Source: a virus. From it: a DNA stretch of 64,000 bases. Within the stretch, counting starts at the first letter, position 1; each line of letters starts with the position of its first letter. The stretch covers positions 39,654 to 103,653 of the IMG/VR virus record IMGVR_UViG_3300030044_000016; one strand, written 5' to 3'. The position numbers were made by a program, and so were the translations under genes. This document shows, piece after piece, positions 1 to 64,000 of the stretch. The notes beneath the pieces were generated by a model. That model had not been told where the DNA came from. It did not search any database and saw only the letters and a program-made list of their open reading frames with translations.

Positions 1-1
1 T

Positions 2-142
2 GGGATTAAGACCAATCAACCCCACTACATGGAGTTGCTGAAGACAAAGATTCCCCAAGACACTCTAAAGAAGTTTATCGACAAAAACCCTCATGTGTTT
101 GATAGTGTATCTAATGCCCTGCCACCACAACCAATCGCCTAA
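2..142 (+). CDS. 3' end of an upstream gene, possibly RNA polymerase beta N-terminal part
   Basis: An open frame enters from the left edge and ends with TAA at 140-142, giving about 46 C-terminal residues ending in PPQPIA. Its stop overlaps the next start as TAATG, so the two genes are probably translationally coupled. The fragment has no motif I recognise. The next gene starts in the middle of RNA polymerase beta, so the missing N-terminal half of beta would be expected directly upstream; that identity is inferred from context only. Confidence 0.5.
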   Translation, partial: GIKTNQPHYMELLKTKIPQDTLKKFIDKNPHVFDSVSNALPPQPIA

Positions 143-3100
143 TGGATCTTTTTGAACAGATGTTCCCTGGCCTCCTAAAAGAGGCTGGAGCTTTTGATGC
201 GCACTCTGCAGAGTTTATCCCTGCAATGAGACGGGGCAAGCTGACCTATGCCTCCCCCAAGGAGGTAGACTACGAGATCATGTCTCCTAGTCATTTGTAT
301 ACTGAGGCCTCTAATTTGTCTCCAATGGGGAGTACCATGGCAGGCGCTAGATTGTTCATGGGGTCGAAGTACGTAAATCAAGCTCTGCCGCTCAAGGATC
401 CAGAGGCTGCGCTAGTCCAGGTATTGGATGATGATACAGGCAAGCCGCTAGAACAAGTGATTGGATCTAAGGTTGGCTTAGTCAAGTCTCCTGTGCATGG
501 GACTATAAAGAGGGTAGACAAAGAAAATGTACTAATAGCTGGCGCTGACGGCAAAGAGCACAACGTAGAACTGAGGAACTTCTATAGCCATAACAGGAAA
601 ACTCAAACTACCGATACTCCCTTGGTGAAGGAGGGGGATGTTGTTAAGCCTGGTCAGTCATTGGCTCACTCTAATTATGTGATGCCGGATGGCACTCTAG
701 CTCTAAGTAAGAACCTCAGGGTAGCGTTCATGCCAGGAAAGGGTGGTGGTACATTTGAGGATGCCATTACAGTGAGTGAAGGTGCTGCTAAGAAACTTAC
801 GTCTAATCACATGATTGGATTTGATGTCGACCATAAGGGGGGTGTTGTGTCGGACAAGTCGAAGTTTATGCAACTGTTCCCAAACAGGTACACAAAAGAT
901 CAATTGGATAAGATCGGAGAGAATGGAATGGCCAGAAAGGGCGTAACATTGCAAACTGGAGATCCAATATTTTTGTCTTTGTCTCCTAGGGTACTTAGGG
1001 CTGAGGACCGCGCCAAGGGCAATCTACACAAGATTCTTAAAAAGTCATTCTCTGATAAGAGTCAGACCTGGGAAAAGTCGGTTCCTGGTGTGGTGGCAGA
1101 TGCCGTAGAGACTAGGCATGGTCTATCTGCAAATATTTCTGCTGACTTCCCACTAAGTCAGGCTGATAAGATTTCTTCTAGGGCTGCGGCAAAAGGCGTA
1201 ATTGGGTCTATTGTTCCAGATCACAAGATGTTTAGGGATAGTGATGGGAACCCTATTGATATTTTAATTAACCCAGCGGCCCTAATCGGCAGAAAGAATC
1301 CCATGATGGTTTTCGAGGCAATGCTTGGTAAGATAGCCCACAAGACTGGACAAAAGTATGTAATGCCCTCCTTCTCCACTGATTCATTCCACAAGTTCGT
1401 CTCGGGGGAACTAAAGAAGCACGGCGTATCCGATACAGAAGATCTATTTGATCCAGAGACTGGCAAAAAAATTCCCAATGTTCTTACTGGTATTCAGGCG
1501 TTTTACAAACTAGAGCACACAGCTGATACTAAGTGGAGTGCTATTGATGAGGGTGGGGTGGATCAAAATTTTCAGCCCACAAAGCCAGGCGGAACGAGTA
1601 GCGCAAAAAGAATCGGAAACCTTGACGTAACTGCCTTACTGTCTCATGGCGCAGTAAAGAACTTGTATGATATCCAAAACTATCGTACTGGAGGCGACCC
1701 AGATCTTTGGCGTGCAATCCGTATGGGTCACCCACTTCCCGCCCCAAAGGTCCCATTTGTGTATGATAAGTTTATTAATACGCTTAAGGGGGCTGGTATT
1801 AATACAGAGAGGAAGGGATCAAAGATTTTTATCAAAGCGCTAAAAGCTAAGGATATTGATGAATTGGTTGGACAGAGAGAGGTAAAGAATTCTGAGACTA
1901 TTGACCCTAGTAGTGGCCAACCCATACCAGGTGGATTAATGGATCAATCTCTGCATGGAATTGATGGAAAGAGATGGAGCTATATTAATCTTGGGGAGCC
2001 AGTACCAAATCCGATCCTTGAGGAGCCACTTAGGAAGATACTTGGGCTGACTGAGAGCGAGATGCGCGACATTCTATCCAACAAGGGACAGATCAATGGC
2101 AATACTGGGCCCAAAGCGTTGATTGATGCCTTGGGGTCTCTTGATCTAGACAAGGAGGAGCAAGACCTTAGAAGCAAGATTCGCAATGGATCTAGCACGA
2201 CTAGGAATAGCGCCGTACAGAAGCTAAATATTATTTCTGGAATCAAGAAACAGGGTATTGGGAAGGAAGATTTCTTTATGACTAAGGTTCCGGTTTTACC
2301 CGCCGCATATCGCCCTATTTCTATGGCTGGGAGGATGATGCTGAGTGCTGACTCCAATTATCTATACAAAGACCTAATGACAGCCAGGGATCTTCACGAA
2401 AAATCAAAACAAGATTTTGGTGATCAAGAGGCTGGCAATGAGAGACTTGCTGTGTACGACTCGCTTGCTGCTGTTATGGGGCTTGGTGACCCGCTTCATC
2501 CCAAGCTTGTGCAGAAGGGAGTTAAAGGGTTTATTCGCCAGCTAGCGGGGAGTGGAGGACCCAAGACGGGATCTCTCCTGGGGAAGGTTATTGGTCATAC
2601 AGTGGGGACTGTTGGGAGGGGGGCAATTATCCCGAGCGATGAGCTAGATATGGATCAGATCGGGGTCCCAGAAAAGATGGCGTGGAAGATGTATTCTCCG
2701 TTTGTCATGAGGCGCTTGGTAAAGCACGGAATGCCATCTAGTCAGGCAGCTCTGAATGTGGAGAGAAAGACCGATTATGCAAAGAGGTTTTTGTTGGAGG
2801 AGATGAAGGCTAGGCCGGTCATGTATAGTCGAGCTCCATCTTTGCACCGGTTCAACATAATGGGAGCAGAGCCACAGATTGTGACTGGCGATTCAATTAG
2901 GATCAGTCCATTAGTTGTAAAGCCCTTCACTGCGGACTTTGACGGCGACGAACAGGTTGGTAAAGTGCTTATTTTAAGGAGTTTGCAAAAAAAATGCACA
3001 AATAGTAAAAATCATTTGACACATCCATCACTATTGTGCGGTAGTGAAGACATGTTCAAGGATATCACACTACCACATTACAATCCCACCACTCATGAAG

Positions 3101-5154
3101 TATCAGTTGTTGACCTAGAGGACTTTCCTCGCGGAGAGTTTACGAATCGCAACGAGAACGGTAAGAATGGTCCAATAGATTTCTTTTCTGTCCCAGAGGA
3201 TATAATGGTCTTAGCACTCGACGAAAAGACAAACAAGCCTGTATGGGCGCAAGTTGCGTTTTATAGCAAGCATTACCAAAGGAAAATAGAGATTGTAAAT
3301 TTGCTGGCTGGTAGGCAGATCATTACAGACGACGACCCTCGCGCTGTTTATGGAATGGATCCATCAAGACCAGAAGACGGCCTTATTCGCTGCACTCCAA
3401 CTGAAGCGCTAAACCGTAAGATTTGTGTACCATATTCCCCCCACGCTGGAGCTGCTGTGAGCCAGTTGCCAGAAATTTCTGAGATCACAATAACAGATCG
3501 AGAGGATTGTATCTTCAAGAAACTCCCACTCACTAGGGAATTAGGGTATTTGCTTGGTGCCCTATGTGGTGATGGGTGGTGGGACAAAAAAGATTATGAA
3601 TATTACCACAAGCGAACAGATATGTTTGGTTCTAGAAATATTAATATGGCAGATCTAAAGGGGTATAATGCCTTATCTATAAAGAAAATATTGACAGACT
3701 TGTTTTTAAAGTCTGGGCCTCTTTATCATTATTCGATAGAGACGCTCAAAGCAAACAACCCATCCAGATACGGAGATACCGTCAAGCACACTTTTAACTT
3801 CAAGCACAGCGAGTTGTTTGCAGAATTTCTTTCTACTCACTTGGGTGGCGAGGGGGACGAAAATACCGCTGGTTCTGGCAACAAGCACCTATCTGGGTTT
3901 ATGTATCAAGCTCCACGGGAGTTCCGAGAGGGACTTCTTTGTGGACTGGTCGATACTGATGGATCCTGCTCGGTGTCGCACGCAAAGGAAAAGCCACAGC
4001 TACTATGTGCTTTTTCTAGCACGTCACTCAGGCTTGTTCGCGATGTTAAATTTCTTGCATCTACTCTTGGGATTAATTCTACAATCACCTGGTCCAAAAC
4101 CACTACCGCAGGAAATGATTCGTGGATACTGGCATTTTCCTCTGTTGACTGTAAGAGACACAATATTTTTGTGAATCTTGAGTGCCCCTGGAAGAAAGAG
4201 GCATTTTTGACCACGCCTGTCAGAGATGACTCCCCTGTGCTTGGTAAGTACGATACAGTATTTATACCGCATAGTCTTGCGAAGGAGTTTTCGAGGCAAC
4301 TTGGTAGCCCACAGATTACCTCTGACCTTAAAAAGATTGGTGGGGCTGCTCTCGAAGAGACTCTTGATAAGAAGGCCGTTTACAGAAATATTTGGGGAGG
4401 AATTGCCAGAGGAGCTGTCTCTAGGAATTCCGCCTACAGGGCAATTGATCAGATTAGGGAGACCTATCGTCGCGACGGAGCAATCATAGAAATCGCTCTT
4501 GAGGTAGCCAATAAGTGCCGTGATTCTGGCAAGCTGGATATGAAGTCCGCTCAGCAGATTAGGGCTGGAATCGTTCGGGTTGCTCCAGCTGGAACCCCCA
4601 ACTACAAATTGGTGAAGAATGTGTATAGCGGACTGGACAGGCCAATCAAGACTGGTAAGTTGCCAGAGTCCACTGCTGATCGCATTATCAAATTCCTGGC
4701 CGAAACTGAGCGCCCTCAATGCTACGTGGACACTCCTGAATTCCTGGAATGGTCTGAGAGGTTCCTAGAGAACAAATCTATCAATTGGTCCCCCGTCGAC
4801 TCTGTAGAAAAGACTGGAGTGTTAGAAGATGGATACGACCTAACGGTTCCAGGATATGAGACCTTCATGGCCGCTGATGGAGTTATTCTATCTAACACCA
4901 TGAATGTACACGTCCCTGTATCTGATGACGCAGTGAAAGAGATTAAAGACAGGCTCATGCCATCTCAGAACCTTCTCTCCATTAAAGGAAGAGATGCCCA
5001 CTATACACCATCTCAGGAGTTCGTCCTCGGGTTGTACAACACTACTGCTGTGGATCATAAGAAACCCAAGACTAAGTTCAAGAGCGCCGAAGATGTTATT
5101 GCTGCCTATAGAAGAGGGGACTTAAATATCGACAGTCAAGTTGATATTGGGTAA
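142..5154 (+). CDS. RNA polymerase: beta C-terminal half fused to beta-prime N-terminal half, with intein
   Basis: This 1670-residue protein is part of a phage multisubunit RNA polymerase. Residues about 20-560 match the C-terminal half of bacterial beta: a segment like IDYxxxSPSQ, the FEDAI motif, the KGVI/NP region and a C-terminal stretch like the SLGINIE end of beta. The chain then runs on without a gap into beta-prime, starting around residue 562 with a segment like the first helices of beta-prime, then PVLPAAYRPI, RAPSLHRF and the catalytic DFDGD motif at residues 932-936, which binds the active-site magnesium. A 649-residue intein follows. The extein resumes with TMNVHVPVS and stops after a VLGLY segment, about the middle of beta-prime; the rest is at 8837-11197. 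Start ATG overlaps the preceding stop. Beta/beta-prime fusions are known in a few bacteria, but this cut-and-join pattern is unusual as far as I know. Confidence 0.9.
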   Translation: MDLFEQMFPGLLKEAGAFDAHSAEFIPAMRRGKLTYASPKEVDYEIMSPSHLYTEASNLSPMGSTMAGARLFMGSKYVNQALPLKDPEAALVQVLDDDTGKPLEQVIGSKVGLVKSPVHGTIKRVDKENVLIAGADGKEHNVELRNFYSHNRKTQTTDTPLVKEGDVVKPGQSLAHSNYVMPDGTLALSKNLRVAFMPGKGGGTFEDAITVSEGAAKKLTSNHMIGFDVDHKGGVVSDKSKFMQLFPNRYTKDQLDKIGENGMARKGVTLQTGDPIFLSLSPRVLRAEDRAKGNLHKILKKSFSDKSQTWEKSVPGVVADAVETRHGLSANISADFPLSQADKISSRAAAKGVIGSIVPDHKMFRDSDGNPIDILINPAALIGRKNPMMVFEAMLGKIAHKTGQKYVMPSFSTDSFHKFVSGELKKHGVSDTEDLFDPETGKKIPNVLTGIQAFYKLEHTADTKWSAIDEGGVDQNFQPTKPGGTSSAKRIGNLDVTALLSHGAVKNLYDIQNYRTGGDPDLWRAIRMGHPLPAPKVPFVYDKFINTLKGAGINTERKGSKIFIKALKAKDIDELVGQREVKNSETIDPSSGQPIPGGLMDQSLHGIDGKRWSYINLGEPVPNPILEEPLRKILGLTESEMRDILSNKGQINGNTGPKALIDALGSLDLDKEEQDLRSKIRNGSSTTRNSAVQKLNIISGIKKQGIGKEDFFMTKVPVLPAAYRPISMAGRMMLSADSNYLYKDLMTARDLHEKSKQDFGDQEAGNERLAVYDSLAAVMGLGDPLHPKLVQKGVKGFIRQLAGSGGPKTGSLLGKVIGHTVGTVGRGAIIPSDELDMDQIGVPEKMAWKMYSPFVMRRLVKHGMPSSQAALNVERKTDYAKRFLLEEMKARPVMYSRAPSLHRFNIMGAEPQIVTGDSIRISPLVVKPFTADFDGDEQVGKVLILRSLQKKCTNSKNHLTHPSLLCGSEDMFKDITLPHYNPTTHEVSVVDLEDFPRGEFTNRNENGKNGPIDFFSVPEDIMVLALDEKTNKPVWAQVAFYSKHYQRKIEIVNLLAGRQIITDDDPRAVYGMDPSRPEDGLIRCTPTEALNRKICVPYSPHAGAAVSQLPEISEITITDREDCIFKKLPLTRELGYLLGALCGDGWWDKKDYEYYHKRTDMFGSRNINMADLKGYNALSIKKILTDLFLKSGPLYHYSIETLKANNPSRYGDTVKHTFNFKHSELFAEFLSTHLGGEGDENTAGSGNKHLSGFMYQAPREFREGLLCGLVDTDGSCSVSHAKEKPQLLCAFSSTSLRLVRDVKFLASTLGINSTITWSKTTTAGNDSWILAFSSVDCKRHNIFVNLECPWKKEAFLTTPVRDDSPVLGKYDTVFIPHSLAKEFSRQLGSPQITSDLKKIGGAALEETLDKKAVYRNIWGGIARGAVSRNSAYRAIDQIRETYRRDGAIIEIALEVANKCRDSGKLDMKSAQQIRAGIVRVAPAGTPNYKLVKNVYSGLDRPIKTGKLPESTADRIIKFLAETERPQCYVDTPEFLEWSERFLENKSINWSPVDSVEKTGVLEDGYDLTVPGYETFMAADGVILSNTMNVHVPVSDDAVKEIKDRLMPSQNLLSIKGRDAHYTPSQEFVLGLYNTTAVDHKKPKTKFKSAEDVIAAYRRGDLNIDSQVDIG
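2950..4896 (+). other. Large intein with LAGLIDADG endonuclease in the RNA polymerase DFDGD site
   Basis: In-frame insertion of about 649 residues (937-1585 of the host protein) directly after DFDGD. The C-terminal splice junction is clear: a YDLTVPGYETF block, then VILSN followed by Thr as the first downstream residue. Two LAGLIDADG blocks are visible, LGYLLGALCGDGW and LLCGLVDTDGS, so it is a homing-endonuclease intein. A block-B-like stretch reads GRQIITDDDPRAVYG with Asp where His is usual. If the extein is read as DFDGD-TMNVHVP, the first intein residue is Glu, not Cys or Ser, so the N-terminal junction is non-canonical or shifted. Block F has Asp, not the Cys of class 3 inteins. Confidence 0.85.
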
Positions 5155-5167
5155 TATTCAGAGAGAT

Positions 5168-5788
5168 ATGGACACACCCAAAACCATTTTGTTTGACAAG
5201 AAAGCTGCTTCTCCAGAGATTATAAAGAGCATCTTGGATCATTTAGGTAAAGCGGCTCCTGCTGCTATTGGAGCAGTTGGTACTGCTGGAGCCCTGGATG
5301 CTGTACAGAACAATGGTAATTACAAAAACTTCGATACTGGCAGATTAGTGAACCTTGCCCTTAATGCTGGATTGGGTGGAGCTGGTAGTCATATGCTATC
5401 TAAAGGCAATATGCATGGTATTGAGGTGATTGCAGGAGCCCCCCTAAAAGACATGGCTGTTAACATTGCTGCAACATCTAGAGATGCCAGCAGGTACATG
5501 AAGGAGAATCCAGTCGGAAAGGGATTTTCTCCACTCCAGAGAGACCTACTTGTCGGAGGGGGTGCTGCGGCAACCACTGCTGCTATTCCAGCCCTCATGA
5601 ACATCAGTTCTGCTGCCAAGAGAATTGGTAGTGGTCACGCTGTCAGAGTTAGCACAAGCGTACGACACAACAAGAATCACAACGACGATCCAGCCGACAC
5701 GGACCCACAGGTACCTATTGTGGTCGAGGAGGCTCCTCCTGCTCCAGAGAAGAAGCCAGGTCTGATTAGTCGACTACTTCACTGGTAA
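5168..5788 (+). CDS. Unknown small virion-type protein, Gly/Ala-rich
   Basis: 206 residues from ATG 5168; an upstream TTG at 5141 inside the polymerase gene is less likely. The middle is Gly/Ala-rich with one or two hydrophobic stretches (around the GAVGTAGAL and GGGAAATTAAIPAL segments). The C-terminus is acidic then Pro-rich and ends in a basic/aromatic tail. No enzyme motif is visible. It sits between the two beta-prime pieces in a tight run of small genes. Composition resembles internal or ejected phage proteins, but I do not recognise the family. Confidence 0.7.
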   Translation: MDTPKTILFDKKAASPEIIKSILDHLGKAAPAAIGAVGTAGALDAVQNNGNYKNFDTGRLVNLALNAGLGGAGSHMLSKGNMHGIEVIAGAPLKDMAVNIAATSRDASRYMKENPVGKGFSPLQRDLLVGGGAAATTAAIPALMNISSAAKRIGSGHAVRVSTSVRHNKNHNDDPADTDPQVPIVVEEAPPAPEKKPGLISRLLHW

Positions 5789-5790
5789 AT

Positions 5791-6414
5791 ATGGGTGCAC
5801 CAATTTTAGGAGATCAGCAGTTTGTACCAAACGCTCTGACTCCCAATTACATCTCTAGGTTTTTTAGAGACCCAGTGTCCGGGTTGCTTTCTACACAGTT
5901 TAGTACAGATGGTGGGAATACGTGGGGGCAGATGGCTGCTCAGCCACCCTCTGGTGTTGGCGCTGGTTGGGTACCAACATGGGATGGTATTAACAGCATT
6001 GTGTGGAAGCCTATTTCATCTCTGATTGGCATACCTACCCAAACATCTGGTGGTACGACTCAGTCCTGGGCTGAGTTCCAATATCCAGCAGCACTATCTA
6101 CTGGAAATCAATTTGGGTACTTTCAGGTTCCAAGCGGGACTACTCTCTCTTGTTATGGGGCTCAGGCTAGTGTGTTTACTCCATCAACTGGCGCAGATAT
6201 TGTTGTGTATCTTGTCCAGATTGTTAGTGGGATCCCACAGGTTCAGTCTACGAGCTTCCGTCTAACACAAAACTCCCTTTCTGTAAGTTCAATCTTTTTT
6301 CAGCCGATAACAATGACACCCAACACTTCTTGGGCACTAATCTTGTCTTCAGTAGGAACTACTGAGCCAGGTGAGTTCTTGTCTTGCCGTTTACTGTTTA
6401 ATACCTCAGAATAA
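5791..6414 (+). CDS. Unknown beta-rich protein
   Basis: 207 residues, starting two bases after the previous stop. It is rich in Ser, Thr, Gly and aromatic residues with no long helices, like structural or fibre-type phage proteins. The N-terminus contains RFFRDPVSGLLSTQFSTDGG, which looks like a beta-sheet segment. No membrane segment, signal peptide or catalytic motif is visible. Function not recognised. Confidence 0.7.
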   Translation: MGAPILGDQQFVPNALTPNYISRFFRDPVSGLLSTQFSTDGGNTWGQMAAQPPSGVGAGWVPTWDGINSIVWKPISSLIGIPTQTSGGTTQSWAEFQYPAALSTGNQFGYFQVPSGTTLSCYGAQASVFTPSTGADIVVYLVQIVSGIPQVQSTSFRLTQNSLSVSSIFFQPITMTPNTSWALILSSVGTTEPGEFLSCRLLFNTSE

Positions 6415-6423
6415 TAGATCCTC

Positions 6424-6978
6424 ATGAAAGAATCCTTTAACAAAGCCCTCCTCGCTGAAGTGATGGGAAACCTAAGCAAGAAAGCATTCGTTGCTTCTCC
6501 CGCCACTCAAGTAGCTGTATCCACAGCCCAGCAATCTGGACAGATCCCCCAGCCTCCTCCTCCACCTCCAGGCTCGGACGAGCAGCCAGTAATTGGGTTT
6601 CCAGAAATTTCTCAGATGCTAAATCAAGGGTTCCAGAGCATAGATCAGGGATTGCAGCAATTAGCTCAAATGCTCCAGCAGATCCAACTTGCTCAGCAGC
6701 AGGCTGCAGCATCTGCCCCAGCAGAAGGTGGTGAGGGTGGGGGAGAGAAGAAAGAAAAGAAGCTGAGTGTTACAGAGCGAATCAACAAACTGGAACAGCT
6801 AGTGCAGCAGGCTATGGGCGGCGGTGGTGCTCCATCTCCTGGTGGCGACCCAAGTGCACAACAGCAGCCACCCCCAGATCCCTCTCAGCAAGCTCCGCAA
6901 GATCCTAGTCAGGGCCAAGATCCTGCCGCTGCCGGACAGACAGCTCCAGATCCTTCTCAGCAGCCGCCACAGGGGTAA
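6424..6978 (+). CDS. Low-complexity Gln/Pro-rich protein with coiled-coil core
   Basis: 184 residues. The N-terminus MKESFNKALLAEVMG is followed by a proline run (IPQPPPPPPG), a Gln-rich helical stretch around residues 65-100, a Gly/Glu/Lys-rich linker, a short helix (ERINKLEQLVQQ) and a Pro/Gln/Asp tail with DPSQQ repeats. The LLAEV segment fits a T4-type prohead protease site (LxE). Low-complexity proteins of this kind are common as internal head or scaffold components, but this role is inferred. Confidence 0.65.
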   Translation: MKESFNKALLAEVMGNLSKKAFVASPATQVAVSTAQQSGQIPQPPPPPPGSDEQPVIGFPEISQMLNQGFQSIDQGLQQLAQMLQQIQLAQQQAAASAPAEGGEGGGEKKEKKLSVTERINKLEQLVQQAMGGGGAPSPGGDPSAQQQPPPDPSQQAPQDPSQGQDPAAAGQTAPDPSQQPPQG

Positions 6979-7208
6979 TGGCAACAGACAATTCATTGAG
7001 GGTTATTGCCAGAAATGGACCATTGTCCGAACCACTCCTCGACTCCAGGGAGGTAACTAGTCTGGAGCTACGGGACACCGATGGTAATCTTGTGGCGCTT
7101 GTAATAATGGTCCCAGGACATCCTGTGTGGATTGTCTCAAAAAGTGAGCAAGATGACTTCTCTTCGTTCGCTGCCAATATGGGCTTTGCCTTAAAAATTA
7201 AGGATTGA
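6978..7208 (+). CDS. Unknown 76-residue protein
   Basis: The ATG shares a base with the TAA of the previous gene (TAATG), so translation is probably coupled. The product looks like a small globular beta-containing protein with a DGNLVALVIMVPG core. No known motif. The gene keeps a coding look throughout and fits the tight spacing of its neighbours. Confidence 0.6.
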   Translation: MATDNSLRVIARNGPLSEPLLDSREVTSLELRDTDGNLVALVIMVPGHPVWIVSKSEQDDFSSFAANMGFALKIKD

Positions 7209-7260
7209 CGCAAAAAGTACTTGCACAATCGATTCTGGCAGCGTAAGAATTGAACTTCAT

Positions 7261-8277
7261 ATGAGCAACATAGACAAAAAACCTGTCAGTTCTAATTGGG
7301 GCCAGATCGCCCACAGAAGTTCAGAAGCTGAGCACAGCAATGAAATCAAAGCCCTTAAGTTGGCTTTACAAGCGGAGCGAAAAGCTCACGAACAAACAGC
7401 AAAAGCCCTAAAGTCTGCTCGATCTTCGAGCGAAAGTGTGGTGGTCGCTCCAAGACCCAAAAAGACTTTGGCTAGCAAGGGTGATATAGTCGAGGTAATC
7501 TTCTCGGATGTTCACGGCAACAAACATGACCCACTGGCTTTTTCGGCACTACTAGGAGATCTAAAAACGATCAGGCCGGATAGAATTATTATCGGCGGTG
7601 ACCTTCTAGACTGCTCGGGATTTCTTGCAGAACATCATACGCTCGGGTATCTCGCTGAGACTGAGGACTCATACGAGGACGACGTAAAGGTAACCAATAT
7701 ATTGTTGGATCAAATCCAAAAACACTCTTCGTGTGAAGATATCCACTATATTGAGGGTAATCATGAGTGGCGTGTAGAGCGCTGGGCCGTTAATCAAAAG
7801 CTAGCCCATCATAAAGACGTAGAGCTTCTACGCAACACATTTTGTGCAGAGCATGTCCTGGGTCTTAAGGAAAGGGGTATCCAGTATTATCGGCAAGGTA
7901 TGACTCACGGAGACTGTATTACACCTGGTTGGGTTAAGTTTGATAAGGTGTCTTTTGTTCACAAAATCAGCAATGCTACTGACGCCGCTGAGGTTGCCCT
8001 TTCCAAGGCTGCAGGGAATATTGTATTCTTCGATTCACACAGGGCTACATTCAAGCCAAAGTTTTTGCCCAATGTTGGGCTTATCGCCGCATGGAATCCT
8101 GGGTGCTTGTGCAAACGTCAGCCCCACTACGCAAACACCAATCCGACCACCTGGACACACGGGTATCTAGTACGAGTTATTTCCAGATCTACTGGGAACT
8201 TTCAAATGATGAATGTCACGATCAACAATGGCGAATCCTTCGCTGGTCTTCTATTGAAGAACAGAGAGGAACAGTAA
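7261..8277 (+). CDS. Metallophosphoesterase (calcineurin-like fold)
   Basis: 338 residues. The first 75 are charged and helical. The catalytic domain then shows the two-metal phosphoesterase motifs in order: SDVHGN (Asp83, His85), GGDLLD (Asp114), EGNHEWR (Asn167, His168) and THGD (His216). Such enzymes hydrolyse phosphomonoesters, phosphodiesters, nucleotides or protein phosphates; the substrate cannot be read from sequence. It lies between the two RNA polymerase genes, after a 52-base gap containing TTGCACAAT. Helical N-terminal extensions suggest a binding partner or oligomerisation. Confidence 0.85.
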   Translation: MSNIDKKPVSSNWGQIAHRSSEAEHSNEIKALKLALQAERKAHEQTAKALKSARSSSESVVVAPRPKKTLASKGDIVEVIFSDVHGNKHDPLAFSALLGDLKTIRPDRIIIGGDLLDCSGFLAEHHTLGYLAETEDSYEDDVKVTNILLDQIQKHSSCEDIHYIEGNHEWRVERWAVNQKLAHHKDVELLRNTFCAEHVLGLKERGIQYYRQGMTHGDCITPGWVKFDKVSFVHKISNATDAAEVALSKAAGNIVFFDSHRATFKPKFLPNVGLIAAWNPGCLCKRQPHYANTNPTTWTHGYLVRVISRSTGNFQMMNVTINNGESFAGLLLKNREEQ

Positions 8278-8298
8278 ACACAAACACAATACACACAC

Positions 8299-8805
8299 AT
8301 GACAAAGAAATGGGTTAAAATATACGAGAGCCAGTCCTCCAAGCAATTTACTGCACCAGAGGGGTGGGACTCTCAAGAGGTTGTAGCAAGTGAATTGCAG
8401 TGCCCCTGCAATAAGGTATCTGAGATACTTTCTTATGCAATCAAGAGCGGGGATATCCTAACAAAAACATTCCCAATTTGGGATGAAAGAACCGCTAGGG
8501 TTGTTAGAAAGACCTTTTACAAAGAGAATCCCGCAATATCTGGAGATGTTGTCATTAGCCCAGATTGGGCAGAGTCAGAGGAGGAACCAGAGGTTGAGCT
8601 ATTTACTCAGCAATCTGATCCCATTGATGATGTGTCTGAGGTTGTTGATGTTTTCCCCCATAAGGTAGGATGCCGTGTTTATTCCAGATGGCGCTGTATC
8701 GAGGGTACGTTACAGGACAGTGGTGAAGTCCACTGGGACAACGGGAAGACCTCCACGCTCACAGTAAGTATGATCAAGAAAGGCGATGCTAAGTTCATCT
8801 CTTGA
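8299..8805 (+). CDS. Unknown protein with possible winged-helix N-terminus
   Basis: 168 residues. Residues 15-70 resemble a small helix-turn-helix or winged-helix fold (SQEVVASELQCPCNKVSEILSY region). A long acidic linker follows (about 95-120), then a compact beta-rich C-terminal domain (VGCRVYSRWRCIEGTL) that could be a Tudor- or SH3-like barrel. It directly precedes the second polymerase gene, so a transcription-related role is possible but not shown. Confidence 0.6.
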   Translation: MTKKWVKIYESQSSKQFTAPEGWDSQEVVASELQCPCNKVSEILSYAIKSGDILTKTFPIWDERTARVVRKTFYKENPAISGDVVISPDWAESEEEPEVELFTQQSDPIDDVSEVVDVFPHKVGCRVYSRWRCIEGTLQDSGEVHWDNGKTSTLTVSMIKKGDAKFIS

Positions 8806-8836
8806 TTTTTGATTGTTATTAGTGCAACATTAGACG

Positions 8837-11197
8837 ATGGCCTCGACTACTGTTGCACGACTAATTTTTGACTCTATTGTTCCCGAGAAGTATAGGGCTG
8901 ATCTACCCCCCGATCAGCCCATCGGGAGCAAAGAGGTCAAAGATATCCTTCAGCAAGTAGCTGAGCAGGATCCTGATAAGTATCGGGACATTTCTTTCAA
9001 GCTCTTGCGCCTTGGGTCAAAGGGTGCGGTTGAGACTGGCAGCTCGTTCTCTATGAACGACCTTGCATCCCCCATCGACAAAGACAAGTTGATGGATGAG
9101 GTGTCCCAGAAGGAGCGTGGTATCTTTGGAGACAAAGGTCTGGATCAGGACAAAAGAGAGCAAGCCCTCGTAAAGCTCTACGATCACTACTCCAACAAGA
9201 TGCCAGGGATGATCTTTGATGCATCTATGGCAAAGGGATCAAACCTTGCTAGGATGGTTGCATCAGGTGCTCGTGGTAATAAAGCCCAGCTCAATAGTAA
9301 TATTGGATCCGATTTCTTGGTGGTTGATCAAAACAACAAGCCAGTACCTATTGGTATTAAGAATTCCTACACAGAGGGATTGAACCCTGCTGAATACTTT
9401 GCTGCGTCATATGGAACTCGTGCTGGCCTAATATCAACGAAATTCTCAACAATGCATTCAGGATTTTTGAGTAAACAACTCAATTCTTCAATGTTAGATC
9501 TTATAGTGACGCAGCATGATTGCGGCACCAAGACTGGGATTCCAGTAGATATAGATGACGGTGATAACATAGGGTCAGTACTAGCCAAAGATACGTCTGG
9601 GCATAAGGCTGGTACCTTACTAACTTCAAAGATTATTGGTGACATAAAAAAATCGGGTAAGGATAGAATTGTTGTAAGATCTACCTTGACCTGTGAGTCA
9701 CCTAATGGAATATGCGCAAAGTGTGCTGGGACAAGAGAGAGAGGTGGGTTCCCTGCCCTTGGAGAAGCAGTTGGGCTGTCTGCTGGATCTTCTGCATCGG
9801 AGCCTTTAAGCCAAATGCAACTATCTAAAAAGCACTGTTTATCAAAAGGAACATTGGTTAGGATGGCAGATTGGACAACAAAAGAAATACAAGACGTTCG
9901 GACTGGGGATTTTGTCCTTGGATCTGATATTAATGGCAATACATTCCCATCTGAGGTGCTAAATGTTTTTGATAATGGGAATAGAGTGTGCCAGCGGTAC
10001 ACGTTCAGCATAAACAATCTCGGAAGGACAAGTGTTGTTTGTACGGCTGACCACAAGATTCTATCTCGTTGGTACAAAAGTATGTGTGCTGGGGATGACC
10101 TAAATTGGACAAATCAAGTTTTGCCTATTGGTACTAAGACCAATAAGTTTTATGGAGTATTACCAATGGGATTTACTTCTGTCGGATTGAGAGATGAACC
10201 ATTTGATTGTGTGGTAGATTGCAGAAAGCTCAGGCGCGTTGGCATTGAGGAGATGGGTAGTGTACCTACATTTGATATAGAAGTGGGTCACCCAGATCAC
10301 CTATTTGTTCTTGCAAATGGACTTGTTGTTTCTAATTCAGCAGGCGTTGCCAACTCGTCCAAAGCTACAGGATTCAAGGCTATCAATGCTTTGTTTCAAG
10401 TCCCAGACACTTTCCCAGACAAAGCCTCTCTGTCGGAACACGATGGACAGGTTGACAAGATCGAAACGATGCCACAGGGTGGGTTCAATGTATCTATTGG
10501 TGGGCACAAGCACTATGTATCTCCAGACCACCAGGTTCTGGTAAAGCATGGTGATAAGTTAGAGGCTGGGGACAGAATTTCTACCGGTACAATTAATCCA
10601 TCTGATGTTGTTCGACTGAAGGGGATCGGAGCGGGACGTTTAAATCTCTTAAAGCAGGTACAAGACACTTTCAGCGAGAGTGGAATTCCTATGCTCAGAA
10701 GGAATGCTGAGGTGTTGGTTCGTGGCATTGTAGATCACGTCAGGATCAACGACTCTGACGAGACAAACTCCTATCTGCCCGATGAGACAGTTGAGTACAG
10801 TGCCTTCAGCAAGGACTACAAGCCCCACAGGGATTCTGTTGTCATGCACCCAACCAAAGCACTCAATCACTATCTAGAGGCTCCTGTGATGCACTACAGC
10901 ATCGGTACAAGGATTACTCCTAGTGTTGCCAAGAATCTTGGAGACATGGGTGAGGATCAGGTTCTAGTTAGCCATCACAAGCCAGCCTTTGAGCCTCACA
11001 TGGTTCGACTGATGGAAAACCCATCCCACGACAAGGATTGGATGTCCCAGATGGGTACGTCCTATGTGCAGAAGAATCTCAAGAAGAACGTCATCAGTGG
11101 CGATGTCTACTCAGACATCCACGGGACAAACCCAATCCCTGCCCTCGCGTACGGGAAAGAGTTTGGAAAGCCACCCAAAGGTACAGTAGGGTACTAA
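8837..11197 (+). CDS. RNA polymerase beta-prime C-terminal half, with intein
   Basis: 786 residues. It begins like the middle of beta-prime (TTVARLIFDSIVP) and has the SGARGNKAQL motif (bacterial SGARGSKAQ), a segment like GLNVLQYFISTHGARKG, the TxxDCGT motif, the CAKCAG half of the second zinc site (partner residues CESPNGIC just before), and GEAVGLSAGSSASEP, equivalent to GEAxGxIAAQSIGEP. The trigger-loop segment SQMQLSKKH-SAGVA is split by a 167-residue intein. The rest covers the C-terminal jaw and clamp area. It completes the beta-prime begun in the gene at 142-5154, 3.7 kb upstream. The start ATG has no strong ribosome-binding site. Confidence 0.9.
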   Translation: MASTTVARLIFDSIVPEKYRADLPPDQPIGSKEVKDILQQVAEQDPDKYRDISFKLLRLGSKGAVETGSSFSMNDLASPIDKDKLMDEVSQKERGIFGDKGLDQDKREQALVKLYDHYSNKMPGMIFDASMAKGSNLARMVASGARGNKAQLNSNIGSDFLVVDQNNKPVPIGIKNSYTEGLNPAEYFAASYGTRAGLISTKFSTMHSGFLSKQLNSSMLDLIVTQHDCGTKTGIPVDIDDGDNIGSVLAKDTSGHKAGTLLTSKIIGDIKKSGKDRIVVRSTLTCESPNGICAKCAGTRERGGFPALGEAVGLSAGSSASEPLSQMQLSKKHCLSKGTLVRMADWTTKEIQDVRTGDFVLGSDINGNTFPSEVLNVFDNGNRVCQRYTFSINNLGRTSVVCTADHKILSRWYKSMCAGDDLNWTNQVLPIGTKTNKFYGVLPMGFTSVGLRDEPFDCVVDCRKLRRVGIEEMGSVPTFDIEVGHPDHLFVLANGLVVSNSAGVANSSKATGFKAINALFQVPDTFPDKASLSEHDGQVDKIETMPQGGFNVSIGGHKHYVSPDHQVLVKHGDKLEAGDRISTGTINPSDVVRLKGIGAGRLNLLKQVQDTFSESGIPMLRRNAEVLVRGIVDHVRINDSDETNSYLPDETVEYSAFSKDYKPHRDSVVMHPTKALNHYLEAPVMHYSIGTRITPSVAKNLGDMGEDQVLVSHHKPAFEPHMVRLMENPSHDKDWMSQMGTSYVQKNLKKNVISGDVYSDIHGTNPIPALAYGKEFGKPPKGTVGY
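9836..10336 (+). other. Mini-intein in the beta-prime trigger-loop segment
   Basis: A 167-residue in-frame insertion (residues 334-500) with canonical class 1 features: first residue Cys (CLSKGTLVRMAD), block B TADH, block F TFDIEVGHPDHLFV, and C-terminal VVSN followed by Ser. It has no LAGLIDADG or other endonuclease domain. It splits SKKH from SAGVA, which aligns with the bacterial TMRTFH/GG sequence of the trigger helix. Splicing must occur to give a working polymerase. Confidence 0.9.
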
Positions 11198-11526
11198 GCC
11201 TTAAACAAGTGGGCTATGGCAGACGGGAGGCTTTCCTCGAATTTTGCCCTAAGAACAGCATTAGATCTAGTTTCTGGATAGTTGAACTGAGGGAAGTTCT
11301 TCTCTAGGTGAGAGATATATGTATGGGCGTGTCTAGCTGCTTCCTCTAGGAACTGAAGGGAAGAGTGTCCCCCTGTTGATATCTGATCTATGTTATGGAG
11401 AGTGGCAGATGGGGTTGGGTGGTAAAATGCCTGAACTGAATCTTTGAATACTTTTAGGGCATTTTCAGCATTTTCTCTTTGGGGTATATAAGGATCTGGA
11501 TCGCTAGGAAGAAAACTGGTTTGCAT
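11194..11526 (-). CDS. Unknown 110-residue protein on the opposite strand
   Basis: This frame fills almost exactly the 362-base gap between two + strand genes, and nothing credible reads there on the + strand. The predicted protein looks natural: helical, with evenly spread charges and aromatics (ENALKVFKDSVQAFYHP, FLEEAARHAHTYISHLEK). Its stop overlaps the stop of the polymerase gene by a few bases (convergent). It is the only non-transposon gene on the minus strand in the window. No family recognised. Confidence 0.55.
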   Translation of the reverse strand: MQTSFLPSDPDPYIPQRENAENALKVFKDSVQAFYHPTPSATLHNIDQISTGGHSSLQFLEEAARHAHTYISHLEKNFPQFNYPETRSNAVLRAKFEESLPSAIAHLFKA

Positions 11527-11559
11527 TTCTCTATATTAATAGATAATATTTAAAAATCC

Positions 11560-12933
11560 ATGAACAAATACGCCCATACCTACTTCAGTGAGGTGACTAC
11601 AAAGTTGGCGGGGGTCGCAGAGATTTTATCAAAAGCCATTCCCGCTATTACCTCTGGAGGATTTAAGGCATTTGATTCTGTGGGTAGGGCGATTGGGGAA
11701 AACCCAGGACTAGAGCAGAAGCTTAGGGGAATTAGTCAATACAGTTTGGTAGACAAGACCAATCAGCTAAAAAATACAATTGGTGGGGCTGTGGGCATGG
11801 GCACCCTTGGGGCTGGTATATCTGGAGTGGCAAATACCCCAAGTATACTTTCTAGCGATGAAGACACAATGAGCAAGGCAAAGTCCATAAGTCAATCTAT
11901 TGGAAGTGGATTTGCTGAGGGGGCAGTTCCTGGCGCTCTGGCTGGTAGATTCTTACCAAAGGTGATCCAGCGTGGCATTGGAAGGGCTATGACCAACTCC
12001 ATTGTACCTATTTCCTATGAGGCGGAGGAGCACGCCAAGAATGTTGCTGGATCAAAGCCCATGGATTACCTAAGGGCCTTTTTAAAAGATCAGCCAATGG
12101 ATCATGTAGTGAATAGCCCAGAGAGTGGTGCATGGAACTTTGGATCTGCTGGGTATGGTGACAAGGATTCTATCTACAGAATGGGGGCTAGGCATCAGAT
12201 GTATAGAGACATGTTCGACCTTCCGGCTAGAGAACAATCGCTTGGCGCATTAAATCTGAGTAGGGTGGAGCCTAGTGGTAGTAAGGTGTACGGATTTAAT
12301 CCTAATGACCCAAGAGGAAGGTATGCAATAAATGAGGTGAAAGAGAATCTGCAGGAAGGGTTCGGCACAGCACATGGTACGAGAGATTACGTTGGTAACA
12401 AGGCCGTAGCAGGCAATCCGCTATTTGCGACACAGTCTACGATGGGGGGATATCACATCGCCCCAGATGGCACCTACAGAGACGAATGGGATATTGGATT
12501 GGGGGACGGCAATAAGATAGACAGTGGGACAAATCTCCTTAGAGGAATTGCCAATATGTTTACTCAGCCAAGTGCCATAGAGGGCAAAACTATTTCCCAG
12601 GGTGAGGCACTCTCTAAGTACAAAGGGGAGCTTGGATCACTTGATGATTCGTTCTATAAGAACCCATCTGACGGCACAGACATTAGGGACCTAATAGCCA
12701 AATCAAACAATACTGATCGTACAAATGTAAACAATTATATCTCTAATATAGATATGACTGGTAATGCAGGCAGGAAGGCTAAGATCAGGGCGCAGCTCGT
12801 ATCAATGCTCGGGAAAAAAGATTTTGACCCCAAAGGGATCAACTTGGGCAAGAGAATTTACACTTCTCCAGAAGATGACTTGCTAGAAGACCCTAGTGAG
12901 ACCCAAGAGATAGATGATTGGGCTGACAAGTAA
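11560..12933 (+). CDS. Unknown virion-type protein with MNKYA N-terminal tag
   Basis: 457 residues. The first residues MNKYAHTYFSEVTTKLAG match those of at least four other genes in the window. A Gly/Ala-rich, weakly hydrophobic region follows (about 65-150; GGAVGMGTLGAGISG), then a polar globular region of about 300 residues with an acidic end. FSE at residues 9-11 fits a T4-type prohead protease site. I infer a head-internal or ejected protein; no enzyme motif is visible. Confidence 0.75.
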   Translation: MNKYAHTYFSEVTTKLAGVAEILSKAIPAITSGGFKAFDSVGRAIGENPGLEQKLRGISQYSLVDKTNQLKNTIGGAVGMGTLGAGISGVANTPSILSSDEDTMSKAKSISQSIGSGFAEGAVPGALAGRFLPKVIQRGIGRAMTNSIVPISYEAEEHAKNVAGSKPMDYLRAFLKDQPMDHVVNSPESGAWNFGSAGYGDKDSIYRMGARHQMYRDMFDLPAREQSLGALNLSRVEPSGSKVYGFNPNDPRGRYAINEVKENLQEGFGTAHGTRDYVGNKAVAGNPLFATQSTMGGYHIAPDGTYRDEWDIGLGDGNKIDSGTNLLRGIANMFTQPSAIEGKTISQGEALSKYKGELGSLDDSFYKNPSDGTDIRDLIAKSNNTDRTNVNNYISNIDMTGNAGRKAKIRAQLVSMLGKKDFDPKGINLGKRIYTSPEDDLLEDPSETQEIDDWADK

Positions 12934-13015
12934 GGGTAGGTAATTTAAGCCCACTTTCGGGCATAATATAATGGATATAGCTATTATTTGAATAGCTACT
13001 AACAACCACCATTAT
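12934..13015. promoter_or_regulatory. Intergenic region with two inverted repeats
   Basis: This 82-base gap holds GCCC-ACTTTC-GGGC at 12949-12962 and a perfect 8-bp hairpin TAGCTATT-ATTTG-AATAGCTA at 12978-12998. Neither is followed by a T run, so they do not look like standard terminators. The sequence is AT-rich (TAATATAATGG) and may carry a promoter for the small-gene cluster that follows. Confidence 0.35.
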
Positions 13016-13156
13016 ATGAGAATACTTATTGGTATGTCAGCACTTGCCCTCGCGATAGGGGGCGTAATCATTTCCGCTGTCTTTGTTTCTTGCCCCCATA
13101 TTCCTGGGATCGAACCGTCTAACCCTAAAAATAAAAATGGCAACAAAAAAGGCTAA
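13016..13156 (+). CDS. 46-residue membrane or lipoprotein-like peptide
   Basis: ATG 13016 to TAA 13154. The product starts MRILIGMSALALAIGGVIIS, a hydrophobic N-terminal segment, followed by AVFVSC, which resembles but does not fully fit a lipobox, then a polar Lys/Asn tail. It overlaps the next gene out of frame by 20 bases. Tiny lipoproteins overlapping another membrane-protein gene are typical of phage outer-membrane spanin subunits; this is a weak inference from layout. Confidence 0.5.
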   Translation: MRILIGMSALALAIGGVIISAVFVSCPHIPGIEPSNPKNKNGNKKG

Positions 13157-13394
13157 GAAGCCAATAGCAAAAAGGAAGCCGGTCAAGGAAGATGATGAAT
13201 CTGTTGCTGGGCCATTCGACACACCATTTGATATGTGTGTGAGAGGGCTACAGAGAACTGCAGAAATTTTGGACCCATATACTCCAGGTGGAATGGATTA
13301 CGTGAAAATCAATGTCATTGCTTTTTGCGTCATTCTACCTATCGTATTGGCAACATCAATCGGTATAAACATCCACTACATAACAAAAAAGTGA
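13137..13394 (+). CDS. Small single-pass membrane protein
   Basis: 85 residues from ATG 13137. A very basic N-terminus (MATKKAKKPIAKRK) is followed by an amphipathic middle and one clear transmembrane segment near the C-terminus (VIAFCVILPIVLATSIGI). It overlaps the preceding tiny gene and its TGA overlaps the GTG start of the next. A lysis role (spanin or holin partner) is possible from the cluster but unproven. Confidence 0.65.
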   Translation: MATKKAKKPIAKRKPVKEDDESVAGPFDTPFDMCVRGLQRTAEILDPYTPGGMDYVKINVIAFCVILPIVLATSIGINIHYITKK

Positions 13395-13609
13395 ATACAT
13401 TAGTAAAAATCGCAACAAGCATCGGACTAGTGATTCTTGCGATCTACGTAGTCGGTATAGTCATCACTGCCTTTATAAACATCGTAGCCGGATTAGCCAT
13501 GGTGGCGTTCGGTGTAGTTATATTGATAGCAATCTATGCATTGGGAGCTGCGGGTGCAGCTCTACTAAACAAAAACACAACAAACAACCCAACAAGCACA
13601 AATGAGTAA
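13391..13609 (+). CDS. Small two-segment membrane protein, holin candidate
   Basis: 72 residues from GTG 13391, which overlaps the previous TGA (GTGA). Two hydrophobic segments separated by a short turn make up most of the protein (VKIATSIGLVILAIYVVGIV and then AMVAFGVVILIAIYALGAAG), with a polar Asn/Thr tail. Size and topology fit a class II holin, but no endolysin is seen next to it, so the call is tentative. It overlaps the next start by 8 bases. Confidence 0.6.
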   Translation: MNTLVKIATSIGLVILAIYVVGIVITAFINIVAGLAMVAFGVVILIAIYALGAAGAALLNKNTTNNPTSTNE

Positions 13610-13787
13610 ACTACTCGCAGTCATATTTGGATTGGCAGCATCCGCATCAGTCCCCGGCATCAAGGTCGCTAAGAGGTGGTCGAATACCGGAGGTTATGGC
13701 TCCGGCAAGTCGGTCACTAAGACCAAGCGATACGAAAAAGGTCGTCGTAAGATGGCCAAGATGTCCAAGAGGGCAAACCGTCGATAA
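13602..13787 (+). CDS. Small basic protein
   Basis: 61 residues. A short hydrophobic N-terminus (MSKLLAVIFGLAASASV) is followed by a strongly basic tail rich in Lys and Arg (KKRANRR-type). The N-terminal part could be a signal peptide or membrane anchor. No family recognised. It overlaps the preceding gene and is followed after five bases by the next. Confidence 0.5.
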   Translation: MSKLLAVIFGLAASASVPGIKVAKRWSNTGGYGSGKSVTKTKRYEKGRRKMAKMSKRANRR

Positions 13788-13792
13788 CCATT

Positions 13793-14017
13793 ATGGAATA
13801 CGACGAGCTAAACCAACTTGGTGCACGAAAGCAAAATGGATCCTGCGTTTCCATAGCAATCGAGGAGGGGTATGCTCCTGATCGCCGTGGGGGTGTAGAT
13901 ACCACTAAGATGAAGGAAAAGATGAACGAGCGACTTGAGAAATCTGGCGTTCAAGGAAAGACCCCCATGAGGATGGGCCACTTCGGCAACCGAAAGGGAG
14001 CCAAGAAGGAGGAGTAG
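13793..14017 (+). CDS. Small basic protein before a terminator
   Basis: 74 residues, charged and probably helical, rich in Lys, Arg, Gly and Glu, ending KKEE. It is the last gene of the small-gene cluster and is followed by a strong terminator after 12 bases. No recognised motif. Confidence 0.55.
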   Translation: MEYDELNQLGARKQNGSCVSIAIEEGYAPDRRGGVDTTKMKEKMNERLEKSGVQGKTPMRMGHFGNRKGAKKEE

Positions 14018-14029
14018 GTTCAAAAAAGA

Positions 14030-14060
14030 GCAAGCGAGGTTTTCTCGCTTGCTTTTTTTT
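14030..14060 (+). terminator. Rho-independent terminator
   Basis: Perfect 9-bp stem GCAAGCGAG / CTCGCTTGC (14030-14038 and 14044-14052) with a 5-base loop, followed by eight T. It closes the small-gene cluster. Confidence 0.93.
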
Positions 14061-14131
14061 AGCTGCCAGCTAAGATAGGAAAAGAAATACCTTTTATGCC
14101 GATCACTGTTAGTGCACAATAATCTCAAACC

Positions 14132-16375
14132 ATGCCATCTCCACTCCAACAAGTCGAAACAAACCTAGCAGAAATTGCGGTTTCTCAGGTCTCAGAAAAG
14201 AATCCTAATCTTCTTAATTACTACCTCGGTTTCGATCTCATCGACAAGAACGATGATGGGACTAGGGCTGCTGGAATTATGGGGTTTAAGATCGGTGGCC
14301 AGTTAATTTATATTCCAGTATTCTTCCTAAATGGCAAGGTTCGCGGCATGGAGGTTATGTATCTTAAAAATACCGACACCTTTGTTGCTAACAACGAACA
14401 GTGGGTGAACTACATTGCTTCTCAGAACCCAACCGACATCGGAGGCCCTTCTGACAGCAAGAGCAAGAACACTAGCGGAGAAACAAACAACTCCCTTCGT
14501 ATCTTCTCCCGCCCTCCTGCTAGTGCAAACAGCAAGGCTGCTTCTGTCGAGAACATGTTCGATCTCTCTGTCGAAGACTTCATCGACACCAAGATTGCTC
14601 TATCTAAACCAGAGCACGATCTGGTTGACTTCCTCAAGCAGGCTGGTTGGAATACATATAAGAATTTTGTAAAGATGGCTACGGATGAGCCAAGGATCTT
14701 CCAGGCTGTATCTAACATCTACAATCTTGATGATCTAAAAATTCAGTTCCCCGCAGACAAGATTGCTGCCAATCAGTCAGGCGTTGAGACAAACAAGCGC
14801 AGTGTTAAAACTATCACCCTTGTTAGCTCTAGTGACATAATGGGTTGCCCAGAAGACTATTGCGACATGGACAGCAAAGAAAAGGAGAAGGTTGTCTCTA
14901 AGGGCTACTCCATCAAAGATTTGCGTGCAGAAGAGGAGAAGAGCGACCTCTACCTCGGAGACTTCCGAAAGGAATTCAACCAAGTCACAGAGAGTGGTTA
15001 CTATCAGATTCTCAACAAAAACTCCCAGCTTGTTAAAGCCCTGGTGTTTGTTAATGTATCACCTATTAGTGGTCGCCGCGTTCACAACTCCAAGGGGTTT
15101 GAGCCCCAGCTTGTAATTGACCCTAAGACCGGGGCACATAACTGGTCTAAGCAGCCAGTTTATTTCCGAAGTGGAGTTTCAACAGATAAGATCGAAGAGG
15201 ATGCAAAGTCCGAGATTTTGGACAAGAGTGGAGAAAAGGTCAAAGACGCAGAGGTTGGCAAAACCTATGTGATCATTGATTCAAAGCTTGGAGTCTACGG
15301 CCCATTTAAGGTTATCAACAAGACTACAGACAAGGGTAAGGTTACTTTTGTTGGTCGTCAGGAGCACATCAGCTATCCATCTCATTGGCTACTTAGAGAT
15401 GCAGGTAGCCCTAGTTATGGATGCTACTCAGAAGATTATTCTGATGAGGACCACGACAGCAAAATCTCTATTAAGCTTGTAGACAGAGAAACAGGCCCAG
15501 TTGAATACTCCAGGCACATCGTTTATGTTCCTAAGGACGCAAAGGTTGTTGAACTTAAGAACGCACATGACTTCTCTAGCATGGAGCAGGGGCATGAGAT
15601 TACAGACCTTGTTGAGCCAGGTTGCGACGCTGCTCTATATTCTGCCCTATCCTCCAATGACGGAGCAATGGTGGTTATTGAGAAGTCCGCCAGCTTCGAT
15701 GTTAAGGTTTGTCTCTATGATGTGAGCAAGACCTTCCGTGAGCGCGGAGAAGTTGTCCTAGACCTCATGAGCCGAGCCAACCTCTCAGAGAGTGCTGCTG
15801 AAAAGTTTGCCGCTGAAATTTTTGAAAAGAAAGCTGGAAGAGCTACAGGATGGACCCTACCCCGCTCTCAAGTTAAGTTTGCTTATCCAGACATGATGGA
15901 CCCTCAGGGGTACATGGGCGCTGGGCGAGATGGGACTCCAGAGCAGACAGAACAGGCTGAACGTCAGGAGATGATACCAGCCAGCACAGGGCCTCAGCCT
16001 GCCACAGAGCAGGGCATCGGAGACTGGAATCAACCATCTGCTGACGACATCGACTTCCTACAGAGAGCAAGCGACAGCAACTCCCGTCAGGTCTTTGATC
16101 CAGCTATGATCGGTGTGATGGTTCGTACTTCTCGCTCTCAAGCGATTGTTGCGGATTACATCCCAGAGCTGGTTGATAACCTTGACCGTATGTGCCGACT
16201 CATTCTTCTGTTCTATTGGCACAATGCTGAATTTGCTGACGAGTATGGAATTGACGAAATGGCCGACTTCGAGGATCTGATTCTGTCTACCATCAAGTCT
16301 ACCTCCAAGGTTGTTCTGTTCTTGAAACAGAAGGCTGTTGAAAGCTCCACAGGACAGACTGACGTTCTCGAATAA
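14132..16375 (+). CDS. Large unknown virion-type protein
   Basis: 747 residues. The N-terminal 120 residues look globular (YYLGFDLIDKNDDGTRAAG, IGGQLIYIPVFFLNG). A Ser/Asn-rich linker follows, then mixed alpha/beta regions, a Gln/Glu/Pro-rich stretch around 600-630, and a helical C-terminus. It is the first gene after a terminator and starts a run of large genes leading to the head module. Portal and terminase would be expected in this area, but I see no terminase or portal signature here. Function not recognised. Confidence 0.8.
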   Translation: MPSPLQQVETNLAEIAVSQVSEKNPNLLNYYLGFDLIDKNDDGTRAAGIMGFKIGGQLIYIPVFFLNGKVRGMEVMYLKNTDTFVANNEQWVNYIASQNPTDIGGPSDSKSKNTSGETNNSLRIFSRPPASANSKAASVENMFDLSVEDFIDTKIALSKPEHDLVDFLKQAGWNTYKNFVKMATDEPRIFQAVSNIYNLDDLKIQFPADKIAANQSGVETNKRSVKTITLVSSSDIMGCPEDYCDMDSKEKEKVVSKGYSIKDLRAEEEKSDLYLGDFRKEFNQVTESGYYQILNKNSQLVKALVFVNVSPISGRRVHNSKGFEPQLVIDPKTGAHNWSKQPVYFRSGVSTDKIEEDAKSEILDKSGEKVKDAEVGKTYVIIDSKLGVYGPFKVINKTTDKGKVTFVGRQEHISYPSHWLLRDAGSPSYGCYSEDYSDEDHDSKISIKLVDRETGPVEYSRHIVYVPKDAKVVELKNAHDFSSMEQGHEITDLVEPGCDAALYSALSSNDGAMVVIEKSASFDVKVCLYDVSKTFRERGEVVLDLMSRANLSESAAEKFAAEIFEKKAGRATGWTLPRSQVKFAYPDMMDPQGYMGAGRDGTPEQTEQAERQEMIPASTGPQPATEQGIGDWNQPSADDIDFLQRASDSNSRQVFDPAMIGVMVRTSRSQAIVADYIPELVDNLDRMCRLILLFYWHNAEFADEYGIDEMADFEDLILSTIKSTSKVVLFLKQKAVESSTGQTDVLE

Positions 16376-16376
16376 T

Positions 16377-17756
16377 ATGAATAAATACGCAAAACTATAT
16401 TTTGGTGAAGTACACAACAAAGTTGCCGCTGGTCTGGGTACTGCATTAGCGGACGGAGCGGAGGTGGCTGGCAGGTATGCGCTTAGTCATCTTCCACAGA
16501 CCTCTAAGTGGGTTGGAGCAGCCACTAAGGGTTTTGGTGGACTAGCTAGTGATGTTGGACATTCCATTTGGAACAACTCAAAGGGGGTGATTAATTGGGG
16601 GGCTAATGCAATAGCCAATAAGATAAAGCCACTTACCGCCGCCGCAGATAGTTTGGTACCAGATGCTGCACCAGCAGTAGCAACCGGCGCAGTAAAACCT
16701 GCTCCATTCGCTGCCTCGCCAGAGATGGGAGCTGGAGGAGCGAAGCCTGCTCCTGCTCCTGCAGCCCCAGCCGCCGCTGCTGCTCCGGCTCCATCTGTTG
16801 CGTCTATATCTCCATCTGCTGGTAGGCCACTACCCAAAACTCCATTTCTGAGTACTCGTGCTTCAGAGTGGGGTGTTCCTGCGAGTCAGCATATGCCAAA
16901 CGCCATCATGACCCCTGGGGAACTACTAGAGATGCCCAACTCTGGTCTTACGACTGGGACTGGAATCAATAGGGCCTCTGGTGCTAACGCTGCTGCTACT
17001 AAGTTGAAGCAATTACAGGAATCTGGTAGCTCATTGCCTGAATATGTTCATCCTGGGTCAGAGAGAGAGGCCGCGATTGCAGGTCGTCCATTTAAGCCAA
17101 CGCTTGACCCTAATGCTAGGCCAGCAGCTCCTGAAGTAGCAGCAGCTCCAGATCCTACCGCCCCCAAGGCAACCGCTCCAGATCCTACCGCCCCCAAGGC
17201 AACCGCTCCAGAACCTCAAACTGGTGCCAAGCCTATGCCCAACAAGGGGATTCTTGGCAAAGGTGTTTCGGCACTGCCAGTTGCTGGTATTGCTGGTATT
17301 GCTGGTGCCACTGCTCTATCCGATGGTTCAATTCCCAATCTAGCCCCTAATCCTGCCACATCACAAGCCGGTGGAACACCAGGTGGATCGTTTGGAGAAA
17401 ATCCTTTTAGTAAGCCATTTAATCAAGGGGTTACTCAGCCTGCTGCTCCTGCTGGAGATAATGGGCTAAGTAAATTACTTGCCGACTCTCAGGCACAGAA
17501 CGATCAAGCAAGAGCCTTGCTGAACAAGCCTCGATCCTCTGCTCCAATAGAATCTACTAGACCAACTCTTGCCCCTCAGTCCCAGATTGCCCCTCCCCCT
17601 CAGCAGAATGTGAGGCCCAATAGTCAGTATGGTGGGGTAGAGGGTACTGCCTCCAATGCAATTGGAAGAGCTGGTGATTCCATGAAGCATCTTTTTCAGG
17701 GGACCTTAGGCCAGCACCAAGATTATAGAAATACATCATTCTTGCCAGGAGCATAA
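16377..17756 (+). CDS. Ala/Pro-rich protein with MNKYA N-terminal tag
   Basis: Start chosen at ATG 16377, two bases after the previous stop, because it yields the shared tag MNKYAKLYFGEVHNKVAAG; the FGE triplet fits a T4-type prohead-protease site. About 459 residues. The middle is extreme low complexity (Ala/Pro runs around residues 120-150, and two exact PDPTAPKATA repeats near 257-276). Later segments are Gly/Pro/Asn rich and probably disordered. Likely an internal head protein or scaffold-like component; function inferred from composition and tag only. Confidence 0.75.
   Translation: MNKYAKLYFGEVHNKVAAGLGTALADGAEVAGRYALSHLPQTSKWVGAATKGFGGLASDVGHSIWNNSKGVINWGANAIANKIKPLTAAADSLVPDAAPAVATGAVKPAPFAASPEMGAGGAKPAPAPAAPAAAAAPAPSVASISPSAGRPLPKTPFLSTRASEWGVPASQHMPNAIMTPGELLEMPNSGLTTGTGINRASGANAAATKLKQLQESGSSLPEYVHPGSEREAAIAGRPFKPTLDPNARPAAPEVAAAPDPTAPKATAPDPTAPKATAPEPQTGAKPMPNKGILGKGVSALPVAGIAGIAGATALSDGSIPNLAPNPATSQAGGTPGGSFGENPFSKPFNQGVTQPAAPAGDNGLSKLLADSQAQNDQARALLNKPRSSAPIESTRPTLAPQSQIAPPPQQNVRPNSQYGGVEGTASNAIGRAGDSMKHLFQGTLGQHQDYRNTSFLPGA
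17145..17204 (+). repeat. Two tandem 30-bp repeats inside a coding region
   Basis: GCTCCAGATCCTACCG followed by CCCCCAAGGCAACC occurs twice without a gap. It encodes APDPTAPKAT repeats, and a degenerate third copy begins right after (GCTCCAGAACC). Confidence 0.9.
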
Positions 17757-17759
17757 TCC

Positions 17760-19586
17760 GTGGACAGACTAACTAGAGTCTATATTGAGGGGATTAAAAA
17801 GATCGCCCTCTCTCCAGGTCAAGTTGCCCCACTAGGCACAGAAGCATCGAGTACTAGTGCCCAACTTATTGGAGCCGGTGCAAACATTATTTCAGATGTT
17901 GTTGCGGCTAAGTACAAGCCAAATGTATCCGGAAGCTCAGCGATTAATTCAGCGTTCCAAAATGGTGGTGGAGGTGTTTTAGGATCAAATCTATTGAAAA
18001 ACACTAGTGGACTTGTCCGTGGTGGAGTGGGAATTGGTGCTGGCATAGGGGCTCAGTATCTTGCTCAAAAAGGGCTGGACTATGTTGTGCCAACCAAGGG
18101 AGATGGATCTAGCTTCGTTGACGAAATGAAGGGTTTTGGCAAAAGCGTTATTTCTGGTGCTGCTGGTGGATATACTACTGGTGGTCCATATGGTGCAGTA
18201 GTAGGTGCTTTCGGGAGTGGTGTGGGAGATGTTGTTGGAAAGGGTGTTAGAATTTATAATGGATTGAATGCTATTACAAAGCAAAATGAGGAAGGGCCTA
18301 GGGCCATGTTTGATTCCCAAGAGCATCTAAATGACATTAACGGAGCCAGAAACATTGCCAAGCACAATGCAATGTTACCAAAGCCAGCTACGCCACCTCC
18401 CCTAGATACTGCCAATCCAATGACCAAACAATCTGATTTTATCGGTTCAGGCCTATCTGCTATCCCCATGATGGGTGGTGCTCTTTCTGGGTCTTGGTCC
18501 CCTATGAATGGAGAGAGCTCGATGGAGAGCGAGAACAAGCTTAAGCCATATTCTATTGGTGGAACTGCCGCTGGTCCAATTGCTCACTTGATTGGAAGAT
18601 CCTCGAGTGTAAAGAATGGGCTAAAAAGAATGTTTCTGGAGGGAAAAGCTCCAACAACCAAAGCCGGGCTAAAGGGATTTTTACTTCAATCCCTTCTAGC
18701 AGCATCTGCTGGTTCAGCTGCAGGAACTGCTATCGGGAGAGATTTTGAGACCAAACACTTTGCTGGTAAGTATGGAGAGGAAAAGATTGCTGATCATGGG
18801 ATTATGAGCATGCTCGGGAGTGGCGTGAAGAACATAGGTTCCAGCATAGGAAATTTCGGCAGTGAAGTTGTTAACGACCCCTGGCAGGCAGTAAAAGACA
18901 CTGGCTCCCTAGTTGGAGATGGGGCTAAGATGTGGTTCGTTGACCCATTCCTAAATGCAGGACAAGAGGCAAAGAACTCCATGGGACTACTTGCTTCAGG
19001 AGATTATCAAGGTGGAGCTGGAAAGTTAGTTTCTGCCGCTGGTGATGCTGCGTTTGGTATTGCCAACTTCATTCCAGGTGCTGGTGTGTTGGGTAAGGGG
19101 CTTGGTCTTGGTGCCAAAGCAATTGGTGCCGGAGCTAGGTTGATGAATTTGGATAGAGCTGGTGAGGGGATTGAAGCTGCTGGAAGGGTTGCAAAAGGAG
19201 TCCTTAATATGCCCAAGGATTATGTAAACAACACCCCAGGTATTGGGCATATAATTGGAGAGCACAAGCTGGTCCCCCCAAATGCAGCTGATGGGGCTTT
19301 TACTAGGGGGATTAAACATGTGGGCAATTATGCCCCCAATATTATTGCTACACAGGGCCTAAATATTGCGGGAGACCATATGTACGACACTAGCGACAGT
19401 GGCCGTATGGATCAGATTGCACAGAGCCCAGTCTTAAATAAATACTTTGGAGATAGCTTCTCTAATCAGGTTCAGGGGTTGTCTCCAGCAGACAAGTTGA
19501 ATGTTTATAGAAAGCTAAAAGATAATGGGGCAACAACTCAGCTTGCAGATCTGGATCAGAAGTACTATGATTCTAATCACGGTTGA
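17760..19586 (+). CDS. Large Gly/Ala-rich virion-type protein, end possibly altered by an IS relic
   Basis: 608 residues from GTG 17760. The N-terminus MDRLTRVYIEGIKKIALS is a diverged form of the shared MNKYAxxYF tag. Several Gly-zipper hydrophobic stretches are seen (GVGIGAGIGAQYL, AGSAAGTAIG, GAGVLGKGLGLGAKAIGAG), as in phage proteins that enter the host membrane during ejection. The last codons (NHG, TGA) run into an IS200/IS605 end, so the natural C-terminus may have been lost or replaced. No enzymatic motif is visible. Confidence 0.75.
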   Translation: MDRLTRVYIEGIKKIALSPGQVAPLGTEASSTSAQLIGAGANIISDVVAAKYKPNVSGSSAINSAFQNGGGGVLGSNLLKNTSGLVRGGVGIGAGIGAQYLAQKGLDYVVPTKGDGSSFVDEMKGFGKSVISGAAGGYTTGGPYGAVVGAFGSGVGDVVGKGVRIYNGLNAITKQNEEGPRAMFDSQEHLNDINGARNIAKHNAMLPKPATPPPLDTANPMTKQSDFIGSGLSAIPMMGGALSGSWSPMNGESSMESENKLKPYSIGGTAAGPIAHLIGRSSSVKNGLKRMFLEGKAPTTKAGLKGFLLQSLLAASAGSAAGTAIGRDFETKHFAGKYGEEKIADHGIMSMLGSGVKNIGSSIGNFGSEVVNDPWQAVKDTGSLVGDGAKMWFVDPFLNAGQEAKNSMGLLASGDYQGGAGKLVSAAGDAAFGIANFIPGAGVLGKGLGLGAKAIGAGARLMNLDRAGEGIEAAGRVAKGVLNMPKDYVNNTPGIGHIIGEHKLVPPNAADGAFTRGIKHVGNYAPNIIATQGLNIAGDHMYDTSDSGRMDQIAQSPVLNKYFGDSFSNQVQGLSPADKLNVYRKLKDNGATTQLADLDQKYYDSNHG

Positions 19587-19823
19587 CATCCTCACCGGCC
19601 TGAAGGCGCGGGGATTCCTTGAATACAAATATGCTAGACATTTGCAGAGCTAGGTTGGTTGACACTTCGACGAGCATTGCGCGCCGAGGCCGAAGCCTTG
19701 GCGTGACTGATATGCTCTCCATGTCCTTTAACCGGCTGTCCACCGGCAAATTGAAGAATGTTTTTCGCGGCATTCTGATCTCTGTCCAAATGCTCGCCGC
19801 AGTTTTCGCATATAAATATCCGA
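19587..19823 (-). pseudogene. IS200/IS605 relic: 3' fragment of tnpB with its end hairpin
   Basis: On the minus strand a short frame (about 19634-19823) encodes FICENCGEHLDRDQNAAKNI, the C-terminal zinc-ribbon and last catalytic Asp of TnpB, followed by an Ala/Ser-rich tail. Past its stop is CCGGCCTGAAGGCGCGGGG (19595-19613), a hairpin nearly the same as that at the tnpB end of the complete element at 39230. The RuvC start and tnpA are missing. The fragment fills the whole gap between two virion genes. Confidence 0.82.
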
Positions 19824-19829
19824 ATTAGT

Positions 19830-20726
19830 ATGAGCATAAAGATGTACTCTCGGGACTTTAGTTCCGACCCCAATTATACACCAGCATGGAGGGCGCAGCA
19901 GGCGCTAGAGTATCGTCGTGCTTACCAAGAGGCTCAGCAGCGTGGGGAGCAAAATCCATCTGTAATACCACTATCGGAAGACGACAAGTATGTCATAGAT
20001 TTTTATTCACTGCTTGTACATGGTGCGTGTCACTACCCAGAGGTCAGGTACGCATATTCCTGTTTTTGTGGCAATGTTAACAATGGGCTTGGGACTACAA
20101 TACAGGCTATGTTTCTTGGCGGTAAAAATATAGAAGACATAGCAAAAAGCTTTAGGACTAAACGAAAGAATATTGATTGCTACCTGAAGCTATTTTTTGA
20201 TGTAGAAGAGTATTTGGATTGCGATACACTTATTTACTCCCTTATTTCTCCATACAATAAGTCTGAGCAGCTTACTGAAGATGTTGCAGCTACTTGTCTT
20301 TGGTTGGGACTTTCGTATGCCTTTGGGTGGCAGATTTCAAGGAACCTGCTACAGAGGAGAATGAATGTGGCTACGGATGTTTCAAAGAAGATATCTGAAT
20401 CAATGAGGCAGTCTCTTGAAATGCAGGCTAGTGAGTTTGTACTTGGTGCAAGAATGACTATGAAGGCGAGGCCTTGTGACTTTGAGCGGCACATCTCTCT
20501 CACCAATGCCATGAGTATTGCTGAACAAAACAAAACAGCAGAGGGTGCTATCGCAAATGGGGATTACTTCAGAAAAGCTCTTTGGGGTGGGATCAAGGAA
20601 GTGTCTTCTAGTCTTGACTATAATGATCCAGTGAGGAAAATGATTGGAGATAAAGAGAGGGAGTTGTCATTAAAGGACAAGCAGGAAGTTAAACAAATTG
20701 AATATTCTGCTCCACAAGCCCTATAA
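19830..20726 (+). CDS. Unknown 298-residue protein
   Basis: Globular, mostly helical, with several Cys and aromatic residues (YAYSCFCGNVNNGLG, TCLWLGLSYAFGWQ). A segment KNIEDIAKSFRTKRKNIDCYLK looks like a helix-turn-helix of the kind that scans DNA or pairs subunits. The start lies seven bases past the tnpB relic, so any original promoter or leader may have been changed by the insertion. It precedes head genes; no family recognised. Confidence 0.75.
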   Translation: MSIKMYSRDFSSDPNYTPAWRAQQALEYRRAYQEAQQRGEQNPSVIPLSEDDKYVIDFYSLLVHGACHYPEVRYAYSCFCGNVNNGLGTTIQAMFLGGKNIEDIAKSFRTKRKNIDCYLKLFFDVEEYLDCDTLIYSLISPYNKSEQLTEDVAATCLWLGLSYAFGWQISRNLLQRRMNVATDVSKKISESMRQSLEMQASEFVLGARMTMKARPCDFERHISLTNAMSIAEQNKTAEGAIANGDYFRKALWGGIKEVSSSLDYNDPVRKMIGDKERELSLKDKQEVKQIEYSAPQAL

Positions 20727-20731
20727 CATAA

Positions 20732-20742
20732 GGTATATTTGA
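20732..20742 (+). promoter_or_regulatory. Promoter-like element GGTATATTTGA
   Basis: The element ends three bases before ATG 20746. The same 11 bases at the same spacing precede ATG 41522. TATATTTG fits the Bacteroidota -7 consensus TAnnTTTG, which would give a nearly leaderless transcript. No clear upstream -33 element at a fixed distance was found. Confidence 0.35.
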
Positions 20743-20745
20743 AAC

Positions 20746-22179
20746 ATGATCTACGAGCGCATCGAAAACGCACTAAATAGTGCTATCAAGCTACACAACA
20801 GTGGACTCTCTGCAAACGAGAGCATTGTTAAGGTAGCCCAGGAGCAGGAGCTCAACCCAGAGACAATTAGCAGAGTTGTTGAAGCCTTTAATATTGCTAA
20901 GACAAAGGCTTATGTAAAACTGGCTTCTGATAAGACAGCTGACTTTGATATTGCTGACAAGAAGGAGATCATCAAGCAATCATTTGCTCCAACTACTAAG
21001 CAGGATAAAACAGCATCTTTCCAGTCTTTTGATGACGACTTTAACGCAGTATTCACTGGTAATGTTGTTGAGGATAATTACTCTGTATCCAGCACTTCTG
21101 AGAGGCCACTAGCTTCTCGAATTAAAGAGGCTTACCACGCCATTGGTGAGCAGGACAGGGAACTGTCTGAAGCTCGTGATTCTGTCGTGGAGGCTAAAGA
21201 AAATTTTACCTCGGCCCTGAAGGAAGCAACCGACCTTCTACAGTACACTCACGAGAGAGAAAAAATTGCAGACTATGCAGCTCAGATTTTCTCAGAGTAC
21301 TCTGATACACCAAGGGCCGGAAAGATCCTTGGCTTGGTAGCCAAATGTAACGGGATCTCTATGTCAGAGATGACACCCAAGATTGCTGCTCACGTACCAT
21401 ACAAGGTTACGTCATTTATGGATGCTTTTGAGAAAATGGTAGAGGCTGACTCTAGGTACTCCACGCATTCTGCTCAGTTCAATAACTCCCTGGAAGAGGT
21501 TAATTCTAAGCAGGCAGAATTAAAGTCTTTGGTAAGGAAGGCTGGAAATATCGTAGAGCAAAAATCCAATGCTTCTGATCTTCTTTGGGGTGGATCATCC
21601 AACAAGAAGGTCGCATCTCACAAGTTTGCTGAATTCCCAGTTGATTTGGTTAGTGATATCTCGTATTCCCTTTTTTTTGAAAAAGAAGGGGCAGAAGATG
21701 CCCCTGCGAAACCAAAGCCATCTAGTGGTGGATTTAAAGCCCCTAAGATCCCAGGTATCCTTGATACCCTAGTGGATGGACCAGCTAAGACTATCTCTGG
21801 AGTTTCTGGTTTGGTTCCCGCTCACAGCTCTGAGGACGATCTTGCCAGTAAGGGCTATGAGCTTAAGCTAAAGGGCAATTCTCATCCCAAGATCAAAGCC
21901 CAGGCTGACCACGATGTTGAAAACATCAAGAGAGAAGCCATCCTCCGCGAGCTTATGCATGACGAGATTATCTCTCAGCAGGATCCTGCAGAGGTAGCTA
22001 ATGCTTACAATGCAATGTCAGAACTTGCTCCTCACGCAAGTATGATCAAGGATGTTGTTCGCTCGGTTCTCCGTCAGGGGACTGCCCAAACTATTGATCC
22101 TCACTTTGCCAACTCCCTTGTGGAGTTGGAGCACAATCTCCTGAAGACCAAAAACTTTTCTGCTACCCAAGGTAAATAA
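20746..22179 (+). CDS. Unknown helical virion-type protein
   Basis: 477 residues. The N-terminal 70 residues look like a small helical bundle (NSAIKLHNSGLSANESIVKVA). A long helical region follows around 120-270 with coiled-coil character, then a Pro/Gly linker and a helical C-terminus. Its start is preceded by the GGTATATTTGA element. Position just upstream of the head module suggests a structural or assembly part; no family recognised. Confidence 0.75.
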   Translation: MIYERIENALNSAIKLHNSGLSANESIVKVAQEQELNPETISRVVEAFNIAKTKAYVKLASDKTADFDIADKKEIIKQSFAPTTKQDKTASFQSFDDDFNAVFTGNVVEDNYSVSSTSERPLASRIKEAYHAIGEQDRELSEARDSVVEAKENFTSALKEATDLLQYTHEREKIADYAAQIFSEYSDTPRAGKILGLVAKCNGISMSEMTPKIAAHVPYKVTSFMDAFEKMVEADSRYSTHSAQFNNSLEEVNSKQAELKSLVRKAGNIVEQKSNASDLLWGGSSNKKVASHKFAEFPVDLVSDISYSLFFEKEGAEDAPAKPKPSSGGFKAPKIPGILDTLVDGPAKTISGVSGLVPAHSSEDDLASKGYELKLKGNSHPKIKAQADHDVENIKREAILRELMHDEIISQQDPAEVANAYNAMSELAPHASMIKDVVRSVLRQGTAQTIDPHFANSLVELEHNLLKTKNFSATQGK

Positions 22180-22181
22180 TC

Positions 22182-22547
22182 ATGAAAATCAGAGTTATTA
22201 AATATGTAGCTGACGACAAGTTCTTTGTAGATATCAAGAACGAAGAGTTTTCCCAGGACGATCTTGCTGCAATGCAGAAGTTCGGAGAGCCCCAGGTTGA
22301 TGTTGGTGGATTCTATGGCAACGTAGATGATGACACTACAAGCACCTGGACCCTTCCAGATAGGTATGTATATATTCGCAAAGGGTTTCAGCCATTTACA
22401 TTCTCCTTTGATGGAGGAACATATTCCAACGCTGCTGCCAGGTCCTCTGCTCTAGCTGCTATCCTAGTGACTAGAATCACTACAGCACTAACAACTCTTA
22501 GGGCACTGTCTGATACATTTTCTGGAGAGGCTGTTACCAACGTATAA
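22182..22547 (+). CDS. Unknown 121-residue protein
   Basis: Starts two bases after the previous stop. The product is a compact alpha/beta protein (MKIRVIKYVADDKFFVDIKN; DDLAAMQKFGEPQVDVGG) with a Thr/Ala-rich helical end. Probably a small structural or assembly protein; no known motif. Confidence 0.65.
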   Translation: MKIRVIKYVADDKFFVDIKNEEFSQDDLAAMQKFGEPQVDVGGFYGNVDDDTTSTWTLPDRYVYIRKGFQPFTFSFDGGTYSNAAARSSALAAILVTRITTALTTLRALSDTFSGEAVTNV

Positions 22548-22550
22548 TTT

Positions 22551-23399
22551 ATGGACTTCACTGAACTTTTTAAACGAGTAGACCAAAAACTTGCATCTCA
22601 GCCAAATGAGAAGCTCTTGCTTCAGTGCTTCGATGCACAGATTGGAGATCTTGCTCTTACTTGCGTGAAGAACGCTGGTATCAAAGATGAGATCCTCAAC
22701 GCTCTTGGGAAAGCTACAGACACTGCCTCTACTGCTTTCCAAAAGAATCCATCACTAGTACCTGCTGCTACTGGACTTGCCGGAGCTGGGCTAGGTGCTG
22801 CTATTGGTAGCCAGACCGGTTCTCAGGGGGAATTTGAAACTGACGACGACTTCAAGTCTCGCAAGAGAAACTCAATGCTCACTGGAGCTGCCGCTGGAGG
22901 CGTTGCTGGACTAGCTGCTCCTGCTGCCGTCTCTTCTGTTGCTAAGATGGTAGGGGCTGGCCCTGATCCAGTTCCTAGTGTATGGGACAAAATTAAGTCT
23001 TTCTCGATCAACCCAACTAGCGCTGTAGCTGGTGCTGGTGCTCTTGGTGGTGCTGGATTGGCTCACCTTGATAAAAACATTGCAATGAAGAATTATGCAG
23101 CCGCTGGAACTGCTGCCCAAGGAGCTGGTGTTGGACTAACTGCTGCTGCTGACAATTACGACAAAGCAATGAATCAGGGAGAAGGAGAGGATAGGCTTAA
23201 GGAATTAAAAGATCTTCTAGCTAAGGCTACTAAAAACAACTCAATGGCTGCAGACGTTCAGGCTGCTACCAGATATCGCCCAGGGATTAAATCCCTTGGA
23301 GGAGTGAGTAAACACCTTGTTGGTGGATTGGGTGGAGCCGCTCTGACAACATTTCTTTATCAGGCGTTTGCCAATCGTCCCGCCTTTCAGAACTCATAA
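22551..23399 (+). CDS. Gly/Ala-rich protein with Gly-zipper segments
   Basis: 282 residues. The N-terminus MDFTELFKRVDQKLASQ loosely resembles the shared tag of neighbouring virion proteins. Three Gly/Ala zippers follow (GLAGAGLGAAIGS, TGAAAGGVAGLAAPAA, GAGALGGAGLAHL), able to insert in membranes. Its stop overlaps the ATG of the prohead protease (TAATG). I infer an internal head or ejection protein from composition and context. Confidence 0.7.
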   Translation: MDFTELFKRVDQKLASQPNEKLLLQCFDAQIGDLALTCVKNAGIKDEILNALGKATDTASTAFQKNPSLVPAATGLAGAGLGAAIGSQTGSQGEFETDDDFKSRKRNSMLTGAAAGGVAGLAAPAAVSSVAKMVGAGPDPVPSVWDKIKSFSINPTSAVAGAGALGGAGLAHLDKNIAMKNYAAAGTAAQGAGVGLTAAADNYDKAMNQGEGEDRLKELKDLLAKATKNNSMAADVQAATRYRPGIKSLGGVSKHLVGGLGGAALTTFLYQAFANRPAFQNS

Positions 23400-24727
23400 T
23401 GAGAAAATTAGTATTCAACGATTCCTTTGATTATCCAGAGGCAGAGCATCTTGTAAAGATTGTCGACGACCCTAAGGACCGTCGTAAGATCGCTAGTGCT
23501 GTTACGGATTCGTGGGGTGAGATTACTCCCATCAAGGATCATACACTAATTCACCTGATTGCACTTGGTGCTGGCGAGAAAACTGGGTCAAACCTTAATG
23601 CAGATTTTTTCCCAGAAGCTATCTGCCGTAATTCTCACGACACTTTTGTTAAGAAGGCAAATCTTTATCGCAACCACAACAGCAAGATCCCGCGTGAGCA
23701 GAGGGACGGAGATGTGATCAGATCTGCCTACAACGAAAAGATGGGTAGAGTCGAACTCCTAATCGCTGCAAGCCACGACAAGTGTGCTGATTGGCTTGGA
23801 AACCTAGAGAAAGGGGGAGAGGCGAAGTTCAGTATGGGTTGGCATTGCGATCACGACACGTGCAGTATTTGTGGGAACATCAGTAAGACCGCTAGTCAGT
23901 ATTGTGAGCACCTCAAGAAGAAGGCCAGCGCTCCCTTTGGAAGAAACAGAATTTTACCTGATGGACGTAAGTGCTACATGATCAACGAATCTGGATATTG
24001 GAATGATATCTCTAAGGTTGACCGTGGCGCAGACATGATTGCTATGGATCTTGCAAAGGTTGCAGGAATTGACTCCTCTGAGGTACTAGGTGGGGCTGAT
24101 CTTGCCGAGCTATTGGAGAATAGAATCCTCTCTACTTCTAAGTTGGCTATTGCACAGAAACTATCTGAGATGCAAAAGCGTATTGATGCTATTGGGGTTA
24201 AGTCCATCAACAGTCCAGTGGATCACATTGACCTTTCTGAGTCTGCTGTGCGAGAACTCCAGGATAAATCACCGAAGGAAATGTTTGGGGCTCTTGCAAA
24301 GAGTGGGTCCATACTATCATTTAAAAACTTCTTCAAACTAGCTTCTGGATCTAGATATCAAGACTTTGAATTAATCATCAAACAAGCTGAGCCAATTCTT
24401 CGTGAGTGCATTAGGCGTGAATTGAAAGAAGCTAGCAATCTCGAGTCTATTGCTTCTATTCATGAATTTGATCCTAACACATCAATTAATATTCCCCTCA
24501 CTCAGGGCACAACTTCAGAATTGAGACAGTTTTCAATTGAGCCAACATGGCAGGAAGAAAAAATCAAGATGGCAGCACTAATGACGCCGACTCAGACGCA
24601 ATGTAAGTCTGGGGCTACTGCACAATCACAAGCTCTTGTGAGGCAGTATCTGGCATACAAGGTAGCTGTCTTGGAAAGCGTGTCAGCGAATGATGAAATG
24701 ATATTTAATGCTCTTGTATTAAATTAA
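23399..24727 (+). CDS. Prohead protease (serine protease) with zinc-binding insert
   Basis: 442 residues. The N-terminal part looks like phage prohead maturation proteases: LYRNHN (His93) and KFSMGWHC (Ser145) are the probable catalytic pair, and SNLNADFF lies before them as usual. Directly after the Ser comes a Cys-rich insert, CDHDTCSICGN with YCEHL (Cys150, 155, 158, 169, His171), a likely zinc site. The protease cuts scaffold, capsid and internal proteins inside the prohead. About 240 C-terminal residues are helical and may be self-cleaved. The context of scaffold-like and capsid genes right after it supports the call. Confidence 0.8.
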   Translation: MRKLVFNDSFDYPEAEHLVKIVDDPKDRRKIASAVTDSWGEITPIKDHTLIHLIALGAGEKTGSNLNADFFPEAICRNSHDTFVKKANLYRNHNSKIPREQRDGDVIRSAYNEKMGRVELLIAASHDKCADWLGNLEKGGEAKFSMGWHCDHDTCSICGNISKTASQYCEHLKKKASAPFGRNRILPDGRKCYMINESGYWNDISKVDRGADMIAMDLAKVAGIDSSEVLGGADLAELLENRILSTSKLAIAQKLSEMQKRIDAIGVKSINSPVDHIDLSESAVRELQDKSPKEMFGALAKSGSILSFKNFFKLASGSRYQDFELIIKQAEPILRECIRRELKEASNLESIASIHEFDPNTSINIPLTQGTTSELRQFSIEPTWQEEKIKMAALMTPTQTQCKSGATAQSQALVRQYLAYKVAVLESVSANDEMIFNALVLN

Positions 24728-24789
24728 CTATTTCATCAATTTTTAATAGACACAAAAACAAAACCCACGTAACATCATTATCAAATACT

Positions 24790-26520
24790 ATGAATAAGAG
24801 AAAAGCTCCCAAATTCAATGCCACACTAGAAGACTTCCGCAAGTTCGTTGGGGAATCCGAAAAGATTGCTCTTTATGAGCAGGGCAAGGAAGATTCCAAG
24901 GCACCAGAAGCACACACTGACCCAGAAGTTAAAGAAGAGCTTCCTGGTGGTGGTGAGACTAAGGGTGGACCAACTGACCCACTTTCTACTCGCGGCGTAG
25001 AGGCTGACGAGAAAGTCGAAGGACAATTCTCCCCCAAGGAAGAGTCTCCTGAGCGCAAAGAAGTTCCTGCTTCCAGCAAGGTTGCTTCCGACGAGCCAGA
25101 GTCTCTTGTTAATCGTCTCCTAAATAGCATCAAGGTTGCTCAGGAAGAGATCGAGAAGGATGAGACCCCAGCTGCTAAGGGCAAGGGCGAATCACTCGAA
25201 GAGGTCGCTAAGGGCGATAAAGATTCCAAAACATCTCGCAAGCTCCCAGAACCCGCTACAGTCACTAAGGCTGATGAGGATGAGAAGAAGCCCGATGCTA
25301 AGAAAGAACTCGAAAAGGATGATCGCGAAGAGAAGGCTGCTTCCGAAGATAAGCTAGATCTTATTGCTACCAAAATTGCTTCCAGCTATCGCAACGTTTC
25401 CGTTGGATATGAGCTTGGACGTTTTCTGTTTTCCACACTCGGACGTAAGGTTGCCGATGACGTAACCCCTCCTACCGTAGACCCTTCTGCCGCTGGTGGA
25501 GCCCCCGCTCCCGACGCTGGTGCTGCTGCCGGCCCTGACGCTGGTGGAGCCCCTGATCCTTCCGCAGCTGGTGGAGATGGTGGTGGAGAAATCCAGGCCA
25601 TCCTTCAGGCTCTTCAGGAACTTGTCCAAGAAGGGCAGGTCACTCCAGAGCAGGCTCAGCAGATTGTTATGGAACTTCAGTCCGCCTCTCAAGGTGGAGC
25701 TGCTCCAGGTGCCTCTGGTGATGCTGCCCCTGGACCAGAACAGGTCCCAGGTAAGGTTGCTGCCGAACTTTTTACTCCCGAGCAGGTCGCTCAGATCGAA
25801 GTTAACATCAATGCTAAGGTCGCCACATGGGTTTCCGAAGGCAAGACTGATGCGGAGATTACTGAGCTTGTCAAGCAGGCTGCTAAGTTTGATGCAGAGA
25901 CTCTATCTTCTAAGAAGAAAGAGGCTTCCATCAATGAATTTATTGGCCGTAAGGTTGCCGCTCTCACAGAACTCGGCTACAGCAAGGAAGATATCGACGC
26001 TTTTGTAAAGAAAGCCACTGAAGAGATCGAGATCAACGAGAAGATCGCTAAGTTAGTTTCTGACAAGGCAGAGCAGCTCAAGGCCGCTGGGTACAACGAA
26101 GAGCAGATTGAGGATTACCTCAAGCAGGCTGCTATCGAAGACGCTAAGGTTCTTGCCAAAGAGAATATCAAATCAGCTATTGTTTCTAAGGTAGCCGCAG
26201 TTCGCGAAGAGAAGATCGCTAATCTTCCTCCAGAAATGCAGCAGATCCTTCAGGCTCTCCAAGAGCTTCTCCAGACTGGACAGATTTCGGAAGAAGAGGC
26301 TACTCAGGTTCTACACGAACTTGGACTAACCGGCGGTGGTGATCAGGGTGGTGCGCCAGATGGTGCAGCTCCTGGTGGAGCCCCAGGTGGAGATGCCCCT
26401 TCTCAAGATGGTCCTCCCGCCCCTCCAGAAAAATCAGAAGGCGCTCCTGCTGAAAAGAAGGAAGAGCCTAAGAAAGAGGAAAAAGAAGAGAAGAAAGAAG
26501 AATCCCCTGACGCAGAGTAA
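24790..26520 (+). CDS. Scaffold-like prohead core protein
   Basis: 576 residues, highly charged and low complexity. Residues 30-200 are acidic/basic and probably disordered. Gly/Ala/Pro spacers flank two related segments, ILQALQELVQEGQ (near 270) and ILQALQELLQTGQ (near 487). Between them are three degenerate helical repeats of about 45 residues of the type KVAALTELGYSKEDIDAFVK. The end is Lys/Glu rich. Position between protease and capsid gene and the composition fit a prohead scaffold; sequence identity to a known scaffold is not claimed. Confidence 0.65.
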   Translation: MNKRKAPKFNATLEDFRKFVGESEKIALYEQGKEDSKAPEAHTDPEVKEELPGGGETKGGPTDPLSTRGVEADEKVEGQFSPKEESPERKEVPASSKVASDEPESLVNRLLNSIKVAQEEIEKDETPAAKGKGESLEEVAKGDKDSKTSRKLPEPATVTKADEDEKKPDAKKELEKDDREEKAASEDKLDLIATKIASSYRNVSVGYELGRFLFSTLGRKVADDVTPPTVDPSAAGGAPAPDAGAAAGPDAGGAPDPSAAGGDGGGEIQAILQALQELVQEGQVTPEQAQQIVMELQSASQGGAAPGASGDAAPGPEQVPGKVAAELFTPEQVAQIEVNINAKVATWVSEGKTDAEITELVKQAAKFDAETLSSKKKEASINEFIGRKVAALTELGYSKEDIDAFVKKATEEIEINEKIAKLVSDKAEQLKAAGYNEEQIEDYLKQAAIEDAKVLAKENIKSAIVSKVAAVREEKIANLPPEMQQILQALQELLQTGQISEEEATQVLHELGLTGGGDQGGAPDGAAPGGAPGGDAPSQDGPPAPPEKSEGAPAEKKEEPKKEEKEEKKEESPDAE

Positions 26521-26522
26521 TC

Positions 26523-26921
26523 ATGAATAACACTATTGTTAAACAAATCATCGAAGATGCAGCGAAACTCGCAGAGCAATCGGTCTCGGCTTTTGAAGCC
26601 CAGAAGACCCTCCATGATATTCAGCCACGCTACAAAGAGGCCTCCCTCAAGCTCGAAAAGCTTGAGAAGACCGCTAAAGAGCGTGAAGAGGAATTCCGCA
26701 CCAACGTCAATAAGGTCGCGAACACTCTCGTTACTCGTGGGATTCTTGAAGACTCTAACAAGGTGGCTTTCGTAAAAACGCTCGTCGAAGATCCTTCTGA
26801 AATTTTTAATGTACTAGATAAGCTAGCTGGAGAACTTAAAGCTGATAGCTTCGGTTCCGCTGGTGACGTTCCTTCCACAGCAAATCTCGATCCGTTCGAG
26901 AGACTTGCGATGGAAGGCTAA
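26523..26921 (+). CDS. Small helical coiled-coil protein of the head module
   Basis: 132 residues, nearly all helical, with a coiled coil around 30-65 (EASLKLEKLEKTAKEREEEF) and a C-terminal DPFERLAMEG. It starts two bases after the scaffold-like gene. It could be a second scaffold part or capsid-assembly chaperone. No family recognised. Confidence 0.65.
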   Translation: MNNTIVKQIIEDAAKLAEQSVSAFEAQKTLHDIQPRYKEASLKLEKLEKTAKEREEEFRTNVNKVANTLVTRGILEDSNKVAFVKTLVEDPSEIFNVLDKLAGELKADSFGSAGDVPSTANLDPFERLAMEG

Positions 26922-27069
26922 AATAAATGTTGCAAAAAATAAGGATTTAACGCAATATATATTCAACGTCAATTCTAAGTAATACTTAGGTTGATCTCAT
27001 CAAGCTCTCGAGATGATTCTGCTAAGCGGAATGTAGTAGGAGCAAATCCAAAACAAGGAAAAAAATACA
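26922..27069 (+). promoter_or_regulatory. Leader region before the decoration and capsid genes
   Basis: This 148-base gap is one of the longest in the head module. It is AT-rich with TTGCAA near 26930 and TATATATT near 26954, about 20 bases apart, wider than a standard bacterial promoter. The repeat CTAAGTAATACTTAG (26975-26989) forms a short inverted repeat. A strong promoter for capsid expression is plausible here, but the elements are not conclusive. Confidence 0.35.
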
Positions 27070-27543
27070 ATGTCTCTACAAGTCAATGTCAACATTACAA
27101 AGGGCTGGCCCAGTCCGTTTATTGTTGAAAAGAGTCTTCCCGCCGGTTCCGGCGTGACGCTCTCACAGGGACTCATTGCTACCGTGTCCACCGCAGGTGT
27201 ATGGCAGCTCGGAGTTACCTCAGTGGACCAGATCCCTTTTGTGATCATGGTCGACGCTACGGATCCTTCCACTAACCGTGGATCGGACAACCCTACGTCA
27301 TATGTCCAGGTTGGTTATGGTGCTATTCACGGTATCGCTTTCAGCAATGCGCTTGAGATCGAAACTGCTGTTTACACAGCCGCCTCCTACAACATCGGCG
27401 ATCCGGTTTCGGCTCCCGCTGGTACCATCAAGAAAGCTGCTTCTGGCGAAGTGATTATCGGCACCGTTTCGGTTGCCCCTTATTCCCTCGGTACGAAGAC
27501 TTATCTTACCTACATTCCTTCCACTAGCCATCGCATCAGCTAA
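27070..27543 (+). CDS. Probable capsid decoration or stabilising protein
   Basis: 157 residues, beta-rich, without helices or charges in long runs. Segments such as LPAGSGVTLSQGLIATVSTAG and YNIGDPVSAPAGTIKKAASGE look like the small beta-barrel or tulip folds of phage head-decoration proteins, which sit just upstream of the capsid gene in many phages. Spacing to the capsid gene is 25 bases. The role is inferred from fold impression and position. Confidence 0.55.
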   Translation: MSLQVNVNITKGWPSPFIVEKSLPAGSGVTLSQGLIATVSTAGVWQLGVTSVDQIPFVIMVDATDPSTNRGSDNPTSYVQVGYGAIHGIAFSNALEIETAVYTAASYNIGDPVSAPAGTIKKAASGEVIIGTVSVAPYSLGTKTYLTYIPSTSHRIS

Positions 27544-27568
27544 TAGCTAAACACAGGAAAATAATTTT

Positions 27569-28600
27569 ATGAATAAAGATATTCCCGCAAAATTGATCAA
27601 CGACAAGTTCATGGAGAAGATTGCCTCTGGTAATCTTGATAAGGCCGCTGAGGTCGCCACGGACTATACTCGTCTGACTCTTCGCGAAGAGGGACTGCTC
27701 CGCAAGATCCTTCCCCCTCAGACAATCACCACTGCCGAGCTCGACAAACAGCTCGACACTGAAGAGCCTGTCAAGATCGTCGACAAGGAAGTTGGCCAGC
27801 CACTGTCCATGACAGTTGGTTTTGCTACACTTCCTAAGAACCGCATCATGAAGGGTGACCGCTATCGCGTTGACTTTGCTCGCATTGTGAGTCCAAGTTT
27901 CTTCCAGGACGCTCGCCGTCTTGAAGGTTACGACTACGACATCCGCAATGTGTTCAAGGAGAATGCAGTCAAGGATCACATGACAGCTGAGGACGTTCCG
28001 TTCTTCCAGTCGGTCAATGCTATCGTCCTTCCTTCTGCTGCCCCTACTGGCGGAACTTTCGCTGCACCTACTGGTGGATCGAACGTCAGCCCAGTAACCG
28101 GCAAGGTACAGTTCTATGACTTCACAAATGTTTGGGGCAACCCGAACGGTGCTACTGATGGGTTTACCCGCAGCAACATCGTTGACTTCCTGAAGATCAT
28201 GAGCACAGGCTTCACCCCTGGTGGTGGAACACTTGGTCAGTACAGTACTCCTATTCGCCTCAATCCCGATCTGATCGTGATGAACGTGAATACAGGACGC
28301 GAGTACCTCAAGTTCCAACACTCCAACATCGGTGATCTCTCCGAAGAGCTGTTCAAGAACGGTCTCACGGAAACGACCCTGTTGGGACAGAAGCACTTGT
28401 TCACCATCAAGGATGACATCATCAAGGACGGTGAGGTTTACGCCTTCGCAGCTCCCCAGTTCCTGGGCAAGTTCTATGAGCTTGAGCAGCCTACGATGTT
28501 CGTGGATCGCAGAGCGTTCATGCTTGAGTGGTTCTTGTATTCCAGTATTGGTGCAAGCCTCGGTAACTGCTTTGGCGTCTCGAAAGCTAAATTCTGGTAA
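27569..28600 (+). CDS. Major capsid protein
   Basis: 343 residues. It is positioned after protease, scaffold-like and decoration-like genes and is followed by a strong terminator, as expected for a heavily expressed capsid gene. The chain has the alternating helix/sheet pattern of HK97-fold capsids, with a long helix after NIVDFLKIM, an IRLNPDLIVMN strand and an acidic N-terminal region (about 1-65) that may be a cleaved delta domain or T4-type propeptide. Codon use is GC-richer and more even than in neighbours, consistent with high expression. Confidence 0.8.
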   Translation: MNKDIPAKLINDKFMEKIASGNLDKAAEVATDYTRLTLREEGLLRKILPPQTITTAELDKQLDTEEPVKIVDKEVGQPLSMTVGFATLPKNRIMKGDRYRVDFARIVSPSFFQDARRLEGYDYDIRNVFKENAVKDHMTAEDVPFFQSVNAIVLPSAAPTGGTFAAPTGGSNVSPVTGKVQFYDFTNVWGNPNGATDGFTRSNIVDFLKIMSTGFTPGGGTLGQYSTPIRLNPDLIVMNVNTGREYLKFQHSNIGDLSEELFKNGLTETTLLGQKHLFTIKDDIIKDGEVYAFAAPQFLGKFYELEQPTMFVDRRAFMLEWFLYSSIGASLGNCFGVSKAKFW

Positions 28601-28620
28601 TACAGAATAGAAAGTTCACA

Positions 28621-28653
28621 GGCCCAGCAAGAAATTGCTGGGCCTTTTCTTTT
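28621..28653 (+). terminator. Rho-independent terminator after the capsid gene
   Basis: Perfect 10-bp stem GGCCCAGCAA / TTGCTGGGCC (28621-28630 and 28635-28644) with loop GAAA, followed by TTTTCTTTT. It separates the capsid gene from downstream genes. Confidence 0.95.
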
Positions 28654-28661
28654 GTAGTTAT

Positions 28662-28721
28662 ATTGTTAACAACAATTCATGTTCATGTTTTTCCTAAAAA
28701 TATCTTAAAATATTTTTTTAG
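28662..28721. promoter_or_regulatory. Palindromes in the post-capsid gap
   Basis: The region contains ATTGTT-AAC-AACAAT (28662-28676) and an AT-rich inverted repeat CTAAAAATAT with ATATTTTTTTAG (28694-28721). Such palindromes could bind a regulator or mark a new promoter; TACAAT near 28751 is a possible -10 box for the gene at 28764. No direct proof. Confidence 0.3.
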
Positions 28722-28763
28722 AAAGAGATGCACTAGAGACAACTGACATGCTACAATTAACCC

Positions 28764-29024
28764 ATGGCTCTCTACAACAAAAAGGGTTCAGAGGTACAGG
28801 CTTCTCTCTGGAGTCAGGACAAACCACACCCCCATGTCAAGAACCTGAAGTCTACACAGGGTCCTGACCCCATTTGTAGATTCTGCAAAAACAAAAACAG
28901 TACACATGGGATCATTCAGAGCAACGGCAATCTATTTAAGGTTTGCCCTGGTGATTACATCCTAGAAGCATCTGGTCAGTACTACCCAATGAGCCCAGAC
29001 GTATTCAAATCAAACTTCCATTAA
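28764..29024 (+). CDS. Small zinc-finger-like protein
   Basis: 86 residues. A motif ICRFCKN followed later by KVCPGDY provides three Cys, and His residues nearby could complete a zinc site. The rest is polar. It is the first gene after the capsid terminator and its stop overlaps the next start (TAATGG). No family recognised. Confidence 0.65.
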   Translation: MALYNKKGSEVQASLWSQDKPHPHVKNLKSTQGPDPICRFCKNKNSTHGIIQSNGNLFKVCPGDYILEASGQYYPMSPDVFKSNFH

Positions 29025-29188
29025 TGGACAACTCTCTTACCTTGAACGCAAACAGTATAGTTCCTGGAAGTTTCAACGACGACGATCACCACATACATCC
29101 CGTCCCAGAGGCTCCGGCGCTGTATGCTATTGTTATTTTACTAATATTCTTTATTGCGAGTAGAATCTTTGATAGATTTAAGCGATGA
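29023..29188 (+). CDS. 54-residue protein with PEP-CTERM-like tail
   Basis: ATG 29023 overlaps the previous stop, and TGA 29186-29188 overlaps the next ATG, so it is tightly coupled on both sides. The N-terminal 30 residues are polar (DDDHHIHP). They are followed by PVPEAPALYAIVILLIFFIA, a Pro-Glu motif leading into one transmembrane segment, then SRIFDRFKR, a basic end. That order matches PEP-CTERM sorting tails found in some Gram-negative bacteria. It could instead be a plain C-terminal membrane anchor. Confidence 0.6.
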
Positions 29189-29520
29189 ACAAGTACGCCA
29201 ATCAATACTTCGATAATTTAGACAAGCAGGCATCCTGGAACATAAATGGTGGCCTACAAAATGATACAATCCCAAGTTCTGCAATAGTTGCTGGGTCTAT
29301 GGGAGCTTTGGGTGCAAAGGGGTTGATGGCAGGAGGAACTATTGGTGCTCTTAGCGGAGCAATAGACCCAGGTGTTGATGAGCAGGGCCATCAAAAGAGC
29401 CGCATTAAAGAGGCTCTCAAGAGGATGCTTGCTGGTGGAGCTGTTGGACTTGGAGTCGGAGCTGCTGCAGGAATCCCTGTTGGAGCAATTACCGCTGCTT
29501 CTATTCCCAAATACACTTAA
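29185..29520 (+). CDS. Gly-zipper protein with MNKYA tag (paralogue 1)
   Basis: 111 residues. It starts MNKYANQYFDNLDKQ, the shared tag, and then has a Gly/Ala membrane-type segment, a conserved charged block (GHQKSRIKEALKRMLAGG) and a second Gly/Ala segment. The next gene has the same layout and nearly the same block, so the two are tandem duplicates. Likely an internal or ejected virion protein; role inferred. Confidence 0.7.
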   Translation: MNKYANQYFDNLDKQASWNINGGLQNDTIPSSAIVAGSMGALGAKGLMAGGTIGALSGAIDPGVDEQGHQKSRIKEALKRMLAGGAVGLGVGAAAGIPVGAITAASIPKYT

Positions 29521-29523
29521 TTC

Positions 29524-30018
29524 ATGAATAAATACGCCAATCAATACTTTGACCAGGTCTCCAAATCCCTTGGTGGAATTGCAGACCAGACTGCCACAGC
29601 TGTTAAGAACTATCATCCTTTTGATACTACTCAGGCCCTCACTGAAGGTGCTCCTGCTCTTGGAGCAATTGGTGCCGGCATCGGTGGAATTGCTGGAGCA
29701 GTAAAGGAACCTGGATACGATTCTCACGGTCACAAGAAGAGCCGAGTGAGTGAAGCCATCAAAGGTATGCTTGCCGGTGGTGGGATTGGCGTCGGTGCTG
29801 CTCTTGCTGCTCCTACCATTGCTCAGGGTGTTACATCACTTCAGGGAAATGCCAGAGATGCCGCTATCGGTGCTGGCACTCCAGAAGGTGGACTTCTCGA
29901 GAGCTTGATGAAGCCAGTCAAACATACAGCCAATGCTGCAGTTACTGCTGGAGACAAAGCAATGCTTCCATCAGTTTCAGTCGCAGATCTCTTGAGCAGA
30001 ATTTCAAACAAACAATAA
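29524..30018 (+). CDS. Gly-zipper protein with MNKYA tag (paralogue 2)
   Basis: 164 residues, beginning MNKYANQYFDQVSKSLGG. It repeats the layout of its upstream neighbour: Gly/Ala segment GAIGAGIGGIAGA, block GHKKSRVSEAIKGMLAGG, Gly/Ala segment, plus an extra C-terminal tail of about 60 residues. Only three bases separate it from the previous gene. Likely an internal or ejected virion protein. Confidence 0.7.
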   Translation: MNKYANQYFDQVSKSLGGIADQTATAVKNYHPFDTTQALTEGAPALGAIGAGIGGIAGAVKEPGYDSHGHKKSRVSEAIKGMLAGGGIGVGAALAAPTIAQGVTSLQGNARDAAIGAGTPEGGLLESLMKPVKHTANAAVTAGDKAMLPSVSVADLLSRISNKQ

Positions 30019-30020
30019 TT

Positions 30021-30695
30021 ATGAATAAATACGCAAAACTATATTTAACAGAAATACACAAGGAAGCTGCTGGTGGGCTACATATGCTAGAGGAACTACG
30101 AGGTCTTTTATCAAAAGGAAGACCTTTCGAGAGTGGAATAATTGGTCATAGTCCTGATGTAATTTCTAATGTAATAGGTGATATGATTGGAAGGTCTAGG
30201 AATGCTGCTGCGAATCAATTAAGGCAGATAAAAAATTTTGGTCCAGATATTGTAAGAAAAGGTTTTGCAGCTCCGACAGGGCAGGCGGTGTTTGAGTCGA
30301 ACGAGTTTGGTAGGCTCACAGGGAGAAGACCTGAGGAGCAATCTCTAATGGATCACATTGTCAAAAATAGTCCATACATGAAGACCTTGCCTCTTAATGA
30401 GCAAATTACGCAAGGGTCAAGTCTTGCGGAGGCGGCAGGACTAGAGGGGGAAATGATGGAGCATCATGGGTATAAACTAAACCCATCTATTTACGGGGAA
30501 GACAACTCCATTAAGATAAATGATCTTTTGGGAAAACTTACTAGGTCAAGTACTGACATAAAGATACCTGGGGTCTCTCCCCAGCCACAATCTGGGGTAG
30601 ATGCATCTAGACTGTGGCTAAAAGATAGATTGGACGCTGGTCAACATGGTAGAGATATTACTAGTGGATTTTTAGCGAGCAAGCTTCAGGGCTAA
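30021..30695 (+). CDS. Unknown virion-type protein with MNKYA tag
   Basis: 224 residues, starting MNKYAKLYLTEIHKEAAGG; LTE fits a T4-type prohead protease site. The first 26 bases are identical to those of the gene at 16377 although the rest of the two proteins differ. The body is helical and polar with no enzyme motif. Placed between the Gly-zipper genes and the neck genes. Confidence 0.7.
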   Translation: MNKYAKLYLTEIHKEAAGGLHMLEELRGLLSKGRPFESGIIGHSPDVISNVIGDMIGRSRNAAANQLRQIKNFGPDIVRKGFAAPTGQAVFESNEFGRLTGRRPEEQSLMDHIVKNSPYMKTLPLNEQITQGSSLAEAAGLEGEMMEHHGYKLNPSIYGEDNSIKINDLLGKLTRSSTDIKIPGVSPQPQSGVDASRLWLKDRLDAGQHGRDITSGFLASKLQG

Positions 30696-30698
30696 AAC

Positions 30699-31148
30699 AT
30701 GATACAGCAACTCGTAACCCCTGCAGATGTCCGATTCTTTCTTATGGATCGGTCCGCAGCGGAAAATTTTCTATTGGACTCTGTAGAGTTCGAGGATAAG
30801 GACATCGAACAAGCGATGATCCTGGTTACTGATACATATAATTCTACTCTACCTTTTGTAGACACCTATACTGTCGAAGACTTCCCGTACCGGTACGAGA
30901 TGCTTGTGGGTGCCTCTGGATATCTCATGAGATCCAAGGCAATTAATTACTCAAGAAATCGACTAGACTTCTCTACCAAGGACGGAGCAACAATTCAGGA
31001 CAAAGGTAAGACCCAGGAGTACCTGTCTATTGCCAATCAATTAGTCCAAGAATTTAATAAGCGCATTGTAGACATCAAGAGGATGAAGAATGCAGAATTG
31101 TGTTATGGATCTATTGCGGGACCATACAGATATATACGTCCGTTCTAA
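30699..31148 (+). CDS. Probable head-tail connector protein
   Basis: 149 residues. The helical N-terminus (TPADVRFFLMDRSAAENFLLD), the FEDKDIEQAMILVTDTYN segment and the final helix resemble small head-completion adaptors that bind the portal and carry helical bundles. It opens the three-gene run before the sheath gene, where such adaptors normally sit. Assignment rests on context and helix pattern. Confidence 0.5.
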   Translation: MIQQLVTPADVRFFLMDRSAAENFLLDSVEFEDKDIEQAMILVTDTYNSTLPFVDTYTVEDFPYRYEMLVGASGYLMRSKAINYSRNRLDFSTKDGATIQDKGKTQEYLSIANQLVQEFNKRIVDIKRMKNAELCYGSIAGPYRYIRPF

Positions 31149-31925
31149 ATGGCTTTCAAGTTTACAAGATTATCGATATACCCATCACTCCTAGACAGTA
31201 AGTACCACGTTGAGTGGGATGGTCAAGGCATGGGTAATTTCTCGTTTACTGTAGAGTTGTCTCCTACTGATTCTGGTCCGTGGGTTAAAGCTGCTGACGT
31301 ATTTGGCGACAATGAAATAACAATTACCAAGCCAGATAGGATTCTGTCTAATATAGACGCTCTTTGGTTTAGGGTAATCGCAAAGGAGAATGGGGTACAG
31401 GTAGCTGTGTCCTCTCCAGACAATGCCGCCGGAGAACCTACTCGTCCTGACTACCTTAGATACAGGGAGATGCTCCGCAGGTGGAATCTTGAGCTAAAGA
31501 AATTCAACGGTGCTACAGGTACACTTCTTAGGCTAAAGACCTTTGGAGAGCCTGCAAGCAATGTCCATCCGATTCTTGGACAGCCAATTGGTACTGAAGA
31601 CAAGGATGGGCTTGGACAGAAGTTCAAAGGTGGTTATTGGCCACCAATTGACATGTTTGTCGCCTATGAGTATGTACCCCCAGGTGGAACGTCAAAGATC
31701 CCAGTGGAAGAGCAAGGGCTAGTAGAGCAGGCAGACAGCGCCTTCTTGGCAATGCCATATCCAACTATAAAGCCTCAGGATATCTGGATTAGCAAAGACG
31801 CAAATGCTCGCTACAAAGTTGCTCAAGTAGATCAGATTGAATTTCGCGGGCTTAAGGTTAAGCAGTCAGTTAAAATTACAAGGTTGCCTGTTACAGATCC
31901 TGCATTTAAGATACCTCTACGATGA
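31149..31925 (+). CDS. Probable neck or tail-completion protein with FN3-like N-terminus
   Basis: 258 residues. Residues 1-95 have an immunoglobulin/fibronectin-like strand pattern (KYHVEWDGQGMGNFSFTVELS, LWFRVIAKENG). A helical segment (RYREMLRRWNLELKKFNG) and a beta-rich C-terminus follow. It begins directly at the previous stop and overlaps the next start by four bases, in the neck region. Exact role not recognised. Confidence 0.5.
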   Translation: MAFKFTRLSIYPSLLDSKYHVEWDGQGMGNFSFTVELSPTDSGPWVKAADVFGDNEITITKPDRILSNIDALWFRVIAKENGVQVAVSSPDNAAGEPTRPDYLRYREMLRRWNLELKKFNGATGTLLRLKTFGEPASNVHPILGQPIGTEDKDGLGQKFKGGYWPPIDMFVAYEYVPPGGTSKIPVEEQGLVEQADSAFLAMPYPTIKPQDIWISKDANARYKVAQVDQIEFRGLKVKQSVKITRLPVTDPAFKIPLR

Positions 31926-32599
31926 GTGAACAAATCAAGAGTTTAACCGGCGCTACCTTGTACCCAGTTAGAGCAGAAGATGGGTGCTACCTAAAGACAC
32001 CTATTTATGTACTGTCTGTATTTGTCGCATCACTACGTCAGTACTTTGGATCTACAAATAGAATTTCTTCTGGAGCCTCTAATTACCTTTGGAATCCAGA
32101 CCAAGCTGTGTCCAATGTTTGGATCAGTGAGACATATAATGCAGACAGAGCAGTAGTTGGCAAAAGGCCATCTATTCTAGTTAGCATTGATCAGGCTCAA
32201 TACCCACAGGATGCTATTAATGACTTTTTTGGATTTGATCCGAATACTGGATTGGTATCAATGTTCAACATGAATCACTCTGTTGTACAATTTAGATGTA
32301 TTGCCGAGAGCATGCTTGCTAGCATGGAACTTGCAACAGAACTTAGGTACTTTGTCTCTGGGTTCAGAAACCAAATAGAAAGGGCTTTTTCTCTAGATAG
32401 AGTTAGGGCTGTAAGCACTGGGAAAACCCAAAGAATAGAAGAATATAAGGAGTATTGGACAACAGATTTTGCTTGCGAGGTCAAATATCAAGAGCACTGG
32501 GGAATAACAACAGAAAGCCTTAGGGTTAAATCGGTATTTACTAATCTAAAAATAAGCGAAACAGCAAAAAACATCTTGCCACAACAGGCACTTACCTGA
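31922..32599 (+). CDS. Probable tail terminator / sheath-completion protein
   Basis: 225 residues, alpha/beta, ending just before the sheath gene. The repeated strand-helix layout (RPSILVSIDQAQYP, VQFRCIAESMLASMELATELRYF) fits a tail terminator of the gp15/gpU kind, which caps the tail tube. The call rests mainly on gene order. Confidence 0.45.
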   Translation: MSEQIKSLTGATLYPVRAEDGCYLKTPIYVLSVFVASLRQYFGSTNRISSGASNYLWNPDQAVSNVWISETYNADRAVVGKRPSILVSIDQAQYPQDAINDFFGFDPNTGLVSMFNMNHSVVQFRCIAESMLASMELATELRYFVSGFRNQIERAFSLDRVRAVSTGKTQRIEEYKEYWTTDFACEVKYQEHWGITTESLRVKSVFTNLKISETAKNILPQQALT

Positions 32600-32623
32600 T
32601 CTAATAGTAATTAAATAAATCCC

Positions 32624-35359
32624 ATGGCCACTAGAACATATCTCCTTCCTCAGGTTGACATTCAGCAGGACTTTGCAGCCCTCCCAGCGACTGCCACCCA
32701 AGACCTTATTGCGGTAATTGTTGGATCTCAGAAAAACATCAAGGATGTTAATGATCCTACCGATGCCTCCTATACTGGGTATGGTAGCTTTGTTACAACT
32801 GCCAACACTCCATACGCCCTCAAAGGACTTGGACTACTTGACGAAGTTGATCCCACTTCTATCGAACTTCAGCTTACTGACGTTCTCGCCTCCTACGCAT
32901 CATTTTCTTATAGCGCTATCACCCTTGGTTCTGCTCAGAATTCTCTGACCCTTGCTAGTGGTGGATTTGTTCAGTACTACAACACTGACGGAAGCGTTGC
33001 CTTTGCTCGCAATGGGGCTTTCTATGGCCGCGACGTTAATGTGGGCGACGGAGTTGTTGTTTCACTCTCTGGCTCTACCATTAGCGAAACTCGCGTAACT
33101 GGGATTACTCGCGCTGTTGTTGCCTCTTCGGTTGGGTCTGTTACTGCTGATGCTAGTAACCTACACAGCGCCGGTGCTAATACCATTACAACGGTAAATG
33201 CCGAAGGTACAGGTCACGCTGTTGTAATTGATTCATCTAGTGCTTTTATCGGCAACATCGCCGCTGGTTATATCAGCGACACCTACACCATCACAGTTGC
33301 ATCTGGTGGAACAGGATCTGCAGCCACCCTCAATATCACAAGCGTTCAGGGAGATAATGTTGCTAGCGTTGCCTCTGCAGCGGAAGGAACTGCTATCACT
33401 ATTGGAACTTGCGGTCTTGTTATTCACTTCACTGGAACTGGTGCCTATGTCACTGGCGAACAGTACACGGTTGCCGTTACTGCTGTTTTTGCTGACCAAG
33501 AGCCATCCGTCTCCGGTACTTATGTTGGTCAATACAATACGATTTACGAAGTCCAGGTTGTGAAGGGCGGTACATGGGCTAGCGGACCACAGGTTGCTGT
33601 ATCTACCAACAACGGTGTTGACTCTGCGGTACCTCAGACTCTCTCTTCGAGCAATAAGTCTTTCTACCTTGGGTCCCTAGGGCTTACTGCAACTTTCTCG
33701 GGTAGCTCCAATACCGGACTACGACTGGGAGATATTTTCTACGTTCCAGCCACTGCTGTCTCAGCTGGTGCTGCAACAACTGTTACGCTTGCTGACCCAC
33801 TTCCATCGGGAGTGACCAACACTAGCGCAATCACAGTCAATTTCTGCTACAGCGTAGCCTCTTTAAACATCCCTCGTGCTGGATACCCAACACCAGGTGA
33901 CGTTGCATTCACTATCTCCTCAGACAGCAAGACGGTTACTGTCGAAGATCAGCTGTTTGCTTCTAACAGCAACTTTACTGATTCCTACAGCACTCTGCTC
34001 AAGATGCCGATTGTTAGCGCTACTGTTAACATTGGCTACGAGGCTCTTGTTATCGACAATGCCAATCAGCTCAATACGATCAGCGATCCATCCCTGATCC
34101 CTGCTCAGATCGGCAAAAACGTTCCTGAGAACCCAGTTGCTTATGCAGTTGGAAAGGCTCTTGAGAACTCCGCTGGAGCGGTTGTGTACTACGTCCCAGT
34201 GACTGCAGAAACAGTTGATGGGTATAATGCGGCTTTCGAGTCTAGCATTTCAGATCCTACTGCTTACTACATCGTCCCTCTTACAACTGATCCTACGATC
34301 ATCCAGGCTGCTGAGGCTCACGTCCTAGCTGCTAGCGATCCCTCTATCTCGAGAGAGCGCGTTGCAATCGTCAATCAGGCATTTTCTCCTACAGTCCTCA
34401 AGTACGACATCAACCCAGGTACCGGCACAGCTTGGACAGGGTATGTTGCTATTGATAGTAGCTCCGAGGTCACAGCTTATACGCTGGCCACAGTATCAGG
34501 TGCTACATTTATCACTGATGGGATCCGCCCTGGAGATGTGTTCCGCTCCAACTTCACGGTTGATGCCCTTGGAAACAATGTGTACGATTCGGTTGTTATT
34601 CTCAGTGTCATAGATGAGCAAAACCTCAAGCTTGTGTCTCCTGGGTTCGCAGCTCCTATTGGATCTTCCGGTAGCCCACGCCGCATCCAGATTTCTCGCA
34701 GCCTGAGCAAGGACGAGCAGGCAGCTGCTATCGCCGCCTCCTCTTCCGCCCTTGGAAACCGCCGCGTTGTTAATGTCTGGCCAGACGTTCTGGGTGATGG
34801 CACTCTAACTGTTGCAGGTTACTTCGGTGCCGCTGCTGTTGCTGGACTTAAGTCTGGTGTTGCTCCTCACCAACCTCTGACAAATGTGACACTTCTTGGA
34901 TTCACATCTGCTGCTCACTCTACCCCATACTTCTCTCTCACCCAGCTCAACGTTATCGCTGGTGGGGGAACGTGGATCATCGATCAGGCATCAAATGGTG
35001 GAGCGATCTTCAATCGTCATCAGCTTACTACTGACTATACTGACGACAATACGTCTGAAATCTCTATCACAACAAACTTGGATTCTATTGCCAAGTATCT
35101 CAGAGGGGATCTTCTGGTGTATGTTGGTCAGTACAACAACAATCCATATTTCGTTCAGCTAATGCAGACTCGTCTTACAGACCGTCTGACATACTTGATG
35201 GGAAATGCAGTCACTGATAGTGCTGGAGCCCAGCTGCTTGGATTCACAATCAACAGCCTGTCGATTGATCCAATCATCAGGACCAAGATTAATTCAAATA
35301 TCAATCTGACTCTACCATATCCAGTTAACAATGTGAACCTGGTGCTCAACGTAATCTAA
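32624..35359 (+). CDS. Contractile tail sheath protein
   Basis: 911 residues, long for a sheath protein. The C-terminal third has typical sheath features: ERVAIVNQ, VVNVWPDVLGD, a Rossmann-like GYFGAAAVAGLKSG stretch followed by PHQPLTN, and a final helix-strand domain (YFVQLMQTRLTDRL; PIIRTKINSNIN). Residues about 80-420 are Ser/Thr/Gly-rich beta domains, probably outward-facing insertions. It is followed after 17 bases by the tube gene, the standard sheath-tube order. Confidence 0.87.
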   Translation: MATRTYLLPQVDIQQDFAALPATATQDLIAVIVGSQKNIKDVNDPTDASYTGYGSFVTTANTPYALKGLGLLDEVDPTSIELQLTDVLASYASFSYSAITLGSAQNSLTLASGGFVQYYNTDGSVAFARNGAFYGRDVNVGDGVVVSLSGSTISETRVTGITRAVVASSVGSVTADASNLHSAGANTITTVNAEGTGHAVVIDSSSAFIGNIAAGYISDTYTITVASGGTGSAATLNITSVQGDNVASVASAAEGTAITIGTCGLVIHFTGTGAYVTGEQYTVAVTAVFADQEPSVSGTYVGQYNTIYEVQVVKGGTWASGPQVAVSTNNGVDSAVPQTLSSSNKSFYLGSLGLTATFSGSSNTGLRLGDIFYVPATAVSAGAATTVTLADPLPSGVTNTSAITVNFCYSVASLNIPRAGYPTPGDVAFTISSDSKTVTVEDQLFASNSNFTDSYSTLLKMPIVSATVNIGYEALVIDNANQLNTISDPSLIPAQIGKNVPENPVAYAVGKALENSAGAVVYYVPVTAETVDGYNAAFESSISDPTAYYIVPLTTDPTIIQAAEAHVLAASDPSISRERVAIVNQAFSPTVLKYDINPGTGTAWTGYVAIDSSSEVTAYTLATVSGATFITDGIRPGDVFRSNFTVDALGNNVYDSVVILSVIDEQNLKLVSPGFAAPIGSSGSPRRIQISRSLSKDEQAAAIAASSSALGNRRVVNVWPDVLGDGTLTVAGYFGAAAVAGLKSGVAPHQPLTNVTLLGFTSAAHSTPYFSLTQLNVIAGGGTWIIDQASNGGAIFNRHQLTTDYTDDNTSEISITTNLDSIAKYLRGDLLVYVGQYNNNPYFVQLMQTRLTDRLTYLMGNAVTDSAGAQLLGFTINSLSIDPIIRTKINSNINLTLPYPVNNVNLVLNVI

Positions 35360-35376
35360 TCTAGGAAAAAACAACT

Positions 35377-35889
35377 ATGTCAACATCAGCAACAGATATC
35401 TACGGACGGACCCCAGTTCAGGTCGGAGGGGTGTTCCTTTCCGACATGGCTATCATGACCCTCAGCACAAGTGCTGGGACAGGGACTAGCTCACAAGCTT
35501 CTTCCTCAGGTGGAACACCAGCCTCACTTGGGGTTGGAGCACTTGTACAGAATGTAGAGTGTACATACGCTCAACAGGCTAATGCAATCTACGAGCTTGG
35601 ATCTAGCAAGATGTATGTTCTTGCTGGCCGTCCCCTTGGTCAGATTTCTGTAGGTAAAATTGTCAGCACTAAGGAGTTTGACACCAACCTATTCAATGCT
35701 TGCCTTGGTGGAGCTACGATTTCGTTCTCTGGAACTAATGGTGGTTGCGATGGAATCACGGCAAACTTTGCTAGAACCCTTACTGGAGTATTCATCACAA
35801 GCTACGGCTTCACAATGAACACCCAGGAGCTTATGATCAGAGAGAGTCTCCAGGGTCTGTTTGCTAGTATGTCCGCCGCCAATAGCTAA
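35377..35889 (+). CDS. Tail tube protein
   Basis: 170 residues, beta-rich, directly after the sheath gene and before a strong terminator. Segments such as VECTYAQQANAIYELGSSKMYVLAGRP (split here as VECTYAQQANA and YELGSSKMY) and LTGVFITSYGFTMNTQE match the tube fold of gp19-like proteins. This is the inner tube through which DNA passes. Confidence 0.82.
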   Translation: MSTSATDIYGRTPVQVGGVFLSDMAIMTLSTSAGTGTSSQASSSGGTPASLGVGALVQNVECTYAQQANAIYELGSSKMYVLAGRPLGQISVGKIVSTKEFDTNLFNACLGGATISFSGTNGGCDGITANFARTLTGVFITSYGFTMNTQELMIRESLQGLFASMSAANS

Positions 35890-35909
35890 TATTGGGTTGA
35901 CTTCAATAC

Positions 35910-35947
35910 GGGGTGGCGCGAAACTAATCGTGCCACCCCTTTTGTTT
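35910..35947 (+). terminator. Rho-independent terminator after the tube gene
   Basis: 8-bp stem GGGGTGGC / GCCACCCC (35910-35917 and 35932-35939) with a 14-base loop, then TTTTGTTT. It isolates sheath and tube, both needed in high amounts, from the spike gene that starts inside the T-rich end. Confidence 0.92.
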
Positions 35948-35948
35948 A

Positions 35949-38342
35949 ATGCCTAGAAATCCTACATCTCCAGAGTTTAAATCCCTAAGTTCTGGGTATC
36001 AGACTCCATGCGAACCGATCAATGGTATTGCAAGTGAGTACTCACAGAGAGATATAGCTGCAGCCAGGTATGTAATTGTTGTTGGAAGGGTTGTAGACAC
36101 ATTCCCACTTCAAAATACTTGTGTGGTGGTGTGCCCGTTTGAGGGATATGCCCAGTGCACATACCCATCTACTGGATTTTCTCCAACAACTGGACACAGT
36201 GATGTTTTCTCTCCTGTTATTGGGGATATGATAATTATTGCAAAGCTACCAGAGTCGCACCATGGGTTTGTACTTGGGTCTGCGATAATGAACGTTCTTT
36301 CTCCTCCTGGGACAAAGACAGAGATCCCAACATTTGGGGATTATGCAGACAGCTTTGATGAGATGATAGATGCGAATACTTTCAAATGCCAAGATATAGC
36401 TTTTGATACATCAGATACGTGCATTGCTGATGATATGTTACCTGGAGAAAAGGCTTCGTTTGGTGACTACCATGTAGGAGGAATTGATGGTAAGTTATAT
36501 AAAAGAATTCAAGCTGGAGTTCTTGCATCTATTACACTAAATAAGATAGATGATTTTGTTGATGTGGTGGCACATAACTTCCAGATGTTTAATTCTGGGT
36601 TTAAGGTCAGGAGTATTTGTGATTATGGTCGTACAAACACAGAAACACTCATATCCCCACTCCTAGGACCATTTGTTGCTGACCAGTACGCAAACCATAC
36701 AATTAGAGTAGTCTCTGGGTGGTTTGCAGCAGGTCAGGCTATACAATCCAACAGGAGCTCTGCTAGTGGTACTCTATTTTCTGATATTTGGCACGACGAG
36801 CTTGGAACATTTAGTATAAAAACTACACAAGGCGCATGGATGGCCAAGGTTAATGGCATCTATGTCCCGATCAAGAAGTATGAAGCTGATGATCTATCTG
36901 GAGAGGGGGATACAAATGTAGACACTGCTGTTGCTAGGCAGGGGTTTGTTGGAACTACTGCTGGATTGTGGTGCTCTGTAAGAGACTATGTTGCATGGCA
37001 GACATCTGGTCAGTACAGGTTTATAAGACACGAGGGATATGACAGTGACTGGGACGATCCAAGCCCATTGGGTGTTTCTTTCCCAAATCTTGCAGCAGAA
37101 AATCAGACATGTGACTTTGGTGCAGGTATTGGTCTTTCTCCTACTCAATCAGGACCCACAGAAACAATTAATAGTGATATAGCTGCGACAAACGCTGGAG
37201 ATGCTTTCTGTGGAGTTCTACCTGATGGCTCAGTGCTCCTTAGAGACGCCTGGGGGGCTTCTGTAGAGCTCAGGGCGGGTAAGTTAACCGTAACTGCTGC
37301 AAAGGACGTAGAGATCATTTCTGGACGCACTACGGTCATCCTGTCTGGAAAGGATACAATCATCCGTGCACAGAAGTCTGCTGAGATTTATTGCACAGAC
37401 GAGTCTGTAAGAATTCGTGGGGGCAAGGACATATTGATGGACTCCAAGAACGGAGCTATTCAGCTTACTGCCATGTACAATCCAGTTTTAGTTCTTGATG
37501 GAGAGGGCGGGGATTACGCACCATCTGGAATTATACTAAAAACAGCCTCAAAGGTTTTACTTTCTGCCAACAATGTTGGTGTCACAGCAGATGGTTCATT
37601 TTCGGTTACAGGGCAAACGGAGGGTACGTATCCGTCAGTTCTTATGAGATCGAGCGACCATATGAACTGGAGTCAAGATGGACACTATATCTACATGGGA
37701 ACTGGAGCTGAATCAGATCCCTCCAGTAATATGATCATTATGACAAATGGTGATGTGTTCGCTGGTGGACAAGGACACTTTGATGATGAGATCTACACAA
37801 CTGGTGGGATATTCTCCGAGGGGAATATATATGGCCTACAGAACTTTGGTGTGAATGGATATATAGCATCTACAACAAATGGGGAGTATGTCAAAAAAAT
37901 TGAAAAACCAATGGTAGCTCCTCCGACAGAGAAGGTGTTTGAGGAACAAGTTGCTGCAGCCACAAAAGACTTACTTTCTGAACCTAGGATAACCTATGCA
38001 CTGTCCCCCTACACGCAGGCCGACTACGACAAGATTGAATGGAAGTATCGTACTACTGATCAATATGGTACTGATGGATATCAATGGTTTGAGACATTCT
38101 GGCAGAGGCAATACCTTTCTCAACTAGAGGAGTGGACAAATTTACATAAGGATGTTGACGCTGCTGGAGAAATGCCGTATCCAGGTAAGGACAACTTAAT
38201 CGGCGGCACAGCACTCACTACATACCAAGAAGCAAATGTTTATCCAGACGGAACCCCTAAGCCAAGGGATCAACAGAGCATGACTGGCGGTGTGTTCACG
38301 CAAGTGCCACTATCCACACAAAAATTCCACCCTGACGTATGA
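35949..38342 (+). CDS. Tail spike / gp5-like puncturing protein
   Basis: 797 residues. Residues 35-120 form an OB-fold domain like gp5 (YVIVVGRVVDTFPLQNTCVV, split, then GDMIIIAKLPESHHGFVLGS). Residues about 430-540 show short repeated strands (VEIISGRTTVIL, TIIRAQKSAEIY, VRIRGGKDILM), the pattern of a trimeric beta-helix needle. The last 150 residues are a polar helical tail. No lysozyme domain is visible. It would tip the tail tube. Confidence 0.72.
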   Translation: MPRNPTSPEFKSLSSGYQTPCEPINGIASEYSQRDIAAARYVIVVGRVVDTFPLQNTCVVVCPFEGYAQCTYPSTGFSPTTGHSDVFSPVIGDMIIIAKLPESHHGFVLGSAIMNVLSPPGTKTEIPTFGDYADSFDEMIDANTFKCQDIAFDTSDTCIADDMLPGEKASFGDYHVGGIDGKLYKRIQAGVLASITLNKIDDFVDVVAHNFQMFNSGFKVRSICDYGRTNTETLISPLLGPFVADQYANHTIRVVSGWFAAGQAIQSNRSSASGTLFSDIWHDELGTFSIKTTQGAWMAKVNGIYVPIKKYEADDLSGEGDTNVDTAVARQGFVGTTAGLWCSVRDYVAWQTSGQYRFIRHEGYDSDWDDPSPLGVSFPNLAAENQTCDFGAGIGLSPTQSGPTETINSDIAATNAGDAFCGVLPDGSVLLRDAWGASVELRAGKLTVTAAKDVEIISGRTTVILSGKDTIIRAQKSAEIYCTDESVRIRGGKDILMDSKNGAIQLTAMYNPVLVLDGEGGDYAPSGIILKTASKVLLSANNVGVTADGSFSVTGQTEGTYPSVLMRSSDHMNWSQDGHYIYMGTGAESDPSSNMIIMTNGDVFAGGQGHFDDEIYTTGGIFSEGNIYGLQNFGVNGYIASTTNGEYVKKIEKPMVAPPTEKVFEEQVAAATKDLLSEPRITYALSPYTQADYDKIEWKYRTTDQYGTDGYQWFETFWQRQYLSQLEEWTNLHKDVDAAGEMPYPGKDNLIGGTALTTYQEANVYPDGTPKPRDQQSMTGGVFTQVPLSTQKFHPDV

Positions 38343-38887
38343 GCGAAGAAATTCAAAAGATAAAAGAAGAGGCAAACGAAATAAAGGCCAAAGAGACCGA
38401 GGTTGCAAACTACGAGCTACCAAAGCTAGAGATCACAGATGAGGATAAGACCAAGTTCGCTGAATGCTTGGCAACTGGCAAGACGTTCTCCTCTCGCATA
38501 ACCAATCCAAATCAGAACATTGATGTCACCTTTAGGGATAAGACAAAGAGAGAGGGGGATATTGTCACGAAGCAAATAGACGCCCTCCTGAAGACTGGTA
38601 AGATCTCCAATGCATTTGAGTGTAGCACTCTGTACAATCTTGGCTGTCTGTATTATCAGCTAGAGGAGATCAATGGGGTAAGGCAGGAAAGGGTGTATCC
38701 CAAGAGTGCTTGGAGTCTTGGGGATTTTGACTTGTTCGCTGAAGTAGATGCCAGCCCAATTGGTGCTGGTTCCTCTACCTACACGTACATACTTTCCGGT
38801 CTATTGTCTCAGTTCAACACAAAGCTGCTAGATCTATCTAGGCGTGTGTTTGATCCAGATTTTTCCGATCCCGCAAAAGATTCTTAA
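38339..38887 (+). CDS. Probable tail-assembly chaperone, first frame
   Basis: 182 residues, start overlapping the spike stop (ATGA). The N-terminus is a charged helix, the rest alpha/beta (KTFSSRITNPNQNIDVTFRDK; LGDFDLFAEVDAS). Genes between tube/spike and tape measure are usually the chaperone pair made by -1 frameshifting. A second frame is open across its end from 38854, in the -1 frame, which fits. Function is inferred from order and layout. Confidence 0.5.
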   Translation: MSEEIQKIKEEANEIKAKETEVANYELPKLEITDEDKTKFAECLATGKTFSSRITNPNQNIDVTFRDKTKREGDIVTKQIDALLKTGKISNAFECSTLYNLGCLYYQLEEINGVRQERVYPKSAWSLGDFDLFAEVDASPIGAGSSTYTYILSGLLSQFNTKLLDLSRRVFDPDFSDPAKDS

Positions 38888-38908
38888 TCCGTCAGGCCTT
38901 TTTGCGGG
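38860..38908 (+). promoter_or_regulatory. Candidate -1 frameshift signal with stem-loop
   Basis: Near the end of the first chaperone frame is T-TTT-TCC (38860-38866), then a perfect 9-bp stem CCCGCAAAA / TTTTGCGGG (38870-38878, 38900-38908) with a 21-base loop. The -1 frame is open from 38854 to 39225. The slippery site is weak and the spacer only three bases, so this remains a candidate. No T run follows, so it is not a terminator. Confidence 0.4.
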
Positions 38909-38940
38909 GTGTAACATCTGGTGGGAGAAGTCATCTGGAT

Positions 38941-39225
38941 ATGCCAGATGGATATGAAGAGCTGCGCCTTGAAATGGCGTGTCTTGGTATGTCCCACGAG
39001 AACAACTCAGACATCTATAGGGCCAAGATAGAGGCTCTTGGTGGTATGAACTATATATCGCCAGACAATATCAATAAGGCCAATTCAAATAGATCTGACA
39101 ACCTGATTGAATTTATTAAGGACTCATATCCATACATAAAGGTAGAGGAGCAAAAGAAAAGCGGAGAGTCTTCTGCTGAAGATCTGATCGCAGCATACAA
39201 AGCAATAATGGAGGGTAAAATTTAA
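38941..39225 (+). CDS. Probable tail-assembly chaperone, second part
   Basis: 94 residues from ATG 38941, which has GGGAG 15 bases upstream; TTG 38902 is another possible start, and the frame is open back to 38854, allowing production as a -1 frameshift extension of the preceding gene. The protein is helical and polar (YEELRLEMACLGMSHENNSD), ending DLIAAYKAIMEGKI. The gene ends one base before the IS element. Confidence 0.55.
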   Translation: MPDGYEELRLEMACLGMSHENNSDIYRAKIEALGGMNYISPDNINKANSNRSDNLIEFIKDSYPYIKVEEQKKSGESSAEDLIAAYKAIMEGKI

Positions 39226-39229
39226 AGTT

Positions 39230-39250
39230 CCCCGGCCTAAAGGCACGGGG
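39230..39250. repeat. IS end hairpin at the tnpB side
   Basis: CCCCG-GCC-TAAA-GGC-A-CGGGG forms an imperfect hairpin overlapping the tnpB stop codon (CTA on the + strand). The same sequence with small changes is found in the relic at 19595-19613. Confidence 0.85.
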
Positions 39251-40439
39251 ATTTAGCCGAGTCCTTCACCAACACCAAATCGCCATGCGGAACGCACGAT
39301 TCAGAGTCAATATCGACAGACCCGATGCTTTTAGCGGCTTTAATGCTCGCCGTCTCCGAAGCGTTGCACGCTATGGAGACAGACCGCGCCCGGATGTTCT
39401 TCGAGGCTTGGCGGTCTGCGTCGTCCTTGTGGCCGCACTTCTGACAACAGAAGCGCAAGCCTTTCCGGTTCGATGCCGAGACATGGCCGCAGGCACTACA
39501 CCCACGGCTTGTGTTGCGAGGACTGACCGCTTCCAATTCAATTCCAACGGCGGCTGCCTTGTATGCGATCTTGAATCGCATATCGGCGTAAGGCCATCGG
39601 TGAACCTTGGAACGCAAGTCCTTCCCTTTGCTCAGAGAACTGTCTCGTATATTCTCCAAGTTTTCGACCACGACCTTTCTTGCTCCGACTTCAACCGCGT
39701 AGCTGACCAGTGCCTTACTTGCTGTGTGGAGCAAGTGCGCTGTTACGGCAGCCTCGTGCCCGGACATCCTTTTCAGGAGTCGCCGAGCACTTCTGGTGCC
39801 AACAGACTGAACAGCAGCGCGGGTGCGCCGGATACAAGAACGACGGTGATTCAACACCCCGCCGTGGAAGAAAAATGGTTTGGCGTTTGCCGAGTTGGTA
39901 GCGACCAGCATTCGCTTGATGCCGAAATCACAGCCGACAATGCAGCCCTCGGTCTTTGGCTCGGGGATCTCGACTTCGTGAGCCAAGCAGAGAAACCACT
40001 GCCTGCCGACGCGCTTGATCTTGGAGTCTTTCCATGCGCCTTCCGGCAATGGGCGGGAATCAGCAACGGTCAAAAGTTCACCCCAAAGCGTGACGCCTTT
40101 TTGGGTGCGATTGAAGTCCCGCTTCCACACCACAGGGATCACGGCGCGGGAGAACTTAGCCAATCTCCATCGCTTGTTCGATCTGGCGGTCTTGTAGGTA
40201 GCGCAGACTGTTTTGCAGAGAGAGCAGGCCAACTGAGACGGCAACCCCATCTCCCGGAGGTTGGCGTAGTGGGCTTTTGCCAGTCGATTCGAGTTCAATT
40301 CCTCGGTCTTGAAGACAATGTCGGAAAGCCAGTTCGCCGCCTTCAACCAAACAGTAAGCAACCCGTCAGCTTTTGTGCTGCCGGAAATTTTGAGCTTGAC
40401 TGTGCGGATTGCTTTCACTACATTGAATACTACTACCAA
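39237..40439 (-). CDS. tnpB: TnpB RNA-guided nuclease of an IS605-type element
   Basis: 400 residues, full length for TnpB. The split RuvC site is complete: Asp171 (GCDFGIKR), Glu259 (VVVENLENI) and the C-terminal Asp at 340/342 (KDDADRQASKNI). The zinc ribbon has CSACGH and CCQKCGH. TnpB proteins cut DNA matching a guide RNA made from the element end and its flank; they help retain the element after excision. The guide here would be copied from the sequence left of 39227. The start lies just upstream of, and opposite to, tnpA. Confidence 0.93.
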   Translation of the reverse strand: MVVVFNVVKAIRTVKLKISGSTKADGLLTVWLKAANWLSDIVFKTEELNSNRLAKAHYANLREMGLPSQLACSLCKTVCATYKTARSNKRWRLAKFSRAVIPVVWKRDFNRTQKGVTLWGELLTVADSRPLPEGAWKDSKIKRVGRQWFLCLAHEVEIPEPKTEGCIVGCDFGIKRMLVATNSANAKPFFFHGGVLNHRRSCIRRTRAAVQSVGTRSARRLLKRMSGHEAAVTAHLLHTASKALVSYAVEVGARKVVVENLENIRDSSLSKGKDLRSKVHRWPYADMRFKIAYKAAAVGIELEAVSPRNTSRGCSACGHVSASNRKGLRFCCQKCGHKDDADRQASKNIRARSVSIACNASETASIKAAKSIGSVDIDSESCVPHGDLVLVKDSAKSPCL

Positions 40440-40448
40440 GAAAAAACA

Positions 40449-40871
40449 ATGTCAACCGAATTACGAAGAAATAATCACAGCGTCTCCAGATTGCTCGTGC
40501 ATCTGGTTTTCGTCGTGAAATACCGCCATGCGGTGATTTCAGATTCGGTGTGGACAAGCCTTCGCTACGGATTCGATCTTTCCGCCAAGCGTCTGGACTT
40601 GGTTCTCGTGGAACTTAACCACGACAAAGACCACGTTCACCTTGTTGTCGAGTATCCGCCAAAAGTCAGCATCTCTGAAATGGCGAATGCCCTTAAAGGA
40701 AACAGTTCCTTTGTAGCACGGAGAGACTGCAAGGACGAGCTTCGTAAAAAACTGTGGGGTTCCGCTTTTTGGACTCCTAGCTTCTTTGCCGCTTCCTGTG
40801 GAGGCGCACCAATCGAGACGCTCAAGCTTTACGTTCAGTCACAACAAACCAAACCCGGAAAGGCGTCCTAA
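40449..40871 (+). CDS. tnpA: TnpA Y1 transposase of an IS605-type element
   Basis: 140 residues from ATG 40449; the frame runs open far upstream only because it lies antisense to tnpB. It has the HUH motif His62-Val-His64 (DHVHLVV), the FWTPSFF segment, the CGGAP motif and the likely catalytic Tyr128 (LKLYVQ). It moves the element as single-stranded DNA using end hairpins. The stop codon TAA lies in the loop of the end hairpin. All key residues are present, so it may be active. Confidence 0.93.
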   Translation: MSTELRRNNHSVSRLLVHLVFVVKYRHAVISDSVWTSLRYGFDLSAKRLDLVLVELNHDKDHVHLVVEYPPKVSISEMANALKGNSSFVARRDCKDELRKKLWGSAFWTPSFFAASCGGAPIETLKLYVQSQQTKPGKAS

Positions 40872-40885
40872 AGGACGCGGTTTCC
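40857..40885. repeat. IS end hairpin at the tnpA side
   Basis: GGAAA-GG-CGTCC-TAAA-GGACG-CGG-TTTCC forms a hairpin with a small internal loop. Its loop core CCTAAAGG is the same as at the other end. Confidence 0.8.
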
Positions 40886-40899
40886 ACCCACAAATTTTG

Positions 40900-41478
40900 A
40901 TGAAAAAGGAACAACCACGAGTAATAGCATTTGTCGGACCAGCAGGGTGTGGCAAGAGTACGGCGTCCAGGATTCTTAGGGATAAGCATGGATACACAAC
41001 ATTTAAATTTGCCAGACCCTTAAAGAGGATGCTTATAACCCTATTTGAAGAGGCCGGAATACCTGATGATGTAATTCATGAAATGATTGAGGGATCTCTC
41101 AAAGAGCAACCATGCGAGGCTCTGGGTGGAAAGTCACCTAGATATGCAATGCAAAGCCTTGGTACCGATTGGGGTCGTAACCTATTTTGCTACGATATTT
41201 GGGTCAATATTGCCGAGATGAAGGCTAGGACCATTCTTGATTCTGGAGGGAAGGTGGCAATCGAGGATCTAAGGTTCGACAACGAATCCCAGATGGTTAT
41301 GAGACTTGGTGGTAAGGTAATAAAGATCCTGCCTCCAGAGTCTCACATACAAATTGACTCTAGTGGTCATGTTAGTGAGACAAATGAGTTAGCTTATAAT
41401 ATTGAAATAAAAAACCATGGCACAAAGATAGATTTGGAAAATGAAGTAGATCGATGTATACAGACCTTTTGTAGGTAG
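40900..41478 (+). CDS. Deoxynucleoside monophosphate kinase
   Basis: 192 residues from ATG 40900; upstream codons in this frame belong to the IS end. A P-loop is at residues 13-21 (GPAGCGKST). FARPLKRML and SPRYAMQSLGTDWGR match the T4 gp1-type dNMP kinases, which phosphorylate dNMPs for phage DNA synthesis. EDLRFDNES fits the later Walker-B-like region. It is the only clear nucleotide-metabolism gene in the window, lying in a tail cluster next to the IS. Stop is TAG. Confidence 0.82.
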   Translation: MKKEQPRVIAFVGPAGCGKSTASRILRDKHGYTTFKFARPLKRMLITLFEEAGIPDDVIHEMIEGSLKEQPCEALGGKSPRYAMQSLGTDWGRNLFCYDIWVNIAEMKARTILDSGGKVAIEDLRFDNESQMVMRLGGKVIKILPPESHIQIDSSGHVSETNELAYNIEIKNHGTKIDLENEVDRCIQTFCR

Positions 41479-41507
41479 AAATTGTCTTTAGGCTGTCCTA
41501 ATTAAAG

Positions 41508-41518
41508 GGTATATTTGA
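41508..41518 (+). promoter_or_regulatory. Promoter-like element GGTATATTTGA
   Basis: Same 11 bases as at 20732-20742 and the same 3-base gap to the ATG. TATATTTG fits TAnnTTTG. It lies in a 43-base gap before the probable tape measure gene. Confidence 0.35.
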
Positions 41519-41521
41519 TCA

Positions 41522-43891
41522 ATGGCTGATTTTAATTTACAGAATCAAATATCTGGTGGAGCTATGGCTAACTTACCGAATGCGGTAAGTCAGGTTTATG
41601 GATCTGCGTCTGGAAGTCCCGTAAATAGGGGAATGACAACAAATGGATTCTTCACCGGCAATCCATCAATTGACATGTTCTTGTCGATGGTTACCCAAAT
41701 GTTCAATAGTGGAAGGCCCTCAATGCAGACACTTGGACGGCCCAACATGTCTGCCTATGAGCTTACGGCGTCGCAGACTAGGGCACAGTTGTTCAATCGG
41801 TGGTCTACATCGATATATGCCATGAACCCACAGCTGGGCATGCTAGGACAGGCTGGTACCAATCAACTCACTCAGATGATTATGGACTCCACACAGAAGG
41901 GGGGTAGCATGAGAAATGAGTTTGGGGTATTTGCTAGTGACATGGGTAGATTCATTGCTGGACCAGGAATATCTAATGGGACTATCCAAGCGAACATGCA
42001 GGGAGCCGCCAACATGGTCAAAAACCTCGAGGATGGGATGCATGGCTCTAATGGCCTGTGGGACTTCAACAAGTCATCTGGGTTTACCCACGAGCAGTTC
42101 GCTAAGAATCTATCTGCCTTTGGACCTCTATTGGGGGGTTGGGACCATCTTCAGAATTTGTCTAGAGCTGACGCTACTCAGCAGGAGAAGGCTGATGCGG
42201 TAAAATTTGCACAAGGGACTAGCGAGACAGTTAGGATTGCCCAAGACTTGTTTGGAAAGGATATGCCACTTGAACAACTCACTAGTTCTGTTCAGGACAT
42301 GTTCAGGGGTCAACGTGGGGTTACAAAGTCAATGATTGACAACTCCCTAAGAGACACACAGGCAACCGCCACTGTGGCAGACATGAGTAAGGAACAGATG
42401 GTGCAGTACCAGGGTGTTGCCAAAGAGATCCTTAGCTATGGTGGAGTTTCCTCTGGCCACACAGAGATTGCAAACTCTGCTCTACTGCAAGCCACCGCTG
42501 AAGTTAATTCCAGAATGAAGGAGTCCGCATCTAGGGGCGAGATGTACTCTGGCCCAGGAGTTACTGACCTTGCTCAGCAGCATTTGCAGGGAAGTATCAA
42601 TGTAGCCAGCTCTCCGGTCAATGCAAGGGCCATTGCGGCTCTCTATGCTCTTCCAGAGGGTGACTTAAAGAATCAAGTCAGAGATCTAGTCAGAAAAGGC
42701 GACACTCCTGCTGTATTTGATTTGCTAGAAAAGAATGACAAGAACATATCTCCCGAGACTCATACAGCCATGTCTATTATGGATCACACGATCCAAGAGA
42801 AAGGATTTTCTCCAGAACTTCGTGCTGAATTAGGAGCAAGAGAGGGACAAGACGTAGTAGATGGAGTTTCTGGGCTAAGTACCCAAGCTAGCCTGCACAG
42901 AGCATTATCAGATGGTCTTTATGGAATAAATAAAGACAAAACAACTGTGTTTGGTACATACTTGGCTAAACATGAGGTGTCCAAAGAAGAGTATGCCAGT
43001 GTTGTAAAAGACATGAACGCTACCTCAATTCAGAACCAGGATGACTTAAAGGAAGTAGCCAAGAGGCATGGTATATCTCAAGATAGTGCCGCGTATCAAA
43101 CCTTACTTACAGCGCGTGGAGCTGTTTTGGATAGCAGACAGGATCTAGGAGATGCTATCCCGCAACTTAGGGACAAAAAAGAAGAGGATGAGCTAGATAA
43201 GGCAAAGAAGATCAAGGAGGATGAGAAAAAGACATCTAAGGAGATATTTGACAAGAGAGTAGGGTCAATGATTGATCAAGGACTTGGTGGATTTGTGGGT
43301 GCAGCAATCCAGGACGCAATGGCTGAAAACTACAAGAAGGGTAAGGGGGGTGAGGGATCCCAGGCAGCTTCTTATAAGGACATTCTCCAGAAGATGATGG
43401 ACAATGGAGTTACTACATACAACAACAAGTCAATCCGTAGCCTTCTGGACGACAATACAGGAGATAATGCCAAGATAAATAAGGGACTCCAAGATATTGC
43501 AGATTTCTCTACTGCAAACAAGGGTGACGCCTATAAAGACTATCAAAAGGAGATTAAGTCAGCTCAGTCTGATCTTGAGAGCCGATACAAAAAGGACGGG
43601 AAGAGTCAGAAGGAGATTGATGAGGCCAAGAGTGCCCTTTCTTACTCCATGATCAGCGAACACAGCACAAAACTAGCTCAAGACGCTACTGAGCAGAGTG
43701 ATCGAGCCAGTATTGTTGCCAAGTGGTCTCCTGGCTCCGATTCCTCTACCAAGAATGATGGATCGACTCCAGACCAATTAGTTGCTAGAATTCTTAATGC
43801 ACTTGCTGATATCAAAACCGAAATTGGAGGGAAAGCAGACTCCAAGAGCGGTTTAGGTGGAGTTGCTGCTCCAGCACCTAACAACAGATAA
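41522..43891 (+). CDS. Probable tail tape measure protein
   Basis: 789 residues, nearly all helical. The N-terminal 100 residues are Gly/Asn/Ser/Met-rich, the middle helical, with a coiled-coil, Lys/Glu-rich zone near 550-580 (EEDELDKAKKIKEDEKK) and a weak hydrophobic patch after it (GLGGFVGAAI). The C-terminus is a disordered Gly/Pro/Ala tail. Gene order (tube, spike, chaperones, then this) supports a tape measure role; about 790 residues would suit a tail of roughly 120 nm. No direct motif proves it. Confidence 0.5.
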   Translation: MADFNLQNQISGGAMANLPNAVSQVYGSASGSPVNRGMTTNGFFTGNPSIDMFLSMVTQMFNSGRPSMQTLGRPNMSAYELTASQTRAQLFNRWSTSIYAMNPQLGMLGQAGTNQLTQMIMDSTQKGGSMRNEFGVFASDMGRFIAGPGISNGTIQANMQGAANMVKNLEDGMHGSNGLWDFNKSSGFTHEQFAKNLSAFGPLLGGWDHLQNLSRADATQQEKADAVKFAQGTSETVRIAQDLFGKDMPLEQLTSSVQDMFRGQRGVTKSMIDNSLRDTQATATVADMSKEQMVQYQGVAKEILSYGGVSSGHTEIANSALLQATAEVNSRMKESASRGEMYSGPGVTDLAQQHLQGSINVASSPVNARAIAALYALPEGDLKNQVRDLVRKGDTPAVFDLLEKNDKNISPETHTAMSIMDHTIQEKGFSPELRAELGAREGQDVVDGVSGLSTQASLHRALSDGLYGINKDKTTVFGTYLAKHEVSKEEYASVVKDMNATSIQNQDDLKEVAKRHGISQDSAAYQTLLTARGAVLDSRQDLGDAIPQLRDKKEEDELDKAKKIKEDEKKTSKEIFDKRVGSMIDQGLGGFVGAAIQDAMAENYKKGKGGEGSQAASYKDILQKMMDNGVTTYNNKSIRSLLDDNTGDNAKINKGLQDIADFSTANKGDAYKDYQKEIKSAQSDLESRYKKDGKSQKEIDEAKSALSYSMISEHSTKLAQDATEQSDRASIVAKWSPGSDSSTKNDGSTPDQLVARILNALADIKTEIGGKADSKSGLGGVAAPAPNNR

Positions 43892-43892
43892 C

Positions 43893-44342
43893 ATGGCAGA
43901 TATTTTCAAAGCTACAAGAGGTACAGTGATGAAGAGCAGTGATGGTGCTATGGGCATCTTGACTCTGTCACTTGCCCCGTCTGATTTTTTGATATTCACT
44001 GGTGTTGCAATCCAGAGGAATCAAGTGACCCAATATGTCAAAACTCTTGATAGTTCAATCTACGGGTATGCATGGGGAGAGGGTCCAGGTAGAATTATTA
44101 TAAGCGGTATAATCTTTTTGAACCCCAATTGTGCAGCAACATCTGGGGATGGAGTTGGAGTGGTTAATGAGTTCTACACATCAAGTAATGTGTATGCTCA
44201 GTCCGGTCCGATTTCTGTGTCTCTTGGTAGTACTACTTTCCTTGGGTATCTAGAGGGTATGAATATATCTGCAGAAATGAATGAATTCAATTTTGCTAAT
44301 TTCACCCTGGAGATGTCTATAATCAATGGAGGGAAATCTTAA
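43893..44342 (+). CDS. Tube-like or hub protein
   Basis: 149 residues from ATG 43893, one base after the previous stop; an earlier in-frame ATG at 43857 overlaps the upstream gene and is less likely. The protein is beta-rich; IFTGVAIQRNQVTQYVKTL and LGYLEGMNISAEMNEFNF resemble the strand pattern of tube-type folds. By place it may form the tube start or a baseplate hub ring. Tentative. Confidence 0.5.
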   Translation: MADIFKATRGTVMKSSDGAMGILTLSLAPSDFLIFTGVAIQRNQVTQYVKTLDSSIYGYAWGEGPGRIIISGIIFLNPNCAATSGDGVGVVNEFYTSSNVYAQSGPISVSLGSTTFLGYLEGMNISAEMNEFNFANFTLEMSIINGGKS

Positions 44343-44343
44343 T

Positions 44344-45117
44344 ATGGTAGAAGAAATTAGAACATACTTGCTGAACTCGAATAAATTCTCGAGCGTTTGC
44401 TACTTTCCTTCTGAGTACGAAGAAAAGATACTTCAGCCCCCATTCTCCCTATTTAGAGATGCACTCCTGGGGTCTTCTGCGTACGATACTCCAGCTATTC
44501 AGGCTTGGAGAGCTAATGTGCTGATCTCAGGAATCTATAGGGATCCCGTACTCTCTAGTATTGCCAATTCGTTATTTGACACTAGATTAGTGCAAGGAAA
44601 GTTGTTGATACCAACCACGCTTGACCCATCACTTTTTATTAATGTGGTACACCCCAACATGTTCATTTCTACTAGTGACCTGTGGTCTGCCTTTGATGGC
44701 ATTAATGAGAAGAAAATTGTAATCACAAAGTCTGCTGGATCAGACCCAGTGACATCTGTTGTGGCCACTGTAGCATCTGCTGGCAGGTATGATTCTAACA
44801 CAATAAATTTTACATTCTCTGGTGATATATCAGACCTAAGGAAGGTTCCTAATACTCCCATAAGTATAGCTTTCACAAACTGTTCTAGTATCCCAGACTC
44901 ATTTGCCCAGACAACGCTCGACCTTAAGTACCCAAACTACATTGATATTGATGGTATTGTAAATAGTGTGGATCAGGTCCCAGGGAAAGAGGGATTAATT
45001 ACAGGAAATAGTGTTGCGTCAGCAGCCCTAAGAGATTTTTACTATACAACTACAAGGCCTCACCAAAGCCTTCTTTGCTTGCTAATGGGATACGCCTGCA
45101 GCCTTAAGAATTCATGA
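44344..45117 (+). CDS. Unknown baseplate-region protein
   Basis: 257 residues from ATG 44344. Alpha/beta, without known motifs; it has an ordered C-terminus (YYTTTRPHQSLLCLLMGYACS). Its TGA overlaps the next ATG. Its place between tube-like and hub-like genes suggests a baseplate hub or tail-completion part. Confidence 0.6.
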   Translation: MVEEIRTYLLNSNKFSSVCYFPSEYEEKILQPPFSLFRDALLGSSAYDTPAIQAWRANVLISGIYRDPVLSSIANSLFDTRLVQGKLLIPTTLDPSLFINVVHPNMFISTSDLWSAFDGINEKKIVITKSAGSDPVTSVVATVASAGRYDSNTINFTFSGDISDLRKVPNTPISIAFTNCSSIPDSFAQTTLDLKYPNYIDIDGIVNSVDQVPGKEGLITGNSVASAALRDFYYTTTRPHQSLLCLLMGYACSLKNS

Positions 45118-46472
45118 CATTCCTTGGTACTGCCAATAGTGTAAACAAGCCAGTAGTAAAACTAAATGGCATATCAGTAACCTCAGTTAATTCCCACGCT
45201 GAGGTTGGAGGGATTCCTACGTGTCAGGTTGGAGTTAGGCCAGAGGATCTTACTGACTTTATTGGTACAGATATACAAGCAACTCTAACCGTTGACGGTG
45301 TTAATATTTTCTTTGGTTATGTTGTTGGAGTGGGTTATTCCAATATGAATGGAGGATTGGTCCCATCAGTATCTTTGATTCACGTAGCTAGGGATCTTGA
45401 TGAAATAACAAGCTCTCTGCCTGGTGTGAGTCCGGGGAGTACTGCTGATGTTACCTCCCTGTTGTATACTACAGATTCTTCTGCAGTTGCATCTGCGTCT
45501 AGCGGGTTGTCTAAGTTTTTTGTAAGCGACTGGACCCAACCATTCTCTAGTATCATTTGTACCGGATTGGGTAATGTAATTAGCAAGAGCTCTGCTCAGT
45601 CTGTTAGTGGATATGCACCGGTGGTGTCTGGAACAGACAAGCAGACTGCCATTAATATACTCAACCAGATTAGTGGGTGGAGCAATACGGGAGTATTTGT
45701 TTTTGGGTCGAACGCCGGAATAGCTTCGGGAGCTTCTAGATACATAGATGGGTGTTTACAAAGGGCTGGTACTAGCAGTTCTTTGTGGGATGTTTTATCT
45801 GGCATTATTGCAGCGTTTGATTGTGCACTTGTCTGCAAACCAGGTGGCAATGTGTGTATAATGCCCAATTTTGTTGGAGTTGCAGCTCAGGAAAATCAAA
45901 TACCAACTAGTTTTATCCAGAAGGTAGATAGGAGTGCCCTGACCACTAGGTCGCCCAAAGATTGTATTGTTGTCGCTCCAACAGCTATTGGAACCACAAC
46001 CTCCAACTATACAAATCAGTTTTCTCCTATAAAGCTCGGGAGCTACTCATCTACGCTTCCAGGGTCAAAGGGGTCTATGTTGCTTGCAGCCCCTGGGTGG
46101 ATGAGTATGCTGAATGGATCTGACTTTCCAGACAGTACCACATCCCCTATTACTGCGTATGCACAGACACATGTTCTTTCATATTCAAATAGGCAAAAAA
46201 CCTTCAACATTGTTACTCCTGTTGCTCCTGGAGCCTTTCCTGGAGTTTGCGCTACATTCTCTCCGTTCTCAGGAGCTAAATCATTCGATGGCGGTCCTAT
46301 GAGTGCTTTTGGCGCAACTATTGATGGATACTGCAAAAGTGTGGATCACGTATTGTCAGGAGGGACATTTTCAACTATATTTAGGTTCGAGTGTGCGCTA
46401 GAGCAGGGGGTATACGAAAAACAAAAGAGCCACCCCTTTTTTCCTAAGGCAACAATGGACAAGTGGGACTAA
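45114..46472 (+). CDS. Probable baseplate hub protein (gp27/gpD-like)
   Basis: 452 residues. The N-terminal region (VVKLNGISVTSVNSHAEVGG; LTVDGVNIFFGYVVGVGY) resembles hub proteins that begin with a beta-barrel carrying an FxGYV segment. The middle has a domain with AINILNQISG, typical of the second barrel. Ser-rich throughout. Gene order before gp25- and J-like genes supports the call, which stays moderate. Confidence 0.5.
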   Translation: MTFLGTANSVNKPVVKLNGISVTSVNSHAEVGGIPTCQVGVRPEDLTDFIGTDIQATLTVDGVNIFFGYVVGVGYSNMNGGLVPSVSLIHVARDLDEITSSLPGVSPGSTADVTSLLYTTDSSAVASASSGLSKFFVSDWTQPFSSIICTGLGNVISKSSAQSVSGYAPVVSGTDKQTAINILNQISGWSNTGVFVFGSNAGIASGASRYIDGCLQRAGTSSSLWDVLSGIIAAFDCALVCKPGGNVCIMPNFVGVAAQENQIPTSFIQKVDRSALTTRSPKDCIVVAPTAIGTTTSNYTNQFSPIKLGSYSSTLPGSKGSMLLAAPGWMSMLNGSDFPDSTTSPITAYAQTHVLSYSNRQKTFNIVTPVAPGAFPGVCATFSPFSGAKSFDGGPMSAFGATIDGYCKSVDHVLSGGTFSTIFRFECALEQGVYEKQKSHPFFPKATMDKWD

Positions 46473-46473
46473 C

Positions 46474-47184
46474 ATGACGCAAGAACCAGAAGATCTTTGG
46501 AAGGATTGGAAAAAAAGACCAACTCCTGAAAACCTAAGTAGAGCTGTAAATAGCTTTGGTGGGATGATTGCGTCTTCAGCAAATAACAATAAGACGGTAA
46601 ACAAGGCCCTACTGACCAGCAAGGCTAGGCTACTCACATCTGAGGCGATTAAAACTTACGACCCTAGTCAGGGTACAAAGCTTTCTACCCATGTCTACAA
46701 TCACCTACGCCCACTAAACAGAGAGGCAAAGGATATGACAGAGGTGGCCCCAATGTCTAGGTACTACGGGGAAGAGAGCGGAAAGATGGTCAATATGATC
46801 AGAGGGTTTACAGAGGAAAATGGCAGAGAGCCCGATGATGTTGAGATTAGGGATGCTCTTGGCATTTCTGGACGCCGGCTAGAGAAGCTGAATAAAATCG
46901 TCAAGTACGAGGTCCCAGAGAGTCAGGTAGTTGGAGACGTTGACGAGGGAGAGGATCCAGAAAGCTCCAGACTAAACCTCTGGACAGAGTATGTCTACAA
47001 TGACCTAGATCATCATGGCAGGAAAATACTTGATATGAAGCTAGGTCGCAATGGGCACCCAGCTATGTCCAACGATGAAATTTCAAAGAAGCTCAATCTT
47101 AGCCCAGTTGAGGTTTCCAACAGGGCGTCAAAGATTGCACAGTCAATTTTGGATGGAGTGAACTCTAGGGACAAAACGATATGA
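46474..47184 (+). CDS. Sigma-70-like transcription factor
   Basis: 236 residues. Region 2 is recognised by SEAIKTYDPSQGTKLSTHVYNHLR (split here: AIKTYDPSQGTKLSTHV and YNHLR), equal to the AxxxFxxxxGxKFSTYAxxxIR pattern. Region 3 follows with EENGREPDDVEIRDALGIS, like QEMGREPTPEELAERM. Region 4 is RKILDMKLGR then MSNDEISKKLNLSPVEVSNRAS, a helix-turn-helix. Region 1.1 is absent. It lies inside the baseplate cluster, two bases from the hub gene and overlapping the next gene by four bases. It may direct the phage polymerase or the host enzyme to late promoters. Confidence 0.78.
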   Translation: MTQEPEDLWKDWKKRPTPENLSRAVNSFGGMIASSANNNKTVNKALLTSKARLLTSEAIKTYDPSQGTKLSTHVYNHLRPLNREAKDMTEVAPMSRYYGEESGKMVNMIRGFTEENGREPDDVEIRDALGISGRRLEKLNKIVKYEVPESQVVGDVDEGEDPESSRLNLWTEYVYNDLDHHGRKILDMKLGRNGHPAMSNDEISKKLNLSPVEVSNRASKIAQSILDGVNSRDKTI

Positions 47185-47573
47185 TCGCTACAGATACATA
47201 TACAAAAACTTTTTCTGAGGCAGAGCTGTATCAAGCTACTACCCTGGCATCGTTGTTTAAAACAAAGCTATTTTTGGATTGGTTTAATGGCATTAAGGAT
47301 TTTATGACACAGGTTGACCGGACAGACACGCTCCAGCAACTCCAGGGACTAAAAGCGTCAGATGTTCAAATTGAAGATTGGTCACCACTAAAACTTGAGG
47401 GCATGCACAGTCTTGCTCTGGAAAAGGCGATGAGGATAAGGTATAGTGGGTATGACACTGGTGGTCTAAGTAATGTCAAAGACATCTACGCTGCTGCTGC
47501 TCAAGAGGCAACTGATCTATCTACAGCTATTGCCACATTCGAAGATTCATCCCTGAACTGGACCACCCAATAA
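47181..47573 (+). CDS. Unknown 130-residue baseplate-region protein
   Basis: Starts within the stop of the sigma-like gene (ATGA) and ends sharing its last base with the next ATG (TAATG). The product is helical (ATTLASLFKTKLFLDWFNG) with an Ala-rich C-terminus. Likely a baseplate assembly part; no family recognised. Confidence 0.65.
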   Translation: MIATDTYTKTFSEAELYQATTLASLFKTKLFLDWFNGIKDFMTQVDRTDTLQQLQGLKASDVQIEDWSPLKLEGMHSLALEKAMRIRYSGYDTGGLSNVKDIYAAAAQEATDLSTAIATFEDSSLNWTTQ

Positions 47574-48031
47574 TGCCAACAACAGTAAATTATTCTGGGA
47601 GAAACGTAGATATAGCCTTATTTGATAATAATGCTTCCGGGAATCCAGTAAGCCTTGGAATCCGTCCTACCGCACTTGCCGTAACTGGGAAGCTAAAGGC
47701 ATCTCAGAACTATATAAAAGCTATGCTGAGCACTAGTGGGGAGAGACTAGAAGACCCATCTTATGGGTCTTCTCTTATAGCAAATTTAATGTCTAAGAAC
47801 ATTAGCTTTCCTATTCAGATCCAACAGGCTTTCTCTAGCCAAAGTGCTCTTACCCTTAGGTGGATAAAATCTCAGTACACTAGCACGACCCCCCTTGATG
47901 AGCAGATTAATACTGTTACGTTATTGAATTATTCCATTCAAGCCACTAGTATTTCTCTTAGCCTTCAGTTATCTACACAAGCTGGTGAAACAGCTGTATT
48001 TTACCTACCTGTTGCTTGGGGTACACCATAA
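47573..48031 (+). CDS. Baseplate wedge protein, gp25-like
   Basis: 152 residues. The segment STSGERLEDPSYGSSL matches the gp25/gpW signature (T-GER-x-x-P-x-x-G-x-x-L). IRPTALAVTGKLKASQN precedes it as usual, and strands follow at the C-terminus. gp25-like proteins start sheath assembly at the baseplate. The next gene is J-like, the usual pairing. Confidence 0.72.
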   Translation: MPTTVNYSGRNVDIALFDNNASGNPVSLGIRPTALAVTGKLKASQNYIKAMLSTSGERLEDPSYGSSLIANLMSKNISFPIQIQQAFSSQSALTLRWIKSQYTSTTPLDEQINTVTLLNYSIQATSISLSLQLSTQAGETAVFYLPVAWGTP

Positions 48032-48034
48032 TTT

Positions 48035-49720
48035 ATGTCCACATCCATTGAGAATTTTAATATAGTCCCAGGAGTCAATATTGACCCCTCGCTATTTTCT
48101 GCGTCTGACATCCAGGCTGCTCAAGCAATTGTCCGCCAGTACCTTAGCGATACATACCAGGATCTAGACTTCTCTGCACTCTCTAGTTTGAACGACCTAA
48201 ATGTTAGGCCACAAGCTCAGATATTCTTAGTGATTCAGTCACTAATTAATCAGTTCAACGCTACCAATACCCTATCTAAGGTTATTCAATCCCCATCTAC
48301 CGCCAGCAGTGCAATTGTGGACGCCCTACTGTCCAACTTCTCTGTGTCTAGGGTTGCCGGAACATCTGCCAATGGGTTCATTAAAGTATCTATCCTTGGT
48401 AGCCCGTCTAGTCTATCTATCCAATCAAGCTATACATTCTCTACAGTGGATGGAGTTGTATTTAGCCCAACAATTAATTACATAGCTACTGCAACGCCAG
48501 ACCTGTCAAATCCTAGTCAGATCCAGTTGTATCCAGACCAATCCGGTACCCAAAGCTTTGCTATTGTACCAGCTACAGCAGTCTCCACTGGAGCAATCTA
48601 CAACATTCCACAGTACACCCCACTATCCAGTGCTCAGGTGTACAACTTTGTGTCGGCATCGGCATTCTCAGCTTTTTCTGGCGGTAGTGATGCAGAGACT
48701 GACGCTCAAGTAGTTTCCAGGTTGATACCAGCACTTTCAGTTAGGAACCTGGCATCTCCATTGTCTATAGAGCAGACGCTTAGAGATAACTTCCCCTACA
48801 TTCTACAGATCAATGTTCAAGGAATAACTGGAGACCTAATGACCAGGAACTCCCACAACATCTTTGGTGTAAAGTCTGGGAGTTTTTGTGATGTGTATGT
48901 AAAAACAGCAGTTTCTATCTCTGAGGTCCCAATAGAGAAAACTGCCACCAAGATTATATCTGGAGACGCAAGCACAGCTGATTTTCAGGACTATGTAGGA
49001 AAGTATGTTGTACAAGTGAGTGTTGGGGATATTCCAGGGATGTACGATGTTTCTAGAGTAACACCACAGGCTGCCAACCTACTTAGTACTTACACAATTC
49101 TTAAGAAGGTGCGTGGGGTTAATGCTACCATCCCATCTGGTCAGACCCTACACTCTATTACCACTGTCGCTGAGGGATTCTATTCTTCTTACGGATATGA
49201 GTATGTGGTGTTTGATCCTGTGGTAGACCCAAATCCAGGTGGAAACTATATCCCAGTTACTGTGTATGGGATTACAACTCCTGGAATTGGAGACATACAG
49301 GGGTTTGTAAATTCAAATTCAAACCAGGTGGCCCTAGTGGACACATTAATTAAAGCGTATGTCCCATGCATTATTTCTACTTCTGAAATAAAGGTTAGAG
49401 TCAAAGCTGGAGCCACTACTGCACTCAACCTGCAGTCTGATGTGATCAATTACATAAACTCTATAAACCCATCCACGGATCAACTTCGCGTTGATGGCAT
49501 TATCGCAACAATTTATAAAGATCCAGCAGTCTTATCTGTAGACACACCAATCCTTATTACTGGGACTATTCTGGCTCCAGACCAAAACGCTACAGAGGTT
49601 GTTGTGAGTACTCAATCTATCCTTGGTATTCCAACAGACGTTACTCTTGGTTATGGTCCAGAAAATATCGCTATGTTTACCCAGAGCTCTGGAGTCCCAC
49701 TCACAATAATCGAAGTATAA
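48035..49720 (+). CDS. Baseplate J-like wedge protein (gp6 family)
   Basis: 561 residues. Typical J-like features: N-terminal helical part with VDALLSNFSVSRVAGTSANG, beta domain with VDGVVFSP, and GGSDAETDAQVVSRLIPAL, the conserved GGxDxET.. segment of baseplate J proteins. A long beta/alpha C-terminus includes VNYINS-type helices and VDGIIATIY. It bridges baseplate wedges. It follows the gp25-like gene after three bases. Confidence 0.78.
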   Translation: MSTSIENFNIVPGVNIDPSLFSASDIQAAQAIVRQYLSDTYQDLDFSALSSLNDLNVRPQAQIFLVIQSLINQFNATNTLSKVIQSPSTASSAIVDALLSNFSVSRVAGTSANGFIKVSILGSPSSLSIQSSYTFSTVDGVVFSPTINYIATATPDLSNPSQIQLYPDQSGTQSFAIVPATAVSTGAIYNIPQYTPLSSAQVYNFVSASAFSAFSGGSDAETDAQVVSRLIPALSVRNLASPLSIEQTLRDNFPYILQINVQGITGDLMTRNSHNIFGVKSGSFCDVYVKTAVSISEVPIEKTATKIISGDASTADFQDYVGKYVVQVSVGDIPGMYDVSRVTPQAANLLSTYTILKKVRGVNATIPSGQTLHSITTVAEGFYSSYGYEYVVFDPVVDPNPGGNYIPVTVYGITTPGIGDIQGFVNSNSNQVALVDTLIKAYVPCIISTSEIKVRVKAGATTALNLQSDVINYINSINPSTDQLRVDGIIATIYKDPAVLSVDTPILITGTILAPDQNATEVVVSTQSILGIPTDVTLGYGPENIAMFTQSSGVPLTIIEV

Positions 49721-49722
49721 TT

Positions 49723-51474
49723 TTGAACAACGACCTCACATACGGACGCAACTTTGCGGACTTCTTGGGTTCATTCTGGTCATCTATTTTTGATGGTGGT
49801 GCACTAGGAGACGCAATTGGATATTCTTGTAGCGAAATGCTTCTTCAGAGCTATATGGACGTGATGGAGATTATCAACTCCTCCTCTATATACTCTATCC
49901 CTACTTTCTCCAGGAAGAATGTCCTTCCTGTAATCATCAATGAGAGCGATATGCTGCAGTACGCTCAGGTGCCTTCATATGGAGATGGTGGGTTTTATGG
50001 ACAACAGCCAGATGGAGGAAAGTACAGAAGTGGTTCTTTCTTGAAGTACGGTACCCCAGCTAAGCTTAGTGACTCCTATTTTTATCCACTCCCCCAAAGC
50101 GTTGTTTCGCTCGGATCGTTTGCGGTAAATAGGTTGTTCCAACCATCCGTAACCCTGGCTAATGGCGCAGACTTTATTTTGTCAGCCGACGATGGCGGCA
50201 TTGTATTTAAGAGCAATCCGTTCAGCAACCCGCTCATCCCTGTTGCTGATGTATTAAATACTACAACCGGAGAGATGGACAAGCAGATCGTCATTTGGTT
50301 CTGCGATGTGGATGAGGATACATTCCGACTTCATGACCAGTATGGGTTTATCTTCACGAATCTACAGGAGTCTTCTGAGCAGTACAAAATAATCATTCAG
50401 AGTGTGTTTGAGTTGGTGTCTAAGGGACCTAGCATTTCTGCTCTTGATTCCTTTCTATCTGCGGTTAGTGGTAGTCCATTAATCAGGGAGGTGTCAGAGA
50501 CCGTTGAGGTAATCCAGGACACTCCTGAGGGGTATTTGATCATTACTGACAAGAGTGTGTACTCTTTGCTAGATAAGACCATGTTGCGCAACAACATCGT
50601 GGTCGGTGCAGTACTTCCTGCATCCACACCACTTTCCACTGTTGTTGAGGTAGTTGATACCACAATGTATGACTGGTGGGAGGAATTCCCTTCGTTGCCC
50701 CTCAAGCCAGGGTACACCACAAATACCAATCAGTTTTTGTCGTTCCCCAACATAAGTGTCCCAGCGGTGTATGGTCAGAACAATTCTCCAGCACAGCCTT
50801 TGTCCCAGTCAGTGGCGTTTACACTAATTGGCGATCCAATGGCTATTAAGGATTTTTGGGCGTCTGTTAATGAGAAAGCCGGACAGACTGGGAACAATTA
50901 TGGATTTGAGTTGTTCAGTAAGTATAGCGATAGTACAAATCCAGAAACTGACTTCACAAACCAAGTAGATTTCTTTTTGAACCCGGCTCAGGTACTAGCC
51001 GAGGACCTTTGTACTTATTCCATTCTTCCTATTAAAATAAATATAAATTATATACAAAATCTAGATATATTTTTTAAGACTATTAATCCACTCAAACTTA
51101 GTACTCCTGTTCATGTTATTTTGATGCTATTCCTAGAAATAAATTTAATAGATCAATACCAGCTAGCTGCTTCATCTAACCAAACTCAAACTGACTCTGT
51201 TAATCTAAATGACTTAATTGAAGTGAATTTCAATGATTTCCCGTCAGGGGAGCAGGCATTGTGGTCTGCTCCACCTGATACCACTGGTATACTAGAGGCT
51301 ATATCTATTGACGCCAGCTCTTCCAGTAAAGGAGGGAGGTCTTATGGATCTAACAATTTTTATGATTATGACCTTGACTACAGGGGCTTCTTAATAGAAC
51401 AATTCGATCTTTCCAATACATCAAATTTAGTGCAGACTTTAGAGATTAAACAAATACCAAAATGTGCAACCTAG
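49723..51474 (+). CDS. Probable baseplate wedge component
   Basis: 583 residues from TTG 49723 (MNNDL); no ATG lies near. N-terminal FADFLGSFWSSIFDGGALGD and MLLQSYMDVMEIINSS look like helices that pack against a J-like protein. The rest is mixed alpha/beta. Its position directly after gp25- and J-like genes suggests a wedge role. Near 51040-51230 the base composition becomes strongly AT-rich. Exact family not recognised. Confidence 0.55.
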   Translation: MNNDLTYGRNFADFLGSFWSSIFDGGALGDAIGYSCSEMLLQSYMDVMEIINSSSIYSIPTFSRKNVLPVIINESDMLQYAQVPSYGDGGFYGQQPDGGKYRSGSFLKYGTPAKLSDSYFYPLPQSVVSLGSFAVNRLFQPSVTLANGADFILSADDGGIVFKSNPFSNPLIPVADVLNTTTGEMDKQIVIWFCDVDEDTFRLHDQYGFIFTNLQESSEQYKIIIQSVFELVSKGPSISALDSFLSAVSGSPLIREVSETVEVIQDTPEGYLIITDKSVYSLLDKTMLRNNIVVGAVLPASTPLSTVVEVVDTTMYDWWEEFPSLPLKPGYTTNTNQFLSFPNISVPAVYGQNNSPAQPLSQSVAFTLIGDPMAIKDFWASVNEKAGQTGNNYGFELFSKYSDSTNPETDFTNQVDFFLNPAQVLAEDLCTYSILPIKININYIQNLDIFFKTINPLKLSTPVHVILMLFLEINLIDQYQLAASSNQTQTDSVNLNDLIEVNFNDFPSGEQALWSAPPDTTGILEAISIDASSSSKGGRSYGSNNFYDYDLDYRGFLIEQFDLSNTSNLVQTLEIKQIPKCAT

Positions 51475-52100
51475 ACCTTACAGACATTTACCAACCCTCT
51501 TGTAAGGGATTGGTTACGATGGGGTACCGAAGCAAGTCTACTAACGTTTTCACTCCGGTTCTTCATAAACAAAACCTAGTTATGTATGGGGCGGCAGACG
51601 CTATGGCTCGCCTTGTCTCTGGAGATATGCGATATGTTGTGTCGCATATGTACTACCACTACATAAACACAAGCTCTTCAATTCCAAGCATTTCTGCAAT
51701 TACAGATAGGAGCCAGGGATCTAGCTTCTTTCAGTCAATGAACTCTAGCGACCATTCTGTTATCCAGGATTGGCTTCGTATACCTATTTTTACTGCAGCT
51801 AAACTTAGCGCGTATGGGGCAACCCCAACTCTGGCTGAAAATTACACAAGCAACATGTCTACTTTTGTGGCGACTAGTGCTTCTAGTGCAACTCAGGCTG
51901 GAGAGTCATCTGAAAATTATTACTTTGCAGACAGCGGAGCTAATGGACCTAGCAACATTATCGGTGTTGCCCTGGTTTGTGCTCCAGTTAATTCTGATAA
52001 TAGCCAGGACGTGGTGTTTAGCCGCCTAGCTCTCTCCTCTCCAATTGTCGTACAGGCGAATAGCTATATCGACTGCTTCTGGGGGCTAGCTTTCCAATAA
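51462..52100 (+). CDS. Unknown baseplate or tail protein
   Basis: 212 residues; start overlaps the previous gene by 13 bases. Beta-rich and Ser-rich (TNVFTPVLHKQNLVMYGAAD; NIIGVALVCAPVNS). Probably a structural part between baseplate and fibres. No motif recognised. Confidence 0.65.
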   Translation: MCNLDLTDIYQPSCKGLVTMGYRSKSTNVFTPVLHKQNLVMYGAADAMARLVSGDMRYVVSHMYYHYINTSSSIPSISAITDRSQGSSFFQSMNSSDHSVIQDWLRIPIFTAAKLSAYGATPTLAENYTSNMSTFVATSASSATQAGESSENYYFADSGANGPSNIIGVALVCAPVNSDNSQDVVFSRLALSSPIVVQANSYIDCFWGLAFQ

Positions 52101-52101
52101 C

Positions 52102-54381
52102 ATGAATTGGGATCCAATCGTACAACCCCCTTCGGACGGGGAACTCGTAAATCAATCTGTTACTGGCAGATCTATCGCTACTTTGCAGCGTAGAACTGAC
52201 TTCCTGTACCAGAGGCTCAACGACTTTAGTGCTCAAAACGGGAAGTTGGTTATTCAAAATGTTGTTTTGGATAATGCAGTTCAAGTGGGAGATTGGGTTT
52301 ATTTTGACTCCTCTTCTCAGTCCTACAAACAGGCTATTGCTGAAGGGGTTTACAATACAACCCTAAAGCAGTATACAGCAACTCCTAGGACTTATGTCGT
52401 TGGAGTGTGCGTGAGTGCATCTAGCAACCTTGGATCCATTCTGATGAGTGGGTATATTCAATCTCTTTCTGTTCTTGGATTTAATACATCCTATATGCTT
52501 GAGGGAGGCCAGACATATACCCCTGGTAGATACTATCTATCCTCAAAGACTCCTGGGAAGATGACTTCGGTGGCAAATGCCCCCATTGTCCAATTGGGAT
52601 TCCTCAGCGGAGATTCTGCTTTTGTGTCTCCACTCCAGAAAGATATATTTGAGTCTCACATCCACTACAATTTCCCTCTGCACGCGAAGCCAGCATCCAG
52701 CCAGAATACGGATGGGTCTGGTGGCGTTACTATCAGTGGTAATAGGTATGTAGATTACTTCTACTCACCAGCGTCCAACACTCCTCCAAACATCTTGGTT
52801 GCGATAAAGGGCAATGGGACTACACCGTCTGTTGGATATGGAGCAGAATTTAGAGTTGAGATATATAGAGACTCTGGTGGACTAATGGGGGTTGATGTCT
52901 GGGGTGGCTCGTCCCTAGATCAATCAAAACCTGATCACACTGGCGGATCAGGAAGTGGAGCTTCTATTACATCTGTTACTGGGAATGCTTGGCCAACCTA
53001 CGGGTCTTGGTATGCTGTCCCCAATACAGGATTGTCTGTTGCTTTCTTCAGGCAGGATGCAACGTATTCCACAAATACATTGGCATCTGATATTACGGAC
53101 AGTGTCCAAGGGATTGCCATTAACACAGACCGATTTAAGTTTTTCCTCCCATCAGATTTGACTGGATGGGCTAACCTAAATCCATTCGACAACCAGGTTG
53201 TCTCTGGACCAGTATTTAGATACGTAAGGGAGGGGGATGTACCACTCAATTCCGTGTGGCCTCCAACCCCTACCAGTTCTGTTGAGATCTCCAACAATGG
53301 AGTGTCACTTTCTGCCGGTCAGGATTTTTATTGCCTTCCTCAGGATCTACTGTGGATCCCAGCAGCTATTGATACAGTAAATCTTAGGCTATATGCTCCA
53401 TGGCCATACGACTACAATGCTCGCAGTGCAGAAGATCCGAATTCTCCATATTTTAAGGCTCTTGAGGTATTCTTTTCCAGTGCCAACATTAGCACTGCAA
53501 AACCACTTGTTGTTTCTCTTCAGAGCAATAGCAATGCCATTTCAGTTACGGATTGCCTAACAGGAAATCCTGCAACATCTGGCAATCTTGCACTAGGTCT
53601 AACACTAGACTTAAACACACTTGCTGGACCGGACAGTAATTCGTGCATAGCAGGAACCGACCCAACATCTCAGAAATTCCTTACATCCGCTTTGGTCAGT
53701 CGACTGACCGCTGGAGCTGGCATAAAGATCGTTGGTAGCACCACCAACATAAATGGGCAGCAAACCGGTGCTCTAACCCTGTCTACAGATGGAGTACAGA
53801 CATCAGGGGAGGTATCTATTGTGTCTTTGAAGAATGCCAAGGAGAGTCTTTATAATGGTATTACTCCGTGTGTGCTTTTCTTGCCACCATCTACAACAAA
53901 GTGTCAGATCGTCTCTAAAGTCAACATTCCTGTGAACGGGATTGTTGGGAACATTTCTTTAACAATTGCATCGTCAATCTTTGGGTCAACCTCAGTTGGT
54001 AGTGCTCCAGTAATTGCTACATTCAAGTCTACTCATTACGTTCTTAGGAATGGAGTAAATCTAAGCAGCTTTATTGAGTCCTCTGCCTTTGCAGTCCAGT
54101 ACTGGTCTGTCAGTCTTGCTAATTACACTGCGTATTCGGTCCTTATCCCAAGCTATCCAAGTGTGTCTTCTATTGTTACCTCTTCATCTCCACCAGCGAG
54201 TGGAGTTGTTCTGACAAGTGGGACTGTTAGTAATGGTGGGTCAAATCCACAAGGGCTGCTTCCAGGGGATTCAATCTTGACAGTAATCGAGAGAGTTGCT
54301 TCTATTATTGATGGTCAAGCTGACTCATACACAGGGAATATCGGATTCACCAGTGTCAACTGGCAGCTAACTACATCATAA
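52102..54381 (+). CDS. Large fibre- or baseplate-type protein
   Basis: 759 residues. The N-terminus has a helix (GRSIATLQRRTDFLYQRLND), likely a trimeric coiled-coil neck. Beta-rich domains follow (GDWVYFDSSSQSYKQA; YIQSLSVLGFN). ESHIHYNFPLHAKP, rich in His, could bind metal. The C-terminal half is Ser/Thr-rich. It begins the appendage region and is likely a tail fibre or fibre-anchor. Confidence 0.6.
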   Translation: MNWDPIVQPPSDGELVNQSVTGRSIATLQRRTDFLYQRLNDFSAQNGKLVIQNVVLDNAVQVGDWVYFDSSSQSYKQAIAEGVYNTTLKQYTATPRTYVVGVCVSASSNLGSILMSGYIQSLSVLGFNTSYMLEGGQTYTPGRYYLSSKTPGKMTSVANAPIVQLGFLSGDSAFVSPLQKDIFESHIHYNFPLHAKPASSQNTDGSGGVTISGNRYVDYFYSPASNTPPNILVAIKGNGTTPSVGYGAEFRVEIYRDSGGLMGVDVWGGSSLDQSKPDHTGGSGSGASITSVTGNAWPTYGSWYAVPNTGLSVAFFRQDATYSTNTLASDITDSVQGIAINTDRFKFFLPSDLTGWANLNPFDNQVVSGPVFRYVREGDVPLNSVWPPTPTSSVEISNNGVSLSAGQDFYCLPQDLLWIPAAIDTVNLRLYAPWPYDYNARSAEDPNSPYFKALEVFFSSANISTAKPLVVSLQSNSNAISVTDCLTGNPATSGNLALGLTLDLNTLAGPDSNSCIAGTDPTSQKFLTSALVSRLTAGAGIKIVGSTTNINGQQTGALTLSTDGVQTSGEVSIVSLKNAKESLYNGITPCVLFLPPSTTKCQIVSKVNIPVNGIVGNISLTIASSIFGSTSVGSAPVIATFKSTHYVLRNGVNLSSFIESSAFAVQYWSVSLANYTAYSVLIPSYPSVSSIVTSSSPPASGVVLTSGTVSNGGSNPQGLLPGDSILTVIERVASIIDGQADSYTGNIGFTSVNWQLTTS

Positions 54382-54390
54382 TAGATCCAA

Positions 54391-55332
54391 ATGTCAGAAA
54401 GTATTGTATTTCCAGAATGGCTAAACTCAAACTCACAAAGAAACTATCCGATTCAAGAGAATGCTAGTAGGACGGATGTTTCTGGTGCGTTTGTAATACC
54501 AAATAGTTTAGTAGTTGCTTTCCAGATCAACTACCCCAGGAGCTATGTGGGTGGTACGTTCTATATATCCACACTAACTGTCTCTGAGGACAATGTGTCT
54601 ATCGAGATTTCGTTCCAACCTAGCGACACAACTGTATCTCCAATTCAAATTTCAACAGTAACTATTGAGGGGAGTTCTTTTACTCAGGACTCTTACTATT
54701 CGTTTGTTGGATCTGGATCGAATGTGTCTGTACTGGGGTCTATTGGCGTTGGAGATATTTCTGAGACAATCAGTGAAGGTATTGGAGTTTTTAAATTCCT
54801 GCCAGCAAGTACACTATTTGAGGCAAACACCCAGTTTGTTTCAGTGCCGGCTCTTCAGTCGGTTGAGATCTACAACCCTAGCAACTCCCTGCTATACACA
54901 GCTACAGATGTTCTTAAACTAAAGGCTGGGCAGAACATTAGGCTTACCTACGAACAGTTAGATTCAGATCCGTATGGTGTAATTCGTATTGATGCTATCA
55001 ATGGAGAGAACCTGGTAGAAACTTCTACCTGTAACAACGCTTTAGCATTTGTCCCATCTCCTATTACACAGATAAATGGTGTATCTCCAGACGCCAATGG
55101 CAGGATCTTTCTAGAGGGATCTGACTGTATCCAGATAACTACAGACCCGGCAACAAACAGTATCCAAATCATAGACACATGTTCTACATCATGTTGTGGA
55201 TGCACCCAGCTCGAGATACTAACTACTGCCCTAGAGCAGCTCAGGGCTCAAGAGACCACTCTTGCAGCATTAATTTCCAGTACCCAAGGTCAGCAGAGTG
55301 AAATGCTGGCAAACCTAATCTCCAATCTGTGA
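54391..55332 (+). CDS. Appendage family protein, copy 1 of 5
   Basis: 313 residues. N-terminal WLNSNSQRNYPIQENAS is the family signature (W..NS.R.FP..E). The C-terminal part has INGVSPDANGRIFLEG followed by a Cys-rich stretch (SCCGCTQ) and a coiled coil. Five genes in a row share this layout. Likely tail appendages or fibre modules; the receptor is unknown. It stops within the GTG start of copy 2. Confidence 0.7.
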   Translation: MSESIVFPEWLNSNSQRNYPIQENASRTDVSGAFVIPNSLVVAFQINYPRSYVGGTFYISTLTVSEDNVSIEISFQPSDTTVSPIQISTVTIEGSSFTQDSYYSFVGSGSNVSVLGSIGVGDISETISEGIGVFKFLPASTLFEANTQFVSVPALQSVEIYNPSNSLLYTATDVLKLKAGQNIRLTYEQLDSDPYGVIRIDAINGENLVETSTCNNALAFVPSPITQINGVSPDANGRIFLEGSDCIQITTDPATNSIQIIDTCSTSCCGCTQLEILTTALEQLRAQETTLAALISSTQGQQSEMLANLISNL

Positions 55333-56855
55333 TAGATACCCAAGGATGGCAACAAGAGAATTCAATAAGGGTTTTTCCATTTTCTGAAACTGTTTTAGAA
55401 AATCAGTCAAACCCAGCGATCCCTTTTGACTTTATTGTAGATCTTAAGTTTACACCAGGCAGGTGGCACAATCACGATGTCTACCTGTCACTAATTCGAT
55501 ACTTTCAAACTGCTGACCAGTATGAACTTACACTGAGTTATATCTCAGATTCTACAGTAGCAATCGTTGTCACTGTAGATAGGCTATTAAATTCTGTAAG
55601 TAGGGTGGGTCATCCGATCTCCGTAAAGTCCTCTACTCAATACTCCTGCCTAACCTTTACTCCAGGAGCGAAGTGGGATCCAGATTCAAGTTTGGCTCTA
55701 TGGATAATGAGCGCTGGATCGCTCGTGTCTGGAGCTTACACATTAAGTTTTTTGTCAAGCCAGTCTGCCATTGACGATAGTGTGGTTAATCCTGGACCTC
55801 ACACAATAAGGAGAATTTTTATTGAGCCTGTTGCTACCAACTCGCCGACCTCTCAGGTTCCCCCAATCCCTCCTGAGTCTACGTGGGGTAGGGAGGTGAC
55901 CCAGAAAATAATCGGAGGAGATAACATAAGTATTACCCAAGACCTTGCCGACCCATCTATGATTATCCTGGATTCTATTCCAGGAGCAGGAGATGGTGGA
56001 ACCCCTGGTGTCTCTGGAGAGCTGTTGTGGATAAATGATGTCTCTGGTTCTGGTCCTACTTCCAATGTAACGCTCTCTACTTCTGATTGCTTGCACCACA
56101 TCGAGCAACCTCCCGTTGATGGGGGTGGTGTTGTAGCAAACACTATTCAGATCTTAAGCAGCTGCCTACCATGCTGCTCTTGTGAAGAATATAGAGCCGT
56201 CAGTGCTGCTATTTCTAGGCGGTCTCAAAAGCTAAAAGATCTGTGCACAATTCTATCTAACATGATCCAAGCTAATACAGCCCTATACAACGAGGCTGTA
56301 GATACAATCAATAATGCTAGAGCTCCCATAGTCCAAGTCAGAAACTTGAGGGTATATCCAAACTACTTCAAGGTGAGCCTCCAGAATGTTTGTGTACTGC
56401 CTGCATACATCCACTTTTCTATCAATATTACTGGGAATGATCCCACTGTACTACCATCACAATTCTCTATTGTTGATGGCGATAGTATTTTGTATGTTGG
56501 AGTGCCACCCACACTTCCTCCACTTGTGGGTACTAGCAAGGACTATGCAGGATCATTCTCCAATCAAGTCCCCACAGTGGCTGGTGTTACTGATTACTGC
56601 ACTCAATCACCAGTTGCTCCAGGTAGTTTTGTAGATTTGATATTTGTAGACAACACTGAATTATCCCGAGACATTAGAACGATTGGTATTACTGTCGACG
56701 CTTATTCAAATGGTATATATGGGGCAAACAAGAATTATGGGTGCAAATTAGATCACTACACTGCTAAGGTGGTTGATGGTCAACCAATCACTCTAAATTC
56801 GTGCGGGAAACCAAACACAATCCCACAATGGGATATTAAACAGCTAGTGCCATGA
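55329..56855 (+). CDS. Appendage family protein, copy 2 of 5
   Basis: 508 residues from GTG 55329, overlapping the previous TGA. Signature WQQENSIRVFPFSE at the N-terminus; later LWINDVSGSGPTSNV and the Cys-rich CLPCCSCEEY followed by a coiled coil. It has an extra C-terminal domain of about 170 residues absent in the other copies. Beta-rich. Stop overlaps the next ATG. Confidence 0.7.
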   Translation: MIDTQGWQQENSIRVFPFSETVLENQSNPAIPFDFIVDLKFTPGRWHNHDVYLSLIRYFQTADQYELTLSYISDSTVAIVVTVDRLLNSVSRVGHPISVKSSTQYSCLTFTPGAKWDPDSSLALWIMSAGSLVSGAYTLSFLSSQSAIDDSVVNPGPHTIRRIFIEPVATNSPTSQVPPIPPESTWGREVTQKIIGGDNISITQDLADPSMIILDSIPGAGDGGTPGVSGELLWINDVSGSGPTSNVTLSTSDCLHHIEQPPVDGGGVVANTIQILSSCLPCCSCEEYRAVSAAISRRSQKLKDLCTILSNMIQANTALYNEAVDTINNARAPIVQVRNLRVYPNYFKVSLQNVCVLPAYIHFSINITGNDPTVLPSQFSIVDGDSILYVGVPPTLPPLVGTSKDYAGSFSNQVPTVAGVTDYCTQSPVAPGSFVDLIFVDNTELSRDIRTIGITVDAYSNGIYGANKNYGCKLDHYTAKVVDGQPITLNSCGKPNTIPQWDIKQLVP

Positions 56856-57685
56856 TCGGAACAAAAGAAGATTGGTTCAACTTAAATTCGCTGAGGTCTT
56901 TCCCGCTGGAATACGGAGACACTCCAGTGTCTGACACTGGGTTTGTGCTTGTTCCATCAATCATTGTGGATTGCATGGTGGTTGCACAATCCAACGACTT
57001 CCAACCAGTGCTTTCTTCGATTCATTTTTCTAAAACTCTAATTACTGCTTCGTTTTACGACAGCTTTTCTGGGCAAGATTCTTTTATAGCTCAGGTACCT
57101 ATATCCAGTGACTATTCAGTGGCAAATATTATAAGCGTTGGCAACTTTGATGTTTCTGGGTGGGTTGCCTTTGGGGAGGTTTCTACACTATCTCATTGGT
57201 CTGGATCTGGATTGCACAAGCTGAGTAAAACATCCAACTATCTCTCCTCACACTGCTTTATGGCAGCGGGTCCAGAGGTTGTTTCCTCTGTGTCAGGTGG
57301 TGGGGGAAAGTTTACTGGAAATGTATTGATATCAGCATCAGGGGAGCTACTTACTAGCGTAAGCTCGGAGGTAGTCAATGGGGTTATTGAATACAGTATT
57401 GTATTTTATCTATCTTCCACTGGAGACATTTCTACTCTCTGCACCCCTGCCTCAAATCTGTGCGACTGCTTGTTGCCTCCAATTGCAAAAATAAATACCG
57501 TTTCTCCAGACTCCTCTGGTAATATAAATATAGTTGTAGACCCATCATTTGGGTTGCAGATAACCAATGTGTCCGATGGCATATTATTGTCTTTGCCACA
57601 AACAGCACAGACAGCGTGTAATAAGACTCAAACATTGCCATTCCCAGATGGAAGACTCCCAAGTGAGTCATACCTTACATCATAA
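56852..57685 (+). CDS. Appendage family protein, copy 3 of 5
   Basis: 277 residues. Signature WFNLNSLRSFPLEYGD at the N-terminus; CDCLLPPIAKINTVSPDSSGN near the C-terminus is the shared Cys/INxxSPD block. Shorter than copies 1 and 2, without a coiled coil after the block. TAA overlaps the next ATG. Confidence 0.7.
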   Translation: MIGTKEDWFNLNSLRSFPLEYGDTPVSDTGFVLVPSIIVDCMVVAQSNDFQPVLSSIHFSKTLITASFYDSFSGQDSFIAQVPISSDYSVANIISVGNFDVSGWVAFGEVSTLSHWSGSGLHKLSKTSNYLSSHCFMAAGPEVVSSVSGGGGKFTGNVLISASGELLTSVSSEVVNGVIEYSIVFYLSSTGDISTLCTPASNLCDCLLPPIAKINTVSPDSSGNINIVVDPSFGLQITNVSDGILLSLPQTAQTACNKTQTLPFPDGRLPSESYLTS

Positions 57686-58395
57686 TGGAAACAGATATTT
57701 ATACAGAGTGGAGAAATCAACATGAGAGTCAGGAGTTCCCATTTATTGGTTCTTCTGGGTATTTCCCCAACAATCTTTTTGTTGATATATCTATTGCGTC
57801 TTATGGTTCCCAATCCATCTGGCTATCATCTTTGTCTCAGAGTGGCAGTGTAATTAATGGGATTTTAAAGTCAGACAGTGGCGAGGTATTTTCATTTAGC
57901 CAGACATCGTTTAATTCATGTAACGCAGCTGCTCCAATTACATCTTCAAGGGGCAAGCAGGTTGGTACAATTGTCTTTGGAGAATCTGCTCCATCTATGG
58001 TTCCTTTTATTACTAGCTCCTCCTCTTCGATCAAAGATGGCACAATTCTAGTAGATCCACTATGTATTTTTGTCTTTAGCCCCAAACAGGTATCTTCTAT
58101 ACAAATCGGTAGAGATGTCTACAGTGGAGTTATCAAGCTTGTTGAGGGAGAGGGGGTCACTATTACTGGTACTGGCAGTAATGTTGTAGTAAATAGTATT
58201 GGGGGGGACAATAGCTCAGACTGTTGCTTAAAAACGTTCCAACCGCTAAAGTCTATTAACTCCATTACAACAAAGAATGGAAATCTTTTCATCAGGGCAC
58301 AGGATGTTGGACAACCAGCTTCTTCTACTGATGTGCAGCAAATTATAAGAATAAATCCGATTCCAAATGGAATCCAAATATCTCTATCAAATTGA
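57685..58395 (+). CDS. Appendage family protein, copy 4 of 5
   Basis: 236 residues. N-terminal signature is weaker (WRNQHESQEFPFIGSSG). The end has CCLKTFQPLKSINSITTKNGN, the Cys/IN block without the SPD triplet, then [16 protein letters not shown]. Its TGA overlaps the TTG start of copy 5. Confidence 0.7.
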   Translation: METDIYTEWRNQHESQEFPFIGSSGYFPNNLFVDISIASYGSQSIWLSSLSQSGSVINGILKSDSGEVFSFSQTSFNSCNAAAPITSSRGKQVGTIVFGESAPSMVPFITSSSSSIKDGTILVDPLCIFVFSPKQVSSIQIGRDVYSGVIKLVEGEGVTITGTGSNVVVNSIGGDNSSDCCLKTFQPLKSINSITTKNGNLFIRAQDVGQPASSTDVQQIIRINPIPNGIQISLSN

Positions 58396-59216
58396 CAGGA
58401 CTATTCCCTACATTCTTAGATGAAAATGCCAACAGGGCATTTCCTTTTGTAGAGAACACTATCTCAAGTAGTGTTCCAGATTCCTGTTTTCTAGATTTTA
58501 GGGGGTGGAGTAGACTCGGAATAAATACGCTACCAAATTTCTACATGATCTATGACCAGACATCTGGGCACCCAGTTCCCACTGGATACGAATCATTTGT
58601 ACAGACTGGTATGGTTCATTTGTTTTTTGAGCTCATCTCTGGCAATACTCTTATATCAAGGACTGTTTGCTTTTATGTCCCAGCCGCAAATAGTACCTGG
58701 CCATATCTATCCAAGAGTACGCTACTTGCCAGTTCTGGAGCTAAGTCACTTGAGGTAAAAATAGTTGTTGATTCTCCAATTTTGTCAGTGCTCATCCCTG
58801 AAAATAATGGATCCGCTACGGTAGGACCTATGTTTGTGGAGCCGGCCCAATTGATGAATGTGGGTGGTATTGTTATTGATAGCCTTAGTGTCATTCACTC
58901 CCAGGTCGGAAACCCAGAAAGATTTATAACCGGAGATGTAGTGTTCCTTCCTGGCATAAACAATGAAGTTACTCAGTCCGGTAGCGGAGTTGTTCTTACT
59001 ACTCAACAGGGGTATGGTCTTGGACAACAAGTCTACTATGGTACAGACAATGGGGTATGTGACGGAAATGTTTCCCTTATTAATGGAGCCTCACCAGACA
59101 ACAACGATGTATTTAGTATTGTAGCTGGACCTGGAGTTATTATAAAAGATAGCCCATCTACAAATAGCATAATGATTTCACTAGACCCCGCCAACAATTC
59201 TGCGCAATGCCCTTAA
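58392..59216 (+). CDS. Appendage family protein, copy 5 of 5
   Basis: 274 residues from TTG 58392. Signature [16 protein letters not shown] near the N-terminus; [20 protein letters not shown] near the C-terminus. The last copy before the collagen-like genes. Same family as the four upstream genes by layout and motif. Confidence 0.68.
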
Positions 59217-59220
59217 TAAT

Positions 59221-59652
59221 ATGGAACAGGATTGCGATTTTATTCCACCAACGGTTCTTGGGTGCACTGGTCCATCTACTAGCGTAGAACCACTGTGCCC
59301 AAAGATTAATACAGCTCCACCACCACTTTCTGTATCACTGGAAGGAGTACAAGGATGCACTGGCCCTACTGGGCCTGCAGGTACTATTGCTGTAAGTACT
59401 GGGCCGGCAGGACCTCCTGGACCAGCGGGTGGTATCGGTCCACAGGGTCCGGCGGGGCCAGTTGGACCTCAAGGTGGCGATGGAGTTGTTGTTGGAGCTA
59501 CTGGGGCGATGGGGTCGGTTGGACCAGTTGGAGCTACTGGGGCGAGGGGGGCAACAGGATTTGGTCCTGGCGTGGGGCCACAAGGTTCTGATGGAGGTGG
59601 AGGGATTTCCACTGGCTGTTCTCCGTGTTCTATTTGCCTATTCATGCAATGA
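59221..59652 (+). CDS. Collagen-like protein, copy 1 of 3
   Basis: 143 residues. The N-terminal cap (MEQDCDF, PLCPKI) with Cys residues is shared by all three copies. Gly-X-Y repeats follow with many Gly-Pro-X and Gly-Ala-Thr triplets, interrupted in several places, then a Cys-rich end (CSPCSICLF). Such proteins form trimeric rods on phage tails. TGA overlaps the next start (ATGA). Confidence 0.82.
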
Positions 59653-60062
59653 CCCAAGACTGTTTATTTAATGACCCCATAATTTTAGATTGCCCAACAA
59701 TTTCTGTTGGTGTGGATCCACTGTGTCCAAAGATACAACCAATTCCACCAACTTCTGTATCTAATCAAGGTATAGATGGACCAGTAGGTTGTACAGGTCC
59801 AGCAGGGTTAATCTCTCCCCTATCTGTAGGATTACCAGGCCCCCTTGGTCCAGCTGGTCCAGTTGGCCCTGTCGGCCCAGCCGGTCCTGCAGGCCCCGCT
59901 GGCCCTGTTGGTCCTACTGGTCCCGTGGGTCCCGTAGGCCCTGTTGGTCCCACTGGAGTTGTGGGAGGAGTTGGGCCAACGCCATCAGCTGGTGCAGCTG
60001 GATCTCCTGGTGGAACTGGTGGATCTATGTGCAGTAGTTGTGTAAAATGTACCTGGGCTTAA
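59649..60062 (+). CDS. Collagen-like protein, copy 2 of 3
   Basis: 137 residues from ATG 59649, overlapping the previous stop. Cap [10 protein letters not shown] with PLCPKI, then a nearly unbroken Gly-Pro-X / Gly-Pro-Ala run, then CSSCVKC. Same layout as copies 1 and 3. Confidence 0.82.
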
Positions 60063-60063
60063 T

Positions 60064-60495
60064 ATGGAATCTGACTGCTTATTTAATGCACCGGTAATTC
60101 AGGGGTGCGAAGTCCCATCTGGACCCATAGATTCACTATGCCCTAAAATACCTAAAACTGTAGTTTCTGTAGCACTAGATGGTGCGCCAGGCCCTATTGG
60201 CTGTACAGGCCCTACGGGGCCGTATAGTGAGGCAGTTGCTGGTCCTGTTGGTCCTGTTGGTCCTGTTGGTCCTGCTGGACCTGCTGGACCTGCTGGACCA
60301 CAGGGTGGTGCCGGTCCTCCTGGGAATCCTACTCCCGCTGGTAGTATTGGACCTACTGGACCACAAGGGGCTACTGGTCCTATAGGTCCCACTGGGATAC
60401 CAGACTTTAGTACTCCCGTAGCTACTGGCCCCGTTGGTCAGGTTGGATGTGCTGGCGGGACAGATGGTGTTTGCTATCAGGCTATTTTTCAGTAA
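60064..60495 (+). CDS. Collagen-like protein, copy 3 of 3
   Basis: 143 residues. Cap [10 protein letters not shown] with SLCPKI, then Gly-Pro-Val and Gly-Pro-Ala repeats, a Gly-Gln-Val spacer and a Cys-containing end. The DNA carries tandem 9-bp repeats at 60241-60294, so repeat number can change by slippage. Confidence 0.82.
60241..60294 (+). repeat. Tandem 9-bp repeats in a collagen-like gene
   Basis: Six units of GGTCCTGTT and close variants (GGTCCTGCT, GGACCTGCT) in direct order, encoding Gly-Pro-Val and Gly-Pro-Ala. This would allow expansion or contraction in the same reading frame. Confidence 0.9.
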
Positions 60496-60505
60496 AATAA
60501 GCTTA

Positions 60506-61231
60506 ATGAATACGGTTTTGCTACTAAAGAGAGAGACAAGCTCTAGTTATAAGAGCTCTAGTACCCCAATCTCTGGATTCGTTGGTTATGGTATGAAAGT
60601 ATATGTAGATACTGCATACAATATAGTTCCAGAAATATTCGTAATGCAAAGGGATGTAAACAGCTCATACACTGATGGAGTATGCGACACGCTGTATTCA
60701 GTTGCTTCTGTAGACGAGCTAGAGTCTATCCCCCCAAATGCTCCAGACCCTGATGGATCAAACTTCTTCCGTGTATCCTCACTAGAGATGGTTTTTAAGT
60801 CTCCACAAGATTTAGACAATGCATGGAGTGTGATATCTCAGGACGTTCTGTCACTAGCTACAGCAAACGACCTTTTGATCAACACATCCCCAGATGTTGT
60901 TGCTATGTATCCAGCTGATGCCTTCCCAAGATACTACGGGAATACCACCGCTACTCCATCTGGATCTGACCTTACAGCACTACAATCAGACACATCATTC
61001 TCTACATCACTCACTGTATCGGAAACCTCTAGTGGGTCTAACTACTACTCATTCTGTTATCCAGCCACAATAGGTACGTCATCCTTGTCTGTGAATGGCA
61101 CTTCTACAGCCACTAATTTTTCCACTGTAACTCTTACCAACAAGTACGGGGCCCCAGTACTGTACAATGTATACACAACAACTGCCGCACTAGCATCTGG
61201 AAGTAATTCTATTGTATTCGTTGGTGCCTAA
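60506..61231 (+). CDS. Unknown tail-region protein
   Basis: 241 residues from ATG 60506; the open frame upstream overlaps the collagen gene. N-terminal half alpha/beta (GYGMKVYVDTAYNIVPEIFVM, split), C-terminal half Ser/Thr-rich and beta. No motif recognised; likely a structural component of tail appendages. Confidence 0.6.
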   Translation: MNTVLLLKRETSSSYKSSSTPISGFVGYGMKVYVDTAYNIVPEIFVMQRDVNSSYTDGVCDTLYSVASVDELESIPPNAPDPDGSNFFRVSSLEMVFKSPQDLDNAWSVISQDVLSLATANDLLINTSPDVVAMYPADAFPRYYGNTTATPSGSDLTALQSDTSFSTSLTVSETSSGSNYYSFCYPATIGTSSLSVNGTSTATNFSTVTLTNKYGAPVLYNVYTTTAALASGSNSIVFVGA

Positions 61232-61235
61232 CATC

Positions 61236-61541
61236 ATGATAATCACTAAGAAGAAGGCTCTAAATATTGTATCTACTGCTGCCGTAATAAAAGACATTCC
61301 AGCCTTACACCCTATATTTGAAGCAGCTAAAGCTAAGATAACCGAGGCTGGTAGAAAAGAGCGGTGTACCACTTGCCAAGCAAACAATATTCTTTCTGAT
61401 ATATCTGACAAAGCCCTATCTGCTATAATAAATCTCTCTGAAGATGATCTGCAGAAACTAAAGAAAACCCTTTCCATAAACGAACCAATTTATGCATACA
61501 CATCTACCCAAACCGGAGTTAATCTAAAAAAACTAGGATGA
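61236..61541 (+). CDS. Small helical protein with CxxC
   Basis: 101 residues from ATG 61236. Helical, with ERCTTCQAN as the only Cys pair, perhaps a metal site or disulfide. TGA overlaps the ATG of the next gene. Might be a chaperone for the following fibre gene, by position only. Confidence 0.6.
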   Translation: MIITKKKALNIVSTAAVIKDIPALHPIFEAAKAKITEAGRKERCTTCQANNILSDISDKALSAIINLSEDDLQKLKKTLSINEPIYAYTSTQTGVNLKKLG

Positions 61542-63094
61542 AAAAAATACTAACTACACTACTGTTCTTGGCCTTGTGCGCTACTGGATTCTCTCAGTCT
61601 AGTGCCCTTAATGTATCATCTACCTTAGCTGGAAATGCTGGGTACCAACCACTAATTGCAAGAGGTGTTACCAATGGATATGCACCGCTAGATAGCAACG
61701 CACTGGTTCCGGGCACAAACCTATTCCCTGGTTTTGTGAGTGCAACTAATGGATCTTTTTGGGTAAAATCTGGATCTGGCCTAGCTGTTGTCCAGGGACT
61801 TACATTTACATCTAATACAATCTCTATGTCTCACGTAAATGTTGGATTAATTGAGAATGATGCACTAACCCTATATGGTATCAGTTTAGATTCTGGATTT
61901 AATCAGCCGATAGTTATTAGAGGTGGTCAGAGCACTATTTATTTTGCGACAGCACAAACAGTCGGTGCGGCAAACACTGGATATACTGGGTTCAGTTGGT
62001 CAATTAGTGGACCTGGAAACTTTTATTTGGGGTCTGGAACTATAACCGGAAACCTATCTCTCCCTTCTGCTAGTGCTTCAAACGGGCTTTCTATAAACTT
62101 CAGTAATAGTGTGTTCTCATCTACAAATGACTTTGTTTTTACAAATGCAAATGTGATTGTGTCAAACCTAGGGACTAATGGGTTTTTTAACACAAACTCA
62201 GCTGTAGTTTCCACCTATAGGAGTTATGCACTAAACTCAACGAGTGCCGACAATCTGTATGCGAGGGTGTATACAAACAATACGTGGCCACTTCTTCAGA
62301 CATTCTCTGGAGGCATTGCATTGCCCTCGGCTCTGACTTTATCTAACGGTGGTACCGGTGGAACCAACCAAGTAACGGCTCAGTCATCCCTAGGACTATC
62401 TATTGGAACAAATGTAGAAGCATATAGCTCGTCTTTAAATCAGATCGGCACTCTTGGTGTACCTACATCAAACTCTGTGCTTGTAGGCGGATCTACGAAC
62501 TGGGTGCTACAAACCGCATCTCAATTTGTTGGCTCTCTTGGGTTGTCTATTGGTACAAACGTTCAGGCATTCAGCTCCAACCTAACAAGTGTTTCTGCTG
62601 TGGTCCCAACAAACAACTATGTACTCATTGGAGGTGTTTCTACAAATTGGACTAATGCATCACCAGCGTCTTTGGTTACGACCCTGGGGTTGAGTATCGG
62701 AACAAATGTTCAAGCCTTTAATGCAAATCTTCAATCGATCTCTTCGATAGGGACCCCATCAGCAAATCAGTTCCTGGCTAGTATATCAAGCAGCTGGACG
62801 GCTGTCTCTGGAAGTACTGCTAGGGCTGCAATGGGAGTTTCGATTGGTACTAATGTACAAGCCTATAGTTCTAATTTGCAAGCTATAGCTAGTGGAACGC
62901 CAGTGCCACTTTCCCTTGGTGGAACTGGAGGAACAAATGCATCTAACTCTTTGGTGAACCTTGGTATTGGTAATGGGATAACAACCAATATTACTTTGAT
63001 CTCTATTAGTACAACCAACACCGCAGCGTTTGTCACCAATACCATCGGGATCTCTAACGGCATAATCACCAACTGGACTCAAGTAGGACTGTAA
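61538..63094 (+). CDS. Fibre-type repeat protein with N-terminal signal peptide
   Basis: 518 residues. The first 20 residues (MKKILTTLLFLALCATGFSQ) form a standard signal peptide with a probable cut after GFSQ or nearby. The mature chain is Asn/Ser/Thr-rich and beta, with four repeats of about 49 residues built on SIGTNVQAYSSNL (near 286, 335, 383, 433) and GGTGGTN motifs as in phage tail fibres. Export of a fibre is unusual for a phage; it may be a host-derived gene or be inserted in the host surface. ATG overlaps the previous TGA. Confidence 0.75.
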   Translation: MKKILTTLLFLALCATGFSQSSALNVSSTLAGNAGYQPLIARGVTNGYAPLDSNALVPGTNLFPGFVSATNGSFWVKSGSGLAVVQGLTFTSNTISMSHVNVGLIENDALTLYGISLDSGFNQPIVIRGGQSTIYFATAQTVGAANTGYTGFSWSISGPGNFYLGSGTITGNLSLPSASASNGLSINFSNSVFSSTNDFVFTNANVIVSNLGTNGFFNTNSAVVSTYRSYALNSTSADNLYARVYTNNTWPLLQTFSGGIALPSALTLSNGGTGGTNQVTAQSSLGLSIGTNVEAYSSSLNQIGTLGVPTSNSVLVGGSTNWVLQTASQFVGSLGLSIGTNVQAFSSNLTSVSAVVPTNNYVLIGGVSTNWTNASPASLVTTLGLSIGTNVQAFNANLQSISSIGTPSANQFLASISSSWTAVSGSTARAAMGVSIGTNVQAYSSNLQAIASGTPVPLSLGGTGGTNASNSLVNLGIGNGITTNITLISISTTNTAAFVTNTIGISNGIITNWTQVGL

Positions 63095-63095
63095 T

Positions 63096-63869
63096 ATGGA
63101 AATCTTTGAAGGCAACCTAGCTAATCCAAGCTCAATCATAATCCCAGGAGTACAAGCTCCAATAGGGGGCTCAGATCCCTTGTCCTACGGAATTGGTGAG
63201 TCGTTCCAGGTTTATGTACAATTCAAGCCTGGTACAAAACGACTATTGTTCACCATTAGTACAAGGTCATTCGGATCTAATTCGGTTGTGTTCCAGCAGA
63301 TTGTATTTCCACAGAATGGTCAGGGTGGGATAGCAGAGTTCTCTGTTGGCGCTGATACGACATCAAGACTTTCTCCTGGTGTGTATTACTGGGACGTATT
63401 CCAACTTAGAGATGATGGAAGTAAGGATGTGTGGTCTGCCTACAACACCGGTACGGTGAATATTGTCGAGTACCCATCCTCCTCTACTATCCAACTTCAG
63501 ACTACTCCTACGACAAACACCATTGATGCATACCCATCTCAGACTAACACCCTGAATATGTACATCATCAATGGGTCTACATTCAGCAAGATAATCACCT
63601 GGAATTCTGCAGGCGAGCCAGTCAATCTTACTGGGTATACTGCAGAGATGCTGATCAAGAATAGCTTAAGTAGCGACTCAGCGATCTTCACCCTTTCTAC
63701 CAGCAATGAAAGAATTGCTCTTGGTGGCGAGGCCGGCACGATTGCTCTAAATATTTCTTCTGAAGATACATCCACTATTACAGTGGGAACATATGTATAT
63801 ACCTTAACGCTGACAAGTGGTAGCACGGTTAAGAGACTTCTAGAGGGTACGATGTCTGTTACAAATTAG
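63096..63869 (+). CDS. Two-domain beta-sandwich tail protein
   Basis: 257 residues, starting one base after the previous stop. Two similar domains of about 110 residues, each ending in a strand-turn-strand of the type LSPGVYYWDVFQLRDDG and ITVGTYVYTLTLTSGST, suggest a duplication of a BppU/Ig-like baseplate fold. Probably a fibre-anchoring or receptor-binding module. Stop is TAG. Confidence 0.6.
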   Translation: MEIFEGNLANPSSIIIPGVQAPIGGSDPLSYGIGESFQVYVQFKPGTKRLLFTISTRSFGSNSVVFQQIVFPQNGQGGIAEFSVGADTTSRLSPGVYYWDVFQLRDDGSKDVWSAYNTGTVNIVEYPSSSTIQLQTTPTTNTIDAYPSQTNTLNMYIINGSTFSKIITWNSAGEPVNLTGYTAEMLIKNSLSSDSAIFTLSTSNERIALGGEAGTIALNISSEDTSTITVGTYVYTLTLTSGSTVKRLLEGTMSVTN

Positions 63870-64000
63870 TAGAGGGGGGGGTATAAAAGTACTCCTGTTT
63901 TGCCATAATATATTGGAGTTAGTAATTACATATTACCTCCAGAGATATCCCAATTTCAACTTTTAGGGTTCTAGCAGGAATGCAAGTTCTGCTACCTAAA
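63870..64000. other. Right-edge intergenic region, possible gene start
   Basis: Contains an eight-G run (63875 region), AT-rich TAATATATTGG near 63906, and a small inverted repeat TAGCAG / CTGCTA around 63972-63996. An ATG at 63980 after AGCAGGA opens a frame that continues off the window; too short to judge. Confidence 0.3.

What the first reader, a model, noticed from the sequence alone, without database searches (positions are those of the whole stretch)
2950..4896. Endonuclease intein placed directly behind the catalytic DFDGD, with a non-standard first residue
The intein interrupts the three-aspartate metal site of the polymerase, so no activity is possible before splicing. The C-terminal junction is normal (SN then Thr), but the best extein reading gives Glu as residue 1 and a block B with Asp where His is usual. 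Either the splice chemistry differs from class 1, or the N-terminal border lies elsewhere.
Basis: partly seen in the sequence, partly recalled or inferred. Interest (0 to 1): 0.78.

Follow-up and report, generated by a model that had tools for sequence, protein, structure and literature searches.

The report
RNA-polymerase intein lacking the first nucleophile
A phage RNA polymerase gene carries a self-removing protein insert (intein) right behind its catalytic site; this insert and about 27 newly found viral relatives lack the amino acids that known inteins use to start splicing, so they probably splice by a chemistry not yet described.

Summary
Window 2950-4896 encodes a 649-residue intein with a LAGLIDADG endonuclease, inserted exactly between DFDGD and TMNVHVP of a phage beta-beta' RNA polymerase gene. 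Close intein-free homologues read DFDGDQ[IM]N[IV]HVP. The doubt about the N-terminal border is settled: Glu is residue 1. I found 27 further uncultivated-virus members at the same site. Their residue 1 is Q, E, D, K, L, F, Y, A or C, with Ser and Thr never seen and at least 18 changes on a tree. None has a block-B histidine (invariant DDDxRA instead). Two more distant allelic inteins at the same site (L091, L099) have Cys1 and a block-B histidine; Cys1 falls exactly where Glu1 lies. The family keeps Asp F:4, Ser-Asn at the end and an invariant Thr+1 (Gln or Ala in intein-free genes). This fits splicing without an N-terminal nucleophile. It is not class 3 (no Cys F:4, no WCT) and not class 2 as defined (no Ala1, Cys+1 or His B:10). 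Two lineages are naturally split. I found nothing comparable in isolate-phage or prokaryote genome collections, nor in the open-access papers searched. I rank direct attack by Thr+1 first. Splicing itself is inferred, not shown.

The parts
142..2949 (+). N-extein: beta C-terminal part fused to beta' N-terminal part of a phage multisubunit RNA polymerase, ending in DFDGD (2935-2949)
   Evidence: Pfam RNA_pol_Rpb2_6 and Rpb1_2, NCBIfam rpoB/rpoC; tblastn to phage RNAP genes
2950..4896 (+). Full-length intein, 649 aa, residue 1 = Glu, last residue = Asn
   Evidence: intein-free homologues, 27 further members at the same site, AF2 model matched to inteins TliVMA, PI-PfuI and PI-PkoII
2950..2976 (+). 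Block A strand EQVGKVLIL; family consensus xQIGSVLIxV; aligns residue for residue with Cys1 inteins (CYYGQVLVD)
   Evidence: AF2 strand at residues 5-11
2977..3090 (+). Loop of variable length after the first strand; gene break lies here in two relatives (L064, L065/L054)
   Evidence: low pLDDT in the model; split genes; 871 loop codons stop-free in 26 unsplit members
3115..3129 (+). LEDFP motif at the end of the second strand, nearly invariant
3262..3273 (+). YSKH = invariant S-x-H motif (usually WSxH)
3325..3354 (+). Block B equivalent TDDDPRAVYG, without histidine
3541..3579 (+). LAGLIDADG motif 1 (LGYLLGALCGDGW)
   Evidence: endonuclease domain Pfam LAGLIDADG_3, Hom_end; foldseek I-DmoI
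3922..3963 (+). LAGLIDADG motif 2 (FREGLLCGLVDTDG)
   Evidence: Pfam LAGLIDADG_3
4831..4866 (+). Block F GYDLTVPGYETF: Asp F:4 present, Glu at the position of the block F His, no Cys
   Evidence: 27 of 27 members
4882..4899 (+). Block G VILSN and Thr+1
   Evidence: Ser-Asn|Thr in 27 of 27 members; Gln or Ala at +1 in intein-free homologues
4897..5154 (+). C-extein TMNVHVPVSDDAV...
   Evidence: homologous to intein-free RNAPs
9836..10336 (+). Control: a second, canonical class 1 mini-intein (Cys1, TADH, SN|S) in the separate beta' C-terminal gene

Best explanation
The insert is a homing-endonuclease intein whose left border is Glu1, directly after DFDGD. It excises itself without using residue 1. 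Most likely the invariant Thr+1 hydroxyl, activated by Asp F:4 and held in an acidic block B (DDDxRA), attacks the Asp(-1)-X1 peptide bond directly (a class 2-like first step). The resulting branched ester is resolved by cyclisation of the terminal Asn and an O-to-N shift, giving DFDGDTMNVH and an active polymerase. Shown by sequence: the site, the border, a free residue 1, no block-B His, no Cys F:4, and invariant Asp F:4, Asn and Thr+1. Inferred: that it splices, and that Thr+1 is the first nucleophile.
For: Precise empty sites in L002-L004. Residue 1 in 28 members: Q10, E3, D3, K2, L2, F2, Y2, A2, C2, with at least 18 changes on the tree, so its side chain is unlikely to do chemistry. Thr+1 in 27 of 27 members and both sister inteins, against Gln or Ala in intein-free genes; this points to selection for a nucleophile there, which mere C-terminal cleavage would not need. 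Asp F:4, Ser G:6 and Asn G:7 in 27 of 27. Sister inteins L091 and L099 at the same site carry Cys1 and SEDH, which pins the border; the 28 form a separate group (98/95, on 18 of them). AF2 plus Foldseek match solved inteins (E 3.6e-14 and 2.6e-19). Two lineages are naturally split in the loop behind block A.
Against: No splicing experiment exists. Known class 2 inteins need His B:10 and Cys+1 (PMC4031507); this family has neither, and Thr is a weaker nucleophile. The model gives low confidence for residues 1-3 and no coordinates were available, so active-site distances were not measured. The invariant S-x-H motif leaves room for an internal nucleophile.
Confidence: 0.62

Rival explanations
1. 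Class 3-like logic with another internal nucleophile: an invariant Ser (WSxH) or block F Thr first takes the N-extein, then passes it to Thr+1.
For: Ser and His of S-x-H are invariant, and the block F Thr residues are invariant in 27 members. Class 3 inteins also tolerate any residue 1 and mostly use Ser/Thr+1 (PMC5222942).
Against: The class 3 nucleophile Cys F:4 and Trp B:12 are absent; position F:4 is Asp, as in classes 1 and 2. The S-x-H motif lies outside the usual active-site blocks.
Confidence: 0.15
2. Substrate-assisted start: the polymerase's own third catalytic Asp (-1) attacks its carbonyl to form an anhydride, which Thr+1 then takes up.
For: Asp is -1 in all 28 members, even in L080, where the middle catalytic Asp is Asn. 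The acidic block B and free residue 1 would suit such chemistry.
Against: Asp(-1) is fixed anyway by polymerase function and by site-specific homing, so its conservation is not evidence. No precedent in inteins is known to me.
Confidence: 0.09
3. A degenerate intein that only cleaves at its C-terminus (Asn cyclisation), leaving the polymerase in two chains that work together.
For: Residue 1 and the block-B His are lost, as in decayed inteins. Two members are already split genes.
Against: Thr+1 is invariant although intein-free genes have Gln or Ala there. The splicing blocks are strongly conserved over large divergence. The C-extein strand keeps its normal sequence.
Confidence: 0.11
4. Ordinary class 1 intein with the true border further in (for example at a Cys in the loop, giving an unusual extein).
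For: The window has Cys at intein positions 16 and 30, and the canonical N-terminal profile only starts to match further in.
Against: These Cys are not conserved. Homologues have no extra extein there. The Cys1 inteins L091 and L099 start directly after DFDGD.
Confidence: 0.02
5. RNA intron with an in-frame endonuclease gene.
For: Phage virion RNAP beta' genes are known to carry group I and II introns (PMC12350094).
Against: No Rfam intron match in the window or in relatives. 871 loop codons stay open (p about 7e-19). Protein-level blocks F and G and Thr+1 are invariant.
Confidence: 0.01

Closest known systems
Class 2 inteins (Mja KlbA orthologues)
   Same: No N-terminal nucleophile, Asp at F:4, Ser at G:6, C-terminal Asn, nucleophile at +1 (definition from PMC4031507)
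   Different: Residue 1 is anything instead of Ala; Thr+1 instead of Cys+1; no block-B His, which class 2 requires; not an orthologue of KlbA
Class 3 inteins (WCT motif)
   Same: Residue 1 free; Thr+1; phage association
   Different: No Cys F:4, no Trp B:12, no Thr G:5, no His B:10 (PMC5222942)
Class 1 inteins; allelic L091 and L099 at the same site
   Same: Same insertion site, homologous splicing and endonuclease domains (blastp 2e-46), Asp F:4, Thr+1
   Different: L091 and L099 have Cys1 and a block-B His, and end in Asp rather than Asn
Archaeal full-length inteins TliVMA, PI-PfuI, PI-PkoII
   Same: Hint fold plus LAGLIDADG endonuclease
   Different: Cys1 and His B:10 type active site in the solved examples, from general knowledge

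Membership tests
Intein (Hint fold with homing endonuclease) | In-frame insertion absent from homologues, at a conserved extein site | tested here: met
   L002-L004 empty sites
Intein (Hint fold with homing endonuclease) | Intein fold and C-terminal splicing motif | tested here: met
   TIGR01443 over cut-off; Foldseek to solved inteins; Pfam Intein_splicing below its cut-off
Intein (Hint fold with homing endonuclease) | Excision with ligation of exteins | not testable with these tools
   needs expression and mass spectrometry
Class 1 intein | Cys, Ser or Thr at residue 1 | tested here: not met
   Glu here; Cys in 2 of 28 members, Ser/Thr in none
Class 1 intein | Block B Thr-x-x-His | tested here: not met
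   no His in block B in any of the 28 (L080)
Class 2 intein | Ala1 and direct attack by Cys+1 | tested here: not met
   residue 1 free, Thr+1; mechanism itself untested
Class 2 intein | Thr B:7, His B:10, Asp F:4 | tested here: not met
   Asp F:4 met, His B:10 absent, Thr B:7 ambiguous by one residue
Class 3 intein | Trp B:12, Cys F:4, Thr G:5 | tested here: not met
   Asp at F:4, Leu at G:5, Arg or Ala at B:12
LAGLIDADG homing endonuclease | Two LAGLIDADG motifs with acidic residues | tested here: met
   cleavage activity not tested

The most novel reading that the evidence does not exclude
A fourth mechanistic class of inteins. It has no N-terminal nucleophile, no block-B histidine and no block-F cysteine. 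Splicing starts by direct attack of Thr+1, possibly helped by the host polymerase's own catalytic aspartate at -1 (substrate-assisted), and naturally trans-splicing versions exist with 21-25 residue N-fragments.
Probability: 0.5. Interest if true: 0.85.

Novelty: new variant of a known kind. Interest (0 to 1): 0.74.

Why it matters
Three mechanistic classes of intein are known, and classes 2 and 3 each appear to have arisen once. A diverse viral family at one site that has dropped both the first nucleophile and the block-B histidine, with two Cys1/His inteins still present at the same site, lets the switch between chemistries be studied by direct comparison. Inteins that do not care about residue 1, with short natural N-fragments, would be useful for protein ligation. 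The site also ties production of an active phage RNA polymerase to splicing.

Tried and rejected
Border at a loop Cys: the Cys are not conserved and homologues have no such extein. RNA intron: no Rfam intron hit. Stop-codon recoding as the cause of the split genes: L064 ends in TAA and has a GGGAGG ribosome site before the next ATG; L065 changes frame across a gap with a TTGACA-16-TATAGT match. Relaxed selection on the C-extein strand as a sign of no splicing: intein-free phages vary equally there. HHalign against single class 1 inteins was uninformative. TIGR01445 matched only the part behind the loop. GTDB genome scans found nothing, and isolate phages gave no family member (only weak, partial matches, mostly to helicase-type inteins). 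An apparent resemblance of the N-terminal strand to the polymerase strand behind DFDGD was not pursued; the HMM extension is weak.

Full report
What is there. The ORF at 142-5154 (1670 aa) is a beta-beta' fusion of a phage multisubunit RNA polymerase. Its beta' part contains the metal-binding DFDGD at 2935-2949. Directly behind it, 2950-4896 encodes 649 residues that are absent from the nearest intein-free homologues. L002, L003 and L004 (73-76% identical just upstream) read DFDGDQINIHVPVS, DFDGDQMNVHVPVS and DFDGDQMNVHVPVS. The window reads DFDGD[insert]TMNVHVPVS, so the insertion is exact and only Q becomes T. The insert has LAGLIDADG domains and an intein C-terminal motif. Its AlphaFold model (pLDDT 82) matches full-length inteins best: TliVMA E 3.6e-14, then PI-PfuI and PI-PkoII. 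A second member modelled separately (L038) gives TliVMA at 2.6e-19. No other copy of the beta' active centre was found in the 103,653-base record, although that record may be a fragment.

The family. Searches of uncultivated viral contigs brought 27 further distinct members, 28 with a readable N-junction in all. Every one lies at D-[FYH]-[DN]-G-D of an RNAP beta' gene. None was found among 84,980 prokaryote genomes. In isolate phages there was no family member; one search gave only weak, partial matches, mostly to helicase-type inteins. Residue 1 is Q10, E3, D3, K2, L2, F2, Y2, A2, C2, and its fewest changes on a tree of the 28 are 18. Behind it comes a strand with consensus xQIGSVLIxV, then a loop of varying length, then ...LEDFP, an invariant S-x-H, and [TSA]DDDxRA[VI][YF]G without histidine. 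At the C-terminus, GYDLTVPGxETF...LSN|T is nearly unchanged in 27 members. Asp F:4, Ser and Asn at the end, and Thr+1 are in all of them. In intein-free genes the +1 position is Gln (L002-L004) or Ala (Salmonella phage Arash, Vibrio phage D69). Thr+1 therefore follows the intein, not the polymerase.

The border. A search for ADFDGDC found two allelic inteins, L091 and L099, at the same site. They are homologous to the family over the whole length (blastp down to 2e-46). They have Cys1 and a canonical block B ending SEDH, and they end in Asp instead of Asn, again before Thr. The first strand of L091 aligns with the family without gaps: CYYGQVLVD against QQLGSVLVN. Glu1 of the window therefore takes the place of Cys1. 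In a tree of 18 family members and these two, the two groups fall on opposite sides of a supported branch (98/95), with the caution that L091 and L099 sit on long branches. A last scan found no further member of the Cys1 group. Which state is ancestral is inference; class 1 is the likelier ancestor.

Block B register. Read as TDDD = TxxH this is so. The ungapped alignment from the preceding hairpin (GRQIITDDDP against GRELLVSEDH) instead puts the first Asp on the Thr/Ser B:7 position and Pro or Glu on the His position. Either way block B has no histidine.

Natural splits. In L064 the N-half ends DFDGD-YQNNSVILLINKDLHESKSLKINDK (25 residues of intein) with TAA. The rest starts at an ATG preceded by GGGAGG. 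In L065 and L054 (two contigs, 0 of 500 mismatches) the N-half ends DFDGD-LQINSVFVRFYDKSSEGQKIK (21 residues). After a gap, the other half starts in a different frame behind a TTGACA-16-TATAGT match and a ribosome-binding site. Both breaks lie in the loop after the first strand, which independently supports that strand as a separate structural element starting at residue 1.

Mechanism. Class 1 chemistry needs Cys, Ser or Thr at residue 1; that is excluded for 26 of 28 members. Class 3 needs Cys F:4 with Trp B:12 and Thr G:5 (PMC5222942); none is present. Class 2, known only from KlbA orthologues, has Ala1, Ser G:6, Cys+1 and depends on Thr B:7, His B:10 and Asp F:4 (PMC4031507). The family shares the missing nucleophile, Ser G:6 and Asp F:4, but not Ala1, Cys+1 or His B:10. 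The pattern left by selection (free residue 1; fixed Asp F:4, Asn and Thr+1) fits best with a direct attack of Thr+1 on the N-junction followed by the usual Asn cyclisation. An internal Ser or Thr as first acceptor, or help from the Asp at -1, is not excluded. I know of no described intein class with these features, and a full-text search for a fourth or new class gave no paper; subscription literature was not searched.

Limits. No splicing has been observed. The model is weak at residues 1-3 and I had no coordinates, so no active-site distances were measured. The second canonical intein in the window (9836-10336; Cys1, TADH, SN|S) shows that ordinary class 1 inteins occur in the same virus.

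Noticed in passing
9836-10336: A canonical class 1 mini-intein (Cys1, TADH, SN|S) interrupts the separate beta' C-terminal gene (8837-11197), so this phage has two inteins in its polymerase.
   Followed up: partly
L064:9000-9330; L065:9683-9762 (minus strand); L054:3180-3520: Relatives with the intein gene naturally split after 25 or 21 residues; the L065 gap holds a near-consensus sigma-70 promoter and ribosome site, suggesting separate expression of the two halves.
   Followed up: partly
L091:8806-10320; L099:764-2287: Allelic inteins at the same site with Cys1 and block-B His but a C-terminal Asp (VWD|T, VQD|T) instead of Asn.
   Followed up: partly
L080:1468: A family member whose catalytic motif reads DFNGD (middle Asp to Asn) and whose block B reads ADDD; possibly a dead polymerase or decayed intein.
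   Followed up: no
L033 (same contig as L012): One phage polymerase gene with three inteins: two canonical class 1 inteins (CFTG..., CFHP...) plus the family member at DYDGD with Cys1.
   Followed up: no
family N-junction: Two of the three members with DYDGD instead of DFDGD (L012 and L058) are the only ones with Cys1, although they lie in different parts of the tree.
   Followed up: no
7261-8277: ORF of 338 aa resembling a calcineurin-like metallophosphatase (DxH...GGDxxD...GNHE) between the two polymerase genes.
   Followed up: no
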